A stretch of 43,108 nucleotides of DNA from a virus. Shown here in pieces: positions 1-43,108 of the stretch; the first letter of the stretch is position 1; every line of letters starts with the position of its first letter. The notes under the pieces were generated by a model that was not told where the DNA came from, did not search any database, and saw only the letters and a program-made list of their open reading frames with translations. A program made the position numbers and the translations under genes. The stretch is from IMG/VR virus record IMGVR_UViG_3300037071_001119, positions 1 to 43,108 of that record. The stretch is one strand, 5' to 3'.

Positions 1-2
1 GG

Positions 3-395
3 ACCCATCAGCATAGTTCCGAATGCGCGCTTAGCGTGCCGGGGCTTACTGCCCATCAATCGCGCCTGCTGACCATCTTGAAGGAGGCGAAGGAAACGCC
101 GTCCTACGAAGAGATGAAGGCCATGATGGGGCTTAAATCCAAGTCTGGCATTCACCGCCTCATTAGCGCGCTGGAGGAGCGGGGCTTTATCGAGCGTTGT
201 CCGAACCGCGCCCGCGCTGTCCGTGTGCTGGACGAGCCGCGACCGTTCGAGCGCCCCACGCCCAAGCCGCCATCCTACAGTGTCCGTCATATCCCGTCAG
301 ACATTCTGATCGCGGAATTGCGCGCCCGTGGCGTTCTCAAAACCATCCTCGCCAACCCATCCGACTTTACACCAGCACGGAGAGCAGCAGCATGA
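3..395 (+). CDS. LexA-like winged-helix DNA-binding protein (5' end lies at the other end of the window)
   Basis: The frame is open to the window edge and continues from an ATG at 42964, giving a protein of about 136 aa on the circle. From [16 protein letters not shown] through [16 protein letters not shown] it resembles the LexA N-terminal winged-helix domain. The rest is about 65 basic, proline-rich residues without the Ser-Lys peptidase domain of LexA, so self-cleavage is not expected. It is the second gene of the rightward early operon, coupled by ATGA overlaps to the Cro-like gene before it and to the gene at 392. A role as an early transcription regulator is inferred. A GTG at 36 is an alternative start, but it cuts into the domain edge and lacks the coupling seen for 42964. 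Confidence 0.8.
4..129. repeat. Terminal redundancy, left copy (circular genome overlap)
   Basis: These 126 bases are identical to 42983-43108. The match starts at base 4; bases 1-3 differ from the bases before the right copy. A gene runs in frame across the joined ends (start at 42964, stop at 395), so the genome closes here. An assembler overlap on a circular or circularly permuted molecule explains this best. A true short terminal repeat is less likely because the repeat lies inside a coding region. Confidence 0.95.
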
Positions 396-667
396 GCGTA
401 GCCATGTCGCTCGCCATTATTGGAAGCGTTGCATTTGGCGGGGCCATTCTGTGGATGGCGTGGGAAGCGATTTCCGCCCCGATCGAGGACCGCTGGGCCA
501 ACCATCGCGACCGGCAGTACCGCGACAGAGTGAACACAGTTCCCGAGTCCTATCCCGAAGCAATCAAGATGATCGCGGCCAATAGCGACAAGCCGATCGC
601 GCAGTTCACGAAATGGCCGGAAATCACCGAGGACAAGCTGAAAAGCATCTATCACGGGGAGGGATAG
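392..667 (+). CDS. Small membrane protein, function unknown
   Basis: A 91-aa protein with one N-terminal membrane helix (roughly residues 4-27, [20 protein letters not shown]) followed by a charged soluble tail. The ATG overlaps the preceding stop (ATGA), so translation is probably coupled. I do not recognise the family. Its place in the early operon suggests an accessory role at the inner membrane, such as interference with host functions or superinfection exclusion. That is a guess from position only. Confidence 0.65.
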
Positions 668-672
668 TAGAG

Positions 673-906
673 ATGTTCGGGGGGCGAAACAAACGATTAT
701 CATGGTTAAAAAAAGTTGAGTCATTCTGGCACAGTATCAATCCTTTGTACGCAAACGCACGCCTGCGCGCTGAACTCTACCACACCGAAGCTCTCCTAGC
801 CGAAGCCCATCGCAAGCTGAGGGCAGGGGGTAGAGCCTGCGCTGATCGTCACAAGCAAAAGGTCTGGGCCAAGGTCGCAGAGATACAGGAGGGCATTGGG
901 GGATGA
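673..906 (+). CDS. Small basic protein, function unknown
   Basis: A 77-aa protein, lysine/arginine-rich at its N-terminus and helical in the middle (ARLRAELYHTEALLAEAHRK). The start is five bases after the preceding stop with a purine-rich stretch upstream, and the stop overlaps the next ATG. No family is recognised. The local sequence is slightly more AT-rich than its neighbours. Confidence 0.55.
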   Translation: MFGGRNKRLSWLKKVESFWHSINPLYANARLRAELYHTEALLAEAHRKLRAGGRACADRHKQKVWAKVAEIQEGIGG

Positions 907-1313
907 CGACCACCGGGGGGGCGCAACGCAACTGGAGTAAGGCTGAGCTGGAAACGGTTCGCTGGGGCATCCGCCAAGGCCTCATGCGCCGGGAGATAGC
1001 GGCCCTGTTGCCGGATCGGACCTACGGGGCGGTTGGCGACAAGATCCTCTACGAGCGCCGCGCAATAGGCATCAGTATGCCCAAGGGGCGTCCGCGCAGT
1101 GACCGCATTACCCAGCCTTCGGTTCCAGTTCATGTTGAGCCGATCTGGCAGAGCCAGAAAGAAGCGGGCTGGGCTGATATGTGCCGGGAGGGTTCGGCCC
1201 AACTGCTCGCCGCGATGAGCCGCTATTATGAAAACCGCCGCCGCAAGATGACGCCGCCGCGCGAACGCTTTGCTGCCGAGCGCATGGCGAAGAAGGCGAG
1301 GCTCTGCGCGTGA
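903..1313 (+). CDS. GcrA/Myb-like HTH DNA-binding protein
   Basis: A 136-aa protein. Its N-terminal 60 residues (NWSKAELETVRWGIRQG, then REIAALLPDRTYGAVGDKI) look like the SANT/Myb or GcrA-type helix-turn-helix common in phages of alphaproteobacteria. The C-terminus is basic. The start overlaps the previous stop as ATGA and the stop overlaps the next gene as GTGA. It is probably a DNA-binding regulator or recombination accessory. The family is assigned by pattern only. Confidence 0.65.
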   Translation: MTTTGGAQRNWSKAELETVRWGIRQGLMRREIAALLPDRTYGAVGDKILYERRAIGISMPKGRPRSDRITQPSVPVHVEPIWQSQKEAGWADMCREGSAQLLAAMSRYYENRRRKMTPPRERFAAERMAKKARLCA

Positions 1314-1657
1314 ACCCCTTCAAGGCGACCCCAACAGAATGCGGAGCCGGGCATGAGCATCCGAGCATCTTGGAGGCCCGTCGTTGCGACATGCTGTGTG
1401 CAATGGAATCGCGCGGCGAATTGCGCGGCCTTGAACAGCAGCCCCGTTTCGAGTTCACCGAGGAAGGTCGCACGGTCTTTATCTACACGGCGGACTTTGC
1501 ATGGTTCATCGGTGACTGCCGGGTCATTGAGGATACCAAGACCAAAGGCACGGCCACACCGGTCTATCGGTTGAAGAAGCGGCTTATCGAAGCTCGCTTT
1601 GGCGTCGTCATCACCGAATGGCCGATCCGCAAGCGCAAGAAGCGGAAAGCCAAATGA
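1310..1657 (+). CDS. DUF1064-family protein, probable endonuclease
   Basis: A 115-aa protein with the DUF1064 signature: FIYTADFAWF, then VIEDTKTKGTATPVYRLKKRLIEARFG. The family is considered PD-(D/E)XK-like. Asp of the TADF motif and the E-D-T-K element (the E-x-K equivalent) are the likely metal-binding residues. Such proteins are thought to process recombination or replication intermediates, as Holliday-junction enzymes do. The start is GTG, overlapping the previous stop (GTGA). The C-terminus ends in a lysine/arginine-rich tail suited to DNA contact. Confidence 0.75.
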   Translation: MNPFKATPTECGAGHEHPSILEARRCDMLCAMESRGELRGLEQQPRFEFTEEGRTVFIYTADFAWFIGDCRVIEDTKTKGTATPVYRLKKRLIEARFGVVITEWPIRKRKKRKAK

Positions 1658-1845
1658 CCTTCCAACCATGGCACGGCGGACCAATGCCCGTTCACCCGAA
1701 TAGTTTGGTCCGTGTCCGCATCCGTGCACGTGAAGGCTCTAGGGCGCTGGAGGATATCAGCTCGCCTGCGCGCAACTGGCGGTGGGACCATCGCGGCGAT
1801 GCTGGTGACATCGTGGAATTTGAACAGACAGGGGAACTCGCTTGA
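1654..1845 (+). CDS. Small conserved-looking phage protein, function unknown
   Basis: A 63-aa protein starting at an ATG that overlaps the preceding stop. It has no membrane segment. The pattern VRVRIRAREGSRALEDISS..NWRWDHRGDAGDIVEFE suggests a small beta-rich domain. Longer upstream starts would run into the DUF1064 gene in another frame and lack coupling. Confidence 0.6.
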   Translation: MTFQPWHGGPMPVHPNSLVRVRIRAREGSRALEDISSPARNWRWDHRGDAGDIVEFEQTGELA

Positions 1846-2864
1846 CCTTTGAAATCTCACATCCCCTGACGGGCGAACTGACGAATGAGCCGGGCCTGGC
1901 GTTGGAGCTTCCGGCTGATTATCCATTCGATGACTGGTGCGCGCTGGGCGTCAAACTCTGCACTGGCTCCAAGGTCATTAACTGGTGGATTGGCGACTGG
2001 TGGGCATCAGGCCAGCATAGCTATGGCGAGCGCGCCAAGGTCGCTGCGCAGGGCATATTCGGGCGCGAGTTTCAGACACTTCGCAATGTCGCGTCTGTCT
2101 GCGCGTCCATAGAAACGTCCCGCCGGCGGGACGGTCTTTCCTTCTCACACCATGCTGAAGTTGCGGCGCTGCCAATCCCACAAGCGGACGCGCTGCTTGA
2201 CAGGGCAGAGAGTGAGGGCTTGTCAAGGAATGAGCTTCGCGCCATCGTCAACCAAACCAAGGTGTCGGTAGGCGAGCAAGTTTCCTCGGACACCTGCACA
2301 ACGGAAGACCTTGATCGCCTCGTTACGCGGGGAAAGAAATTCGGCACCATCTATGCCGACCCACCTTGGCAGTATGACAACCAAGGCACCCGCGCCGCCA
2401 CCGGCAACCACTATAGCGGCATGACCGTGGACGAGCTTTGTGCGCTGCCGGTCAAGGAGCTTGCGGCGGACGATGCCCACCTGCATCTATGGACAACCAA
2501 CGCATTCCTGTTCGAATGCCCGCGCATCTTTGAAGCGTGGGGCTTTGAATACCGCTCTGCGTTCGTCTGGGTGAAGCCTCAGATGGGTATCGGCAATTAT
2601 TGGCGTAACAGCCACGAATATCTGCTGACGGCCATTAGAGGCGATGCCAAGCGGTTTAACGACCATAGCCTCAAGAGCTGGGTGGAATGCGACCGGAGCG
2701 CACACAGCGCCAAGCCGGAGCATGTGAGGCATATGCTGGAGCGCGCCAGCCCTGGCCCCTATCTGGAGATGTTCGGACGCCTGCCAGCCCCCAGATGGAC
2801 AGTTTGGGGCAACCAGATCCGCCGCGACCTGCTCCTGCATGACGTGGAGGCGATAGCTGCATGA
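1842..2864 (+). CDS. MT-A70-family adenine DNA methyltransferase
   Basis: A 340-aa protein. The C-terminal half is an MT-A70-type N6-adenine methyltransferase: IYADPPWQY with the catalytic DPPW at about residues 173-176, then LHLWTTNAFLF, the hydrophobic strand FVWVKPQMGIGNYWRNSHEYLL, and the closing AKPEHVRHMLERASPGPYLEMFGR. The first 140 residues form a separate helical domain, as seen in other phage members, perhaps for target recognition. The start is TTG in a TTGA overlap with the previous stop. It probably methylates adenine in phage DNA to evade host restriction. The recognition site cannot be read from sequence. Confidence 0.85.
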   Translation: MTFEISHPLTGELTNEPGLALELPADYPFDDWCALGVKLCTGSKVINWWIGDWWASGQHSYGERAKVAAQGIFGREFQTLRNVASVCASIETSRRRDGLSFSHHAEVAALPIPQADALLDRAESEGLSRNELRAIVNQTKVSVGEQVSSDTCTTEDLDRLVTRGKKFGTIYADPPWQYDNQGTRAATGNHYSGMTVDELCALPVKELAADDAHLHLWTTNAFLFECPRIFEAWGFEYRSAFVWVKPQMGIGNYWRNSHEYLLTAIRGDAKRFNDHSLKSWVECDRSAHSAKPEHVRHMLERASPGPYLEMFGRLPAPRWTVWGNQIRRDLLLHDVEAIAA

Positions 2865-3433
2865 ACGCATTCGACAGCGCGCGCATGGTCGAGGCAGAGT
2901 CGCTCGCCATCCTCAAGCCATTTCTGGAAGACTATTCCAGCGGCTCCTATTGGATTAGCGCCAAGGGCCCGCTGGCAAAATGCTTTCAGGAACAGCATGG
3001 GGACGTGCTGTTTGTCGACACAACGGGAACGATGAAGTCGGTCGAAATGAAGGCCGAGCGAAAGCACACCGGCAACCTGTTTATGGAGATATGGAGCAAT
3101 CGAAATTTCGATGACCGCTCCAGCTTCCTTGATCGAGGTTGCAATCCGGGCTGGCTGTCAAAGCTGCGCTCAGATTACTTATTCTATCACTTCCTCGATC
3201 GCGATACGCTCTATATTCTGAACCTCTGGAAGCTCCAGCGATGGGCGTTCGGGTGCCGTGATGGCCGCGCTCATATATATGACCGGGAATATAGTGAGGT
3301 TGTCCAGCGGCGACATGAGCAGCGCAACATAACTGTTGGCCGACTAGTGCCTCTGGCTGACCTAAAGAGCGCAGGACTGGTCAAGGTGTTCTTCCCCAAG
3401 CAGTCCGAGCTTTGGCCGGTGGCCGCAGAATGA
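2861..3433 (+). CDS. Possible PD-(D/E)XK nuclease-like protein
   Basis: A 190-aa protein. GDVLFVDTTGTMKSVEMKAER places an Asp some 14 residues before an E-M-K triplet. That is the spacing and hydrophobic context of a PD-(D/E)XK nuclease core. The rest (SSFLDRGCNPGWLSKLRSDYLFYHF, then LYILNLWKLQRW) would form the remaining strands. No family name is recalled, so the nuclease call is inference. It follows the adenine methyltransferase in an ATGA overlap, so a methylation-linked role is possible. Confidence 0.6.
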   Translation: MNAFDSARMVEAESLAILKPFLEDYSSGSYWISAKGPLAKCFQEQHGDVLFVDTTGTMKSVEMKAERKHTGNLFMEIWSNRNFDDRSSFLDRGCNPGWLSKLRSDYLFYHFLDRDTLYILNLWKLQRWAFGCRDGRAHIYDREYSEVVQRRHEQRNITVGRLVPLADLKSAGLVKVFFPKQSELWPVAAE

Positions 3434-4128
3434 GCCTTAACGCCGCAGCGTTGGAATATTTGGCCGACAAGGGGTTGTCCCTTGCCGACGTGATAGAGTT
3501 CGCCAAGATTGCAGAGCGGCGCGTTGATGCCACGGCAACAGAGCGGAAACGCCGCCAGCGGGCAAAAGAGCAAATGTCACACCGTGACGTCACGCGTGAC
3601 CAAAACGCGGTTTCCCCCAATGAGTATATATCTAACCCCCATCCAGAAACCCAATCCCCTAAAGGGGATACCCCCCTTTCGAAAAAATCAGAATTGGAAG
3701 CTGAGCCGAAAGCCGTGGTGGATGCCTGGAACGACATGGCGAAGCGCACCGGCCTCGCCACGCTCCGAGCCTTCAACGCTGACCGCCGCCGAGCCCTGAA
3801 ACTTCGCCTCGGGGAGCATGGTTTGGCCGCGCTGATCGAGGCGGTCGGCGCCATCGAACGATCCGAGTTCTGCCGGGGGCAAAATGACCGTAACTGGCGG
3901 GCAGACTTCGATTTTCTGGTTGACCCCAAAAAGCTCGTTCGGGTTTTGGAGGGGAAATACGGCCCGCTCGGCGCCACCCATGCCAAGCCCTCTTCTCCGA
4001 CCAATTGGGACGAGATGGCCGACCTCGCAGAAAAGACGGGGAGGGCCGACGTGGCAGCAACGTTCCGCGCCAAGCGCTCGCAATCACTGGGTTCGGTTGT
4101 GGGGAATCTCGTCCAGCAGGTTCAGTAA
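3430..4128 (+). CDS. Phage replication protein (helix-turn-helix, replisome-organiser type)
   Basis: A 232-aa protein. Residues 1-50 are helical (EYLADKGLSLADVIEFAKI) and lead into a basic stretch RKRRQRAKEQ. A polar proline/serine-rich linker of about 50 residues follows. The C-terminal 110 residues (VVDAWNDMAKRTGLATLR, NWRADFDFLVDPKKLVRVLEG) match the C-terminal domain common in phage replication initiators. It probably recruits host helicase to an origin. The low-complexity linker-coding DNA (about 3590-3690) is the part of the gene that looks most like an origin region, but I see no clear iterons. The start is the ATGA overlap at 3430. Confidence 0.7.
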   Translation: MSLNAAALEYLADKGLSLADVIEFAKIAERRVDATATERKRRQRAKEQMSHRDVTRDQNAVSPNEYISNPHPETQSPKGDTPLSKKSELEAEPKAVVDAWNDMAKRTGLATLRAFNADRRRALKLRLGEHGLAALIEAVGAIERSEFCRGQNDRNWRADFDFLVDPKKLVRVLEGKYGPLGATHAKPSSPTNWDEMADLAEKTGRADVAATFRAKRSQSLGSVVGNLVQQVQ

Positions 4129-4145
4129 ATCCAGGGGATCACATC

Positions 4146-4727
4146 ATGGGGGCGGCATTGGCGAAGTCAACGAAGATCAAACGGGCGGGACGGGCTGGGC
4201 GGCTTGATATTCTCGCGCCCACGGTCGAGCAGATGCGGGACAATATGTTCAAGGTCGAGGACGCAACCCATGTGGGCGATGGAGCCTCGGTAACGATCGG
4301 GAAGGCGTATCGCCGGACGCCGATGTACCTTGTCCTGCAAAGCATGTTCTCCGACGCGGAAATCAAGGCGCTGAAGCATTATCGCCACCATGCCGACATT
4401 GCCGACCGCTCACCTCTCCGGGATAGCCTGGACAAGCAAATCCGGGGCAACGGCACCGGCCCCACGGTCGAGGTCGTCAACGCCATTCGGGTTCGGGATG
4501 ATTGCGAACGTGCGGCGGGGAGCCTGAAGGACATCTTGCGCGCCGTGATGGTCTATGACTGGTCGCTTAGCCAATGGGCGATGCAGAAGGGCGGGGCGCT
4601 TGATGTCTGCCGGGAGAAGGAAGGCAAGGTGGTTTGCCGGATGGAGCCGAGGCGCAAGGTTTTGGAGGTTGCCCAGCTCGAAATAAAGATGGCTGCAAAA
4701 CGTGTAATGGCGGAATTAGACGCTTGA
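4146..4727 (+). CDS. Protein of unknown family at the lambda-Q position
   Basis: A 193-aa soluble protein with a basic N-terminus (KSTKIKRAGRAGR), a central segment ALKHYRHHADIADRSPLRDSLDKQ and a helical C-terminus. It is the last gene before the near-consensus promoter at 4724-4753, exactly where lambdoid phages carry the late antiterminator Q. I do not recognise Q motifs, so a late-gene regulator is inferred from position only. The ATG at 4146 follows a GGGG-containing ribosome site. Confidence 0.55.
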   Translation: MGAALAKSTKIKRAGRAGRLDILAPTVEQMRDNMFKVEDATHVGDGASVTIGKAYRRTPMYLVLQSMFSDAEIKALKHYRHHADIADRSPLRDSLDKQIRGNGTGPTVEVVNAIRVRDDCERAAGSLKDILRAVMVYDWSLSQWAMQKGGALDVCREKEGKVVCRMEPRRKVLEVAQLEIKMAAKRVMAELDA

Positions 4728-4753
4728 CAGCATCGGGCCAATGGTCCTATAAG
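4724..4753 (+). promoter_or_regulatory. Strong sigma70-type promoter, candidate late promoter (pR'-like)
   Basis: TTGACA at 4724-4729 and TATAAG at 4748-4753, separated by 18 bp. This is one of the best consensus promoters in the window. It overlaps the stop region of the Q-position gene and reads toward the small genes and the packaging/head operon. About 15 bases after the -10, GGGGC-ACT-GCCCC (4768-4780) can form a hairpin in the nascent RNA, like the promoter-proximal pause region of Q-regulated promoters. Confidence 0.65.
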
Positions 4754-4799
4754 GGTATCACCAGCAAGGGGCACTGCCCCGCCAGACCGGAGACTGAAA

Positions 4800-4955
4800 A
4801 TGACCACCGCCCTCGAAGCCTTCTGCAAAGCCAACCCCTCCGACAAGCGGGTCGTTCGCATCACGAAGCTGATGAACAAGCCGATCGGTTCCATGTATTC
4901 CTGGACCAACCTTGGAAAGCAGATTGGCCAACTCATGCGGGAGGAGGGGCTGTGA
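4800..4955 (+). CDS. Small 51-aa protein, function unknown
   Basis: ATG at 4800 is preceded by GGAGACTGAAA, a good ribosome site. The product starts MTTALEAFCKANPSDKR and contains KLMNKPIGSMYSWTNLGKQ, a soluble, mildly basic peptide. It is the first gene after the candidate late promoter, and its stop overlaps the next start (GTGA). The family is not recognised. Confidence 0.6.
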   Translation: MTTALEAFCKANPSDKRVVRITKLMNKPIGSMYSWTNLGKQIGQLMREEGL

Positions 4956-5140
4956 GCCCCTACCGCTGGCCCACCATCATTGCGTCGTCAATAATCCTTG
5001 CGACAGGATCGGTCGGGTTCTTGTGGCTGCTGGCCCGCCTGACCTCAATCCCCTTCACTGGCTGGACGCCCTACGCGCTTTGCTGGGTGTCTGTGGTAAT
5101 CAGTATGTCCGTCATCAGCTATTCTAAAGCCCGGTCATGA
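4952..5140 (+). CDS. Small two-helix membrane protein
   Basis: A 62-aa protein starting at a GTG that overlaps the previous stop. It has two hydrophobic segments (IIASSIILATGSVGFLWLLA and YALCWVSVVISMSVISY) and ends in basic residues, so it should span the inner membrane twice. Function is unknown. It lies far from the lysis block, so a holin role is less likely than an accessory one. Confidence 0.6.
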   Translation: MSPYRWPTIIASSIILATGSVGFLWLLARLTSIPFTGWTPYALCWVSVVISMSVISYSKARS

Positions 5141-5325
5141 CGCCCGCCACCTTCAAATCGATCCGCGAGCGCGCGGGTCTCACACAATCAGGCTTAGCAG
5201 CGATCTTGCGCATTGAGGATCTGCGGACGATCCGCCGTTACGAAACCGGCGAACGCTCGATCAGCGGCCCGGTTTCGCTGCTCATGGAATTGCTCGACCA
5301 AGGCAAAATAGGGAGCGCGATATGA
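5137..5325 (+). CDS. XRE-family helix-turn-helix protein
   Basis: A 62-aa protein consisting of one XRE/Cro-type HTH: FKSIRERAGLTQSGLAAIL, then RTIRRYETGERSISGPV. It is coupled to its neighbours by ATGA overlaps on both sides. It lies just downstream of the candidate late promoter, so it may tune that promoter or another one. It is separate from the Cro-like gene at 42770. Confidence 0.8.
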   Translation: MTPATFKSIRERAGLTQSGLAAILRIEDLRTIRRYETGERSISGPVSLLMELLDQGKIGSAI

Positions 5326-5588
5326 TCCGAGACATCCCTTGCGCGTGGCAACCAATCGAAACTGCGCCGTTAGAAACGCCTATCCTACTATTTGTGCCCG
5401 AGTTCGAATATTTCGAGCCGTCAGACCAGCGCGTCATGGCTACCCGCCATAGCCACGGCGGCGTTTCCTATTGGTCGATCATTAACGACGGCAACAGGGG
5501 CGGGCTGACGGTGACACCTCCAACCCATTGGATGCCTCTGCCAGACCCGCCCGCGTCAACGATTGAAGCCGGAACGATCGGCGCTTGA
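5322..5588 (+). CDS. DUF551-like protein
   Basis: An 88-aa protein with the family's hallmarks: WQPIETAP near the start, ILLFVPEF, and THWMPLPDPP near the end. DUF551 proteins are widespread small phage proteins of unknown function. It is coupled by ATGA to the HTH gene. About 290 bp without a convincing larger gene follow its stop (5589-5880). Confidence 0.75.
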   Translation: MIRDIPCAWQPIETAPLETPILLFVPEFEYFEPSDQRVMATRHSHGGVSYWSIINDGNRGGLTVTPPTHWMPLPDPPASTIEAGTIGA

Positions 5589-5839
5589 CATAATTACGGC
5601 ACCGTGCCATCAAATCGCTAATAGTTCGAGTTGCGCCAGTCGCACACTATCCCACCACATCCCAAGTTCGCGCGCAGGGGGCAAACCAGCGCCGACCCCG
5701 CCGCCGATCAGCAAGCAGTTCACCCCTAAAGCTGGCTTCGCGAACGTGCGGCGGGAACCTTTGTGTAACTCCAAACAGGGTTTCACTAATCACAACCCGG
5801 TTTGCTGTTATCTCACGATACACAAGTTCGGAGGCTGCC

Positions 5840-5878
5840 ATGTCTCAGGATACCGGCGATGGCGGTACTCAGGTCTAG
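5840..5878 (+). CDS. Possible 12-codon leader peptide
   Basis: ATG at 5840 has an excellent ribosome site (GGAGG five bases upstream) and encodes MSQDTGDGGTQV, ending in TAG at 5876-5878. The next ATG (5881), in another frame, is two bases later. The next gene has no good site of its own, so this leader may deliver ribosomes to it. Alternatively it is the true N-terminus of the next protein, separated by a sequencing frameshift. The 5589-5839 stretch before it has no other gene that I can support. Confidence 0.35.
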   Translation: MSQDTGDGGTQV

Positions 5879-5880
5879 CC

Positions 5881-6075
5881 ATGGCAACCGTGCCTCACAT
5901 CGAAACCCTCGATGACGCAGGCAACAAAGAGTTTGGCAGGGCATACCGACGAGGTGTTCCGCCTCATGTCCTCAAAGAGCTGACCACCATCCTGATAGTG
6001 GATACGGCAATCCGCAAGGCCAAGGATGAGGAACTGATCTGCCCGTTGCTTGTGGAATGGATGAGGCGGCGATAG
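5881..6075 (+). CDS. Small protein upstream of the packaging genes, function unknown
   Basis: A 64-aa soluble protein beginning MATVPHIETLDDAGNKEF and ending in arginines. It has no recognised domain. An upstream in-frame extension exists to 5563, but its composition is not protein-like. The start at 5881 lies two bases after the leader ORF stop. The gene precedes the spike-base homologue in the same direction. Confidence 0.55.
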   Translation: MATVPHIETLDDAGNKEFGRAYRRGVPPHVLKELTTILIVDTAIRKAKDEELICPLLVEWMRRR

Positions 6076-6099
6076 CGCCGGAATGAACGGAGACAAGCC

Positions 6100-6387
6100 A
6101 TGCCTGTAGGCATCCCAGAAAACACCAGCTACGAGGACGGCGCGCTGACCCTCGGTCGTCGCCATGCCGCTGTCACGCCTCACGACAGCACCAACTTCAC
6201 CGAGATGCCCAAGGCAGTCTTCGTTGGTGTTGCTGGCAACGTCGTTGCGGTCGATGAATATGGCACGGCTGTAACCTATGCGATGGCCGCAGGGCAGATA
6301 CTCCCCATTCGCCCGATCCGCATCAACTCGACGAACACGACAGCGACCGGGCTTGTCGCAATCTATGGGCCGACTGGCCGCACCTGA
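6100..6387 (+). CDS. Head-spike base protein homologue (RCAP_Rcc01079/GhsA-like family)
   Basis: A 95-aa protein with the pattern of the spike-base family first described in the Rhodobacter gene transfer agent: HAAVTPHDSTNF, then KAVFVGVAGNVVAVDEYG, then AGQILPIRPIRI and TTATGLVAIYG. In RcGTA this protein anchors capsule-binding spikes on the head. Here it lies just before the terminase genes of a P22-type phage, 13 bp upstream of them in effect in the same operon. It has a good ribosome site (GGAGACAAGCC-ATG). The homology is by pattern from memory. The matching spike fibre could be one of the products at 25812-29570. Confidence 0.75.
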   Translation: MPVGIPENTSYEDGALTLGRRHAAVTPHDSTNFTEMPKAVFVGVAGNVVAVDEYGTAVTYAMAAGQILPIRPIRINSTNTTATGLVAIYGPTGRT

Positions 6388-6388
6388 C

Positions 6389-6790
6389 ATGGCGCGACCC
6401 TCTGGTTATTCCGACACTCTAGCGGCTGAGATATGTGAACGCCTCGCTTCCGGTGAGAGCCTGCGCAAGATGTGCCGGGATGACGACAGCCTTCCGAACG
6501 AGAGCACAATCTATCGCTGGCTGTTGAGCAACGAACCGTTCTGCAAGCAATACACCCGCGCGCGAGAATTTCAGGCCGAGCCTCACCTTGAGGACATCCT
6601 GGAGATTGCGGACGACGAGGAACTGAAGCCCGACGACAAGCGGGTTCGGATCGACGCGCGCAAATGGGCGATGAGCAAGCTCGCCGCGAAGAAATATGGC
6701 GATAAGGTTGCGCTGACCGGTGGCGACGAGAACGACAAGCCGATCGAGATAATCAAGCGTATCGTGGTCGATCCGAAGCGTGGAGATTGA
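6389..6790 (+). CDS. Terminase small subunit
   Basis: A 133-aa protein with an N-terminal helix-turn-helix of the phage small-terminase type (AAEICERLASGESLRKMC, then STIYRWLLSNEPFCKQY) and a helical, acidic middle. Residues RIDARKWAMSKLAAKKYGDKV are very common in this family. It should recognise the packaging start (pac) site and feed DNA to the large subunit. Its 3' end overlaps the large subunit gene by 11 bp. Headful phages often carry pac within this gene. Confidence 0.88.
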   Translation: MARPSGYSDTLAAEICERLASGESLRKMCRDDDSLPNESTIYRWLLSNEPFCKQYTRAREFQAEPHLEDILEIADDEELKPDDKRVRIDARKWAMSKLAAKKYGDKVALTGGDENDKPIEIIKRIVVDPKRGD

Positions 6791-7997
6791 AACCCCGCGC
6801 TGGGCTCTGCCGTTACTGGAGCCAGCACGGTACAAGGGAGTTCACGGCGGTCGCGGCTCGGGCAAGTCGCATGAGCGTGCCGAGGCGCTGATCGAACGCT
6901 GTATTATGTCGAAGACCGACGCGGTTTGCATCCGTGAGGTTCAGAAATCATTGGCGCAGTCGGTCAAGAAGCTTCTGGAGATGAAGATCCAGAGCATGGG
7001 TGTCGGGCATTTGTTCGATGTCCAGCAGGCGCAGATCAAGACGCCGCACGGTGGGTTGATAATCTTTCAGGGGATGCAGAACCATACGGCGGACTCGATC
7101 AAGTCGCTGGAAGGTTATGACATTGCCTGGGTCGAGGAGGCGCAGTCACTAAGCCAGCGGTCGCTTGATCTGCTGCGCCCGACGATCCGCAAGGAAGGCT
7201 CGGAACTGTGGTTCACATGGAACCCGAGCCTGCCGACCGACCCGGTTGAAGTGCTGCTGAGAGGTGACGACCCGCCGCCTGGCTCGATTATCATCGAGGT
7301 GAATTACGAGGACAATCCTTGGTTCCCCGATGTTCTTCAGGCTGAGATGGAATACGACCGGAAGCGCGATCCGGACAAATACGCTCACATCTGGTTGGGG
7401 CAGTACCAGCGCAATTCGGAGGCGCGGGTCTTCCGCAACTGGGCCGTTGAGGAGTTTGAGACATCGGCCAACGCTCATTTCCGCCTTGGCGCGGATTGGG
7501 GCTTCTCGGTCGATCCTACGTGCCTAGTGCGCAGCTACATCGATGGGCGCACGCTCTACGTTGATTATGAAGCCTATATGATCGGCTGCGAGATTGATCG
7601 GCTGCCCGACCTGTTCGACAGCGTGCCCGATGTGCGGAAGTGGCTGATAACCGCTGACAGCGCGAGGCCGGAGACGGTTTCGTACATGCAGCGGCAGGGT
7701 TTCCGCATTGTCTCGGCCATCAAGGGCGCGCGTTCGGTCGAGGATGGGATTGAGTTCCTGAAGTCGTACGACATCAAGGTTCACCCGCGTTGCCGTCACC
7801 TGATCGATGAACTGACGCTCTACAGTTACAAGACCGACCCTCTCACCAGCGTTGTGATGCCGGTGCTGGAGGATAAGGATAATCATGTGATCGACGCTCT
7901 GCGCTACGCCTGCGAGGGCGCAAGGCGCGCTGTTCCGGTCAAGAAAGACGCGCCAGTACGGCGGACGGTCGGCGCAACGAGCTGGATGGGGGCATAG
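6780..7997 (+). CDS. terL: Terminase large subunit (PBSX-type)
   Basis: A 405-aa packaging motor. Walker A GGRGSGKS is at residues 23-30, Walker B and catalytic acid IAWVEEAQ at about 115-122, and the coupling region is FTWNPS. The C-terminal RNase-H-like nuclease has acidic residues in LGADWGFSVDPT, ITADSARPE and DNHVIDALRYAC. It translocates DNA into the head through the portal and cuts it. The start is GTG at 6780 inside the end of the small subunit gene. The length is typical for this family. Confidence 0.93.
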   Translation: MEIETPRWALPLLEPARYKGVHGGRGSGKSHERAEALIERCIMSKTDAVCIREVQKSLAQSVKKLLEMKIQSMGVGHLFDVQQAQIKTPHGGLIIFQGMQNHTADSIKSLEGYDIAWVEEAQSLSQRSLDLLRPTIRKEGSELWFTWNPSLPTDPVEVLLRGDDPPPGSIIIEVNYEDNPWFPDVLQAEMEYDRKRDPDKYAHIWLGQYQRNSEARVFRNWAVEEFETSANAHFRLGADWGFSVDPTCLVRSYIDGRTLYVDYEAYMIGCEIDRLPDLFDSVPDVRKWLITADSARPETVSYMQRQGFRIVSAIKGARSVEDGIEFLKSYDIKVHPRCRHLIDELTLYSYKTDPLTSVVMPVLEDKDNHVIDALRYACEGARRAVPVKKDAPVRRTVGATSWMGA

Positions 7998-7998
7998 C

Positions 7999-10167
7999 AT
8001 GGCTGAGCGCCCCAAGTTCGATCTGCCCTCGGGCTACAGTGATGAATCGGCCTTCCTCAAGGAGGCCCGCGAGCGGTTTACCGAGGCCGAGACCTACGAC
8101 CGTGACAATCGCGATGCGGGCTGGGATGATCTCGACTTTCTGACTGGAGATCAGTGGGATGATACGGTGCGTCAGGCGCGTGAGGCGCAGGGTCGTCCGT
8201 GCCTCAGCATCAACAGCCTGCCGCAGTTCGTGGCGCAGGTGGTGGGCGACATTCGTATCAACCGGCCCGCGATCAAGGTTCGCCCTGCCGAGGATGGGGA
8301 TAAAGACGTTGCCGAGATCAGGCAGGGGCTTATTCGGGCGATCGAGCAGCAATCGAAGGCGCAGAGCGTTTATTCGGCTGCTGGGCAGCTCCAGGTCGCG
8401 TGCGGCATCGGCAACTTCAAGCTGACGCTCGACTATGCGGGCGATGATAGTTTCAATCAGGATTTGGCGGTAAAGATCATCCCAGACCCGTTCGCGGTGG
8501 CGTGGGATCCGATGATGACCGACGCGACGGGCAAGGATGCTCGCTACTGCTTCGAAGTCACGGACATGGGGCGCGAGGAGTTCGAGCGCGACTACCCCAA
8601 CACGTCGCCGGACGAGTTGGCGACCGAAGGCGGGGCTAGTGGTTGGTCCGAAAAGAACGTCGTCCGCGTCACGCAATATTGGTTCATCAAGCACACGCCG
8701 GTTGAACTGGCGCTGTTGGATGACGGCTCGGTGGTCGCGGTCGATAAACTGCCCAAGGGCGTGAAGCCGAAGCGCACACGCAAGACGATGAAGAAGTCGG
8801 TCTGCATGTACGTCATCACCGGCCATGCGATCCTTGAAGGTCCGTTTGAATATCCGATCAGCCGGTTGCCGATCTTCCGGGTTCCTGGTTGGGAAGTGCC
8901 GATCAAGGGCGGTAAGACGCGGCGCTTCGGCCTCATCCGCTTCGCTAAGGACGCGATCCGGCTCAAGAATTACTGGCGCTCGGTATCGGCTGAGGTGCTG
9001 GCGATGGCCCCGAAGGCGCAGTGGCTTTCCCCCGCCACCGCCGTTGAAGGCCGCGAACAGGATTTCCGGGACGCGCATCGTTCGGGCGACCCACTGCTGG
9101 TTTACAATGACGGCGCGGCAATCGCTCCGCAGCGTATCGACCCGCCGATGATCCCGGCTGCGGTCCTTCAGGAAGCCGCGCTCAATACGCAGGATATCAA
9201 GGACGTAACCGGCCTACATGACGCCTCGCTGGGCGTTCAGGGCAATGAGACTAGCGGCAAGGCGATCATGGCGCGTGACCGCCAGGGCGATGTTGCGACC
9301 TATATTTATCCCGATAATCTGCGGGAGGCGATTGCTGAGTGCGGGCGAGTGGCGAACGAGTTCATCCCGATTGTCTATGACACGGCGCGCACGGTTCGCA
9401 TTCTGGGGGAAGATGAAACCGCCAAGGTCATGCGGATCAACGATCCCAACGACCCGGAAAGCCATGACATCGCGGTCGGCAAATATGATGTGGTGGTGGA
9501 GACCGGGCCATCTTACTCGACCAAGCGGGTTGAAGCCGCCGAAAGTATGATGGCGTTCGTCCAGGCCGTCCCGATGGTCGGGCAGGTGGCTGGCGATCTG
9601 ATCGCCAAGGCGCAGGACTGGCCGCTTGCTGACCAGATTGGTGAACGGCTCAAGAAGACGATCCCCGCTGAGCTTCGCAAGGGGGAAGACCCGGAGGAAC
9701 AGCAGGAAGCGCCCGATCCCGCGCAGCAGGCGCAAATGCAGGCCCAGCAGCAGGCCATGCAGATCGATATGGCGACCAAGCAGGCACAGGCCCGCAAAGC
9801 TGATGCGGACGCTCAGAAGGCCGAAGCGGAGGCCATGAAGGCGATGGCCGAGGTTCAGGCCATGCAGGGTGGCGGGCAGAATCAGGAATTGCAGCTTCGG
9901 GTTCAGGAGATGCAGGCCAATCTCGCATTGAAGCGCGAAGAGGCTGCGGCGCGGATCGAGATTGATCGCGAGAAGCTGGCGAACGATGCCCAGTTGCAGC
10001 AGCAGAAGATGACGTTCGATTTCCAGTTGGCCGAGCGCCGAATGAACATGGATGAACAATCCGCCGCACGTAAGTTCGAGCTTGAGGCTTCGGTCGCCGG
10101 CCATCGCGCCGCGCAGGCCGAGAAGGCGCAGGAAGCCAAGGCCAATCAACCGGCGAAAGCCGAATGA
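7999..10167 (+). CDS. Portal protein, P22 type
   Basis: A 722-aa protein; P22 gp1 is about 725 aa. The N-terminal half (RDNRDAGWDDLDFLTGDQW, CLSINSLPQFVAQVVGDIR, IIPDPFAVAWDP) follows the P22-like portal family. The wing/stem part includes FRDAHRSGDPL and DVTGLHDASLG. The last 180 residues are glutamine- and alanine-rich coiled coil (roughly 560-720), corresponding to the helical barrel of P22-type portals. It forms the dodecameric ring for DNA entry and tail attachment. It starts directly after the large terminase gene. Confidence 0.92.
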   Translation: MAERPKFDLPSGYSDESAFLKEARERFTEAETYDRDNRDAGWDDLDFLTGDQWDDTVRQAREAQGRPCLSINSLPQFVAQVVGDIRINRPAIKVRPAEDGDKDVAEIRQGLIRAIEQQSKAQSVYSAAGQLQVACGIGNFKLTLDYAGDDSFNQDLAVKIIPDPFAVAWDPMMTDATGKDARYCFEVTDMGREEFERDYPNTSPDELATEGGASGWSEKNVVRVTQYWFIKHTPVELALLDDGSVVAVDKLPKGVKPKRTRKTMKKSVCMYVITGHAILEGPFEYPISRLPIFRVPGWEVPIKGGKTRRFGLIRFAKDAIRLKNYWRSVSAEVLAMAPKAQWLSPATAVEGREQDFRDAHRSGDPLLVYNDGAAIAPQRIDPPMIPAAVLQEAALNTQDIKDVTGLHDASLGVQGNETSGKAIMARDRQGDVATYIYPDNLREAIAECGRVANEFIPIVYDTARTVRILGEDETAKVMRINDPNDPESHDIAVGKYDVVVETGPSYSTKRVEAAESMMAFVQAVPMVGQVAGDLIAKAQDWPLADQIGERLKKTIPAELRKGEDPEEQQEAPDPAQQAQMQAQQQAMQIDMATKQAQARKADADAQKAEAEAMKAMAEVQAMQGGGQNQELQLRVQEMQANLALKREEAAARIEIDREKLANDAQLQQQKMTFDFQLAERRMNMDEQSAARKFELEASVAGHRAAQAEKAQEAKANQPAKAE

Positions 10168-10352
10168 GCCGCTACACCAAGCGCCCGCGCGCATGGGTGG
10201 CGGATCAGACGTTCGACAATGAGTTTCCTTTGGTAGCCGACATCTCGGTTGACGAGCATGTGGCGACATTCACCGGCCTGCTCGATGCGGACGGCGACGA
10301 AATATGGATTGAACCGCGTCCGATTGGTTTTGGGCGCGATGAGGAGTGGTGA
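10164..10352 (+). CDS. Small protein between portal and scaffold, function unknown
   Basis: A 62-aa protein coupled to the portal gene by an ATGA overlap. It is acidic and beta-prone (FPLVADISVDEHVATFTGLLD). No family is recalled. After its stop, GGGGG-TTGCCAG-CCCCC (about 10375-10391) can form a GC hairpin with no T-run, before the scaffold gene. Confidence 0.6.
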   Translation: MSRYTKRPRAWVADQTFDNEFPLVADISVDEHVATFTGLLDADGDEIWIEPRPIGFGRDEEW

Positions 10353-10445
10353 TTAACCACTGAGCTTCGGGCGGGGGTTGCCAGCCCCCGAACAACCCGC
10401 AACGGCGGCTCCCCGGCCTCAAGGGCACGCGAAAGCGCTCACCAC

Positions 10446-11246
10446 ATGGACGAAGAACTAGACGGCTCGGGCACGCCCGAGATCGAAGAAGTCGCTGCGC
10501 CTGCAAGCGCGGAGCTAGCTCCGGAACAGCAGGAAGCCGATAAGGTTGAGCAGGAGATTGTCGAGGAAGAACAGCCTCGCAAGCCTTCGGCCAAAGACCG
10601 GATCGACGAACTGACGAAGCGCTTCCGGGATGAGGAACGGGAAAAAACCTTCTGGCGCGAGCAGGCGATGAGCCGACAAGCGCCCAAGCAGCCCGAACCA
10701 GAGCCCACGGAAGAAGCCGAGCCCGACCCAGCCTCTTATGAGTATGGGGAAACCGATGTTCGTTACATCAAGGATGTCGCGAAATTCGAGGTAAGGCGCG
10801 AGATTGCGGCGAATGAGGCGAAGAACGCCGAAGCCCGCAAGGCCGAAACGGTGCAATCCCGTTGGCAGCAGGAAGTCAGCAAGGCAGTCGATAAGTATCC
10901 CGATTTCGAGGATCGGGTATTCGGTGGTGCAGAGCGTCGAGAATGGCAACTTACGCCGGTGGCGAAGGACGCGATTTTCGACTGCGATTCACCGGCGGAC
11001 GTGGCCTACCATCTCGCAACTAATCCGACCGAAGCGGCGCGCATCGCTCGCCTCTCCCCGCTCGCTCAGGTCCGTGAAATTGGCAAGCTAGAGGCGAAGC
11101 TAGCCGAGCCCACAAAGCCGACACCGAAAACCGCCACCGATGCCCCGCCACCTCCCCCGCAAATTCGCGGGAATGGCGGACGCTTCACCGTTGCCGCCGA
11201 CACCAGCGATTTCGCTGCGTTCGAGAAGCAATACGGCGGTTCCTGA
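10446..11246 (+). CDS. Scaffolding protein
   Basis: A 266-aa, very acidic and highly charged protein. It has an extended Glu-rich N-terminus, central helices (DRIDELTKRFRDEEREKTFW, YIKDVAKFEVRREIAANEAK) and a proline/glycine tail. Size, composition and position between portal and coat genes fit a scaffold that templates procapsid assembly and leaves before maturation (P22 gp8 is about 303 aa). Sequence similarity to any named scaffold is not visible. Confidence 0.75.
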   Translation: MDEELDGSGTPEIEEVAAPASAELAPEQQEADKVEQEIVEEEQPRKPSAKDRIDELTKRFRDEEREKTFWREQAMSRQAPKQPEPEPTEEAEPDPASYEYGETDVRYIKDVAKFEVRREIAANEAKNAEARKAETVQSRWQQEVSKAVDKYPDFEDRVFGGAERREWQLTPVAKDAIFDCDSPADVAYHLATNPTEAARIARLSPLAQVREIGKLEAKLAEPTKPTPKTATDAPPPPPQIRGNGGRFTVAADTSDFAAFEKQYGGS

Positions 11247-11303
11247 CAACCATTGGGCTTCCGCGTCGTGAGACGCCGACCCTCCCTTAGATGGAACACT
11301 TAA

Positions 11304-12572
11304 ATGGCGAACGCACTTCTCTCTCCGAAGGTGTACAGCAACACCTTCCTCAAACTGCTGAAGAACAATGTCATCCTGCCCAAGCTGGTGACGACCGAGT
11401 TCAAGGACGACTTCAAGAAGGTCGGCTCGACGGTCTACGCCAAGCGCGTCCCCGAGTTCACCGTCCGCGACGGCGCTGTTGCGCAGGTCCAGGACGTGGT
11501 CGAGGGCGAGATCGCCGTGACGATCGACAAGCAGAAGGGTATCGATGTCGAGTTCACCTCGGTTGAAGAAACCCTGACGGTTGACAGCCTTCTTAAGTCC
11601 AAGGTTATGAACGCCGCCGCTGCTCAGCTTGCCCAGCAGGTTGACGGCGATCTTCATGCTTTGACCAAGAAGTTCTACAACTGGGTTGGCACGCCGGGCC
11701 AGACCATCAACAGCTATGCGGATCTGGTTCTTGCTCCGCAGCGCCTCGATGAAATGGCGGTTCCAACCGATGGTCGCGTCGGCATCCTCCACCCGGCGGA
11801 CGCATGGGCAATGCTCGGCTCCCTGTCGGGCCTGACCGCGCAGACCAAGGAAGCCACTGACGCGCTGACCCGCGCCAAGCTCCCGATGCTCGGCAATATC
11901 GATTGGTACAGCACCCAGAATGCGAGCACGGTCACGACCGGCACGCGCTCGGGCGATGCCCTGATCGATGGGGCTAACCAGAACGTGACCTATGCCGCCG
12001 TCAAGGATGGCAACTGGGTGCAAGATCTGATTCTCGATGCGGTGGGCAATGCCACGACCGTTTCGGCAGGTGAGGTCTTCACGATCGCAGACATCTACGC
12101 GATCAACCCGCGCTCGAAGGATCGCCTTCCTTACTTGCAGCAGTTCACGGTTGTAACGGGCGGCACGGCCAACTCGACCGCGAATGGTCAGCTCACCATC
12201 TCGATTTCGCCTCCGATTATTTCGTCGGGCGCGTTCCAGACGGTGGCATGTGCTGGCACATCCTCGACCGCGCCAGACAACAACGCGGCCATCACATGGA
12301 TGGGCGATGCGACCGAAGGCAATACCGACGCGACGACCTATCGCTTCGGCACGGTGTTCCGCCGCGAGGCGATTGCGCTGGTCTCGGCCAAGCTCGTTAT
12401 GCCGTTCACGGGCGAGGCGGATTACTCCACCGATCCTGAAACCGGCCTGACCGTTCGCTACTGGCGTTCGTCCGACTCGACCAACGATACGCACATGCAT
12501 CGTTTCGACATCCTTTACGGGGTGAAGATGGTCGATCCTCGCAAGGGTACGCGCCTTTCCGGCTCCGCCTAA
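11304..12572 (+). CDS. Major capsid protein, P22 coat-protein family
   Basis: A 422-aa protein (P22 gp5 is 430). It begins MANALLSPKVYSNTFLKLL and continues VTTEFKDDFKKVGSTVYAKR, the usual N-arm pattern of P22-like coat proteins. VGILHPADAWAMLGSLSGL and the closing HRFDILYGVKMVDPRKG also fit. It forms the HK97-fold shell, with a central insertion domain in the 200-330 region. A GC hairpin follows the stop, as expected for a gene needing high transcript levels. Confidence 0.92.
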   Translation: MANALLSPKVYSNTFLKLLKNNVILPKLVTTEFKDDFKKVGSTVYAKRVPEFTVRDGAVAQVQDVVEGEIAVTIDKQKGIDVEFTSVEETLTVDSLLKSKVMNAAAAQLAQQVDGDLHALTKKFYNWVGTPGQTINSYADLVLAPQRLDEMAVPTDGRVGILHPADAWAMLGSLSGLTAQTKEATDALTRAKLPMLGNIDWYSTQNASTVTTGTRSGDALIDGANQNVTYAAVKDGNWVQDLILDAVGNATTVSAGEVFTIADIYAINPRSKDRLPYLQQFTVVTGGTANSTANGQLTISISPPIISSGAFQTVACAGTSSTAPDNNAAITWMGDATEGNTDATTYRFGTVFRREAIALVSAKLVMPFTGEADYSTDPETGLTVRYWRSSDSTNDTHMHRFDILYGVKMVDPRKGTRLSGSA

Positions 12573-12586
12573 GCTCCCTGAACTGT

Positions 12587-12606
12587 GGGGGGCTTTCGGG
12601 CTCCCC
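12587..12606 (+). terminator. GC-rich hairpin after the capsid gene (attenuator or mRNA stabiliser)
   Basis: GGGGGGC-TTTCGG-GCTCCCC gives a stem of seven pairs, one of them G-T, 14 bp after the capsid stop. There is no clean T-run, so full termination is unlikely. Partial termination or 3'-end protection would raise capsid expression over the downstream genes. Confidence 0.5.
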
Positions 12607-12636
12607 GCCTTCCTCCATGAATAAGGAATCTCAGCC

Positions 12637-12867
12637 ATGGTTCAGTATCTTGGCCGTCGCACTGACGGTGTTTCTCTCGGCAAGGCCGCTACCGACCTAA
12701 TTGGGCATTACGGCGTTACTCCGGTGGCCCAGCGCGCCGCTGCCATCCAAGCCGCCTCGGTGGTCTCGGTGGCGTCGTACATCTCGGTTTCGACCAACCT
12801 GTGCGTATTCGCTGCCGAAGTGGCGGCGACGCTCACTGGCCTGGGCCTCTGGAAGGGGACCGCGTAA
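12637..12867 (+). CDS. Small capsid-adjacent protein, possibly a decoration or head-associated protein
   Basis: A 76-aa Ala/Val/Ser-rich protein beginning MVQYLGRRTDGVSLGKAA, with the phrase DLIGHYGVTPVAQRAAAIQAA. Similar short proteins often follow capsid genes in tailed phages, but I cannot name a family. It has its own ribosome site (AAGGAATCTCAGCC-ATG). The next gene starts directly after its stop. Confidence 0.6.
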   Translation: MVQYLGRRTDGVSLGKAATDLIGHYGVTPVAQRAAAIQAASVVSVASYISVSTNLCVFAAEVAATLTGLGLWKGTA

Positions 12868-13374
12868 GTGATCGGGTCGCTCCTGCATGTTGGATGTGGG
12901 GGCGACCCAATCCCTGACTGGGCCGTGGGGAAATACGAAGAAACCCGGCTCGACATCTCACCTGATCATGACCCTGATTTCTGCGTGAGTATGACCGAGA
13001 TGGGCGAGATCGGGGCTTATGACGCAATCCATTGCTCGCACGCGCTGGAGCATCTGTTGCCCCATGACGTAGCAGTGGCGCTGTCCGAGTTCTACCGAGT
13101 GCTCAATCCCGGCGGCTTCGCGGTGGCGTTCGTCCCCGATCTGGAGGACGTGAGGGCGACCGAGGAAGTCCTGTTCGAAGCTCCTTGCGGGCCGATCACG
13201 GGACTCGACCTACTCTATGGCCTTCGGTCCTTGCTCCCGATCATGCCGCACATGGCGCACCGCACCGGGTTTATATCTGAAACATTGAAGCAGGCTTTTG
13301 CCGATGCCGGGTTCTCCCGCATCGAGGTCAAGCGCCTGCCTTCGTTCAATCTAATGGTGGTGGCGGTCAAATGA
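12868..13374 (+). CDS. Class I SAM-dependent methyltransferase
   Basis: A 168-aa protein. LLHVGCGGDPIPDW is motif I (the SAM-binding loop), TRLDISPDHDPDF supplies the acidic residue of motif II, and YDAIHCSHALEHLLPHD plus FYRVLNPGGFAVAFVPDLED are the later strands of the Rossmann-like fold. This small type usually modifies sugars, lipids or proteins rather than DNA. The start is GTG, directly abutting the upstream stop. It overlaps the glycosyltransferase gene by ATGA, so the two probably act on one glycan. Its place inside the head gene cluster is unusual. Confidence 0.82.
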   Translation: MIGSLLHVGCGGDPIPDWAVGKYEETRLDISPDHDPDFCVSMTEMGEIGAYDAIHCSHALEHLLPHDVAVALSEFYRVLNPGGFAVAFVPDLEDVRATEEVLFEAPCGPITGLDLLYGLRSLLPIMPHMAHRTGFISETLKQAFADAGFSRIEVKRLPSFNLMVVAVK

Positions 13375-14054
13375 AGGTCGTCTTTTGCGTCCCGACCATA
13401 ACCCGGCCCTATCAGCAATGCCTCGACAGCCTCGAGGCGTGTCTGCCGATGGTAGAGGAATCGGGCTTCGGTCATGCGATGGTGGGCGAGGTCGGCAATC
13501 CGTATATCTCGGCAGCCCGCGCGACGATGCTCAGGAAGGCGCTCGACGCCAATGCCGATGTGGTGGTGTTCATCGACCATGATCTGTCATGGCGTCCCGA
13601 GGATATGGTTCGCCTGCTCGAAACCGAGGGCGATGTTGTCGCGGGAACCTATCGTTTCAAGTGCGATGAAGTCTCATATATGGGGACGATCCACAGCACG
13701 CCCGAGGGATACCCGCAAGTCCGCGAAGACGGCGCGATCAAGGCGCGACTGGTCCCGGCAGGCTTTCTTAAAGTGACTGCCAGCGCCGTTGATACATTCA
13801 TGTCGGGCTTCCCACAGCTTTGCTACGGCGAGAAGTATCGGCAGAGCGTCGATCTGTTCAATCATGGGGCTCATGAAGGTGTGTGGTGGGGCGAGGATTA
13901 CGCCTTTTGCCGTAACTGGGAATCGATCGGTGGCGACATCTGGCTCGTTCCTGATCTTCAACTTGACCATCACAGCCCGACCCAAGCCTATCCGGGCAAC
14001 TTCCACGAATATCTGATGGCGCAGCCAGGCGGCAGCAAAGAGGTGGCACAATGA
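13371..14054 (+). CDS. Family-2-like glycosyltransferase (GT-A fold)
   Basis: A 227-aa protein. KVVFCVPTITRPYQQCLDSL is the N-terminal strand and loop of nucleotide-sugar binding. VVVFIDHDLSWRPEDM holds the D-x-D metal site, and GVWWGEDYAFCRNWESIGGDIWLVP is the acceptor and catalytic-acid region typical of the fold. No membrane segment is present, so it acts in the cytoplasm. It is coupled to the methyltransferase (upstream) and to the gp4-like gene (downstream) by ATGA overlaps. Likely targets are a virion protein or a host surface precursor. Confidence 0.83.
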   Translation: MKVVFCVPTITRPYQQCLDSLEACLPMVEESGFGHAMVGEVGNPYISAARATMLRKALDANADVVVFIDHDLSWRPEDMVRLLETEGDVVAGTYRFKCDEVSYMGTIHSTPEGYPQVREDGAIKARLVPAGFLKVTASAVDTFMSGFPQLCYGEKYRQSVDLFNHGAHEGVWWGEDYAFCRNWESIGGDIWLVPDLQLDHHSPTQAYPGNFHEYLMAQPGGSKEVAQ

Positions 14055-14716
14055 CCCTTTGCAGTGAGATTGTCCGTCGCGCGTTTACCGAAATCCGCAT
14101 CATTGGCGGTGGCCGTTCGCCGCGTGCCACCGAGGGCGCTGATGCCATGATCGCGCTGCAAGGCTTGATCGACGGCCTGTCCGGGTTCGGCATTGGCGAG
14201 GAATTGACCGATTACGAGCCGACGACCGGCGACACTCTCGCATCGAATGTCCGGGTACTCTGTGACGACAGCCTTACCCTCACGCTCCCTGCAACCCCGA
14301 ACCCCGGCGCGCGGGTGCAGATTGTTGACGTGGGCGGCTCCATGTCCACCAACCCGGTCACACTCCAACGCAATGGGCGCAAGCTCGAAGCCGCCTATGC
14401 CAGTCTCACGCTCAACACCGATGGCCTTGACCGGACATGGATGTATCGCGGGGACACTGCGAACTGGCAGCGGATTTCCGCGCTGGCGCTGACCGACGAG
14501 CTTCCGTTTCCCGATGATGAGGCGTTCGTTCTAGAATTGGGGCTGCGGCTCGCTCCGCAATACGGCGCGCAACTGAGCGCCGAAAGCCAAGTAGCGCGGC
14601 AGCGCGCGATGAACCGATTAAAGGCGCGCTACCGCCAGCGGGTTGTCACGCCCGCCGACGATGCTGTCCGGATGCTCAGCCGCCAAGCTTATGATCAAGG
14701 CCGGGCCGACTTGTAA
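14051..14716 (+). CDS. Head completion / tail adaptor protein, P22 gp4-like
   Basis: A 221-aa protein. CSEIVRRAFTEIRIIGGGRSP at the N-terminus and DDEAFVLELGLRLAPQYGAQL with RAMNRLKARYRQR at the C-terminus are the helices typical of gp4-type adaptors. Between them a beta-rich insert of about 70 residues (TLTLPATPNPGARVQIVDVGG) makes it longer than P22 gp4 (166 aa). In P22 this protein closes the portal vertex and receives gp10. Gene order (gp4, gp10, gp26 position) supports the call. Confidence 0.82.
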   Translation: MTLCSEIVRRAFTEIRIIGGGRSPRATEGADAMIALQGLIDGLSGFGIGEELTDYEPTTGDTLASNVRVLCDDSLTLTLPATPNPGARVQIVDVGGSMSTNPVTLQRNGRKLEAAYASLTLNTDGLDRTWMYRGDTANWQRISALALTDELPFPDDEAFVLELGLRLAPQYGAQLSAESQVARQRAMNRLKARYRQRVVTPADDAVRMLSRQAYDQGRADL

Positions 14717-16083
14717 TGGCCGATATCCAGTACGGACGCGGAGCCTATCGCAGAGATCGTGGTGGGCTTCCCGAGATGCGTCTGGTCAATATGTTTGTCG
14801 AGGCGACGCCTTCATCCGACCAAGGGGTAACGCTACAATCCCGCCCCGGCCTCGCGAGCTATGCCAGCGTTGGGGCTGGGCCGGTTTCCGGTGGATTTGC
14901 ACAGGACGGCACATTTAGCGGCGATAGCTTCAGCATATCAGGCGGCGCGCTGTATCGCGGCACGACACTAATCGGACCAATCGATGGCTCTGGGCCGATC
15001 AGCTTCGCAGCGTCGGCTACAGAATTGCTGGTTGCGGCGGGGTCGCAGCTATGGCGCTACAACGGCACGACGCTAGCGGCGGTCACATTTCCCGATAGCG
15101 CCAATGTAACGGCGATCGCGTTTCTGAAAGGCTATTTCCTTGCGGCGCGGGCGGACAGCCACAAGCTGTATTTCTCGGGCGTTCTCAACGGCAATAGCTG
15201 GGATGCGCTGGACTTTGTTTCAGCCGAGAGCAAGCCCGACACGATCAGGGGTGTGTTCAAGGTTCGTGATGAGGTTTGGCTTGCCGGTGGTGAAACCGTC
15301 GAGTTCTTCGCGCCCACCGGGGATGGTGACGCGCCATTTCAGGCGATCGAGGCGCGGCAGTATGACAAGGGCATGTTGGCGGTCGGCGCGGGGGCGCTGG
15401 CGGACAACACGCTGTTTTTCGTGGGCTCGGACGGCTTGGTCTATCGCGGCGGGGCCATCCCGGATCGCGTCTCTGACAACGGCATTGAGGAACGAATTGG
15501 GCAGTCCGCCAGCATAGCGTGTCTGGGTTTCGTATTCGAGGGCCACACCTTCTTCGGGATCAGGACCGACAGCGGCGACTATCTGTTCGATGCCGCCACG
15601 AAGCAATGGAGCAATTTCGAGACGCACGGCCTTGGGCGATGGCTGGCGCGCAGTGCGTGGATGGTTGGGGATACGCCCTATTTCGGCCATTACAGCGACG
15701 GGACCGTGTTGCAGTTCGACGGGTGGCTTGACGACGGCGATCCGCTTGTAAGGCTGTTTACGGCGGCGGCTCCGATCAATGGCGGCACCGCGATTATCGA
15801 CAATCTGCGGATTTGGGCGAATGTCGGACGAACCGAGGTCATAAGCGGGGCAGGGACCGAGCCAGTCGTTGAAATGCGGTCCTCGGATGACGCAGGCGTC
15901 ACGTGGGGGCCTTGGGACGAAAGCCCGCTGGGCGCGCAGGGCCAGTATCGCGAGCCTGCGGAATGGCGGCGCTGCGGCATGTTCGACTTCCCCGGCTTCA
16001 TCTCTGAGGTTCGCTGCACCGAAAACACCGATTTCCGGGTTAGCCGGGTTTCGGTGAATGAGGACGGAGGGGGGCGGGGATGA
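14716..16083 (+). CDS. Packaged-DNA stabilisation / tail hub protein, P22 gp10-like
   Basis: A 455-aa beta-rich protein (P22 gp10 is 472). Motifs include MRLVNMFVEATPS, LQSRPGLASYASVG, the repeated propeller-like strands FLKGYFLAARADSHKLYFS and VWLAGGETVEFFAPTGD, and LFFVGSDGLVYRGGAIPDRVS. In P22 it forms a hexameric hub under gp4 and helps anchor the tailspikes. The start overlaps the preceding stop by one base. Confidence 0.87.
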   Translation: MADIQYGRGAYRRDRGGLPEMRLVNMFVEATPSSDQGVTLQSRPGLASYASVGAGPVSGGFAQDGTFSGDSFSISGGALYRGTTLIGPIDGSGPISFAASATELLVAAGSQLWRYNGTTLAAVTFPDSANVTAIAFLKGYFLAARADSHKLYFSGVLNGNSWDALDFVSAESKPDTIRGVFKVRDEVWLAGGETVEFFAPTGDGDAPFQAIEARQYDKGMLAVGAGALADNTLFFVGSDGLVYRGGAIPDRVSDNGIEERIGQSASIACLGFVFEGHTFFGIRTDSGDYLFDAATKQWSNFETHGLGRWLARSAWMVGDTPYFGHYSDGTVLQFDGWLDDGDPLVRLFTAAAPINGGTAIIDNLRIWANVGRTEVISGAGTEPVVEMRSSDDAGVTWGPWDESPLGAQGQYREPAEWRRCGMFDFPGFISEVRCTENTDFRVSRVSVNEDGGGRG

Positions 16084-16784
16084 CCGTTCGCTTCGACCGC
16101 CTCAACAGCAATGTCCCGATTGTTGATGACCAGAAGAACCCCTCCACGCAGTTCGGACGCCTCTGGCAGAAGACCGTCGAATATCTCGAAGGCGCGCTCG
16201 ACAATATCGACACGCTGATATCCGGCCTTGCCGCCGCCGTCGCCAATATAACCCAGATCCTAATCGACCTTGGCGTTGCCCAGACCACGGCTGACGGGGC
16301 CTTGGCGTTGGCGGAAAGCGCGATTAACCCGGACGGGACGATCAAGGCCAATAAGGTCACGACGGACTCGATCGCGGCCAGCTCGGTCACTCGAACCAGT
16401 ACGTTCTTCAACGACTTCGGCGGTTATGCGGTGGCCTCTGGCTCGTGGGTGGACATCTCGAACGGCGGGTTCACCGCTGATGTGGACATCGCAACAACCG
16501 CCTATGCCACCCAAGGCGTTTTGCTTGACGGCTTGATCGCCATGAACCGCTCCGGCGGGTCGGACGACAATGTAAGCGTGCGCTGTATCCGAACCAGCGA
16601 CAGCACGGTTATGGGGCAGGTCTACGACTTCGCCGTTCAAGGGCAGAACTTCACCTACGCCGTTAAATTCTACGACAGCGACCCGGCGGACAGCATTACC
16701 GAGACGTACAAGCTTCAGGTCAATTCGGACGATACCACCGCAATCCGTGAAGTGTTCCTCTCCGGGTTTCTGACGCTTCGATGA
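16080..16784 (+). CDS. Probable tail-needle-like protein (gp26 position)
   Basis: A 234-aa protein, nearly the same length as P22 gp26 (233), and in the same place directly after gp10. The first 90 residues contain heptad-like helix (KTVEYLEGALDNIDTLISGL, ANITQILIDLGVAQTTADGAL). The last 120 residues are beta-rich and could form a distal knob like that of the Sf6 needle. Sequence similarity to gp26 is not visible, so the role as a plug and membrane-penetrating needle is inferred from synteny, length and architecture. Confidence 0.6.
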   Translation: MTVRFDRLNSNVPIVDDQKNPSTQFGRLWQKTVEYLEGALDNIDTLISGLAAAVANITQILIDLGVAQTTADGALALAESAINPDGTIKANKVTTDSIAASSVTRTSTFFNDFGGYAVASGSWVDISNGGFTADVDIATTAYATQGVLLDGLIAMNRSGGSDDNVSVRCIRTSDSTVMGQVYDFAVQGQNFTYAVKFYDSDPADSITETYKLQVNSDDTTAIREVFLSGFLTLR

Positions 16785-17224
16785 TCAGGCCCGCGACGGT
16801 TGAAGATGTCGAGACGATTGTTGATCTGGGTGAGATTTTCCACGGGCAGGCCGGATGGGCCGACATCGCTGACTATGTGGGGGAAGATTGCGCCGCGTCA
16901 TTAACGGCGATGGTAGAGAGCCCGGATGCGATCGTGCTGGTAGCCGAAGAGGGCGGCGAGATCGTCGGGATGGCGGGCGGTGTCACCTATCCGCTGTATT
17001 TCAATCGCGGCCATCGTTCCGGTCAAGAATTGTTCTGGTGGGTGCGGCCCGGCTGTCGCGTCGGCGGCAAATTATTGGAAGCTTTAGAGGGCGAGGCACG
17101 CCTGCTTGGGTGCCAGTCCTGGGCGATGATCGCGCTCGACAAGATCGAGCCGGAACTGATGGGCAGGCTCTACCGCCGTCGCGGCTACCGCGCCTCGGAA
17201 CATACCTACATGAAGAGGTTGTAG
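16781..17224 (+). CDS. GNAT-family N-acetyltransferase
   Basis: A 147-aa protein: MIRPATVEDVETIVDLGEIF (first strand and helix), IVLVAEEGGEIVGMAGGVTYPLYF (central strands), a loop in the acetyl-CoA binding region (RPGCRVGGKLLEALEGEARLLG), and the closing LYRRRGYRASEHTYMKRL. Genes of this size with a shortened pyrophosphate loop occur in tail clusters of other phages. It overlaps its upstream neighbour by ATGA. It may acetylate a virion protein or sugar; the substrate is unknown. Confidence 0.82.
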   Translation: MIRPATVEDVETIVDLGEIFHGQAGWADIADYVGEDCAASLTAMVESPDAIVLVAEEGGEIVGMAGGVTYPLYFNRGHRSGQELFWWVRPGCRVGGKLLEALEGEARLLGCQSWAMIALDKIEPELMGRLYRRRGYRASEHTYMKRL

Positions 17225-17226
17225 AC

Positions 17227-18114
17227 ATGGCAATTGCAACGGGCCTCGCTATCGCTGCGGGCGTCGGCGCGCTCGGCTCGGTGGCGGGCGGAGCTATGGC
17301 GGCGAGTGGTGCCAAGAAGGCCGCTAAAACCGCTGCTGCGACCGAAGCCGCCAATCAGGCGCGGCTTGCCGAGGTCTATGCTCAGAACACGCGCAATATC
17401 GACCCATTCATGCAGCGCGGCAACGCGGCGGGCGATGCCTATAACGCCTTGCTCGGGCTCCCCACCTATCAGGCCCCGCAACAGCCTGCGAACATGAACA
17501 TGGGGGCCAATGCCTTTATGGGCGGCGGCTTCCCCGGCGATCCATTCCGAGGCATCCAGCGCCAACCCGGCAACGAGACGCAGGTTCCAGCTGGGACCGT
17601 CCAGAGCGGCATGACCCCGCAGGGCGCAATGGATGGCTTTCGCAGCTACATCGACAATAGCGATTACGCCTTCCGTCAGAATGAGGGCAACCGTGGGATC
17701 AACGCCGGATATGCTGCGAACGGGCTTCTCGAAAGCGGTGCGGCGATGAAGGCGCTGGAGAAGTACCGGGGCAATCTCAACGCGGGCTATCGCAACGAAT
17801 ATCTCGGCCATCTCGGCAACCAGCAGGGGGTTGGGCTTTCGGGGGCAAATGCGCTGGCAGGCGTCTCCACCAATTACGCCAATAACGCCAACGCCAATGC
17901 GGACAGCGGCGCGAGCGCGCGGATTAACTCTGGCCTGATCGGCAGCAGTGCGATGGGGCAGGGGCTGGCAGGAGCGGCGCAGGGCATCGGTTCGGCGCTT
18001 GGTTCGTCCTATGGTGGTCCCAACACCGGCGCAACCTTTAACGGCTACAATTACGGTAATGCTGGCAATTCGCTCCTCAGCTATAATGCTGGATCGGCAT
18101 CACCATGGGGATGA
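17227..18114 (+). CDS. Probable DNA ejection / internal virion protein (gp7-like position)
   Basis: A 295-aa protein. The N-terminus is a glycine/alanine-rich hydrophobic segment (ATGLAIAAGVGALGSVAGGA) followed by a helix (KKAAKTAAATEAANQARLAE). The rest is Gly/Asn/Ala-rich with YIDNSDYAFRQNEGNRGINA and ESGAAMKALEKYRGNLNAGY, typical of phage ejection proteins. It should be packed in the head and released into the cell envelope on infection. ATG at 17227 has GAAGAGG upstream. Confidence 0.72.
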   Translation: MAIATGLAIAAGVGALGSVAGGAMAASGAKKAAKTAAATEAANQARLAEVYAQNTRNIDPFMQRGNAAGDAYNALLGLPTYQAPQQPANMNMGANAFMGGGFPGDPFRGIQRQPGNETQVPAGTVQSGMTPQGAMDGFRSYIDNSDYAFRQNEGNRGINAGYAANGLLESGAAMKALEKYRGNLNAGYRNEYLGHLGNQQGVGLSGANALAGVSTNYANNANANADSGASARINSGLIGSSAMGQGLAGAAQGIGSALGSSYGGPNTGATFNGYNYGNAGNSLLSYNAGSASPWG

Positions 18115-18242
18115 CCCGCGACGAGGAACTGGCCGCGCTGAAAGCCAAGCTCAAAGCCCGCGAAGGTCGCCCCGGCTTCAAGCTCAACATCGAAGAGCTA
18201 AAGGCGCGCATTGCCAAACTAGAAGCGCAGGAGGCCGCATAG
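18111..18242 (+). CDS. Small coiled-coil protein in the ejection cluster
   Basis: A 43-aa protein starting MTRDEELAALKAKLKAREG and ending RIAKLEAQEAA, almost entirely helical with heptad spacing. The ATG overlaps the stop of the previous gene (ATGA). An in-frame ATG at 18105 would add two residues. Its stop is directly followed by the next start. Comparable tiny genes are common between ejection genes. Function is unknown. Confidence 0.65.
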   Translation: MTRDEELAALKAKLKAREGRPGFKLNIEELKARIAKLEAQEAA

Positions 18243-18995
18243 ATGGCAATCAACATCGATTGGGGATTGCTCCAGCAGCCTGACATTGGAAATGCGTTCC
18301 AGCAGGGGTACGACAAGGGCAAGACAAAAAGCGTCCTGAGGCAGTTCGCCGCTGATCCGAACGCGCCCGGCGCTGTCAACGCCCTCTTGGAAATCGATCC
18401 TGAATTGGGTATGCGCTTCGGGGAATACCAGCAGAAGCGGCAGACCTATCAGCGCGAGGAAGATACACGCAACGCGCTGATGTCGGCATATAATCCCACG
18501 ACCGGAGACCTTGACCCGACCAAGGTTCGCGGGGCCTATGCGCAGAGCGGCGACATCAAGGGCATTACAGACTTCAACAAATCGCAGGTGGATCAGCGCA
18601 AGGCGCAGGTTGAAAGCGCGGTTAAGCAGCTAGAGGTGACGGGGCAACTCCTCGGCAGCGCCGTTGATGGGAACAGCTATACAATGGCCCGCCAGCGCGC
18701 CGCTGCTATGGGCCTCGATGTTTCGTCCGTCCCGGAGCAGTATGATCCCGAATGGGTCCGCCAAACCATGATGCAGACGATCGAGGCTAAGGACAAGTTG
18801 ACGATCGAACTGCGGAAGGCCGATCAGGAGGAATCCCGTCGTCATAACCGCGTCGTTGAGGGACAGGGCTCCGCACGCATCGGCGTGGCGCAGGGCGCGC
18901 TCGGGCTTGCTCGCCAGCGTGAGAGCCGGGTGGCTTCGGGCAAGGGCGGCGGTGCCGAGGCCGACAACTCCGATCTCCAATATTTGATGGATTGA
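18243..18995 (+). CDS. Probable DNA ejection / internal virion protein (gp20-like position)
   Basis: A 250-aa, mostly helical protein beginning MAINIDWGLLQQPDIGNAFQ. The opening (GNAFQQGYDKGKTKSVLRQF) and long charged helices (KAQVESAVKQLEVTGQLLG) match the first part of many phage internal proteins. It lies between the gp7-position gene and the 784-aa gene, as P22 gp20 does. It ends in a flexible Gly/Ser stretch. Confidence 0.68.
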   Translation: MAINIDWGLLQQPDIGNAFQQGYDKGKTKSVLRQFAADPNAPGAVNALLEIDPELGMRFGEYQQKRQTYQREEDTRNALMSAYNPTTGDLDPTKVRGAYAQSGDIKGITDFNKSQVDQRKAQVESAVKQLEVTGQLLGSAVDGNSYTMARQRAAAMGLDVSSVPEQYDPEWVRQTMMQTIEAKDKLTIELRKADQEESRRHNRVVEGQGSARIGVAQGALGLARQRESRVASGKGGGAEADNSDLQYLMD

Positions 18996-18998
18996 TAG

Positions 18999-21353
18999 AT
19001 GTCAGATGTCTCCAAGCGGATCGAAATTCTGCAAATGGCCGAGGCACAGGGCAAGCCCCTGCGTCCTGAGCATAAGACGGAACTGGACAATTATCGCAAG
19101 CAGGGTCTGGCCAAACCTCTAGCGGGTTCCGGCGCGGGTGGAACTGATACAACTGAGGGTGAGCGGACGGCGGCGTTCCTCACGACCCGGCTCGTTGGCG
19201 CTGAGCAGGACATCAATGCAGCCACTAAAGCCGACCCGACCGCCGCCAAGCCCGGTATCGGCGCAGCAGTTGCGGGCGTCTTTGGCGACACCGCCCGCCG
19301 CGCCTCGCAGGCTCCTGAGCGGAGGCAGGTTGAAGATGCGCAAATGGACGCCTTGGACGCCGCGCTCACGCTCGGCACCGGAGCCGCCTACACCCGAGAG
19401 CAGTTAGAGGGTTATCGGAAGGCATATTTCCCTGCGATTACTGACGATCAGGCCACCATCGCCTCCAAGAAAGCGCGCTTCGATCGGCTGATCGCGGCGG
19501 CGCGCGTGAAGGCTGGTGCGGCCGCGCCGCAAATCGATGCTGCGATGACCGCGCTAAATGGCCCGCCCAAGATCGCCACTCCCGAAGATATGGACGCAGC
19601 GATCAATAAAATGATCGCGGAAAAACGACCAGCGGCTGAGATCCGCGCCCTTATCCAGTCGGCACAGGCTACATTGACCCCTCAAGACGACGCCGCGCTC
19701 AATCAGTACGATAAGGCACGGGATGGGCGGGGCGACCGAATTAATCTGCAGAGCCATGCCAAGCCCTATGAGGGGCCTGTGCCGGGTTCATCGGCATCCG
19801 CAGCCATTATTGGGGCGGGCGATGTTCTTACGATGGGCGGTCTTGATGAGGTGGCGGCAGCCGCAGGGGCACTTCTCCCGATCGGGCAGGATAATGTGTG
19901 GAACGGCAAATCCTTCTCCGATGCCTATGATCTGAACTTGCAGCAGACCGAGGGCTACAAGAAAGACATTGCCGAAAGTCGGCCTGGGGCGACGATGGTG
20001 GGGCAGGTTGCTGGATTGGCTGGCGGTGCCGTCGCCCTACCTGCCGCAGCCACCGCTCGCCTGGCGCAAGGTGGCAGGGCCGCTCAATTGGGCAAGACCG
20101 CGCTTGCGGAGAGTGTGGGCGGCGCGGCTTATGGCTTTGGCTCGGACAATAGCAATCGGGCGAGGGGCGCTGCGGCGGGCGCTGTCGCCGCCCCTGTCGG
20201 GAGCTTGGCGGGGAGGGCTGTTGTTAAGGGCGTATCCCGCGTTATGAAACCCCACGTCCAGCCCGTCATCAGGCGGCTCACAGGTGCGGGGGTCACGCTC
20301 ACGCCCGGCCAAATCGGCGGGCAGGGTGGGTTTCTCGGACGGATCGCGAAGGGGTTTGAGGATCGTCTAGCCGGTCTTCCAGTTGTTGGCGAGATGGTTA
20401 ACAACGGTCGCCGCGTAGCGGTCGAGCAATTGAATCGCGCCGCGATCGATGAGTCACTTGTGCCGATCGGCGCGAAGCTCCCCGATAGCGTCACCACCGG
20501 CCATGATGCCATCGCATGGGCGCAGAAGCAGGTGAGCAACGCTTATGACGCTGCGCTAAGCCCCTTGCAGGCTCAAGTGGATACGGGACTCCAGCAAGGG
20601 CTGGCGGCGGTCAATGCCGCGAAGCTCAATCTACCAAAGGCGCAACAGGAGGCGTTTGACTCGATCGCAAAGCAGGAGATTGCGCCTTTCATTCCTGCAA
20701 ACGGCCAATTCAATGGTGAGCAAATTCAGGCCATCAAGCAAACCTTGGATGGGCATATCTCATCGTTTAGTCGGGGGTCGCCATCAGACCGGCTTATCGT
20801 CAAGCCGTTGGAGGATGCCCGCGATGAGTTCATGGCCTTCGCGCGCCGCTCAGACCCGACGAACGCCGCCGCCTACGATGCCGCTGATGACGCCTTCGCC
20901 AATTTCGTTCGGGTCGAAAGGGCTGCGGCCAATGCTAAGGGCGGGGTATTCAGCCCCGAACAACTCCGCACCGCTGTTCGTCAGAGCGATAGGTCCGCGC
21001 GCAAGCGTGGCACGGCTGCGGGTAATGCTCGGATGCAGGATCTATCCGAGGCCGCATCGCGCGTATTGCCATCCTCGGTTCCTGATAGCGGAACGGCAGG
21101 GCGGCTTATGCTGCCCGCATTGGCAGGCGCTGGGGCTGCGGGCGGCTATGCCTATGACGGCACGGGCGGCGCGTTGACGGGCGCGGCGCTCCTAGCCGCA
21201 CCTTATTCATCAGTCGGGCGTCGTGCCATTCAAGGAGCGTTGGTAGGGCAGCGCCCGAATGCCTTGCTTGGGGCTGGCGATTTTCTCAGTCGAAACGCTG
21301 GCGTCGGCGGGGCTGTCGGCGCTGTCAACGCCCTCAACATGGTCCCGCGCTGA
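18999..21353 (+). CDS. Large ejection protein (gp16-like position)
   Basis: A 784-aa protein. Residues 1-250 are helical and charged. Residues about 255-440 contain a glycine/alanine-rich hydrophobic part (MVGQVAGLAGGAVALPAAAT, AVAAPVGSLAGRAVVKG) able to sit in a membrane. VTLTPGQIGG and the helices to residue 700 follow, then a second Gly/Ala-rich end. P22 gp16 (about 609 aa) has the same place and helps DNA cross the inner membrane. No lytic transglycosylase motif is visible. It starts three bases after its neighbour's stop. Confidence 0.72.
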   Translation: MSDVSKRIEILQMAEAQGKPLRPEHKTELDNYRKQGLAKPLAGSGAGGTDTTEGERTAAFLTTRLVGAEQDINAATKADPTAAKPGIGAAVAGVFGDTARRASQAPERRQVEDAQMDALDAALTLGTGAAYTREQLEGYRKAYFPAITDDQATIASKKARFDRLIAAARVKAGAAAPQIDAAMTALNGPPKIATPEDMDAAINKMIAEKRPAAEIRALIQSAQATLTPQDDAALNQYDKARDGRGDRINLQSHAKPYEGPVPGSSASAAIIGAGDVLTMGGLDEVAAAAGALLPIGQDNVWNGKSFSDAYDLNLQQTEGYKKDIAESRPGATMVGQVAGLAGGAVALPAAATARLAQGGRAAQLGKTALAESVGGAAYGFGSDNSNRARGAAAGAVAAPVGSLAGRAVVKGVSRVMKPHVQPVIRRLTGAGVTLTPGQIGGQGGFLGRIAKGFEDRLAGLPVVGEMVNNGRRVAVEQLNRAAIDESLVPIGAKLPDSVTTGHDAIAWAQKQVSNAYDAALSPLQAQVDTGLQQGLAAVNAAKLNLPKAQQEAFDSIAKQEIAPFIPANGQFNGEQIQAIKQTLDGHISSFSRGSPSDRLIVKPLEDARDEFMAFARRSDPTNAAAYDAADDAFANFVRVERAAANAKGGVFSPEQLRTAVRQSDRSARKRGTAAGNARMQDLSEAASRVLPSSVPDSGTAGRLMLPALAGAGAAGGYAYDGTGGALTGAALLAAPYSSVGRRAIQGALVGQRPNALLGAGDFLSRNAGVGGAVGAVNALNMVPR

Positions 21354-21443
21354 TCGGTAGCGCTGCCATTCTTTGATCGCCGTGACGATGGCCGAAGCAA
21401 TCGCAACCGATGTTGCGAACCTAATCCAGTGATCGATGTCCAT
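21210..21443 (-). CDS. Possible small membrane protein opposite the ejection gene end (weak)
   Basis: A 77-aa frame whose first half (DHWIRFATSVAIASAIVTA then KEWQRYRSARDHVEG) reads like a single-span membrane protein and lies mostly in the 90 bp outside the ejection gene. The second half is antisense to that gene and less convincing. No ribosome site is evident. It may be a remnant or chance frame. Confidence 0.25.
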   Translation of the reverse strand: MDIDHWIRFATSVAIASAIVTAIKEWQRYRSARDHVEGVDSADSPADASVSTEKIASPKQGIRALPYQRSLNGTTPD

Positions 21444-21476
21444 TCGACCAACCTAACCCAAATCCCACAATCCACC

Positions 21477-21504
21477 AAGCCGCTCCTCACCGGGCGGCTT
21501 TTTT
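21477..21504 (+). terminator. Intrinsic terminator after the ejection genes
   Basis: AAGCCGC (21477-21483) pairs with GCGGCTT (21494-21500) across a ten-base loop and runs into a T tract. This is the clearest rho-independent terminator in the window. It separates the head/ejection operon from the tailspike and lysis genes, so the latter need readthrough (antitermination) or their own promoter. Confidence 0.85.
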
Positions 21505-21520
21505 CATGTCCGGAGCGTCC

Positions 21521-23338
21521 ATGTCTCAAATCTTCAATCCCGGCATTTTCAACCCGATGATGGGTGTTACCGGGCTGCTCTCAGCAGGCGCACAGGCGCG
21601 GTTTTACCTCACCGGCACCACGACGCCCGCCACGGTCTACACCACTGCCGCGCTCAACGTCGCGCACGGGACGACCGTTGACAGCGACGCCGCAGCTCGC
21701 CTCCCACCGATCTTCTTCAACCCGTCGATTGCCTATCGCTGCAAGCTCTACACCGCAGCGGGGGCGTTGATTCCGGGCTGCGACTTCGATCCGGTCAATG
21801 ACACATTAGCGGCGTCGCTAGGGGCGTCGGGCGGCTCTGCCCTCGTTGGGTTCCTGCAATCCGGCACGGGAGCGGTCGCGGAAACGGTACAGGCCGCGCT
21901 GCGCCGCCTCCCCGCCTTCCCCGGGCAGTTCAGTGCGGCGATCGATGGCGTCACACTCGACACGACCGCGCTCCAAAACACGATCAACAGCCGCTCCGCG
22001 CTGGGTGGCGGGATCGTCCAACTTCCTCCCGGCACCTTCCTGACCGGGCAAATCTCACTTCCGTCCAACATCGAATTGAGGGGCTGCGGCAAGGGCGTTA
22101 CGATCCTCAAGGCGAAGGCCAGCCTTGGTGTTCCGGTGCTGGTCAATTCAGACACGGTGGGCGGCAACAGCGCGATCAAGCTCCACGGCTTCACGATCGA
22201 CGGTAATTATCTCAATCAGACGGTATCGACCAACGGCCTGCTGCTGTCGGCCTGCACCGGCTGCCATATCGACGATATCGAGTTCAAGAATTGCGCGATG
22301 GGCTTCGTTATCTCGACGGGCAGCCGCAATTACTTCGGGCCCGGCATCTACGCCCACGCCAACGGCAAGGCCGAAGCAGGCTATGGCGGATACCTGTTCT
22401 GCACCGATGACAATATCATCATGGGCGGGCGGTATGACGATAATTGCATCGGCCTTGCCATTGAAGCATCGGGCGTCGGGCTTCACAGCCATCGCAACCG
22501 GGTCATTGCCCCGATCTGCCTCAGCAACCGCGCCGACTTCACGCAAAGCGGCGCGGGCGTTCATTTTGAATGCTCCGGGTCCGCCACGATGGAGGGCAAT
22601 GAACTGATTGCCCCGGTCTGCAAGGGCTCAACCGGCATCGGGATCGGCAACACCTCCACCGAACTGAAGATCATCGGCGGCTATATCTCGGACAATGCCC
22701 TTGCCGGGATATCGACCGCTGGCGCGCCGCTAATCAGCTATTCCGGGATTACCTTGGAAGGCAACGGGCTATCGGCGGCGGGTGGCTACAAAGCGGAAAT
22801 GGTGTTCGATGAAACGGCACTAAGCCCCGCCACTACAGGCATTGTCACCAATTGCATGATGACCGGCAGCGCCTCGGTCAACGCCGCGATCCTCACTCGC
22901 TCGGTTAACACCGCGATCAAGCTCATCGACAATTACATGTCCGGGTACACGCCGGAATACAGCCTTTCCGGCACGGCGGACGTGATTGTCCGATCCGATC
23001 GGGGAACCTTCACCGCCTCGCTCACGGGATGCACGGCAGGCGTCACCGGCACCGCGCGCTGGTCGATCAACGGCGACATCGTGACGGTTGAATATCCGGT
23101 GCTGCAAGGCACGTCGAACACGACCGCCGCGACGATTACCGGCGCTCCGGCAGCGATTTACCCGACGCGGGCGCAGTCGGTCATGAACGTCGTAACCGAT
23201 AACACGGTGGACATTGCGGGGCGGTTCAGCATCGCCACCAACGCCGTGGTGACGCTCAACGTCGGCGCGGCGACCGCTTTTACGGGATCAGGCACCAAGG
23301 GCGTCCCGGCGGGCGTCGTGATCCAGTACCGCCTCTGA
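21521..23338 (+). CDS. Tailspike with beta-helix (pectate-lyase-like) fold
   Basis: A 605-aa protein. The first 95 residues (RFYLTGTTTPATVYTTAAL, RLPPIFFNPSIAYRCKLYT) form the N-terminal domain seen on many phage spikes and fibres. Residues about 150-480 have repeated short strands of a right-handed beta-helix (GGGIVQLPPGTFLTGQISL, NIELRGCGKGVTIL, KLHGFTIDGNYL). The last 120 residues are a beta-sandwich-like tail. It likely binds and may cleave host surface polysaccharide. I chose ATG 21521 because GGAG lies eight bases upstream; an in-frame ATG at 21506 abuts the terminator and has no such site. Confidence 0.85.
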   Translation: MSQIFNPGIFNPMMGVTGLLSAGAQARFYLTGTTTPATVYTTAALNVAHGTTVDSDAAARLPPIFFNPSIAYRCKLYTAAGALIPGCDFDPVNDTLAASLGASGGSALVGFLQSGTGAVAETVQAALRRLPAFPGQFSAAIDGVTLDTTALQNTINSRSALGGGIVQLPPGTFLTGQISLPSNIELRGCGKGVTILKAKASLGVPVLVNSDTVGGNSAIKLHGFTIDGNYLNQTVSTNGLLLSACTGCHIDDIEFKNCAMGFVISTGSRNYFGPGIYAHANGKAEAGYGGYLFCTDDNIIMGGRYDDNCIGLAIEASGVGLHSHRNRVIAPICLSNRADFTQSGAGVHFECSGSATMEGNELIAPVCKGSTGIGIGNTSTELKIIGGYISDNALAGISTAGAPLISYSGITLEGNGLSAAGGYKAEMVFDETALSPATTGIVTNCMMTGSASVNAAILTRSVNTAIKLIDNYMSGYTPEYSLSGTADVIVRSDRGTFTASLTGCTAGVTGTARWSINGDIVTVEYPVLQGTSNTTAATITGAPAAIYPTRAQSVMNVVTDNTVDIAGRFSIATNAVVTLNVGAATAFTGSGTKGVPAGVVIQYRL

Positions 23339-23781
23339 TGGACGTGCCAACATCCCCCATCGAATGGGCTGGCCTGACCGCGCTGTTCGGCACGGTCGGC
23401 ACGGGTGCGTGGAAGCTGCTGACCTGGATATTCGGGCGCAACGACCGGCGTGAAGCGAAACTGGACGCGCGCGAGGACGAGTTGGAGGCCAAGATTGAGG
23501 CGCGCTTTGCGGCGATCGAGACCGAACTGAAAGACACGCGCCGCGATCTCAACGACTGCAAGGAGCGCGACGCCGCCAATCAATCCCGCATTGGCGAGCT
23601 GGTCTTCATCCTCCGCATAGTTGCCGACGAAATGCACGACCGCGAACCGGCGAACCCGATGCTCAAGAGCATCCGGCAAATCCTCGCACGGGCGTTCCCG
23701 GCCTATCCCGCCGACATGCAGGCGTCGCTCGATACGCTCGATCGCGCACCGCTTTATCCGAACAAGGGGGATCATGTGTGA
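23338..23781 (+). CDS. Membrane-anchored coiled-coil protein of the lysis block
   Basis: A 147-aa protein with an N-terminal hydrophobic segment (WAGLTALFGTVGTGAWKLLTW) followed by a long charged coiled coil (REDELEAKIEARFAAIETEL to RRDLNDCKERDAANQ). It may be a holin-associated or spanin-like protein; the family is not recognised. The start shares one base with the tailspike stop (TGATG), and the stop overlaps the next small gene. Confidence 0.6.
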   Translation: MDVPTSPIEWAGLTALFGTVGTGAWKLLTWIFGRNDRREAKLDAREDELEAKIEARFAAIETELKDTRRDLNDCKERDAANQSRIGELVFILRIVADEMHDREPANPMLKSIRQILARAFPAYPADMQASLDTLDRAPLYPNKGDHV

Positions 23782-23858
23782 AGCATTTCCTGATCTTCAT
23801 CTTCGCGCTTCCCGTCGTGATCGCGGGCCTGTGGCGGGCGACGGGGGAACTGGCGTGA
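23778..23858 (+). CDS. 26-aa single-span membrane peptide
   Basis: GTG at 23778 overlaps the previous stop and the TGA at 23856 overlaps the endolysin GTG, so it is linked to both neighbours by GTGA overlaps. The product MKHFLIFIFALPVVIAGLWR plus six residues is one hydrophobic helix with a positively charged start. Its place directly before the endolysin makes a small holin or holin regulator plausible. It could also serve only to couple translation. Confidence 0.5.
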   Translation: MKHFLIFIFALPVVIAGLWRATGELA

Positions 23859-24454
23859 TTGACTGGACGCCCATCCAAAAGCGCCTTGGCGTCGCTGCAG
23901 ACGGGGTTGCCGGACCCTATACCTATAGCGCCTTGCTCACGCACGTCGGCAATCGATCGCTCGGGCAAGATGGCGTCAATCTCGGGCGGGGCTGCGCCAA
24001 ATACCTGCCGAAATACGAAATCAACACACCGCTGAGGCTTAGCCATTTCATCGCACAGATCGCCCATGAATCTGGCGGCTTCCGGTGGATGAAGGAGATA
24101 TGGGGGCCAACGCCTGCCCAGCGCAAATATGAGGGGCGGCATGATCTCGGCAACATCTGCGTGGGGGATGGCAGGCGCTATGCCGGGCGGGGATGCCTCC
24201 AAATTACCGGCAGGGCCAATTATCGCGAAGTCGGAACGCGGCTGGGGATCGACCTTGAGGAAGATCCCGATCTCGCAGCCGACCCCGAAACCTCGATCCT
24301 GATCGCATGCGATTATTGGAAGTCCCGGAAGATCAATCCGCTGGCCGACGCCGACGACATTACGCGCGTCACCCGCAAAATAAATGGCGGTACTAACGGA
24401 ATCGAAGACCGGATGAAGAAGCTAGCGCGGGCCAAAGGGGTATTGGCGGCATGA
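23855..24454 (+). CDS. Endolysin, glycoside hydrolase family 19 (chitinase-like)
   Basis: A 199-aa protein. Residues 1-30 (PIQKRLGVAADGVAGPYTY) resemble a short peptidoglycan-binding repeat. The catalytic domain has IAQIAHESGGFRWMKEIW with the likely catalytic Glu at residue 72, then YAGRGCLQITGRANYREVG and the closing RKINGGTNGIEDRM. This is the GH19 endolysin pattern. There is no signal peptide, so a holin is needed for export. The start is GTG, overlapping the previous stop. Confidence 0.9.
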   Translation: MIDWTPIQKRLGVAADGVAGPYTYSALLTHVGNRSLGQDGVNLGRGCAKYLPKYEINTPLRLSHFIAQIAHESGGFRWMKEIWGPTPAQRKYEGRHDLGNICVGDGRRYAGRGCLQITGRANYREVGTRLGIDLEEDPDLAADPETSILIACDYWKSRKINPLADADDITRVTRKINGGTNGIEDRMKKLARAKGVLAA

Positions 24455-24810
24455 AATCCCCGATCGTCATCAAAATCACCGCTCCGCATGATGCGCGGGG
24501 CTGGATTGGATTTGGCTGTTTCGTCCTCACCGTCATGGTGCTGATGATGATCTGGACAGATCGCGAGATGCTTAAGGTTGATGCTTTCCTGATCATTGCA
24601 ACGGCCATCATCATAACGGGCTGGAATGGTGGCCCTGTGGGATGGGCATTTCAAGCGACAAAGAGCGGTGGCGAGGCTGCGGAAAGTTCTGCGCGCATCG
24701 CAGAGCAAGCGGCGACGGCGGCGCTCCCAAGCATTGGTAAGCCCACCGAAGTCAAAGTCATCAACCCGCCAGACGATCCCGCCAACGTGACCGAAGCCAA
24801 AGGAAACTGA
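24451..24810 (+). CDS. Holin candidate, two membrane helices
   Basis: A 119-aa protein with hydrophobic segments at about 19-36 (WIGFGCFVLTVMVLMMIW) and 45-62 (AFLIIATAIIITGWNG), a helical Ala/Glu-rich region and a polar C-terminal tail. Such proteins next to endolysins of alphaproteobacterial phages are usually holins. It is coupled to the endolysin by ATGA. Confidence 0.65.
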   Translation: MKSPIVIKITAPHDARGWIGFGCFVLTVMVLMMIWTDREMLKVDAFLIIATAIIITGWNGGPVGWAFQATKSGGEAAESSARIAEQAATAALPSIGKPTEVKVINPPDDPANVTEAKGN

Positions 24811-24811
24811 C

Positions 24812-24988
24812 ATGCCGATTATCTCGCTGCTCATCGTGCTCCTGATCTTCGGAGCCGTGCTGTACCTCGTCTCGCTCGCGCCGATCGACGGGACGGTAAA
24901 GCGCATCATCCAGGTCGTCGCGATCGTGTTCCTGATCATCTGGGTATTGACCAAGCTCGCACCGTCGCTGGGCGGGTTGAGCATCTGA
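24812..24988 (+). CDS. Small two-helix membrane protein (Thivi_2564-like), possible holin
   Basis: A 58-aa protein with two membrane helices (ISLLIVLLIFGAVLYLVSLA and IIQVVAIVFLIIWVLTKLA) separated by the turn PIDGTVKR. This hairpin form resembles the small Thivi_2564-type membrane family often found in phage lysis regions. Holin or antiholin function is inferred. It is absent from gene lists with a 60-aa cut-off. The stop overlaps the next ATG (TGATG). Confidence 0.65.
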   Translation: MPIISLLIVLLIFGAVLYLVSLAPIDGTVKRIIQVVAIVFLIIWVLTKLAPSLGGLSI

Positions 24989-25116
24989 TGATCCGCGACA
25001 TCATCAACCTGTTCCGCAGGCGCTACCTCTACAAATCCGCGATCACAGGCCGCTTTGTCACGCGCGCCTATGCCGAGGCCAACCCAGCGACAACCGTTCG
25101 GATACGGATCGGATGA
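24988..25116 (+). CDS. Small basic 42-aa protein in the lysis block
   Basis: MIRDIINLFRRRYLYKSAIT, then GRFVTRAYAEANPATTVRIR. Short proteins with the phrase KSAxTGRFVxxAYAxANPxTT recur in phage genomes, from memory, without known function. It sits in tight overlaps with the genes on both sides (TGATG, ATGA). Confidence 0.6.
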   Translation: MIRDIINLFRRRYLYKSAITGRFVTRAYAEANPATTVRIRIG

Positions 25117-25520
25117 ACCCCTTCGCCCTCATCCCCGCCCCGTATCGCCTGCTCGCAATGGCGGGGCTGCTCTTGCTTGCGATCGGGGGTAGCTACCTCA
25201 AGGGCCGCTCTGATGGTCGCGCCGTCGTCAATGCCCAAGCGGTCCGCGCGATGAAGAAGGCGACGGACGAACTCAACCGCCGCCGCGCCGTAATCGACAG
25301 CCTCAACACGCGGATCGCCGCCGCCCAGACCGCGCAATCCACCGAAACCAGAGAGATATTTCATGAATCGGTCAAGATCATCGATCGGCCTGTGTTTCGG
25401 GCTGTGTGCGGCGATGCTGATGCTGCCCGCCTGTTCGACCGGGCGCGGGCAAACGCCAACACTGGCATTGCCGGCCAACCTGCTTTCACCCCCGCCGGAG
25501 CTTCCAGCGATGCCCCGTAA
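25113..25520 (+). CDS. Inner-membrane spanin (Rz-like)
   Basis: A 135-aa protein with one N-terminal membrane anchor (LLAMAGLLLLAIGGSYL) and a periplasmic helical region (RAMKKATDELNRRRAVIDSL), the layout of an i-spanin. The C-terminal 45 codons also encode the start of the Rz1-like lipoprotein in another frame. It would join the outer-membrane partner to fuse the membranes in the last step of lysis. Confidence 0.75.
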   Translation: MNPFALIPAPYRLLAMAGLLLLAIGGSYLKGRSDGRAVVNAQAVRAMKKATDELNRRRAVIDSLNTRIAAAQTAQSTETREIFHESVKIIDRPVFRAVCGDADAARLFDRARANANTGIAGQPAFTPAGASSDAP

Positions 25521-25650
25521 CCCGGACGGCTCCTTTACCGGGGCGCAATGCCTGACCGGCGCGCTCGATCTTTACGCCACCGCTGGGCAAATCCGGCTCC
25601 AGTTGCTCGGCCTCATCGCAGCAGAAAAGGCCCGCCAGGATGCGAAATAG
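25363..25650 (+). CDS. Outer-membrane spanin lipoprotein (Rz1-like), nested in Rz
   Basis: A 95-aa protein with a signal peptide and lipobox (LCFGLCAAMLMLPACSTG, lipidated Cys 24), followed by a proline-rich stretch (LLSPPPELPAMPRNPDGS) as in Rz1. The first 158 bp overlap the Rz-like gene in the +1 frame, the classical embedded spanin arrangement. The C-terminus is helical. Confidence 0.8.
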   Translation: MNRSRSSIGLCFGLCAAMLMLPACSTGRGQTPTLALPANLLSPPPELPAMPRNPDGSFTGAQCLTGALDLYATAGQIRLQLLGLIAAEKARQDAK

Positions 25651-25810
25651 GCTCCTCAACACCGTCTCCCACCGCTGCCTTGAGCCTGTGAGCATAGGTC
25701 TCGGCTTTGGCTTTGGGCTTGGCCTCGGGGCCAGTGGCGGGGGTGGCGCCGCACCATCGACAGCGGGGCAACCGATTGGGCTTCTACTCACTCTAACGAA
25801 GGCGAGCTAA
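25640..25810 (+). CDS. Small glycine-rich protein, function unknown
   Basis: A 56-aa frame from ATG 25640 inside the end of Rz1, ending one base before the next ATG. It contains SIGLGFGFGLGLGASGGGG, which could sit in a membrane or be low complexity. It bridges the spanin and virion-protein genes with no gap, which argues for a real gene, but composition alone does not prove it. Confidence 0.45.
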   Translation: MRNRLLNTVSHRCLEPVSIGLGFGFGLGLGASGGGGAAPSTAGQPIGLLLTLTKAS

Positions 25811-25811
25811 C

Positions 25812-26552
25812 ATGACCGACAACGTGGCAATTTCCGCCGGAACCGGCACTTCCGTTGCAACCGATGACATCGGCGGCGTTCATTATCAGCGTGTGAAACT
25901 GGCGCTTGGCGCAGACGGCACGGCCAACGACGCCTCGGCGGGCGCGGGCGCAGTCGGCACCGGCACCCAGCGCACCACGTTGGCGAGCGATGATCCGGCG
26001 GTGGTTTCCCTGGCCGTGATTGACGATTGGGACGAATCCGACCGGGCCAAGGTCAATCCTATTGTTGGACAAGCCGGGATTGCCGCCGGAGCTGGGGCAG
26101 TCGGTGCCACTGTTCCCCGCGTGACCTTGGCGAGCGACGACCCAGCAGTGGCCTCGCTGGCCCTTGCGGCCACGGCAGCCAAGCAGGACACGGCGGCGGG
26201 CTATCTCAGCACAATCGCAACGGCGGCTTCAAGCTCAGACCCCACGCTGGTTGCGCTGGGCCAGTCCGAATATGAAACGGTGGCGGCGTCGCAGACGGCG
26301 CAAGCTCTCGGGGCTACTGGCGCGACGGCGGATTATATCGCCGGTATCCTGGTCATCCCGGCAACGACATCCCCCGGCAACGTCCTCCTGCTCGACAACG
26401 CTACGTCGATTACAGTGTTTGTCGGCGGGGCGTCGAGTGTTTCCAATCTCGTGCCGTTCTTCATTCCGCTGGGGATTAAGAGCGTATCCGGCGCCTGGAA
26501 AATCACAACCGGCGCGAATGTGTCGTGCATCGGCATCGGTGATTTCACCTGA
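25812..26552 (+). CDS. Probable virion surface protein with internal repeats
   Basis: A 246-aa protein rich in Ala, Gly, Thr and Ser. Near the start is DDIGGVHYQRVKLALGADG, a phrase I associate with spike-related proteins of phages and gene transfer agents. Two copies of a 26-residue unit (GAGAVG..., TLASDDPAV..SLA) lie at about 43-68 and 92-117. The C-terminal 100 residues look like a compact beta domain (AGILVIPATTSPGNVLLLDN). It could be a connector or spike component. The call is by context. Confidence 0.6.
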   Translation: MTDNVAISAGTGTSVATDDIGGVHYQRVKLALGADGTANDASAGAGAVGTGTQRTTLASDDPAVVSLAVIDDWDESDRAKVNPIVGQAGIAAGAGAVGATVPRVTLASDDPAVASLALAATAAKQDTAAGYLSTIATAASSSDPTLVALGQSEYETVAASQTAQALGATGATADYIAGILVIPATTSPGNVLLLDNATSITVFVGGASSVSNLVPFFIPLGIKSVSGAWKITTGANVSCIGIGDFT

Positions 26553-27115
26553 TGAGACTGCATCGGGGGGGCTTTAGCAATCAGGCGTTGGACCCTCCCG
26601 CGCATGTTGCAGTGTGGAACTCGCTTACGCTTGGTGCCTTGAACGCCAATAGCACCGGATGGGCTGGGTACAATCTCCGCGAGCCTATATTTCTCAACGC
26701 CGGGGTTATTGCCGGAGAGAAGATCCGGTTCAGATTGAGAAGCTCTACCGCAGCCGGGATGGATATTGTCCGGGCTTATGTCGGGCAATCGGCTTCCACG
26801 ACTGGTGACGGGCGCTATCAGTTCGCCACAACCCCAACTCAGCTATTATTCGGGGGAGTTTCGGGAGCTACAGTCGCAACGAATAGCACAGTCACAACGG
26901 ATGACACGGTCTTTGTCCAAGACGGGACCAAGTATATCCTCCTGTCGGTGGATTACAACTCCGTAGGGACCAGTGCTATTCGCTCGCTTAACGATACTAC
27001 CAAGTCCACGACTTTCTTTAAGCTCGCAGGCAATGCCTCAGACGTAGCTCCGACAGGATACAGTGGTGGCGGACTGGCGACTCAGGTCATTGATCTGGGG
27101 GAAATCTTCGCATGA
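26552..27115 (+). CDS. Probable virion-associated beta-rich protein, function unknown
   Basis: A 187-aa protein with a beta-sandwich-like pattern (LREPIFLNAGVIAGEKIRFR, GTKYILLSVDYNSVG), as in carbohydrate-binding or fibre-tip domains. The start shares one base with the previous stop (TGATG). It opens MRLHRGG, like the next gene (MRLRPGI), hinting that both share an N-terminal docking motif. No family is recognised. Confidence 0.6.
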   Translation: MRLHRGGFSNQALDPPAHVAVWNSLTLGALNANSTGWAGYNLREPIFLNAGVIAGEKIRFRLRSSTAAGMDIVRAYVGQSASTTGDGRYQFATTPTQLLFGGVSGATVATNSTVTTDDTVFVQDGTKYILLSVDYNSVGTSAIRSLNDTTKSTTFFKLAGNASDVAPTGYSGGGLATQVIDLGEIFA

Positions 27116-27131
27116 AAACAGGCTATAACCG

Positions 27132-28073
27132 ATGAGACTTAGACCCGGAATTTATCGAAACAATGCGGCCCTTAGTCCAGCCTCTCTAACGTCTGTTACT
27201 GTCTTCTTGGCAGCAGGGACGACAAGCTGGAATGTTCCGGCCAACTTTGTCAGCTTCGTTTCCGCTGAAGCGGTAGGCCCCGGCGGCAGCGGCGCGAGCG
27301 GCACGATCAACACCAACTCGGGTGCAGGGGGTGGCGGCGGTGAATACCGCAAGATCACGTCGATGACCAACATCGCGGCGAGCGATACGCTTACCGTGCA
27401 GATCGGCGCGGGGGGATCGGCTGCTGCGACCTTCCTCAAGGACAATACGGCTACAACGGTTCTGTCAGCAACGGCAGGAGGCAATGCCTCAGGCGCGACA
27501 GCGGGCGCAGCGGGAACCGGCGGGACGGGGGCCGCTGCCAACTTCGACGGCGGCATCGGTGGTATTGGGCGCGCAGGCACGGGCAACCGTGGTGGCGGCG
27601 GTGGCGGCGGCTCGGCTGGTAAGATTGGTGCGGGCAAGGCGGGTGGCGCAGGTGCGAACTCGAATATCGGCGGCGCAGGCGGCGGCGGCTCGAACGGCGG
27701 CTCCTCGACGGCAGGTGCGGTCATCGCGACCAACAATGACGGCGCGGCAGGCGGCCAAGGTACGGCGGGAACCGGCTCGGGCGCGGGCGCGATCAGTGCA
27801 ACCCCGGCGGTCAACGCCACGCTGGGCGGCGGCGGGGGTGGCGGCGGCAATATCGCGGGCGGGCGCAACGGCTCCAACGGCGGCAACGATGCTTCGTTCG
27901 ATGTCACCCACGGCGTTGGCGGTGGTGGCGGTGCCTCTGGCGCAACTGACAGCGTAGGCGGCATCGGCGGCATCGGTGGCGGCGGCGGCGGCTGCGCCAG
28001 TGCGACCACGACCGCAGGCGTCGGCGGCGCAGGCGGCGCGGGAATACTCGTCATCACATACATGGCAAGCTGA
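27132..28073 (+). CDS. Glycine-rich fibre-tip / receptor-binding candidate
   Basis: A 313-aa protein. Residues 15-85 are a beta domain (VTVFLAAGTTSWNVPANFVS). Residues 85-300 are dominated by glycine runs (GGGGGGGSAGKIGAGKAGG and similar) alternating with short variable stretches, as in phage fibre tips whose polyglycine-II helices display receptor-binding loops. It ends in a hydrophobic strand (GILVITYMAS), as many members do. The repeats make its DNA prone to recombination. Function is inferred from composition and position. Confidence 0.65.
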   Translation: MRLRPGIYRNNAALSPASLTSVTVFLAAGTTSWNVPANFVSFVSAEAVGPGGSGASGTINTNSGAGGGGGEYRKITSMTNIAASDTLTVQIGAGGSAAATFLKDNTATTVLSATAGGNASGATAGAAGTGGTGAAANFDGGIGGIGRAGTGNRGGGGGGGSAGKIGAGKAGGAGANSNIGGAGGGGSNGGSSTAGAVIATNNDGAAGGQGTAGTGSGAGAISATPAVNATLGGGGGGGGNIAGGRNGSNGGNDASFDVTHGVGGGGGASGATDSVGGIGGIGGGGGGCASATTTAGVGGAGGAGILVITYMAS

Positions 28074-28085
28074 TCGGATTATTTG

Positions 28086-29570
28086 ATGTCAAAGCTGAGA
28101 CTCTTCGGCCATCGCGTTTTTGTCCCGACGCCGGGGCCAGCCCCGATCCTTCCGGGCGCGGGTTGGTCCGGGGCCACCGTCACGCCCGCCCAAGAGGGAA
28201 CGGCGATCGAACGTGGCTATGACCAGACGGCTATCGGGAACTGGACCGTTCCAAGCTGGATCGACATTGCCACCTCGTTCAAGGTCGGCGTGCTTGGCTA
28301 TCATATCATTACTGACGCGGACCATGCGACCGGAACCCGCCGCGATGGTATTCGGAAGGTCAGCTTCTCGGTCGATAATGGCGCTTGGGTTGATGTAACC
28401 AGTAAAACGTCGAACGCAGACAGCGGGTTGACCGACTGGAATATCGAGATTGTCGCATCGAACTTCACCGATGCGGCGCATGAAATCCGGGCGATCATTT
28501 ATCCCTATGTCGGTCGGCCCAGAGTGTTGCAGGGGACGCTTTCCGCGAGCAACAACACCCAGCATTCTTTGGTCGTCAACACCAACAACGGCGGAACGTT
28601 GCCGACAACGATCGTCTATGTCGATAGTGTGAGCGGGAACGACACAACTGGCGACGGCAGCGACGGAACGCCCTACGCCACAGCGGCCAAGGCGAAGACG
28701 GCCCTTCGTACCTTACGGAGCAACGGCGATTGCGGCGGGTGCTTCATCTACGCCAAGGCCGGGTCTTACAATCTCAGCGAAACCACGGTGCAAGCTACGG
28801 TCGCGACGAGGTGGTTTACCTTCATGCCCAAGCCCGGCGTGTCGAAAGCCTCGGTGATCGTCTCGGGCTCCAGTTCCAACCAGGGCTTCCGGGTCCAGCG
28901 GCTGCGCGTCAAGGGCTGCACCGTCACGACCATGCTGGACAGCAGGGGAACTTACGCCTGCCATCTGTTTGCGGAAGATTGCACCTTCGCAGGGTTGACG
29001 CAGACCACGGCGAACACTTGGCCTGCTTACGGCAGCTCGCGTTGGGTTACGCAGCATTTCGTGGATTGCACGATCGGCGGCTATTTCAATGGCCCGGCGA
29101 ACGCGACCCTCGTTCGCAATACGACGATCAACGGCATTACTTCGGATGCGCTGACCAACTGCCGGACTAATCTCAAGGTCACGATTATCGACATCACCGC
29201 TGGCTTTTCGTCGCATCCTGATACTGCGCAGGCGTTCGCCATTGGCGGCACGGCGGAGAACTTCATCTTCTACGACATCACGGCAGAGGTTAACGTCGAT
29301 TCGCAGGGGCCGTTCATCAAGGACAGCCTGATCACCAAGGATATCGCGATCGTCGATTTCCAGTTCATTGGGGAAAATTCAGGCCGCTATGCGTTCTTCA
29401 TCTGGGGCGATGCCGCCACCACGAACAAGCATATCTATGTCGCGGATTCGAGCTTCACGAGCGGGATTGTGAGCTTCGGGACGACCTCGATTATCAGCGA
29501 TTGCCAGATGCTCGGGGTTACGTTTGACTCATCCCCAGGCGCGCTGACGGGCTGGACGCAACTGGCCTAG
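28086..29570 (+). CDS. Second beta-helix spike protein
   Basis: A 494-aa protein. Residues 1-180 include a beta-sandwich region (FKVGVLGYHIITDADHATG). Residues about 182-480 begin with IVYVDSVSGNDTTGDGSDG, the usual opening of a pectin-lyase-like parallel beta-helix, and continue with repeated short strands (FRVQRLRVKGCTVTTM, HLFAEDCTFAGLTQ, NFIFYDITAEVNVDS). No catalytic residues can be named. A longer TTG start at 28083 is possible. It ends the late genes, and its last 53 bp overlap the oppositely directed PEP-CTERM gene. Confidence 0.75.
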   Translation: MSKLRLFGHRVFVPTPGPAPILPGAGWSGATVTPAQEGTAIERGYDQTAIGNWTVPSWIDIATSFKVGVLGYHIITDADHATGTRRDGIRKVSFSVDNGAWVDVTSKTSNADSGLTDWNIEIVASNFTDAAHEIRAIIYPYVGRPRVLQGTLSASNNTQHSLVVNTNNGGTLPTTIVYVDSVSGNDTTGDGSDGTPYATAAKAKTALRTLRSNGDCGGCFIYAKAGSYNLSETTVQATVATRWFTFMPKPGVSKASVIVSGSSSNQGFRVQRLRVKGCTVTTMLDSRGTYACHLFAEDCTFAGLTQTTANTWPAYGSSRWVTQHFVDCTIGGYFNGPANATLVRNTTINGITSDALTNCRTNLKVTIIDITAGFSSHPDTAQAFAIGGTAENFIFYDITAEVNVDSQGPFIKDSLITKDIAIVDFQFIGENSGRYAFFIWGDAATTNKHIYVADSSFTSGIVSFGTTSIISDCQMLGVTFDSSPGALTGWTQLA

Positions 29571-30117
29571 CACGCCTCAACGCTCCACCAACCGCGCCGA
29601 ACCCGATAATGAAAAACGCCCACGTCGCCGGTTCGGGAGCGGGCGATTGGAGCGTGACGGTATAGCGGTTATCCTCACCTGCGAACGCCAGCAGGGGCCG
29701 GATCGGGCTTAGCAGGCCGACAGTCACCCAAGCGCAGCCTGGGCAGGTGGTCGTTCTTTCCAAGATGGGCTCCAGCACGTCAAAGGCGAACGTCACGGAT
29801 TGCGCGCCTTCGGTAAGGATGTAGGTGGCGACCTGAAAATTCGTGTTGCCGAACAGCGTCGGACTGAAATCCTCGGTATAATATTCGTAATTATAATCGT
29901 ATGATATTTCGACCGCGTTGAAATCCCCGATCGGCTTCTCGAAATCGATGGTGTAGGTGTAAAGCCCGCCCTTGGTGTAACGCGCCAGCAATCCGGTCTG
30001 ATCGGTCGATGGCAGGGCGTCGAGATACACGTCGCCGTCTGCCATGTTGCCGGTGTAAATCACACCCGCACTCGCTGGCGCAGCACACAAAGCCAAAGCA
30101 ACACATACCCAACGCAT
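29518..30117 (-). CDS. PEP-CTERM sorted secreted protein, candidate lysogenic-conversion gene
   Basis: A 199-aa protein. Residues 1-18 are a signal peptide (MRWVCVALALCAAPASAG). The mature part is beta-rich with tyrosine-rich strands (VEISYDYNYEYY) and a CPGC pair. Residues 161-184 are a PEP-CTERM sorting signal: PEPATW, a hydrophobic helix FFIIGFGAVGGAL and RRAR. Host exosortase/EpsH systems process such proteins for the cell surface, often together with exopolysaccharide. It is transcribed against the late genes with its own ribosome site (GGGAGAACGGTC-ATG). A weak promoter (TTGACC, 16 bp, TGATTC at 30183-30210) may drive it in the lysogen. A 15-residue tail after RRAR is unusual. The sorting signal reads clearly; the biological role is unknown. 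Confidence 0.85.
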   Translation of the reverse strand: MRWVCVALALCAAPASAGVIYTGNMADGDVYLDALPSTDQTGLLARYTKGGLYTYTIDFEKPIGDFNAVEISYDYNYEYYTEDFSPTLFGNTNFQVATYILTEGAQSVTFAFDVLEPILERTTTCPGCAWVTVGLLSPIRPLLAFAGEDNRYTVTLQSPAPEPATWAFFIIGFGAVGGALRRARPVASSPSARLGMSQT

Positions 30118-30332
30118 GACCGTTCTCCCGAGTCGTCCCCCCGGTGAGATTGATTCCCGTTACGGTTGCGGCACAAGTGACCGAATCATGAACGTCCCGT
30201 TATGGGTCAATCGGTGCCAACCCCGCCGCTTCGGGTGTTACCTATCGCGGGTGAGTTTATCCTAGACTGAATCGCGGTTTTCTGCCATATTATTCACATC
30301 CACCCGCTGGATTTATCCGGTGGAAAGGCGGG
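30118..30332. other. Intergenic spacer with weak leftward promoter and inverted repeats
   Basis: No gene is seen here. A possible leftward promoter for the PEP-CTERM gene lies at 30183-30210. CCACC...GGTGG with an inner GGAT-TT-ATCC (30300-30322) forms an imperfect inverted repeat just beyond the end of the leftward early operon; it has no T-run. The spacer is more AT-rich around 30255-30300 than its surroundings. It separates the independently expressed PEP-CTERM gene from the leftward operon. Confidence 0.4.
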
Positions 30333-30563
30333 CTAACCTCCGGGTTGGCTCGCCTCATTCAACGAGCGGCGGGCGCGGAACAAGATCACAGCGTTCTCAC
30401 CCTCGCCTTCGTTCAACGGGCCGTCACCGACACGGCCACCGATCGCGAACTCCATTTCATGGATAAGCCCGCAATCGCAGCATTGCATGAGATAGCCGGG
30501 GAGCGGGTGAATCCATTCCGACCAGCCATCTTCGTCGGGGTGCATGGGCTCGCACTTCATCAC
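30333..30563 (-). CDS. Small Cys-containing phage protein
   Basis: A 76-aa protein: MMKCEPMHPDEDGWSEWIHP, then GYLMQCCDCGLIHEMEFAIG and ILFRARRS. The C-C-x-C-G-L-x-H cluster may bind zinc. Similar small proteins occur in many phage early regions; function is unknown. It is the last gene of the leftward operon and is coupled by ATGA to the gene before it. Confidence 0.65.
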   Translation of the reverse strand: MMKCEPMHPDEDGWSEWIHPLPGYLMQCCDCGLIHEMEFAIGGRVGDGPLNEGEGENAVILFRARRSLNEASQPGG

Positions 30564-31195
30564 GCCACCTCGCTACGTGCGTCGGGGCGGAGGGCGGTTA
30601 TCAACCTCTCAGCGGTATCGGTTGCTCTGTCGGTCCATGCGTCCTCTACCGCGCGGCGGAAGTCCTCTCGGTCCATCCTTACGGCAATCGCAGTGTCCGG
30701 TTCGGGCTTGGGGGTTGGTGTGAACGTACCAAGCGCATGCGCCGCTCTAGCGATGCCTGCTGTATCAATGCCGACGTTTGCGAACGTATGGCGGACAATA
30801 ATGTCACGCAGCCTGTCCGCTACGTCATGCCCCATGTCCTTCTCCCCGCTCGGTGGGGATGCGCGGAGGGCGGGTTGCACTAGCACTGCGAGTTCGGCCA
30901 GCGCAGGGTTCAGCGCCGCCAGCGCCATGTCGTAAGGATTGCCGGGAATGTGTGTGTTTTCGGCCTTGGCTTGCTCGATGTACTTGTAAGCCTGTTGCAT
31001 AACGCGACGGGCTTCGATCAGTCCGCCAAGAGGGGAATGCCATGGCTCCTCCCCCGCCTTCGCGATCTGCTCTGCTTCGAAGCGGGCGAGAAAGTCGGCA
31101 ACGTACTCGTATGCGCCCGTGTCTGGCATACGATTGAGAAGTTCGATCGCATAATCCCGGTGACGCTGCTCAACCTTCGCTTCGGTGTTGGTCAT
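30560..31195 (-). CDS. Helical protein of the leftward operon, function unknown
   Basis: A 211-aa soluble protein starting at the ATG with GAGGAG eight bases upstream (longer in-frame starts lack a site). It has several predicted helices (RHRDYAIELLNRM, EARRVMQQAYKYIEQAK, DREDFRRAVEDAWTDRA). No domain is recognised. The start overlaps the upstream gene's stop (ATGA). Confidence 0.6.
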   Translation of the reverse strand: MTNTEAKVEQRHRDYAIELLNRMPDTGAYEYVADFLARFEAEQIAKAGEEPWHSPLGGLIEARRVMQQAYKYIEQAKAENTHIPGNPYDMALAALNPALAELAVLVQPALRASPPSGEKDMGHDVADRLRDIIVRHTFANVGIDTAGIARAAHALGTFTPTPKPEPDTAIAVRMDREDFRRAVEDAWTDRATDTAERLITALRPDARSEVA

Positions 31196-31587
31196 GGCTT
31201 GGGCTCCTCGGGTTGGGGGGTGCTGCGAGGCTTTGCAAAGGCCAGTCGGCAAGCCTCGTGTTCGTCGCGGACCTCGTTAAAGCGCTCGGCGGTGATCTTC
31301 ATGCGCTCGGCGACAGCGGGGTATTCCTCGATCAGCCAAGGCCAATCCTCCCACTCCATGTCATTGCAAAGGTTCATCCATTCATCGCCGAAGCGCACGT
31401 CATGGAGCACATTGAGGGCGGTCTCTGCGGTACGGCAGTCGTGATGGTAGGCCCCTGCCCAGAATTGGCCGTCATAATGCCCAGAGCATCCAAGCGCGGT
31501 CTCTCCAGCCTCGATCCTGACGCCGCACCCTTGGCACGCGCGAGCTTTGCGCACGGACTTGATCGTCCTTTCGCTGTAGAAGCTCAT
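31192..31587 (-). CDS. Putative zinc-binding phage protein
   Basis: A 131-aa protein starting MSFYSERTIKSVRKARACQG. Two CxxC/CxxH-like elements (CQGCGVRIEAGETALGCSG and AYHHDCRTAE) suggest a zinc ribbon. The middle is rich in Trp and acidic residues (DEWMNLCNDMEWEDWPWL). No family can be named. ATGA overlaps lie on both sides. Confidence 0.6.
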   Translation of the reverse strand: MSFYSERTIKSVRKARACQGCGVRIEAGETALGCSGHYDGQFWAGAYHHDCRTAETALNVLHDVRFGDEWMNLCNDMEWEDWPWLIEEYPAVAERMKITAERFNEVRDEHEACRLAFAKPRSTPQPEEPKP

Positions 31588-31826
31588 GGCTTGGCTTTTA
31601 GCTGGCGGATGACGGTGGCGATGTCGCACCCAGCGTTGTTGACGGCTCGATCTTCTGGATCGGCATCGGCGAACTGCTCATCGGTCAGCAGGAATTTCGA
31701 CTCCGCAATCTCAGCGCACGCCTCGGCAACGATGGGAATGATGGCGCGGGCGATATCGTCCGGCAGACGGCTATGTCTTTGGGTGCGAATAATTTCTGCT
31801 ATTTGGATGACAAGCTCATCGCTCAT
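31584..31826 (-). CDS. Small helical phage protein, function unknown
   Basis: An 80-aa protein (MSDELVIQIAEIIRTQRHS, then DIARAIIPIVAEACAEIAES), amphipathic and acidic. It is coupled to the gene after it by ATGA and overlaps the gene before it by 11 bp. The arrangement is typical of accessory genes in lambdoid left operons. Confidence 0.55.
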   Translation of the reverse strand: MSDELVIQIAEIIRTQRHSRLPDDIARAIIPIVAEACAEIAESKFLLTDEQFADADPEDRAVNNAGCDIATVIRQLKAKP

Positions 31827-32145
31827 TGTCAGACTCCTTGGTGCGGAGGATGTCGGGAAACATATCAGCGACGGCCGCGCTTGGATCGATGGGCTGGTCA
31901 GCGGGGTCTATCGCTTTGAACGCGGTGCATCGCGGGCCTTCCGGTCCATCCTGTCTCCACTCTCGCGGATATTCAGGATCATGCTTGTTATAGACCATCG
32001 TGTCGGCTGCGATCGTGCAGCTATCGCCGCTTTCCTCTCGGAAAGACCTGTCGTGCTCGCACCTGCCGCACCAGCGATCCATGAAATCAGCGCCTTCGCT
32101 TCCACATGCCGGGCGATATGCAGCCACACGTTCAGCTTCGGTCAT
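31816..32145 (-). CDS. Small Cys-rich protein, putative zinc binding
   Basis: A 109-aa protein starting MTEAERVAAYRPACGSEGAD, with a purine-rich ribosome site (GGAAAGGACC) before the ATG. Cysteines in ACGSEG, WCGRCEHD and SCTIAAD could hold one zinc. The rest is acidic and Pro-rich. I do not recognise the family. Longer in-frame starts run into the preceding small gene. Confidence 0.55.
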   Translation of the reverse strand: MTEAERVAAYRPACGSEGADFMDRWCGRCEHDRSFREESGDSCTIAADTMVYNKHDPEYPREWRQDGPEGPRCTAFKAIDPADQPIDPSAAVADMFPDILRTKESDNER

Positions 32146-32309
32146 GACTGGTCCTTTCCGTGATGAAACCGCGCGTCGCATTTCCGGCAACGGCATATGC
32201 AGGGCGCGCTACAGGGCGCGGCGATGTGGCCATGACCGCAGGCTGGGCATTTGTTGCTCAGATCGTAAAGGACGCTCGACAGCCTCGCGCTATCAGGGGT
32301 TAGGGTCAT
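32142..32309 (-). CDS. 55-aa Cys/His-rich protein
   Basis: ATG at 32309 overlaps the stop of the gene before it, and its TGA overlaps the next ATG, so both junctions are four-base couplings. The product includes SNKCPACGHGHIAAPCSAPC then ICRCRKCDARFHH: seven cysteines and several histidines, enough for two small zinc sites. The size is below common gene-calling limits. Function is unknown. Confidence 0.6.
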   Translation of the reverse strand: MTLTPDSARLSSVLYDLSNKCPACGHGHIAAPCSAPCICRCRKCDARFHHGKDQS

Positions 32310-32551
32310 TGGGGGGTCACTTCTGCGCGGATAAGCGTCGCATCGCCAAGATCGACAAACAGTTCGCTGCCAGCCAATGCTTCGGCGATCGCCTCGCTGT
32401 CAGGATGAAACATTGCCGCGATGGATTCGCCGATCTCATAGGCGTTCACGTCGCCATCCGGTTCGGCATCATCGTCTGCAAAACCAGCATCCTCAAGCTG
32501 CTCGCGCGTCCACGGCGTCACTTCGATATCCAGTTCAATTCTGATCTTCAT
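32306..32551 (-). CDS. Small acidic protein, function unknown
   Basis: An 81-aa, strongly acidic protein (DAGFADDDAEPDGDVNAYEI) with an N-terminal strand MKIRIELDIEVTPW. Acidity and size recall DNA-mimic or inhibitor proteins, but no homology supports this. It is coupled by ATGA to the Cys/His-rich gene, with a short gap after the methyltransferase gene. Confidence 0.55.
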   Translation of the reverse strand: MKIRIELDIEVTPWTREQLEDAGFADDDAEPDGDVNAYEIGESIAAMFHPDSEAIAEALAGSELFVDLGDATLIRAEVTPQ

Positions 32552-32564
32552 TCTCTCTCTCCCA

Positions 32565-33431
32565 TCACGAGGGGCGGGGGTTTAGGCTGTTCAGAATCGC
32601 GCGACCGATCATTTCCGGGATTTGCGGGACGACGGCGTTTCCGAGGCTTCCAACTCGGTCCACCCGATTGGAAATCCCATAAGCCACTCGACCCATGCCG
32701 GGTTCAGCGCCCCATTGAGCTCTTCGGGCGTAACCATCGTCTTCAATTTCTCGCGCGAGCGGGAGCCGCCCCATTTGCACAGCGCCGTGCCACCCGTTGA
32801 CGTGACCTTCGTTGGTGTCGGCCATAGCTTCGCGACCATCCCCAGGTCGATATTGCGGCCGCGGTGTAATTCCTTCAACGCGCCCTCCGCCGTCCGGGTG
32901 GCCTTCGCTCCGTCCGAGGCTTTTGGGGTGGGCAACAATCCAGAGCCGATCCCTCTCATGAGGGGCGCCAACGGCGGAAGCTGGTATGCAGTGCCACTCC
33001 GCATCGTACCCGAGCGCGGCCAGGCCCCCGAGAACGGCATCCAACCCTCTAGAAAGCAACGCTCCGACGTTCTCCACGATGACGTATCGGGGTCGAAGTT
33101 CGCCAATAACGCGGGCATACTCAAACCATAGTCCGCTACGTTCGCCTTCCAGCCCAGCGCCCTGTCCGGCGATGCTGATGTCTTGGCATGGAAAGCCGCC
33201 GCAGATGACATCGACGGCAATTCCATCGGCAGCAAGTCGGCCGGCGGTAAGGGTTCGGATGTCGTCATAGCATGGCACCTCGGGCCAGTGTTTCGCCAGC
33301 ACGCGCCGGCAGAATGGATCGATCTCGCAAAAGGCGACCGTTTGGAAACCGGCCCGCTCAAACCCAAGGCTGAACCCGCCAATCCCTGAAAACAGGTCCA
33401 GCACCCTGAGCATCCCCCTATCTCCTGTCAT
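32565..33431 (-). CDS. DNA cytosine-C5 methyltransferase
   Basis: A 288-aa protein. Motif I is LDLFSGIGGFSLG (about residues 11-23), motif IV GGFPCQDIS with catalytic Cys 82, motif VI ENV (120-122), motif VIII HERDRLW and motif X LGNAVVPQ near the end. Before motif X stands EPGMGRVAYGISNRVDRVG, typical of phage enzymes. It likely protects phage DNA from host restriction, alongside the adenine methyltransferase at 1842. ATG 33431 overlaps the upstream stop. A second open frame covers most of the gene. Confidence 0.92.
   Translation of the reverse strand: MTGDRGMLRVLDLFSGIGGFSLGFERAGFQTVAFCEIDPFCRRVLAKHWPEVPCYDDIRTLTAGRLAADGIAVDVICGGFPCQDISIAGQGAGLEGERSGLWFEYARVIGELRPRYVIVENVGALLSRGLDAVLGGLAALGYDAEWHCIPASAVGAPHERDRLWIVAHPKSLGRSEGHPDGGGRVEGITPRPQYRPGDGREAMADTNEGHVNGWHGAVQMGRLPLAREIEDDGYARRAQWGAEPGMGRVAYGISNRVDRVGSLGNAVVPQIPEMIGRAILNSLNPRPS
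32609..33382 (-). CDS. Overprinted frame inside the cytosine methyltransferase gene
   Basis: A 257-codon frame, same strand, different frame from the methyltransferase. Its content is recognisable: FHAKTSASP is read from the catalytic PCQ motif region, then SSWRTSERCFLEGW, WPRSGTMRSGTAYQLPPL and, at the end, LNPAWVEWLMGFPIGWTELE. I recall these phrases in separate proteins that accompany phage cytosine methyltransferases, which suggests a real, conserved second gene. The start is uncertain; Met 39, 53 or 58 (about 33211) are alternatives. Function is unknown, perhaps a target-recognition or partner protein. GC-rich DNA often has long chance frames, so the call rests on the motifs. Confidence 0.5.
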   Translation of the reverse strand: MAGSALGLSGPVSKRSPFARSIHSAGACWRNTGPRCHAMTTSEPLPPADLLPMELPSMSSAAAFHAKTSASPDRALGWKANVADYGLSMPALLANFDPDTSSWRTSERCFLEGWMPFSGAWPRSGTMRSGTAYQLPPLAPLMRGIGSGLLPTPKASDGAKATRTAEGALKELHRGRNIDLGMVAKLWPTPTKVTSTGGTALCKWGGSRSREKLKTMVTPEELNGALNPAWVEWLMGFPIGWTELEASETPSSRKSRK

Positions 33432-33664
33432 GGCTTGGGGGTGGGGATGGGCTTGGCGCGAGCGGCGTGGATCTGATCGATCTTCACCGACAGGCCGATG
33501 TAAACCAGGATGACGGCCAGCCATGTGCCGAAGCCTAGACCGATCGCGCCGAGGATGTTTTTCGCGGCAATGGAAAAGCAGATGGTGTGAAGGGCACTCC
33601 AGCTCAGGAACCATTCCAACCTTCGGAAAAATCGCGCAGTTGCCGTCTCGCATGTCTCGCCCAC
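33428..33664 (-). CDS. Small membrane protein beside attP
   Basis: A 78-aa protein with two hydrophobic stretches (WFLSWSALHTICFSIAAK and ILGAIGLGFGTWLAVILVYIG) and a basic, proline-rich tail. The start is GTG with GGAGAGG upstream, and its stop overlaps the methyltransferase ATG. It is the first complete gene on this side of attP, so in a lysogen it would follow the host tRNA gene. A role in surface exclusion is possible but unproven. Confidence 0.6.
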   Translation of the reverse strand: MGETCETATARFFRRLEWFLSWSALHTICFSIAAKNILGAIGLGFGTWLAVILVYIGLSVKIDQIHAARAKPIPTPKP

Positions 33665-33913
33665 CTACCTCTCCACACGCATAGAGATGGTAGCTGACAC
33701 ATAACTGACACGCCGCCCGGATTTGGGGCGTGTCAGTGTCTCGTAAGTGATTGATTTATTGGCGCACCCGAAGGGATTCGAACCCCTGGCCTCTGCCTTC
33801 GGAGAACTGTAGGAGGCCGGTTTTCCGCCATTCTTGCCCGCGCTGTTCCGCGTTTGTTGCCGGAACACGCCGTGAATCGACGTACGTAGCTTACCCGTAG
33901 CGTACACGGTCAT
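33665..33913 (-). CDS. Possible small protein whose frame crosses attP
   Basis: An 82-codon frame starting at an ATG that overlaps the preceding small gene's stop (ATGA) and follows a strong ribosome site (AAGGAAAGG). The N-terminal 35 residues are basic. The C-terminal part is read from the attachment core, so integration would replace the sequence beyond it. Translation signals support a real start, but the tRNA-derived portion is unlikely to be functional protein. Confidence 0.35.
   Translation of the reverse strand: MTVYATGKLRTSIHGVFRQQTRNSAGKNGGKPASYSSPKAEARGSNPFGCANKSITYETLTRPKSGRRVSYVSATISMRVER
33760..33804 (-). other. attP: attP core: 3' part of a tRNA-Arg(CCG) gene
   Basis: Read on the minus strand, 45 bases run from the anticodon loop (CTCCGAA) through the 3' anticodon stem GGCAG, the variable loop, a perfect T-arm (AGGGG-TTCGAAT-CCCTT) and the acceptor strand to CCA. 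The 5' anticodon-stem strand that should pair (CTGCC) is absent, so tRNA identity stops at the anticodon loop. It lies 290 bp downstream of the integrase gene. After integration this piece would restore the host tRNA. Confidence 0.85.
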
Positions 33914-34056
33914 GAACCTTTCCTTCGTTGTCGCAAAGCCCGTTGCCTAAGCTTCGCAAAGAATCGTTTCCGGCGTGCTTTCGCATCTGCCGATGCCGCT
34001 TCGATCTCCGCCAGTTCGGCCCGATCCGCGTCGGTCATCTGATAAGCTGTTGTCAC
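33910..34056 (-). CDS. 48-aa basic protein between integrase and attP
   Basis: GTG at 34056 gives MTTAYQMTDADRAELAEIEA, then a strongly basic helix KARRKRFFAKLRQRALRQRR. It follows a strong promoter so closely that the mRNA should be leaderless. An ATG six codons later is an alternative start. Small basic proteins beside attP may help DNA bending during recombination (excision or integration accessory). This is inferred from position and charge only. Confidence 0.55.
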   Translation of the reverse strand: MTTAYQMTDADRAELAEIEAASADAKARRKRFFAKLRQRALRQRRKGS

Positions 34057-34063
34057 GCCGCCT

Positions 34064-34091
34064 ATAGTAAGCGTTACTGTCACACCGTCAA
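34064..34091 (-). promoter_or_regulatory. Leftward promoter pointing at attP
   Basis: On the minus strand: TTGACG (34091-34086), a 16-bp spacer and TACTAT (34069-34064). It lies in the 38-bp gap after the integrase stop. The expected start site falls at or next to the GTG at 34056. In a prophage this promoter would read out through the recombined att site into host DNA. Confidence 0.6.
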
Positions 34092-34094
34092 GCG

Positions 34095-35141
34095 TTATCG
34101 CCTATCCGCAGCCTTGCGCGCATTGTCGAGATAGTCGGGGTGGTGGTGGGCATAGAGCGCGGTCGTCCGGTCGTCGGAATGCCCCAGCCAACCGCCGATC
34201 TCCCATAGTTCGACGCCAGCCTGGGCAAGCCATGTCCCGCGCGTATGCCGCAGCGTGTGAGGGGTGACGTCGTTTAGCCCCGCGCGCTTACAGGCCGTGC
34301 CGAAACTGCCGCCCTTGCCGTCGCCTATGTCCTTGATCTGCCGCCCATTATCGTGAACGACATAGCCGACGTCGTTTCCGCGCTTTCGGGCGAGGCGAAG
34401 GAAGGTCATCAGCTTCCTCGGAATCGGGATATGGGCGCGGCCCTTGCTGGTCGTGGTGCGGCCTCGGGCGAAGTTGATCCGCCCGCGCTGCATGTCGATC
34501 TGAGGCCAGCGCAGCGACAGGACCGCCTCTTTGCGCGCGCCGGTATATAGCGCCAAGGCAATGAACAGCGGCAGATACAAGCGAACGTCTGAGCGCGCCG
34601 TACGGGCCGCATTGAGCAGCCGGGCCGCTTCGTGCCGGTTGAGCCAACGATCCTTACCCTCGGGCTTCTCCGGGAGCCAGACAGGCACCGTGCGGGTGAT
34701 CTTGCCCTCGCTATGCGCGAAGTTGATTGCGGCCCGTAATGTGGTCAGCTCGCGCCGGATTGTTCCGGGGGCCTTGCCTCGCGCCTTTTGATAGGCTCGG
34801 CAGGTTTCCTTGCTGACGTCGCCCACGAAATTCTCACCCCAAAAGGTGAGCAGGGCGCTCGTCGCATAGCCGATCCGCTCGGGTGCCGCCGTATGCGGGG
34901 CGTGCTGATCGCAATAGAGGTCTAGGGCCTGGGCGACGGGAAACTCCCCCGGATCAACTGGCCCGATGCGCTGTCCGCGCTGGCGCTCCCGGATGAACTC
35001 CGCGAGAATCGTTTCAGCTTCTCGGCTGTTTGCCGTGCCAGTAGAGCGTTTTCGCTTGGCACCGCCTTCGTACCATACGATGTAGAAGGGGGTGCGGCCC
35101 GGAACCTGTTCAAGCCGCGCTCCTCGGTTTGGTCTGGGCAT
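34095..35141 (-). CDS. int: Tyrosine integrase
   Basis: A 348-aa protein. The N-terminus is an arm-type binding region (FYIVWYEGGAKRKRSTGTAN). The SAM-like core-binding domain spans about 65-160, and the catalytic domain carries Arg 203 (YTGARKEAVLSLRW), His 295 and Arg 298 (HTLRHTRG), His 321 (LGHSDDRT) and the nucleophile Tyr 330. All five expected residues are present, so it should be active. ATG 35141 has AAGGAGA upstream. It lies next to the tRNA-type attP that it should use, and the excisionase gene overlaps its 5' end. Confidence 0.93.
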   Translation of the reverse strand: MPRPNRGARLEQVPGRTPFYIVWYEGGAKRKRSTGTANSREAETILAEFIRERQRGQRIGPVDPGEFPVAQALDLYCDQHAPHTAAPERIGYATSALLTFWGENFVGDVSKETCRAYQKARGKAPGTIRRELTTLRAAINFAHSEGKITRTVPVWLPEKPEGKDRWLNRHEAARLLNAARTARSDVRLYLPLFIALALYTGARKEAVLSLRWPQIDMQRGRINFARGRTTTSKGRAHIPIPRKLMTFLRLARKRGNDVGYVVHDNGRQIKDIGDGKGGSFGTACKRAGLNDVTPHTLRHTRGTWLAQAGVELWEIGGWLGHSDDRTTALYAHHHPDYLDNARKAADRR

Positions 35142-35314
35142 TGGATCTCCTTCGCGCGCTCGATGAACGCGGCCACATCGGACTCATCGAACAGAAACGC
35201 CTTACCGAGCCGTACCGCTGGTAAGCCTCTCGCGCGCATGGTGCGGATCGTCCGCGTACTCGGCAAGCCGAATTGCTCGGCAACCTGCTCCGCAGTCATG
35301 AGTCTAGCCCCCAT
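34922..35314 (-). CDS. Excisionase-like MerR/HTH_17 protein
   Basis: A 130-aa protein. Residues 1-57 are a HTH_17 excisionase-type domain (TAEQVAEQFGLPSTRTIRTM, then GLPAVRLGKAFLFDESDVAA). The remaining 70 residues are Ser/Ala/Arg-rich and are read from the 5' end of the integrase gene in another frame, a 220-bp overlap. ATG 35314 shares a base with the upstream stop (TAATG); an ATG at 35299 is also possible. It probably directs excision with the integrase. Confidence 0.78.
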   Translation of the reverse strand: MGARLMTAEQVAEQFGLPSTRTIRTMRARGLPAVRLGKAFLFDESDVAAFIERAKEIQCPDQTEERGLNRFRAAPPSTSYGTKAVPSENALLARQTAEKLKRFSRSSSGSASADSASGQLIRGSFPSPRP

Positions 35315-35649
35315 TACTTCCCCCCGAGGAGATGCGATGGGGAGGGTTCGGCGAGGGCTGCGTCGATCGCGCCCTTGTATGCGAACTCGACCCACGCATA
35401 GGAGCTGGCATACGGGTGCAGTTCGGTTGCAGCTTCTACGCCTGCGGAAATCATCGCCTCGGACGGCTCGCGCAGTGCTTCGATGGCAGCACGGGCGCGT
35501 TTCCGCCATGTCGTCCTAGACCGCGAACTGTCCTGTCCCGAGCCACATGCATCAACCATATTCGTCGGCCCGTCTGAGATTCCCCAGCGCCAGCCCTCAG
35601 ATTCCGCCATCGCCTTCGCGATCCGTTCGACCTCGCTTTGACTGGTCAT
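35314..35649 (-). CDS. Phage accessory protein, function unknown
   Basis: A 111-aa protein containing ARAAIEALREPSEAMISAG, WVEFAYKGAIDAALAEP. From memory, this pattern is very common in short left-operon proteins of proteobacterial phages, without known role. ATGA and TAATG overlaps tie it to both neighbours. Confidence 0.65.
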   Translation of the reverse strand: MTSQSEVERIAKAMAESEGWRWGISDGPTNMVDACGSGQDSSRSRTTWRKRARAAIEALREPSEAMISAGVEAATELHPYASSYAWVEFAYKGAIDAALAEPSPSHLLGGK

Positions 35650-35927
35650 GGGAGGGGGTCTCCGGAAGGGGATTGGGCGAACCCCGTTGGGGACGCGCTC
35701 TCATGAACCACGCCAATCTTCGTTGTCGTGGCCGTTCCGGCTTCGATCGCTTTCGCTAGGCGAGCGTGAACGGCGCGGGCATTTGCCTCGCAATTCGTCC
35801 AAGCGTTGGTGTCCAGATAACGCTGGCCAGGCTCGTAGAATGCGAGGATGAAGTTCAGCGCGCCCCATGCGTCTCGAATGAGATTGCTGTCGGCCTCCCT
35901 TTGACATTCCGGAATGTCTTCACTCAT
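35646..35927 (-). CDS. Small phage protein, function unknown
   Basis: A 93-aa protein from the ATG at 35927 (MSEDIPECQREADSNLIRDA, then NFILAFYEPGQRYLDTNAWT). It is mostly helical and soluble. The start overlaps the previous gene's stop. An upstream extension in the same frame to 36071 is arginine-rich and not protein-like. Confidence 0.6.
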   Translation of the reverse strand: MSEDIPECQREADSNLIRDAWGALNFILAFYEPGQRYLDTNAWTNCEANARAVHARLAKAIEAGTATTTKIGVVHESASPTGFAQSPSGDPLP

Positions 35928-36178
35928 GAGATCGCCCGCCCGGCAAGTTCGCGGCGCACGTCGTCGCCACAGATGCAGTGGCATGGCTCTCGCCGCACAA
36001 TGATGTTTTCGCCGGTCCAGATGCCGCCGCTGGCAAACTCCTGCCAACCGCTGTCGTCGCAGTCGCGGCATGACTCTTCCGCGCTAGGGATACCCACCGG
36101 AACGGCGGAGACGACTTGTTCGGCTCCGTTCATGGGTAGCCCGTCACGAAGTGAGCGCCCTAACTCATTGTTATTCAT
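35924..36178 (-). CDS. Small Cys-rich protein, putative zinc binding
   Basis: An 84-aa protein. ESCRDCDDSGWQEFASGG and REPCHCICGDDVRRE give two Cys pairs that could bind zinc, as in DnaJ-like fingers. I chose ATG 36178 (shared with the upstream TGA); a GTG three bases earlier is equally possible. No named family. Confidence 0.6.
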   Translation of the reverse strand: MNNNELGRSLRDGLPMNGAEQVVSAVPVGIPSAEESCRDCDDSGWQEFASGGIWTGENIIVRREPCHCICGDDVRRELAGRAIS

Positions 36179-36681
36179 CACTTCATCTCCGGTACGGGAG
36201 GGAGGGCTTCTTCACGGATCGCTTTCATGATTTCCTTGATCGTCGTCCAAGGCACATTGATCGACCTCATATGCTCCCCGCCGTCCTCGTCGAATTCGGG
36301 GAATTTGAAACTGAACTCGCCCATGTAGGAGGCTTTGGTTTCAGCGTTCGGCGTCAATGCTGCCGTTAGCGCCTCCACCCTAGCCCTGAGGTCTCTTATG
36401 GTGGTGAGAAGGCGGGGCAAAGCTTCGCGCTGTGCGACGATTAGGCTGGCGTTGGCATGAGCGGGCCGGGCATCGTATCCGCCAATCTCGCTGCCGCCTG
36501 CCTCATAACCGACATGCTCAAAGCACTCGGCGATGATTGCCTTGCCCGGCGCGATGACCGCAACGTCATATCCTCCGGTATTATCCGGTTGCACGGCACG
36601 GCGCACCTCCCAAGGTCCGGGGGTAGTCTTCGCCAGCAACGCTTCCAGCTCTACCAGTTCTTCTTCGAGGAGAGGGGTCAT
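36178..36681 (-). CDS. Ead/Ea22-like phage protein (TPGPW motif)
   Basis: A 167-aa protein starting MTPLLEEELVELEALLAKTT then PGPWEVRRAVQ. The TPGPW motif followed by HANASLIVAQREALPRLLTTI marks a group of lambdoid early proteins resembling Ead/Ea22, of unknown function. A related protein lies at 37573-38124, so the operon holds two paralogues. ATG 36681 has AAAGGA upstream. Confidence 0.65.
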   Translation of the reverse strand: MTPLLEEELVELEALLAKTTPGPWEVRRAVQPDNTGGYDVAVIAPGKAIIAECFEHVGYEAGGSEIGGYDARPAHANASLIVAQREALPRLLTTIRDLRARVEALTAALTPNAETKASYMGEFSFKFPEFDEDGGEHMRSINVPWTTIKEIMKAIREEALPPVPEMK

Positions 36682-36890
36682 GGGAAATCCTTTTGGGCGA
36701 TGCCTGACGGCCCGCTCTGGCTTGCTACGCACTCAACCGCCTGCGGCGTTTTCGCCCTGCGGGAGCCTGCCGCTATCGCAAGAAGGCGCTCAAATTCGGC
36801 GCGGCGTAGGAATAAAATGTCCTTATTCCCGAACGCCATTCGGCTTTCGATGTCTGCGCAGCGGGCGAGAAATTCCTCCTCGCCCTCCAT
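36678..36890 (-). CDS. Small helical protein, function unknown
   Basis: A 70-aa protein from ATG 36890 (MEGEEEFLARCADIESRMAF, then FLRRAEFERLLAIAAGSRRA). This start lies four bases after the upstream stop. An earlier in-frame start (36926) would overlap the preceding gene by 32 bp and is less likely. No family is recognised. Confidence 0.5.
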   Translation of the reverse strand: MEGEEEFLARCADIESRMAFGNKDILFLRRAEFERLLAIAAGSRRAKTPQAVECVASQSGPSGIAQKDFP

Positions 36891-36894
36891 CGGC

Positions 36895-37209
36895 TCAAGC
36901 CCCGGACAGGCTGGCGATTGCATCATCGATCCGCTCCTCTACAGGCTTGACGGCGATCACGTTCGCTATGAGGCTGATGGAATATTCAGCCTCGCGCTTC
37001 TGCCGCTCGATTGCGCCGTTCTTGTGGTCCGGGTGGAAGAAGATTTCAGGCTTGAGGCCATCCTTCTTGAGATGCCCAAGCGCGCCAGCCTTAACCGCCG
37101 CCCGCAGCTCCTTGCGGACGCGAGCCGGGATAGGGCCGCGAATGACGCGCGTCGCCTGAACCAGGATGTTCGTGACGTTCGGTCCAAACTCTTCGGTGTA
37201 GAGCGTCAC
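36895..37209 (-). CDS. Small phage protein, function unknown
   Basis: A 104-aa protein (NVTNILVQATRVIRGPIPAR, then KAGALGHLKKDGLKPEIFFH, then IANVIAVKPVEERIDDAIA), soluble and basic in the middle. It is coupled to the gene upstream by ATGA. The ordered secondary structure suggests a real protein. No domain can be named. Confidence 0.6.
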   Translation of the reverse strand: MTLYTEEFGPNVTNILVQATRVIRGPIPARVRKELRAAVKAGALGHLKKDGLKPEIFFHPDHKNGAIERQKREAEYSISLIANVIAVKPVEERIDDAIASLSGA

Positions 37210-37415
37210 TTCGCTTCCCCGCTAGCTCGACAGTCACCCAACGGGCGAAGACAACGCAGATTGGCTTCGTTCATGACTGGCGACGGTTCGCGCAGCGAAA
37301 GCGCCAATCTCTTCCTCAACAACGGATTTCTCATCACATATACATCATCGTCTTCCGGCAATCCTCTAAACGGTAAGGTAGCCGGTGGGATCGAGGGGTT
37401 GATGCGAGGGGTCAT
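37206..37415 (-). CDS. Small phage protein, function unknown
   Basis: A 69-aa protein from ATG 37415, overlapping the HTH-like gene's stop. RNPLLRKRLALSLREPSPVM is helical and basic; the start is proline-rich. The in-frame extension to 37511 lies antiparallel in reading to no known domain and is ignored. Confidence 0.5.
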   Translation of the reverse strand: MTPRINPSIPPATLPFRGLPEDDDVYVMRNPLLRKRLALSLREPSPVMNEANLRCLRPLGDCRASGEAK

Positions 37416-37573
37416 GATTGCACCTCGGATTTGACTTTCTCGGTATCGCGCTTGAGCCGGGACGCAATCTCCTGCGCCGACCAGCCTTCCAAAAGCTTGA
37501 GGCGGCACCATTTCTCCAGTTCCTTGGAGATGCGCCCTATCGATCGCAGAAAGTCCTCGTCGCTATTCCCCAT
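37412..37573 (-). CDS. 53-aa HTH-like protein
   Basis: The product is MGNSDEDFLRSIGRISKELE, then EKWCRLKLLEGWSAQEIASR and LKRDTEKVKSEVQS. The second half looks like a short helix-turn-helix (SAQEIASRLKRDTEKVKSEV), so DNA binding is possible. It fills the gap between its neighbours exactly, with TGATG and ATGA junctions, but is too short for many gene callers. Confidence 0.6.
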   Translation of the reverse strand: MGNSDEDFLRSIGRISKELEKWCRLKLLEGWSAQEIASRLKRDTEKVKSEVQS

Positions 37574-38124
37574 CACTTATCCCCCATCTCATGCGACATG
37601 GCTGTTTGGCCGGTTGCTTTGGCGATTGCGGCGCGGCCCTCGGCCTCGGCAAAGCGAGGCAGGGACAAAGAGCCGTCAAGAATGTGTTGCAACGCCGCCA
37701 GCAATTCAGGTGCATGGGACGCCTCGATTGCAGCGCGGGCGAGCGCATCGAACGAGATATTCTCCCCGACCTTGCAAGCGCCGTTCAATGCGGACTTAAC
37801 CCTCTCCACCATCTTATGCGGCATGTTCGTTTGGCCGGTTGCTTTGGTGATCGCGGCGCGGGCAGCAACCATCGCGGGCTCTTGGTCCTCGTCGGCGGTC
37901 AGGCCAACGTCCTCAAGCCGCTCCATGAGATTGGACAGCGCCACCAGCAAATCCGGTGCGGCGGCGACAAGATGAATATTCGCGCGCCTCTCCTCGCCAT
38001 CGCTCCAGAATCCGCCCTGATAATCAGTGACGCCGCCAGCATCCGCATCACCAATGCCGAGCAATGAGCCGTTACTGGCGCGGTAAATCTTCCAAGGTCC
38101 TGGGGTAAATCCCTCATGCGACAT
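37573..38124 (-). CDS. TPGPW-type phage protein with internal duplication
   Basis: A 183-aa protein starting MSHEGFTPGPWKIYRASNG, with RANIHLVAAAPDLLVALSNL, related in layout to the protein at 36178-36681. A C-terminal unit occurs twice (AARAAITKATGQT and GRAAIAKATGQT, each followed by a Met-His-rich tail), matching a DNA repeat 225 bp apart. Function is unknown. The start overlaps the ninB 3' end by 11 bp. Confidence 0.65.
   Translation of the reverse strand: MSHEGFTPGPWKIYRASNGSLLGIGDADAGGVTDYQGGFWSDGEERRANIHLVAAAPDLLVALSNLMERLEDVGLTADEDQEPAMVAARAAITKATGQTNMPHKMVERVKSALNGACKVGENISFDALARAAIEASHAPELLAALQHILDGSLSLPRFAEAEGRAAIAKATGQTAMSHEMGDK
37591..37861 (-). repeat. In-frame direct repeat pair inside the TPGPW gene
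   Basis: Copies at 37591-37636 and 37816-37861 match at 40 of 46 positions and are 225 bp (75 codons) apart, so the frame is kept. The central shared string is TTTGGCCGGTTGCTTTGG. An internal tandem duplication of about 75 codons explains it. Confidence 0.7.
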
Positions 38125-38512
38125 TACGGATATCCTTCTCATCGGACCATTCGATCCCGTGTTCAGCACCGAAGGCGTACATAAATTCGATCAGGTCGCT
38201 CATTTGCTCTTTGGTCATTCGCGATGTGCTGTAGCCGACCGGGAACGGAGCGCCGTCCAATGCCGTCTCAAACTGCACAGCATGTCCGCACGCCTGCATC
38301 ATGACGACCTTCCAGCGGTCAGCGGTGTGGCAACGGCCAAGTGGCTTTGCGCGCGAGATGTCCGACAGCATCGCCCACATTTTCGAGTTCTGATCGGTTG
38401 TGCGCGTGGCTTCCCTGATATTCAGGACGGCCATCGGCGGCGCGCGGTCGATCAGCTTCTTTGCCAACTCGCGCTGGTATTGGCCCGACAGGATCATGGT
38501 TTGGCCGCTCAT
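38114..38512 (-). CDS. ninB: NinB recombination protein (lambda Orf family)
   Basis: A 132-aa protein with the family's core: TDQNSKMWAMLSDISRAKPL, KVVMMQACGHAVQFE, PFPVGYSTSRMTKEQMSDLI and EFMYAFGAEHGIEWSDE. NinB/Orf binds single-stranded DNA and SSB and loads annealing protein in phage recombination. It lies with an HNH protein and a Rad52-type annealing protein, a coherent recombination set. Length is near the family's 145 aa. Confidence 0.9.
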   Translation of the reverse strand: MSGQTMILSGQYQRELAKKLIDRAPPMAVLNIREATRTTDQNSKMWAMLSDISRAKPLGRCHTADRWKVVMMQACGHAVQFETALDGAPFPVGYSTSRMTKEQMSDLIEFMYAFGAEHGIEWSDEKDIRNVA

Positions 38513-38868
38513 GCTGCCAGCCTCATTCGTTCGGCCATAGCCTGCTCAATCTGGGCACGGCGCGGGCTGGCCTTGATGAACGCGGCAATCAGGCCCTCCA
38601 GGTCGATCCCGCGCCAGAAACTGCGCTCCCCGATATTGTGTTGGGGCTTGCCGGTGCCGGTGTGGCAGTCGTGGCAGAGGCTTACCCCGCGCCAATCGTC
38701 CGGCTTCTGGCCCATCCCCGCACCCGATCCGAGACGGACATGCGCGAACTCCACCGCAGTCATCGAGCCGCATTTGCAGCAAGCGTGCGAGCGAACGAAG
38801 TCACGGTGCGCGGTAGACTTCCACCGGCTCGCGCGCTTTGACGGCTTGGGGATGCGGGGCGGGAGCAT
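38509..38868 (-). CDS. HNH-type nuclease-like protein (DUF968/YbcO-like)
   Basis: A 119-aa protein. ACCKCGSMTAVEFAHVRLGS and GVSLCHDCHTGTGKPQHNIG contain the paired Cys-x-x-Cys and the His of an HNH/zinc-finger nuclease of the YbcO/DUF968 type. Such proteins stand in the ninB-ninG region of lambdoid phages and may cut recombination intermediates. The start shares bases with the upstream stop (TAATG), and the stop overlaps ninB. Confidence 0.78.
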   Translation of the reverse strand: MLPPRIPKPSKRASRWKSTAHRDFVRSHACCKCGSMTAVEFAHVRLGSGAGMGQKPDDWRGVSLCHDCHTGTGKPQHNIGERSFWRGIDLEGLIAAFIKASPRRAQIEQAMAERMRLAA

Positions 38869-39128
38869 TACCGATCGAAGCCCGGCACGTAATCGTCATC
38901 AACGTCGGAGCCGAAGCCACCCGATGAACGAGCCGGAGCCTTTGCGCCATCCTTCGGCAACGGCACGCGGAGCAGTATCTTAAATTGCCCCTCAGTCGGC
39001 GCTGGCATGGCATCCAGCAGGACAGAATAACCATCGCCGCTCTTGTTCGGGAAGGCCACGCCGATCCGGGTAAAATAGCTCTTGCCGTTGCTTTCACGGA
39101 CAGACAGAGCGTCGAGACGTTCAGACAT
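38868..39128 (-). CDS. Small protein next to the annealing protein, function unknown
   Basis: An 86-aa protein: MSERLDALSVRESNGKSYFT, then RIGVAFPNKSGDGYSVLLDA, and an acidic C-terminal end (GSDVDDDYVPGFDR). The acidic tail and partner gene recall single-stranded-DNA-binding proteins, but it is too short for a typical OB fold. From memory it is common beside phage recombinases. The ribosome site is AAGGAACGATT-ATG. Confidence 0.6.
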   Translation of the reverse strand: MSERLDALSVRESNGKSYFTRIGVAFPNKSGDGYSVLLDAMPAPTEGQFKILLRVPLPKDGAKAPARSSGGFGSDVDDDYVPGFDR

Positions 39129-39139
39129 AATCGTTCCTT

Positions 39140-39847
39140 CTATGAATTGGCGGTGGCGACGAGCTGGAGCCCATCACGATAGCGGGCGTACTCGTCTTCG
39201 AGTTTGGTGCGTTCGGCGGGAACCAACTTCTCGATCCCGGCGATATTTTCTTTCAGCCAAGCCTTAAGTCTGACCGGCGTTTGACAGTCGCGCATGGAAG
39301 CGTCGAAATCGAGATAGGCGTTGCTTTCCTGTGGCCCGTCTGTCGCCTCGGCTTTCGGCTTCAGGGGCGTGACATTCGTAGGGGCTGGACCGCCCCCGGA
39401 TGCTACGCGGCGAAGCTCCTGAAGTCCGGTAGCGGTCCATTTCTTCCAATGATGCTTGCCGTTGCGCTCATAGCTTTCGCACGGCGCCCACGGGCAGGGC
39501 ATGTCGTAGAGGTAGCGGCCTACGCCCCATTTGACGGCAGCGCGCTTGAAGGCGTCTGACAAGCCACCCTTGTCACCTTCGATGTCCGTACTGCCAGCAC
39601 CGTCGCTCTTGCTGACCCACTCGTCACCAATGCGGATTGTGAGGGTGCAAAGAACGCGGCCTGACGGGGTTTCGGCGTAGCTGTCCTGCCAATTCTCAGG
39701 ACCGCAAACCATGTCGAGACGAGCCATCACGTCGCGGGCGTCGATGTAGGCCAGCGCCATCGCGGCATCACCTTTCGACGTGACGGACTGCGCGCGCCAG
39801 TGGATCATGTCAGGCGGAAATGCCGCGCTCAATTCGATGACGTTCAT
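39140..39847 (-). CDS. Rad52-family single-strand annealing protein
   Basis: A 235-aa protein. YIDARDVMARLDMVCGPENW, then LTIRIGDEWVSKSDGAGSTD and GLSDAFKRAAVKWGVGRYLY are the Rad52/Rad22 core motifs, covering residues 10-125. The C-terminal 100 residues are a linker and helical end for partner contact. It should anneal complementary single strands and drive phage recombination and genome circularisation. No exonuclease partner of the RecE/lambda-Exo type is recognised nearby. Confidence 0.88.
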   Translation of the reverse strand: MNVIELSAAFPPDMIHWRAQSVTSKGDAAMALAYIDARDVMARLDMVCGPENWQDSYAETPSGRVLCTLTIRIGDEWVSKSDGAGSTDIEGDKGGLSDAFKRAAVKWGVGRYLYDMPCPWAPCESYERNGKHHWKKWTATGLQELRRVASGGGPAPTNVTPLKPKAEATDGPQESNAYLDFDASMRDCQTPVRLKAWLKENIAGIEKLVPAERTKLEDEYARYRDGLQLVATANS

Positions 39848-40584
39848 TGGGCTATCCGTTCCTCAGTAATTTCAAATCCAGGGATCGATCGAGCGCCGCC
39901 GTGCACGTCTTTCTCGGCCTGCTCGATCAGCCATGCTTTCAGTAAATCGGGCTGCATCGCGCGATAGTGTTTCAGCGCCACTACGGGGTCCGTCATTGCG
40001 GTGTACCAGACTGACCGGAGCGATACGGCGCGAGCGCCCCCCTTGGCCTGTGCGCGGGCATTCTCAGCCTTGCTCGCCAGCTTGTCGGCCTTGCTCGCTT
40101 CCTTGATAAGGATCTCGGCCTGTTCGCGGGCTTCCAGATCGGCAAGGTTGGCCGATGCAATCGCAGCGCGGGCTTCCTCGGCCTTAGCTTCGGCTTCCTT
40201 GCGGGCGAGGTCGGCGGCGGCGCGCTGCTCGTCTTCTAGCTTGCGCAGCCAAGGGGCGAGGGCCTGCTTGCACGTCGAGACGGTGAGGTCGGCGCGCTCG
40301 ATAATCGGCTTCCACGTCGCATCAACCGTGCGGCCCGCTTCCAGATGCGGCTCTTTCTCCACCTTGCGCTGCTTGTCGGCATCGCGGGAGGCATCGCGGG
40401 CATCGGTCAGCAGCTTGGATACGGCAGCGGCTTGGCCCTCATTGGCGATTGGGTCGCCGTCGAGAAATCCGCGCGCTTCGTCCATTAAATCTGCGATATG
40501 ATCCCGGAACGCCTCATAGGGGGTTGGCATTGGCGGCTCATTCCCACCGATCGCCAAGCGTGGATCTTCGAGCTGGGTAGCCAT
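39844..40584 (-). CDS. Coiled-coil phage protein upstream of the annealing gene
   Basis: A 246-aa protein. Residues 95-190 form a long charged coiled coil (RAAADLARKEAEAKAEEARA and following). The start has a short Pro-rich region (GGNEPPMPTPYEAFRDHIAD), and the C-terminus contains VSLRSVWYTAMTDPVVALKH. It often accompanies recombinases of this phage type, from memory, and may be a structural or regulatory partner. Start ATG 40584 is shared with the upstream stop (TGATG). Confidence 0.68.
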   Translation of the reverse strand: MATQLEDPRLAIGGNEPPMPTPYEAFRDHIADLMDEARGFLDGDPIANEGQAAAVSKLLTDARDASRDADKQRKVEKEPHLEAGRTVDATWKPIIERADLTVSTCKQALAPWLRKLEDEQRAAADLARKEAEAKAEEARAAIASANLADLEAREQAEILIKEASKADKLASKAENARAQAKGGARAVSLRSVWYTAMTDPVVALKHYRAMQPDLLKAWLIEQAEKDVHGGARSIPGFEITEERIAQ

Positions 40585-40877
40585 CACGCAGCCTTCCGCA
40601 TTGCCATGCGAGCCTTGACCTCGGCTTCGATGGACCGGCGAAGTTCGGCTTCGTCGCGCTTGCGTTCGACATCCGACAGGGCCTCAGTGAGCGCCTTGCG
40701 GGGATCGGGGTCCATCCCAATCGCCATGCCGTAACCCTCGCCAATCGTGATGGCGAACTTGTCCGCACTGTAGCATTCGTCCTTGCGAACAACCGAGACG
40801 CCGATCCTCGTGCCGAACTCGTCCGACATCTCGCGAAGCAGCTTGGCGATAGTGGTGATTTTCTCATCGTTGGTCAT
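40584..40877 (-). CDS. Small phage protein, function unknown
   Basis: A 97-aa protein (KITTIAKLLREMSDEFGTRI, then ALSDVERKRDEAELRRSIEA), with a mixed alpha/beta first half and a helical second half. Its start overlaps the upstream gene's last base. No family is recognised. Confidence 0.6.
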   Translation of the reverse strand: MTNDEKITTIAKLLREMSDEFGTRIGVSVVRKDECYSADKFAITIGEGYGMAIGMDPDPRKALTEALSDVERKRDEAELRRSIEAEVKARMAMRKAA

Positions 40878-41173
40878 CAGAACTTCTCCATCATGTCAGC
40901 GCGCAGTTCGGCAGCATATTCAGCGGCGGCGATCTGGTCGTCGTGCCAATCCTGAAGGCATTCAGCTTGAAGATCTTTGCACTCGAAGCTGTAGGAGCGA
41001 ACTGGATCGCCATGGCTGTCGCGGATCTCGGTGATCTCCACCGTAGCTTCGCAACCTGGCTCTTCGCGAGTTTCAGCATAGCCGGGCGTGACCTCATAGG
41101 TGACGCACACCTGCTCCTCTAATTCGCCGCCTCGGCCATCGTAAAAAAGGAGAGTTGTTTTCAACTTACCCAT
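40877..41173 (-). CDS. Small acidic protein, function unknown
   Basis: A 98-aa protein (KTTLLFYDGRGGELEEQVCV, then PGCEATVEITEIRDSHGDPV), a beta-rich acidic domain with a helical end (QIAAAEYAAELRADMMEKF). The start is ATG 41173; GTG 41176 is an alternative. It is linked by overlaps to genes on both sides. Confidence 0.6.
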   Translation of the reverse strand: MGKLKTTLLFYDGRGGELEEQVCVTYEVTPGYAETREEPGCEATVEITEIRDSHGDPVRSYSFECKDLQAECLQDWHDDQIAAAEYAAELRADMMEKF

Positions 41174-41400
41174 CACTTGCTCCTCATGAGCTTGATATGA
41201 CGTTGATTTTCTTGCCGATCCATGTTAGGCAGGAAGGGCGCAAGTAGAACGACGTTCGGTTCGTCGATCTCGCCAGTGCCGGAGCAATATTCGCAATCGC
41301 TCTCACTTGGCGCAGGGCCGTTGTCGTCATAGAAAAAGCCTCTGCCTCGACATTCCGGGCATTCGCTATAGTTGTGCGGGATGCGGTAAAAGTGGCTCAT
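41173..41400 (-). CDS. Small DnaJ-type zinc-finger protein
   Basis: A 75-aa protein from ATG 41400 (MSHFYRIPHNYSECPECRGRG). CPECRGRGFF and CEYCSGTGEI are one pair of CxxCxGxG elements, as in the DnaJ cysteine-rich region, holding one zinc. The C-terminus is basic. It may be a chaperone-like adaptor or a nucleic-acid binder. The function is not known from sequence. Confidence 0.7.
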   Translation of the reverse strand: MSHFYRIPHNYSECPECRGRGFFYDDNGPAPSESDCEYCSGTGEIDEPNVVLLAPFLPNMDRQENQRHIKLMRSK

Positions 41401-41612
41401 GCCAATGGACCCATTGTTACGCCGAAGTCGCTGATGCGATCCTGCAGGGTTGCGTCGAGGCGTTGAAGCCAATCGTCCATGAAGCGCTGATGCTGTTCGA
41501 GCGCCCAAGTAAGGCTCCCAACGGCACTGCCCATCGTGTCGGCAGCCTGCCGCATCGTATTGCCTGCGCTGCGGACATCTTCCGCGCCAACGAGTGTGAC
41601 GTAATCAGCCAT
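41397..41612 (-). CDS. Small helical protein, function unknown
   Basis: A 71-aa protein of two or three helices (RSAGNTMRQAADTMGSAVGS, then ALEQHQRFMDDWLQRLDATL), perhaps a coiled coil. It starts one base after the tiny membrane gene's stop. It occurs early in the leftward operon. Confidence 0.6.
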   Translation of the reverse strand: MADYVTLVGAEDVRSAGNTMRQAADTMGSAVGSLTWALEQHQRFMDDWLQRLDATLQDRISDFGVTMGPLA

Positions 41613-41613
41613 C

Positions 41614-41721
41614 TCAAGCCCTCCTGCTCAAGAGGGCAGAGGCGATCACCATCAACCCCATGATCCCGAATATCGAGAACAGCGCGGTTGCGGCGATGTG
41701 AGCGAGGGTGGTTGCCATCAT
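41614..41721 (-). CDS. 35-aa single-span membrane peptide
   Basis: ATG 41721 overlaps the stop of the first operon gene (ATGA). The product MMATTLAHIAATALFSIFGI continues MGLMVIASALLSRRA: one hydrophobic helix with a double-Arg end. It is too short for standard gene lists. It could act on the host membrane soon after infection. Confidence 0.5.
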   Translation of the reverse strand: MMATTLAHIAATALFSIFGIMGLMVIASALLSRRA

Positions 41722-41912
41722 GCGGCCCTCCGGTTGTTGAGATCCGCGAGCCGCTGGGCGAATGCCTTGGACTGTGGGGGGGCGAATTTCTGATTGCCGG
41801 TGGCGACTTCGTAGACGATCCAGAGAGCTTCTTTGACCCGCTTGCCAGCGCCGTTCATGCCGAAGCCGAGGGTGGCGGTCTGGACCTCTTTGATTTCGTA
41901 GCGGTTGGCCAT
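41718..41912 (-). CDS. First gene of the leftward early operon, function unknown
   Basis: A 64-aa protein (MANRYEIKEVQTATLGFGMN, then RVKEALWIVYEVATGNQKFA) with a beta start and basic helical end. The promoter at 41958-41986 lies about 50 bp upstream, with a clear ribosome site AAGGAGATAGCAGC-ATG. Position recalls lambda N, but the composition gives no such hint. Confidence 0.65.
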   Translation of the reverse strand: MANRYEIKEVQTATLGFGMNGAGKRVKEALWIVYEVATGNQKFAPPQSKAFAQRLADLNNRRAA

Positions 41913-41957
41913 GCTGCTATCTCCTTGCCTGCCAGCTTTGGCTGGGGCGATGAAAGG

Positions 41958-41999
41958 AGACTACGCATTAATGCGACACATTGCAAGCGCATAAATGCG
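41958..41999 (-). promoter_or_regulatory. Leftward early promoter (pL-like) with two operators
   Basis: On the minus strand: -35 TTGCAA (41986-41981), a 17-bp spacer and -10 TAGTCT (41963-41958). The perfect palindrome CGCATTAATGCG (41964-41975) lies inside the spacer. A near-copy CGCATAAATGCG (41988-41999) sits just upstream of the -35, with operator starts 24 bp apart. Repressor bound there would block polymerase. The same arrangement occurs at 42722-42763. Confidence 0.8.
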
Positions 42000-42024
42000 A
42001 CGCTACAAGAAAATTATGTGCGGC

Positions 42025-42052
42025 GGTGCAGCGCGAAATTAATCGCGGCACC
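42025..42052. other. Strong hairpin between repressor gene and leftward promoter
   Basis: GGTGC + CGCGA pair with TCGCG + GCACC (ten pairs, a two-base bulge, loop AATTAA). A second inverted repeat, GGAAA-CC...GG-TTTCC, lies near 42102-42120. Neither is followed by a T-run. The 42000-42195 stretch has no gene I can support. The hairpins may end or stabilise the repressor transcript. Confidence 0.45.
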
Positions 42053-42195
42053 GGCTAAGTCATGTTAAGGTAGGGTTCGCTTAAAGCAGCGGAGCCGTAA
42101 CGGAAATCCGGGGGGTTTCCTACAGCGTCGAAACGTGGAACATTGCAGCAACCATACGGAACAAACGGGGTCGGGCGTGACTAAATCAGTAGCTT

Positions 42196-42693
42196 CTATT
42201 TTTTCGGGCCACGCGGCTCATTATCTTCGTCAAGCAGCTTCCGAGCTGCAATCCGCGCCACCACCCTTGCATGAGCAGGGTCGTCATGACCGTCGCCTTC
42301 TTCAGCGATCTCTAGAAGAGTATGCCGAAGTGCTCGCGCCAGTGGAAGTAGAACCTCATCCGGCCATTCCCGTTCTGGGACGAGCTTAAACAACTCACGT
42401 AAAATTTCCATCAGCGCGGCAGTGGTAGGGACGCCTCGCGCGCCGACCAGGTGGATCGGCATGGGGACAGCTGCGGCCTTCGCCAGCCGCCCTATCGTCG
42501 TCATCGACGTGACGTGCTCATAGCCCTCCTTGAGGCCGCGAGAAACCGTGTCCTTGCCTAGCCCGGCCTTTAGCGCCCAGTCGCGCGCGGTCCATCCCTT
42601 TAGATCCAAAACAGATTGAAGCCATTCGGCTATCGGTTTTTGTTGCTCGCGCACTGCCGCCCTTTTCGCTTCTAGGTCTGGTTGCGCGTGCAT
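42196..42693 (-). CDS. Phage repressor (CI position), HTH without peptidase domain
   Basis: A 165-aa protein from ATG 42693 (GGAAAG nine bases upstream); a TTG at 42726 would add 11 residues but has no site. Residues 20-75 hold a helix-turn-helix (LKGWTARDWALKAGLGKDTV, then SRGLKEGYEHVTSMTTIGRL). The C-terminal half is helical (MEILRELFKLVPEREW, then LPLARALRHTLLEIAEEG). It is not the LexA/CI Ser-Lys peptidase, so classical RecA-driven cleavage is not expected. Position between two copies of the operator fits the lysogeny repressor. Confidence 0.75.
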   Translation of the reverse strand: MHAQPDLEAKRAAVREQQKPIAEWLQSVLDLKGWTARDWALKAGLGKDTVSRGLKEGYEHVTSMTTIGRLAKAAAVPMPIHLVGARGVPTTAALMEILRELFKLVPEREWPDEVLLPLARALRHTLLEIAEEGDGHDDPAHARVVARIAARKLLDEDNEPRGPKK

Positions 42694-42721
42694 TAGCCTA
42701 CTTTCCTTCCGAACCCGTAAC

Positions 42722-42763
42722 CTCAAGAATGCGCTTGCATGGCCGCATTAATGCGACTAGATT
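42722..42763 (+). promoter_or_regulatory. Rightward early promoter (pR-like) with operators
   Basis: -35 TTGCAT (42735-42740), a 17-bp spacer and -10 TAGATT (42758-42763). The perfect palindrome CGCATTAATGCG lies inside the spacer (42744-42755). An imperfect operator (CTCAAGAATGCG, 42722-42733) lies upstream. GCGCTTGCA is shared exactly with the leftward promoter. The -10 ends six bases before the ATG at 42770. Confidence 0.8.
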
Positions 42764-42769
42764 GAGGTC

Positions 42770-42967
42770 ATGCTTGATTGGAACTCTCCCGGGTCATTGG
42801 CCGACAATATCACGAAATGCGGATTAACCGTAAGCGCCTTCGCTGAACGCGCCGGGGTCTCGAAAGCCCAGCTGTATCGGCTGATCGCGGGCGAGTTCAA
42901 ACCGAGCTTCCGCACTCAACAGAAGATCGAAGGCGCTCTGGCCTCATGTCGTCGGAAAGCCGCATGA
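42770..42967 (+). CDS. Cro-like helix-turn-helix protein
   Basis: A 65-aa protein consisting of one HTH (SLADNITKCGLTVSAFAERA, then GVSKAQLYRLIAGEFKPSFR). It is divergent from the repressor gene and first in the rightward early operon, the Cro position. The start codon coincides with the expected transcription start, so the mRNA is probably leaderless. Its stop overlaps the next ATG. Confidence 0.82.
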   Translation: MLDWNSPGSLADNITKCGLTVSAFAERAGVSKAQLYRLIAGEFKPSFRTQQKIEGALASCRRKAA

Positions 42968-43108
42968 CCCCGCCAACCCCTCCCCATCAGCATAGTTCCG
43001 AATGCGCGCTTAGCGTGCCGGGGCTTACTGCCCATCAATCGCGCCTGCTGACCATCTTGAAGGAGGCGAAGGAAACGCCGTCCTACGAAGAGATGAAGGC
43101 CATGATGG
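42964..43108 (+). CDS. LexA-like winged-helix protein, 5' part (continues at base 4)
   Basis: The true start of the gene entered at 3-395: ATG 42964 in an ATGA overlap with the Cro-like stop. It begins [20 protein letters not shown], a flexible segment, then the winged-helix sequence shared with the left end. The frame is cut only by the window end. Confidence 0.8.
   Translation, partial: MTPPTPPHQHSSECALSVPGLTAHQSRLLTILKEAKETPSYEEMKAMM
42983..43108. repeat. Terminal redundancy, right copy
   Basis: Identical to 4-129; see the left copy. Confidence 0.95.

Follow-up and report, generated by a model that had tools for sequence, protein, structure and literature searches.

The cytosine methyltransferase locus of the viral record IMGVR_UViG_3300037071_001119 (IMG/VR) very probably encodes a two-chain DNA (cytosine-5) methyltransferase, with the second chain overprinted inside the first. 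The window, by which we mean the whole stretch of DNA analysed, is 43,108 bases long and also carries terminase, portal, major head protein, integrase and recombination genes. The product of the enzyme frame (frame 0) is called alpha here, and the product of the overlapping +1 frame is called beta. The features of the locus are as follows:

32565..33413, minus strand: alpha, a C5 cytosine methyltransferase of 282 aa (start ATG 33413, stop ending at 32565), with motifs I-VIII and X and without motif IX
33180..33197, minus strand: motif IV of alpha, GFPCQD, containing the catalytic Cys76; invariant among aligned homologues
32622..32645, minus strand: motif X of alpha, LGNAVVPQ, close to the beta stop; third positions are free again just downstream (0.615)
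32609..33382, minus strand: +1 ORF of 257 codons with a TTG start at 33382, wholly within the alpha ORF
32609..33226, minus strand: beta, 205 aa if it starts at ATG 33226 or 200 aa if at ATG 33211, supported by the open +1 frame, codon shuffles, phrog_1008, synonymous constraint and upstream stops in homologues
32939..33226, minus strand: N-terminal extension of beta (FHAKTS, SSWRTS, WPRSGTMRSG, QLPPLAP), dual coding with alpha motifs IV-VIII
32708..32938, minus strand: LPTPKASDG..WPTPT of beta, a candidate target-recognition region, overlapping the variable inter-domain segment of alpha
32657..32707, minus strand: motif IX of beta, LNPAWVEWLMGFPIGWT, matched by the motif-IX HMM; the same string is in frame 0 of locus L218

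An enzyme chain and a second frame inside it

Alpha has the features of a C5 methyltransferase, with the PCQ catalytic loop, ENV, RxR and motifs I-VIII recognised from Pfam PF00145 and from invariant alignment columns, and its ATG at 33413 is also the start used by homologues. The match to PF00145 (E = 8e-45) covers only profile positions 2-166 of 324. PHROG family phrog_363 is matched over residues 1-275 (E = 5.5e-85), and motif X is conserved within the chain. For motif IX, an HMM gave no match in frame 0 of loci of the window type, and it did give a match in their +1 frame.

The original prediction described a 257-codon same-strand frame within the methyltransferase gene, and this frame is indeed present, with every phrase that had been quoted from it. 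WVEWLMGFP (32695-32669) does share its bases with alpha, where they encode residues 241-249, GRVAYGISN (32693-32667). The length of 257 codons stands for the mechanical ORF and not for the protein; it is an upper bound, with the likely start about 50 codons later, because stops in homologues and the onset of constraint place the start near alpha codons 60-70.

Motif IX in one frame only

The motif-IX HMM was built from single-chain methyltransferases and run on three frames of 205 unique loci. Motif IX was found in the +1 frame in 175 of them, in frame 0 in 25, in the +2 frame in one and in no frame in four, and not a single locus (0/205) had it in both frame 0 and +1. Within the 175 nested or split loci, the median score was 29 bits in +1 and 0 in frame 0. 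Motif X was in frame 0 in 159 of these (the window type) and in +1 in 13 (the split type), and three had no recognisable copy. Frame 0 contains LNxxWVEWLMG in three near relatives (L218, L257 and L261), whose +1 frame is still an LPTPTASD-rich ORF without motif IX; L218 matches positions 1 to 319 of the 324 in PF00145, as against 2-166 for alpha of the window. These three phage loci look like intermediates.

A protein search with the alternate frame matched phrog_1008 ('DNA methyltransferase', E = 1.4e-30), which bears out the family accompanying phage methyltransferases that the original prediction had pointed to. The name of this family hides that its members are overprinted subunits without a catalytic domain. 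It mixes overprinted beta chains with the C-terminal parts of split enzymes, and it has no Pfam or NCBIfam model. Gene 50 of Streptomyces phage Samy (L171:1852-2601) is annotated 'related to phrog_1008', and the beta frame of Paenibacillus phage Rani is annotated 'g50 Internal gene'. The nested gene of Escherichia phage fTaEco01 bears the name 'Mte8', for which the papers searched gave no match. Using tblastn against phage genomes, the beta frame was found in phages of Mycobacterium, Paenibacillus, Synechococcus, Microcystis, Bacteroides, Porphyromonas, Escherichia and others. Copies are also present in genomes of many bacterial phyla, the nearest being that of Sphingomonas baiyangensis.

Sequence searches of Pfam, NCBIfam and the PDB with beta returned no model and no chain, so its link to motif IX was drawn from single-chain and fused relatives. 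A profile-profile comparison between beta and the C-termini of single-chain enzymes gave a probability of 98 (E = 4e-13). The AlphaFold model of one single-chain relative, L198, has a pLDDT of 90-97 in its motif IX-X region and aligns end to end with M.HhaI (Z = 22). Judged from the single-chain relatives, the profile-profile match and the alignment of the L198 model with M.HhaI, the conserved end of beta is identified as motif IX of a C5 methyltransferase. The AlphaFold model of beta alone had a pLDDT of 62, and a PDB search with it gave no match and no recognisable fold; the isolated subunit may not fold alone. A BFVD search with beta returned phage methylase-like entries with poor superposition.

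Split, single-chain and fused relatives

The segments of beta are found in several other arrangements. Frame 0 contains motifs I-VIII only in Streptomyces phage Samy and in the Mycobacterium phages NiebruSaylor and TygerBlood; their +1 ORF contains LPTP modules, an EWMMGxPxGW segment and, in addition, a stretch of motif X (GNGV). The enzymes of Tweety and Propionibacterium phage B22 have the LPTP, motif IX and motif X segments in frame 0 together with motifs I-VIII, giving an ordinary single chain. The full length of Tweety gp72 is matched by phrog_363, and its last 140 residues match the C-terminal part of phrog_1008 (E = 4e-51). In the single-chain actinophage enzymes, the LPTP modules of beta sit between motifs VIII and IX.

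Both parts can also be fused in a different order. A Vibrio parahaemolyticus plasmid enzyme has, in one frame, motifs I-VIII, motif X and then a segment ending LNPVFAECMLGYPENHT. A C-terminal beta-like segment was present in 31 plasmid records of Vibrio, Alteromonas and Aliivibrio, and the six further plasmid enzymes that were read all consist of alpha followed by a beta-like domain. At its motif-IX end the fused domain matches the beta profile with a probability of 95 and E = 2.7e-8 (shuffled columns, ≤0.9). Because the plasmid enzymes fuse both parts, the classic evidence for a joint function, alpha and beta would be expected to work together.

Since motif IX occurs in one frame only, and given the split and single-chain actinophage forms and the plasmid fusions, we strongly infer a subunit role for beta. 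It is most likely an obligate subunit of a two-chain methyltransferase, contributing motif IX and probably the target-recognition region. The recognition region is placed in beta because single-chain relatives have the equivalent segment between motifs VIII and IX and because alpha is relaxed over this stretch. Beta would thus most likely go beyond a protein that merely accompanies the methyltransferase and be the motif-IX part of the same enzyme. A real overprinted protein with a separate job, such as regulating or inhibiting the methyltransferase or counteracting restriction, would fit the conserved N-terminal extension, which has no counterpart in canonical C5 enzymes, and the AlphaFold model of beta without a recognisable fold. 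However, motif IX is in beta, absent from alpha and never duplicated, and the single-chain, split and C-terminally fused relatives place the same segments in the enzyme chain; we consider a separate job quite unlikely.

The fused and single-chain enzymes have features of their own. The megaplasmid C5 enzymes of Vibrio, Alteromonas and Aliivibrio (L341:1204-2448 and L423-L428) have the order I-VIII, X, recognition-like region, IX, which is a natural, circular-permutation-like single chain. In the single-chain actinophage enzymes L179-L192, several copies of an LLPTPxASDGxGG module lie between motifs VIII and IX, perhaps forming a modular, multi-specific target-recognition region. In the single-chain enzymes L175, L176 and L198, motif IX is in frame 0 and the N-terminal segment of beta is still open in +1; in the +1 frame of Tweety, for example, this segment reads SETLPTSGMTRSG..SLLPTPRAS. 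It may be vestigial or encode a short product of its own.

Selection on both frames

Identical codons at identical residues were counted in 76 loci and compared with the expectation from the codon usage of each gene. The observed/expected ratio in alpha was 1.06 at codons 1-45 and 1.06-1.12 across codons 1-60, rose to 1.2-2.6 in codons 61-255, and was 1.25 at codons 256-270 and 0.99 at codons 271-282. Synonymous conservation therefore climbs where beta can begin and drops where beta ends. Mismatch at the third codon positions of frame 0 was 0.624 before the overlap, 0.468 in codons 64-160, 0.257 at codons 237-255 (motif IX) and 0.615 after the overlap. In the N-terminal extension of beta, which has conserved alignment columns, this third-position mismatch of alpha falls from 0.62 to 0.47. 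Constraint on both frames is confined to the overlap, as in an overprinted gene. Dual selection had been proposed in the original prediction from the family motifs in both frames, with codon-position substitution analysis as a way to check it, and in both the synonymous and the codon-position profiles the signal does appear and disappear at the boundaries of the +1 ORF. These profiles, as read from aligned sequences, demonstrate dual coding, with beta under protein-coding selection.

The segment between motifs VIII and IX behaves differently in the two frames. Frame 0 has no codon periodicity there (mismatch by codon position 0.66, 0.61 and 0.62), and the +1 alignment does (0.55, 0.55 and 0.66), with the third position the most variable. 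Pairwise protein similarity in this segment is Z = 3.9 in +1 vs. 0.85 in frame 0. From the codon-position mismatch and the frame-wise similarity, the overlap can be divided into a part that is truly dual coding, the stretch of alpha motifs IV-VIII, and a beta-dominated part between motifs VIII and IX, in which the constraint is on beta and alpha is for the most part a linker.

Start of beta

Stops upstream in the +1 frame of many homologues limit the start of beta to alpha codons ~60-70; in several homologues the limiting stops lie 7-17 codons before the catalytic cysteine of alpha. Synonymous constraint sets in near alpha codon 63-64, and an ATG in the +1 frame falls inside the allowed start interval in 67 of the 76 loci. 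A strong, uniform ribosome-binding site before the beta start was not found in these 76 loci. In the window, beta probably starts at ATG 33226 (205 aa) or at ATG 33211 (200 aa).

Programmed ribosomal frameshifting from alpha into +1 would yield an alpha-beta fusion and no separate beta. Alpha and beta do lie in overlapping frames of one mRNA, and in the split actinophage loci one shift would give the full enzyme. However, a shift after motif VIII cannot explain the N-terminal part of beta, since both frames are constrained across alpha codons 64-160, a shift near codon 60 would lose the catalytic motifs of alpha, and a single shift in a window-type locus would omit motif X. With an in-frame ATG at the expected place in most loci, we regard frameshifting as very unlikely. 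Because both frames are constrained upstream of any useful frameshift site, the two-chain reading would have beta translated separately, by internal initiation near alpha codon 63-68.

Length of the +1 frame compared with chance

Loci were collected twice from viral contigs, with the +1 protein as the seed of one collection and the methyltransferase frame alone as that of the other. The methyltransferase-seeded set comprised 78 loci, and 76 non-redundant homologues were used in the statistics. In the 78 loci the longest +1 stretch is mostly 190-340 codons (minimum 126), the +2 frame is usually open for only 30-110 codons, and NPxWVEWLMGFPxGWT or a variant stands near the +1 end in nearly all. 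Stops in the alternate frame of homologous loci, named in the original prediction as evidence against a second protein, are not the pattern seen, since nearly all 78 loci keep +1 open. An open +1 frame was seen across GC contents from 0.46 to 0.68.

As a null expectation, synonymous codons were permuted within each gene, keeping both the enzyme protein and the codon usage. The longest +1 ORF in the window is 267 codons, compared with a shuffle mean of 125, and 0/200 shuffles reach 267. Over the 76 non-redundant loci, the mean +1 ORF is 248 codons vs. 120 expected (p ≤ 0.05 in 92%), and the +2 ORF is no longer than the shuffle expectation. A held-out profile test of the real +1 frame against codon shuffles (z ~9) was dropped as frame-specific evidence because the +2 control was also high (z ~7); it detects DNA-level conservation. 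A purely passive origin of the long +1 ORF, from high GC and the conservation of the enzyme frame, is already refuted: long spurious ORFs are common in GC-rich genes and about half of the +1 profile score is kept after codon shuffling (132/295 bits), but +1 is also open at GC 0.46-0.50 and exceeds the shuffles in those 92% of loci, the constraint ends where beta ends, and the recognition-like region is conserved in +1 where it is not in frame 0.

A proposed two-chain enzyme and its known counterparts

In the two-chain enzyme that we propose, alpha would form the large domain, binding AdoMet and containing the PCQ motif with its catalytic cysteine, motifs VI and VIII, and the helix of motif X. 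Beta would provide part of the small domain, namely the LPTP region, probably for target recognition, and motif IX. The two chains would assemble into one enzyme complex, the LPTP region would set its specificity, and its use would probably be methylation of the phage's own DNA against host restriction. We also lean, by a little, towards a broader reading, that this is a large and old family of tailed-phage C5 enzymes in which the catalytic and recognition halves are read from the same bases, beta is a detachable specificity subunit (TRD and motif IX), and the recognition half has changed frame and position repeatedly, giving nested, split, single-chain and permuted fusion forms.

The nearest known system appears to be M.EcoHK31I, a two-polypeptide enzyme of specificity YGGCCR. 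Lee, Kam and Shaw reportedly found in 1995 that the coding sequence of its small chain is nested, in a different frame, in that of the large chain and that activity requires both; in the window, too, the small chain is in another frame within the large-chain gene. According to PMC3404938, the large subunit of M.EcoHK31I contains motifs I-VIII and X together with the predicted target-recognition domain, and the small polypeptide contributes motif IX. The division of motifs is, by description, that of the window, whereas the recognition-like region of the window is in beta; M.EcoHK31I also belongs to a restriction-modification system, and the window carries a phage gene. Because of the division into I-VIII plus X and IX, together with the frame arrangement reported for the prototype, the window is best filed, by analogy, as a phage-borne member of the M.EcoHK31I-type two-chain enzymes, with an unexpectedly wide phage distribution. 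The E. coli sequences searched contained no recognisable M.EcoHK31I gene; an E. coli plasmid dcm was considered as a candidate and rejected, since its motif IX is canonical and lies in the enzyme frame and its +1 frame is not open.

M.AquI (alpha/beta, CYCGRG) is likewise a C5 enzyme in two chains, split between motifs VIII and IX. Its beta chain contains motifs IX and X, whereas beta of the window contains IX only and stops before a motif X of its own. The AquI-like arrangement, with IX and X in +1, is that of the 13 split loci, mainly from actinophages, and not that of the window. A ShiLan-domain HNH gene also lies out of frame within a phage methylase (PMC11855218), but it is a mobile inserted homing endonuclease outside the enzyme and is unrelated to beta. 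In the open papers searched, no description of a phage-wide overprinted family was found. The loci collected here indicate that an arrangement known from one bacterial enzyme, M.EcoHK31I, is common to a large phage family.

An overlap of ~200 codons on the same strand, maintained whether GC is low or high and in phages infecting many hosts, is a strong case of overprinting among double-stranded DNA viruses, and it is unusual in that the two overprinted products seem to belong to a single enzyme. In automatic annotation, beta is overlooked or labelled 'DNA methyltransferase' or 'hypothetical', and alpha is called a complete enzyme despite the absent motif IX. Alpha cloned alone for methylome work could look falsely inactive. 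With nested, split, single-chain and C-terminally fused forms available as a series, the origin of the overprinted gene becomes testable, as a de novo gene or as an old domain displaced between frames.

Individual loci

In Propionibacterium phage B22 (L176:183-2282), an intein with Hint and LAGLIDADG domains is inserted at catalytic motif IV. In Mycobacterium phage Seabastian (L177:1194-1953), alpha consists of two annotated genes, the second reached through +1; alpha is intact in its relative Nitzel. In a prophage copy from E. coli strain PCP07014 (L340:1367-2128), stops interrupt both frames at one and the same position, and the copy is annotated as a pseudogene.
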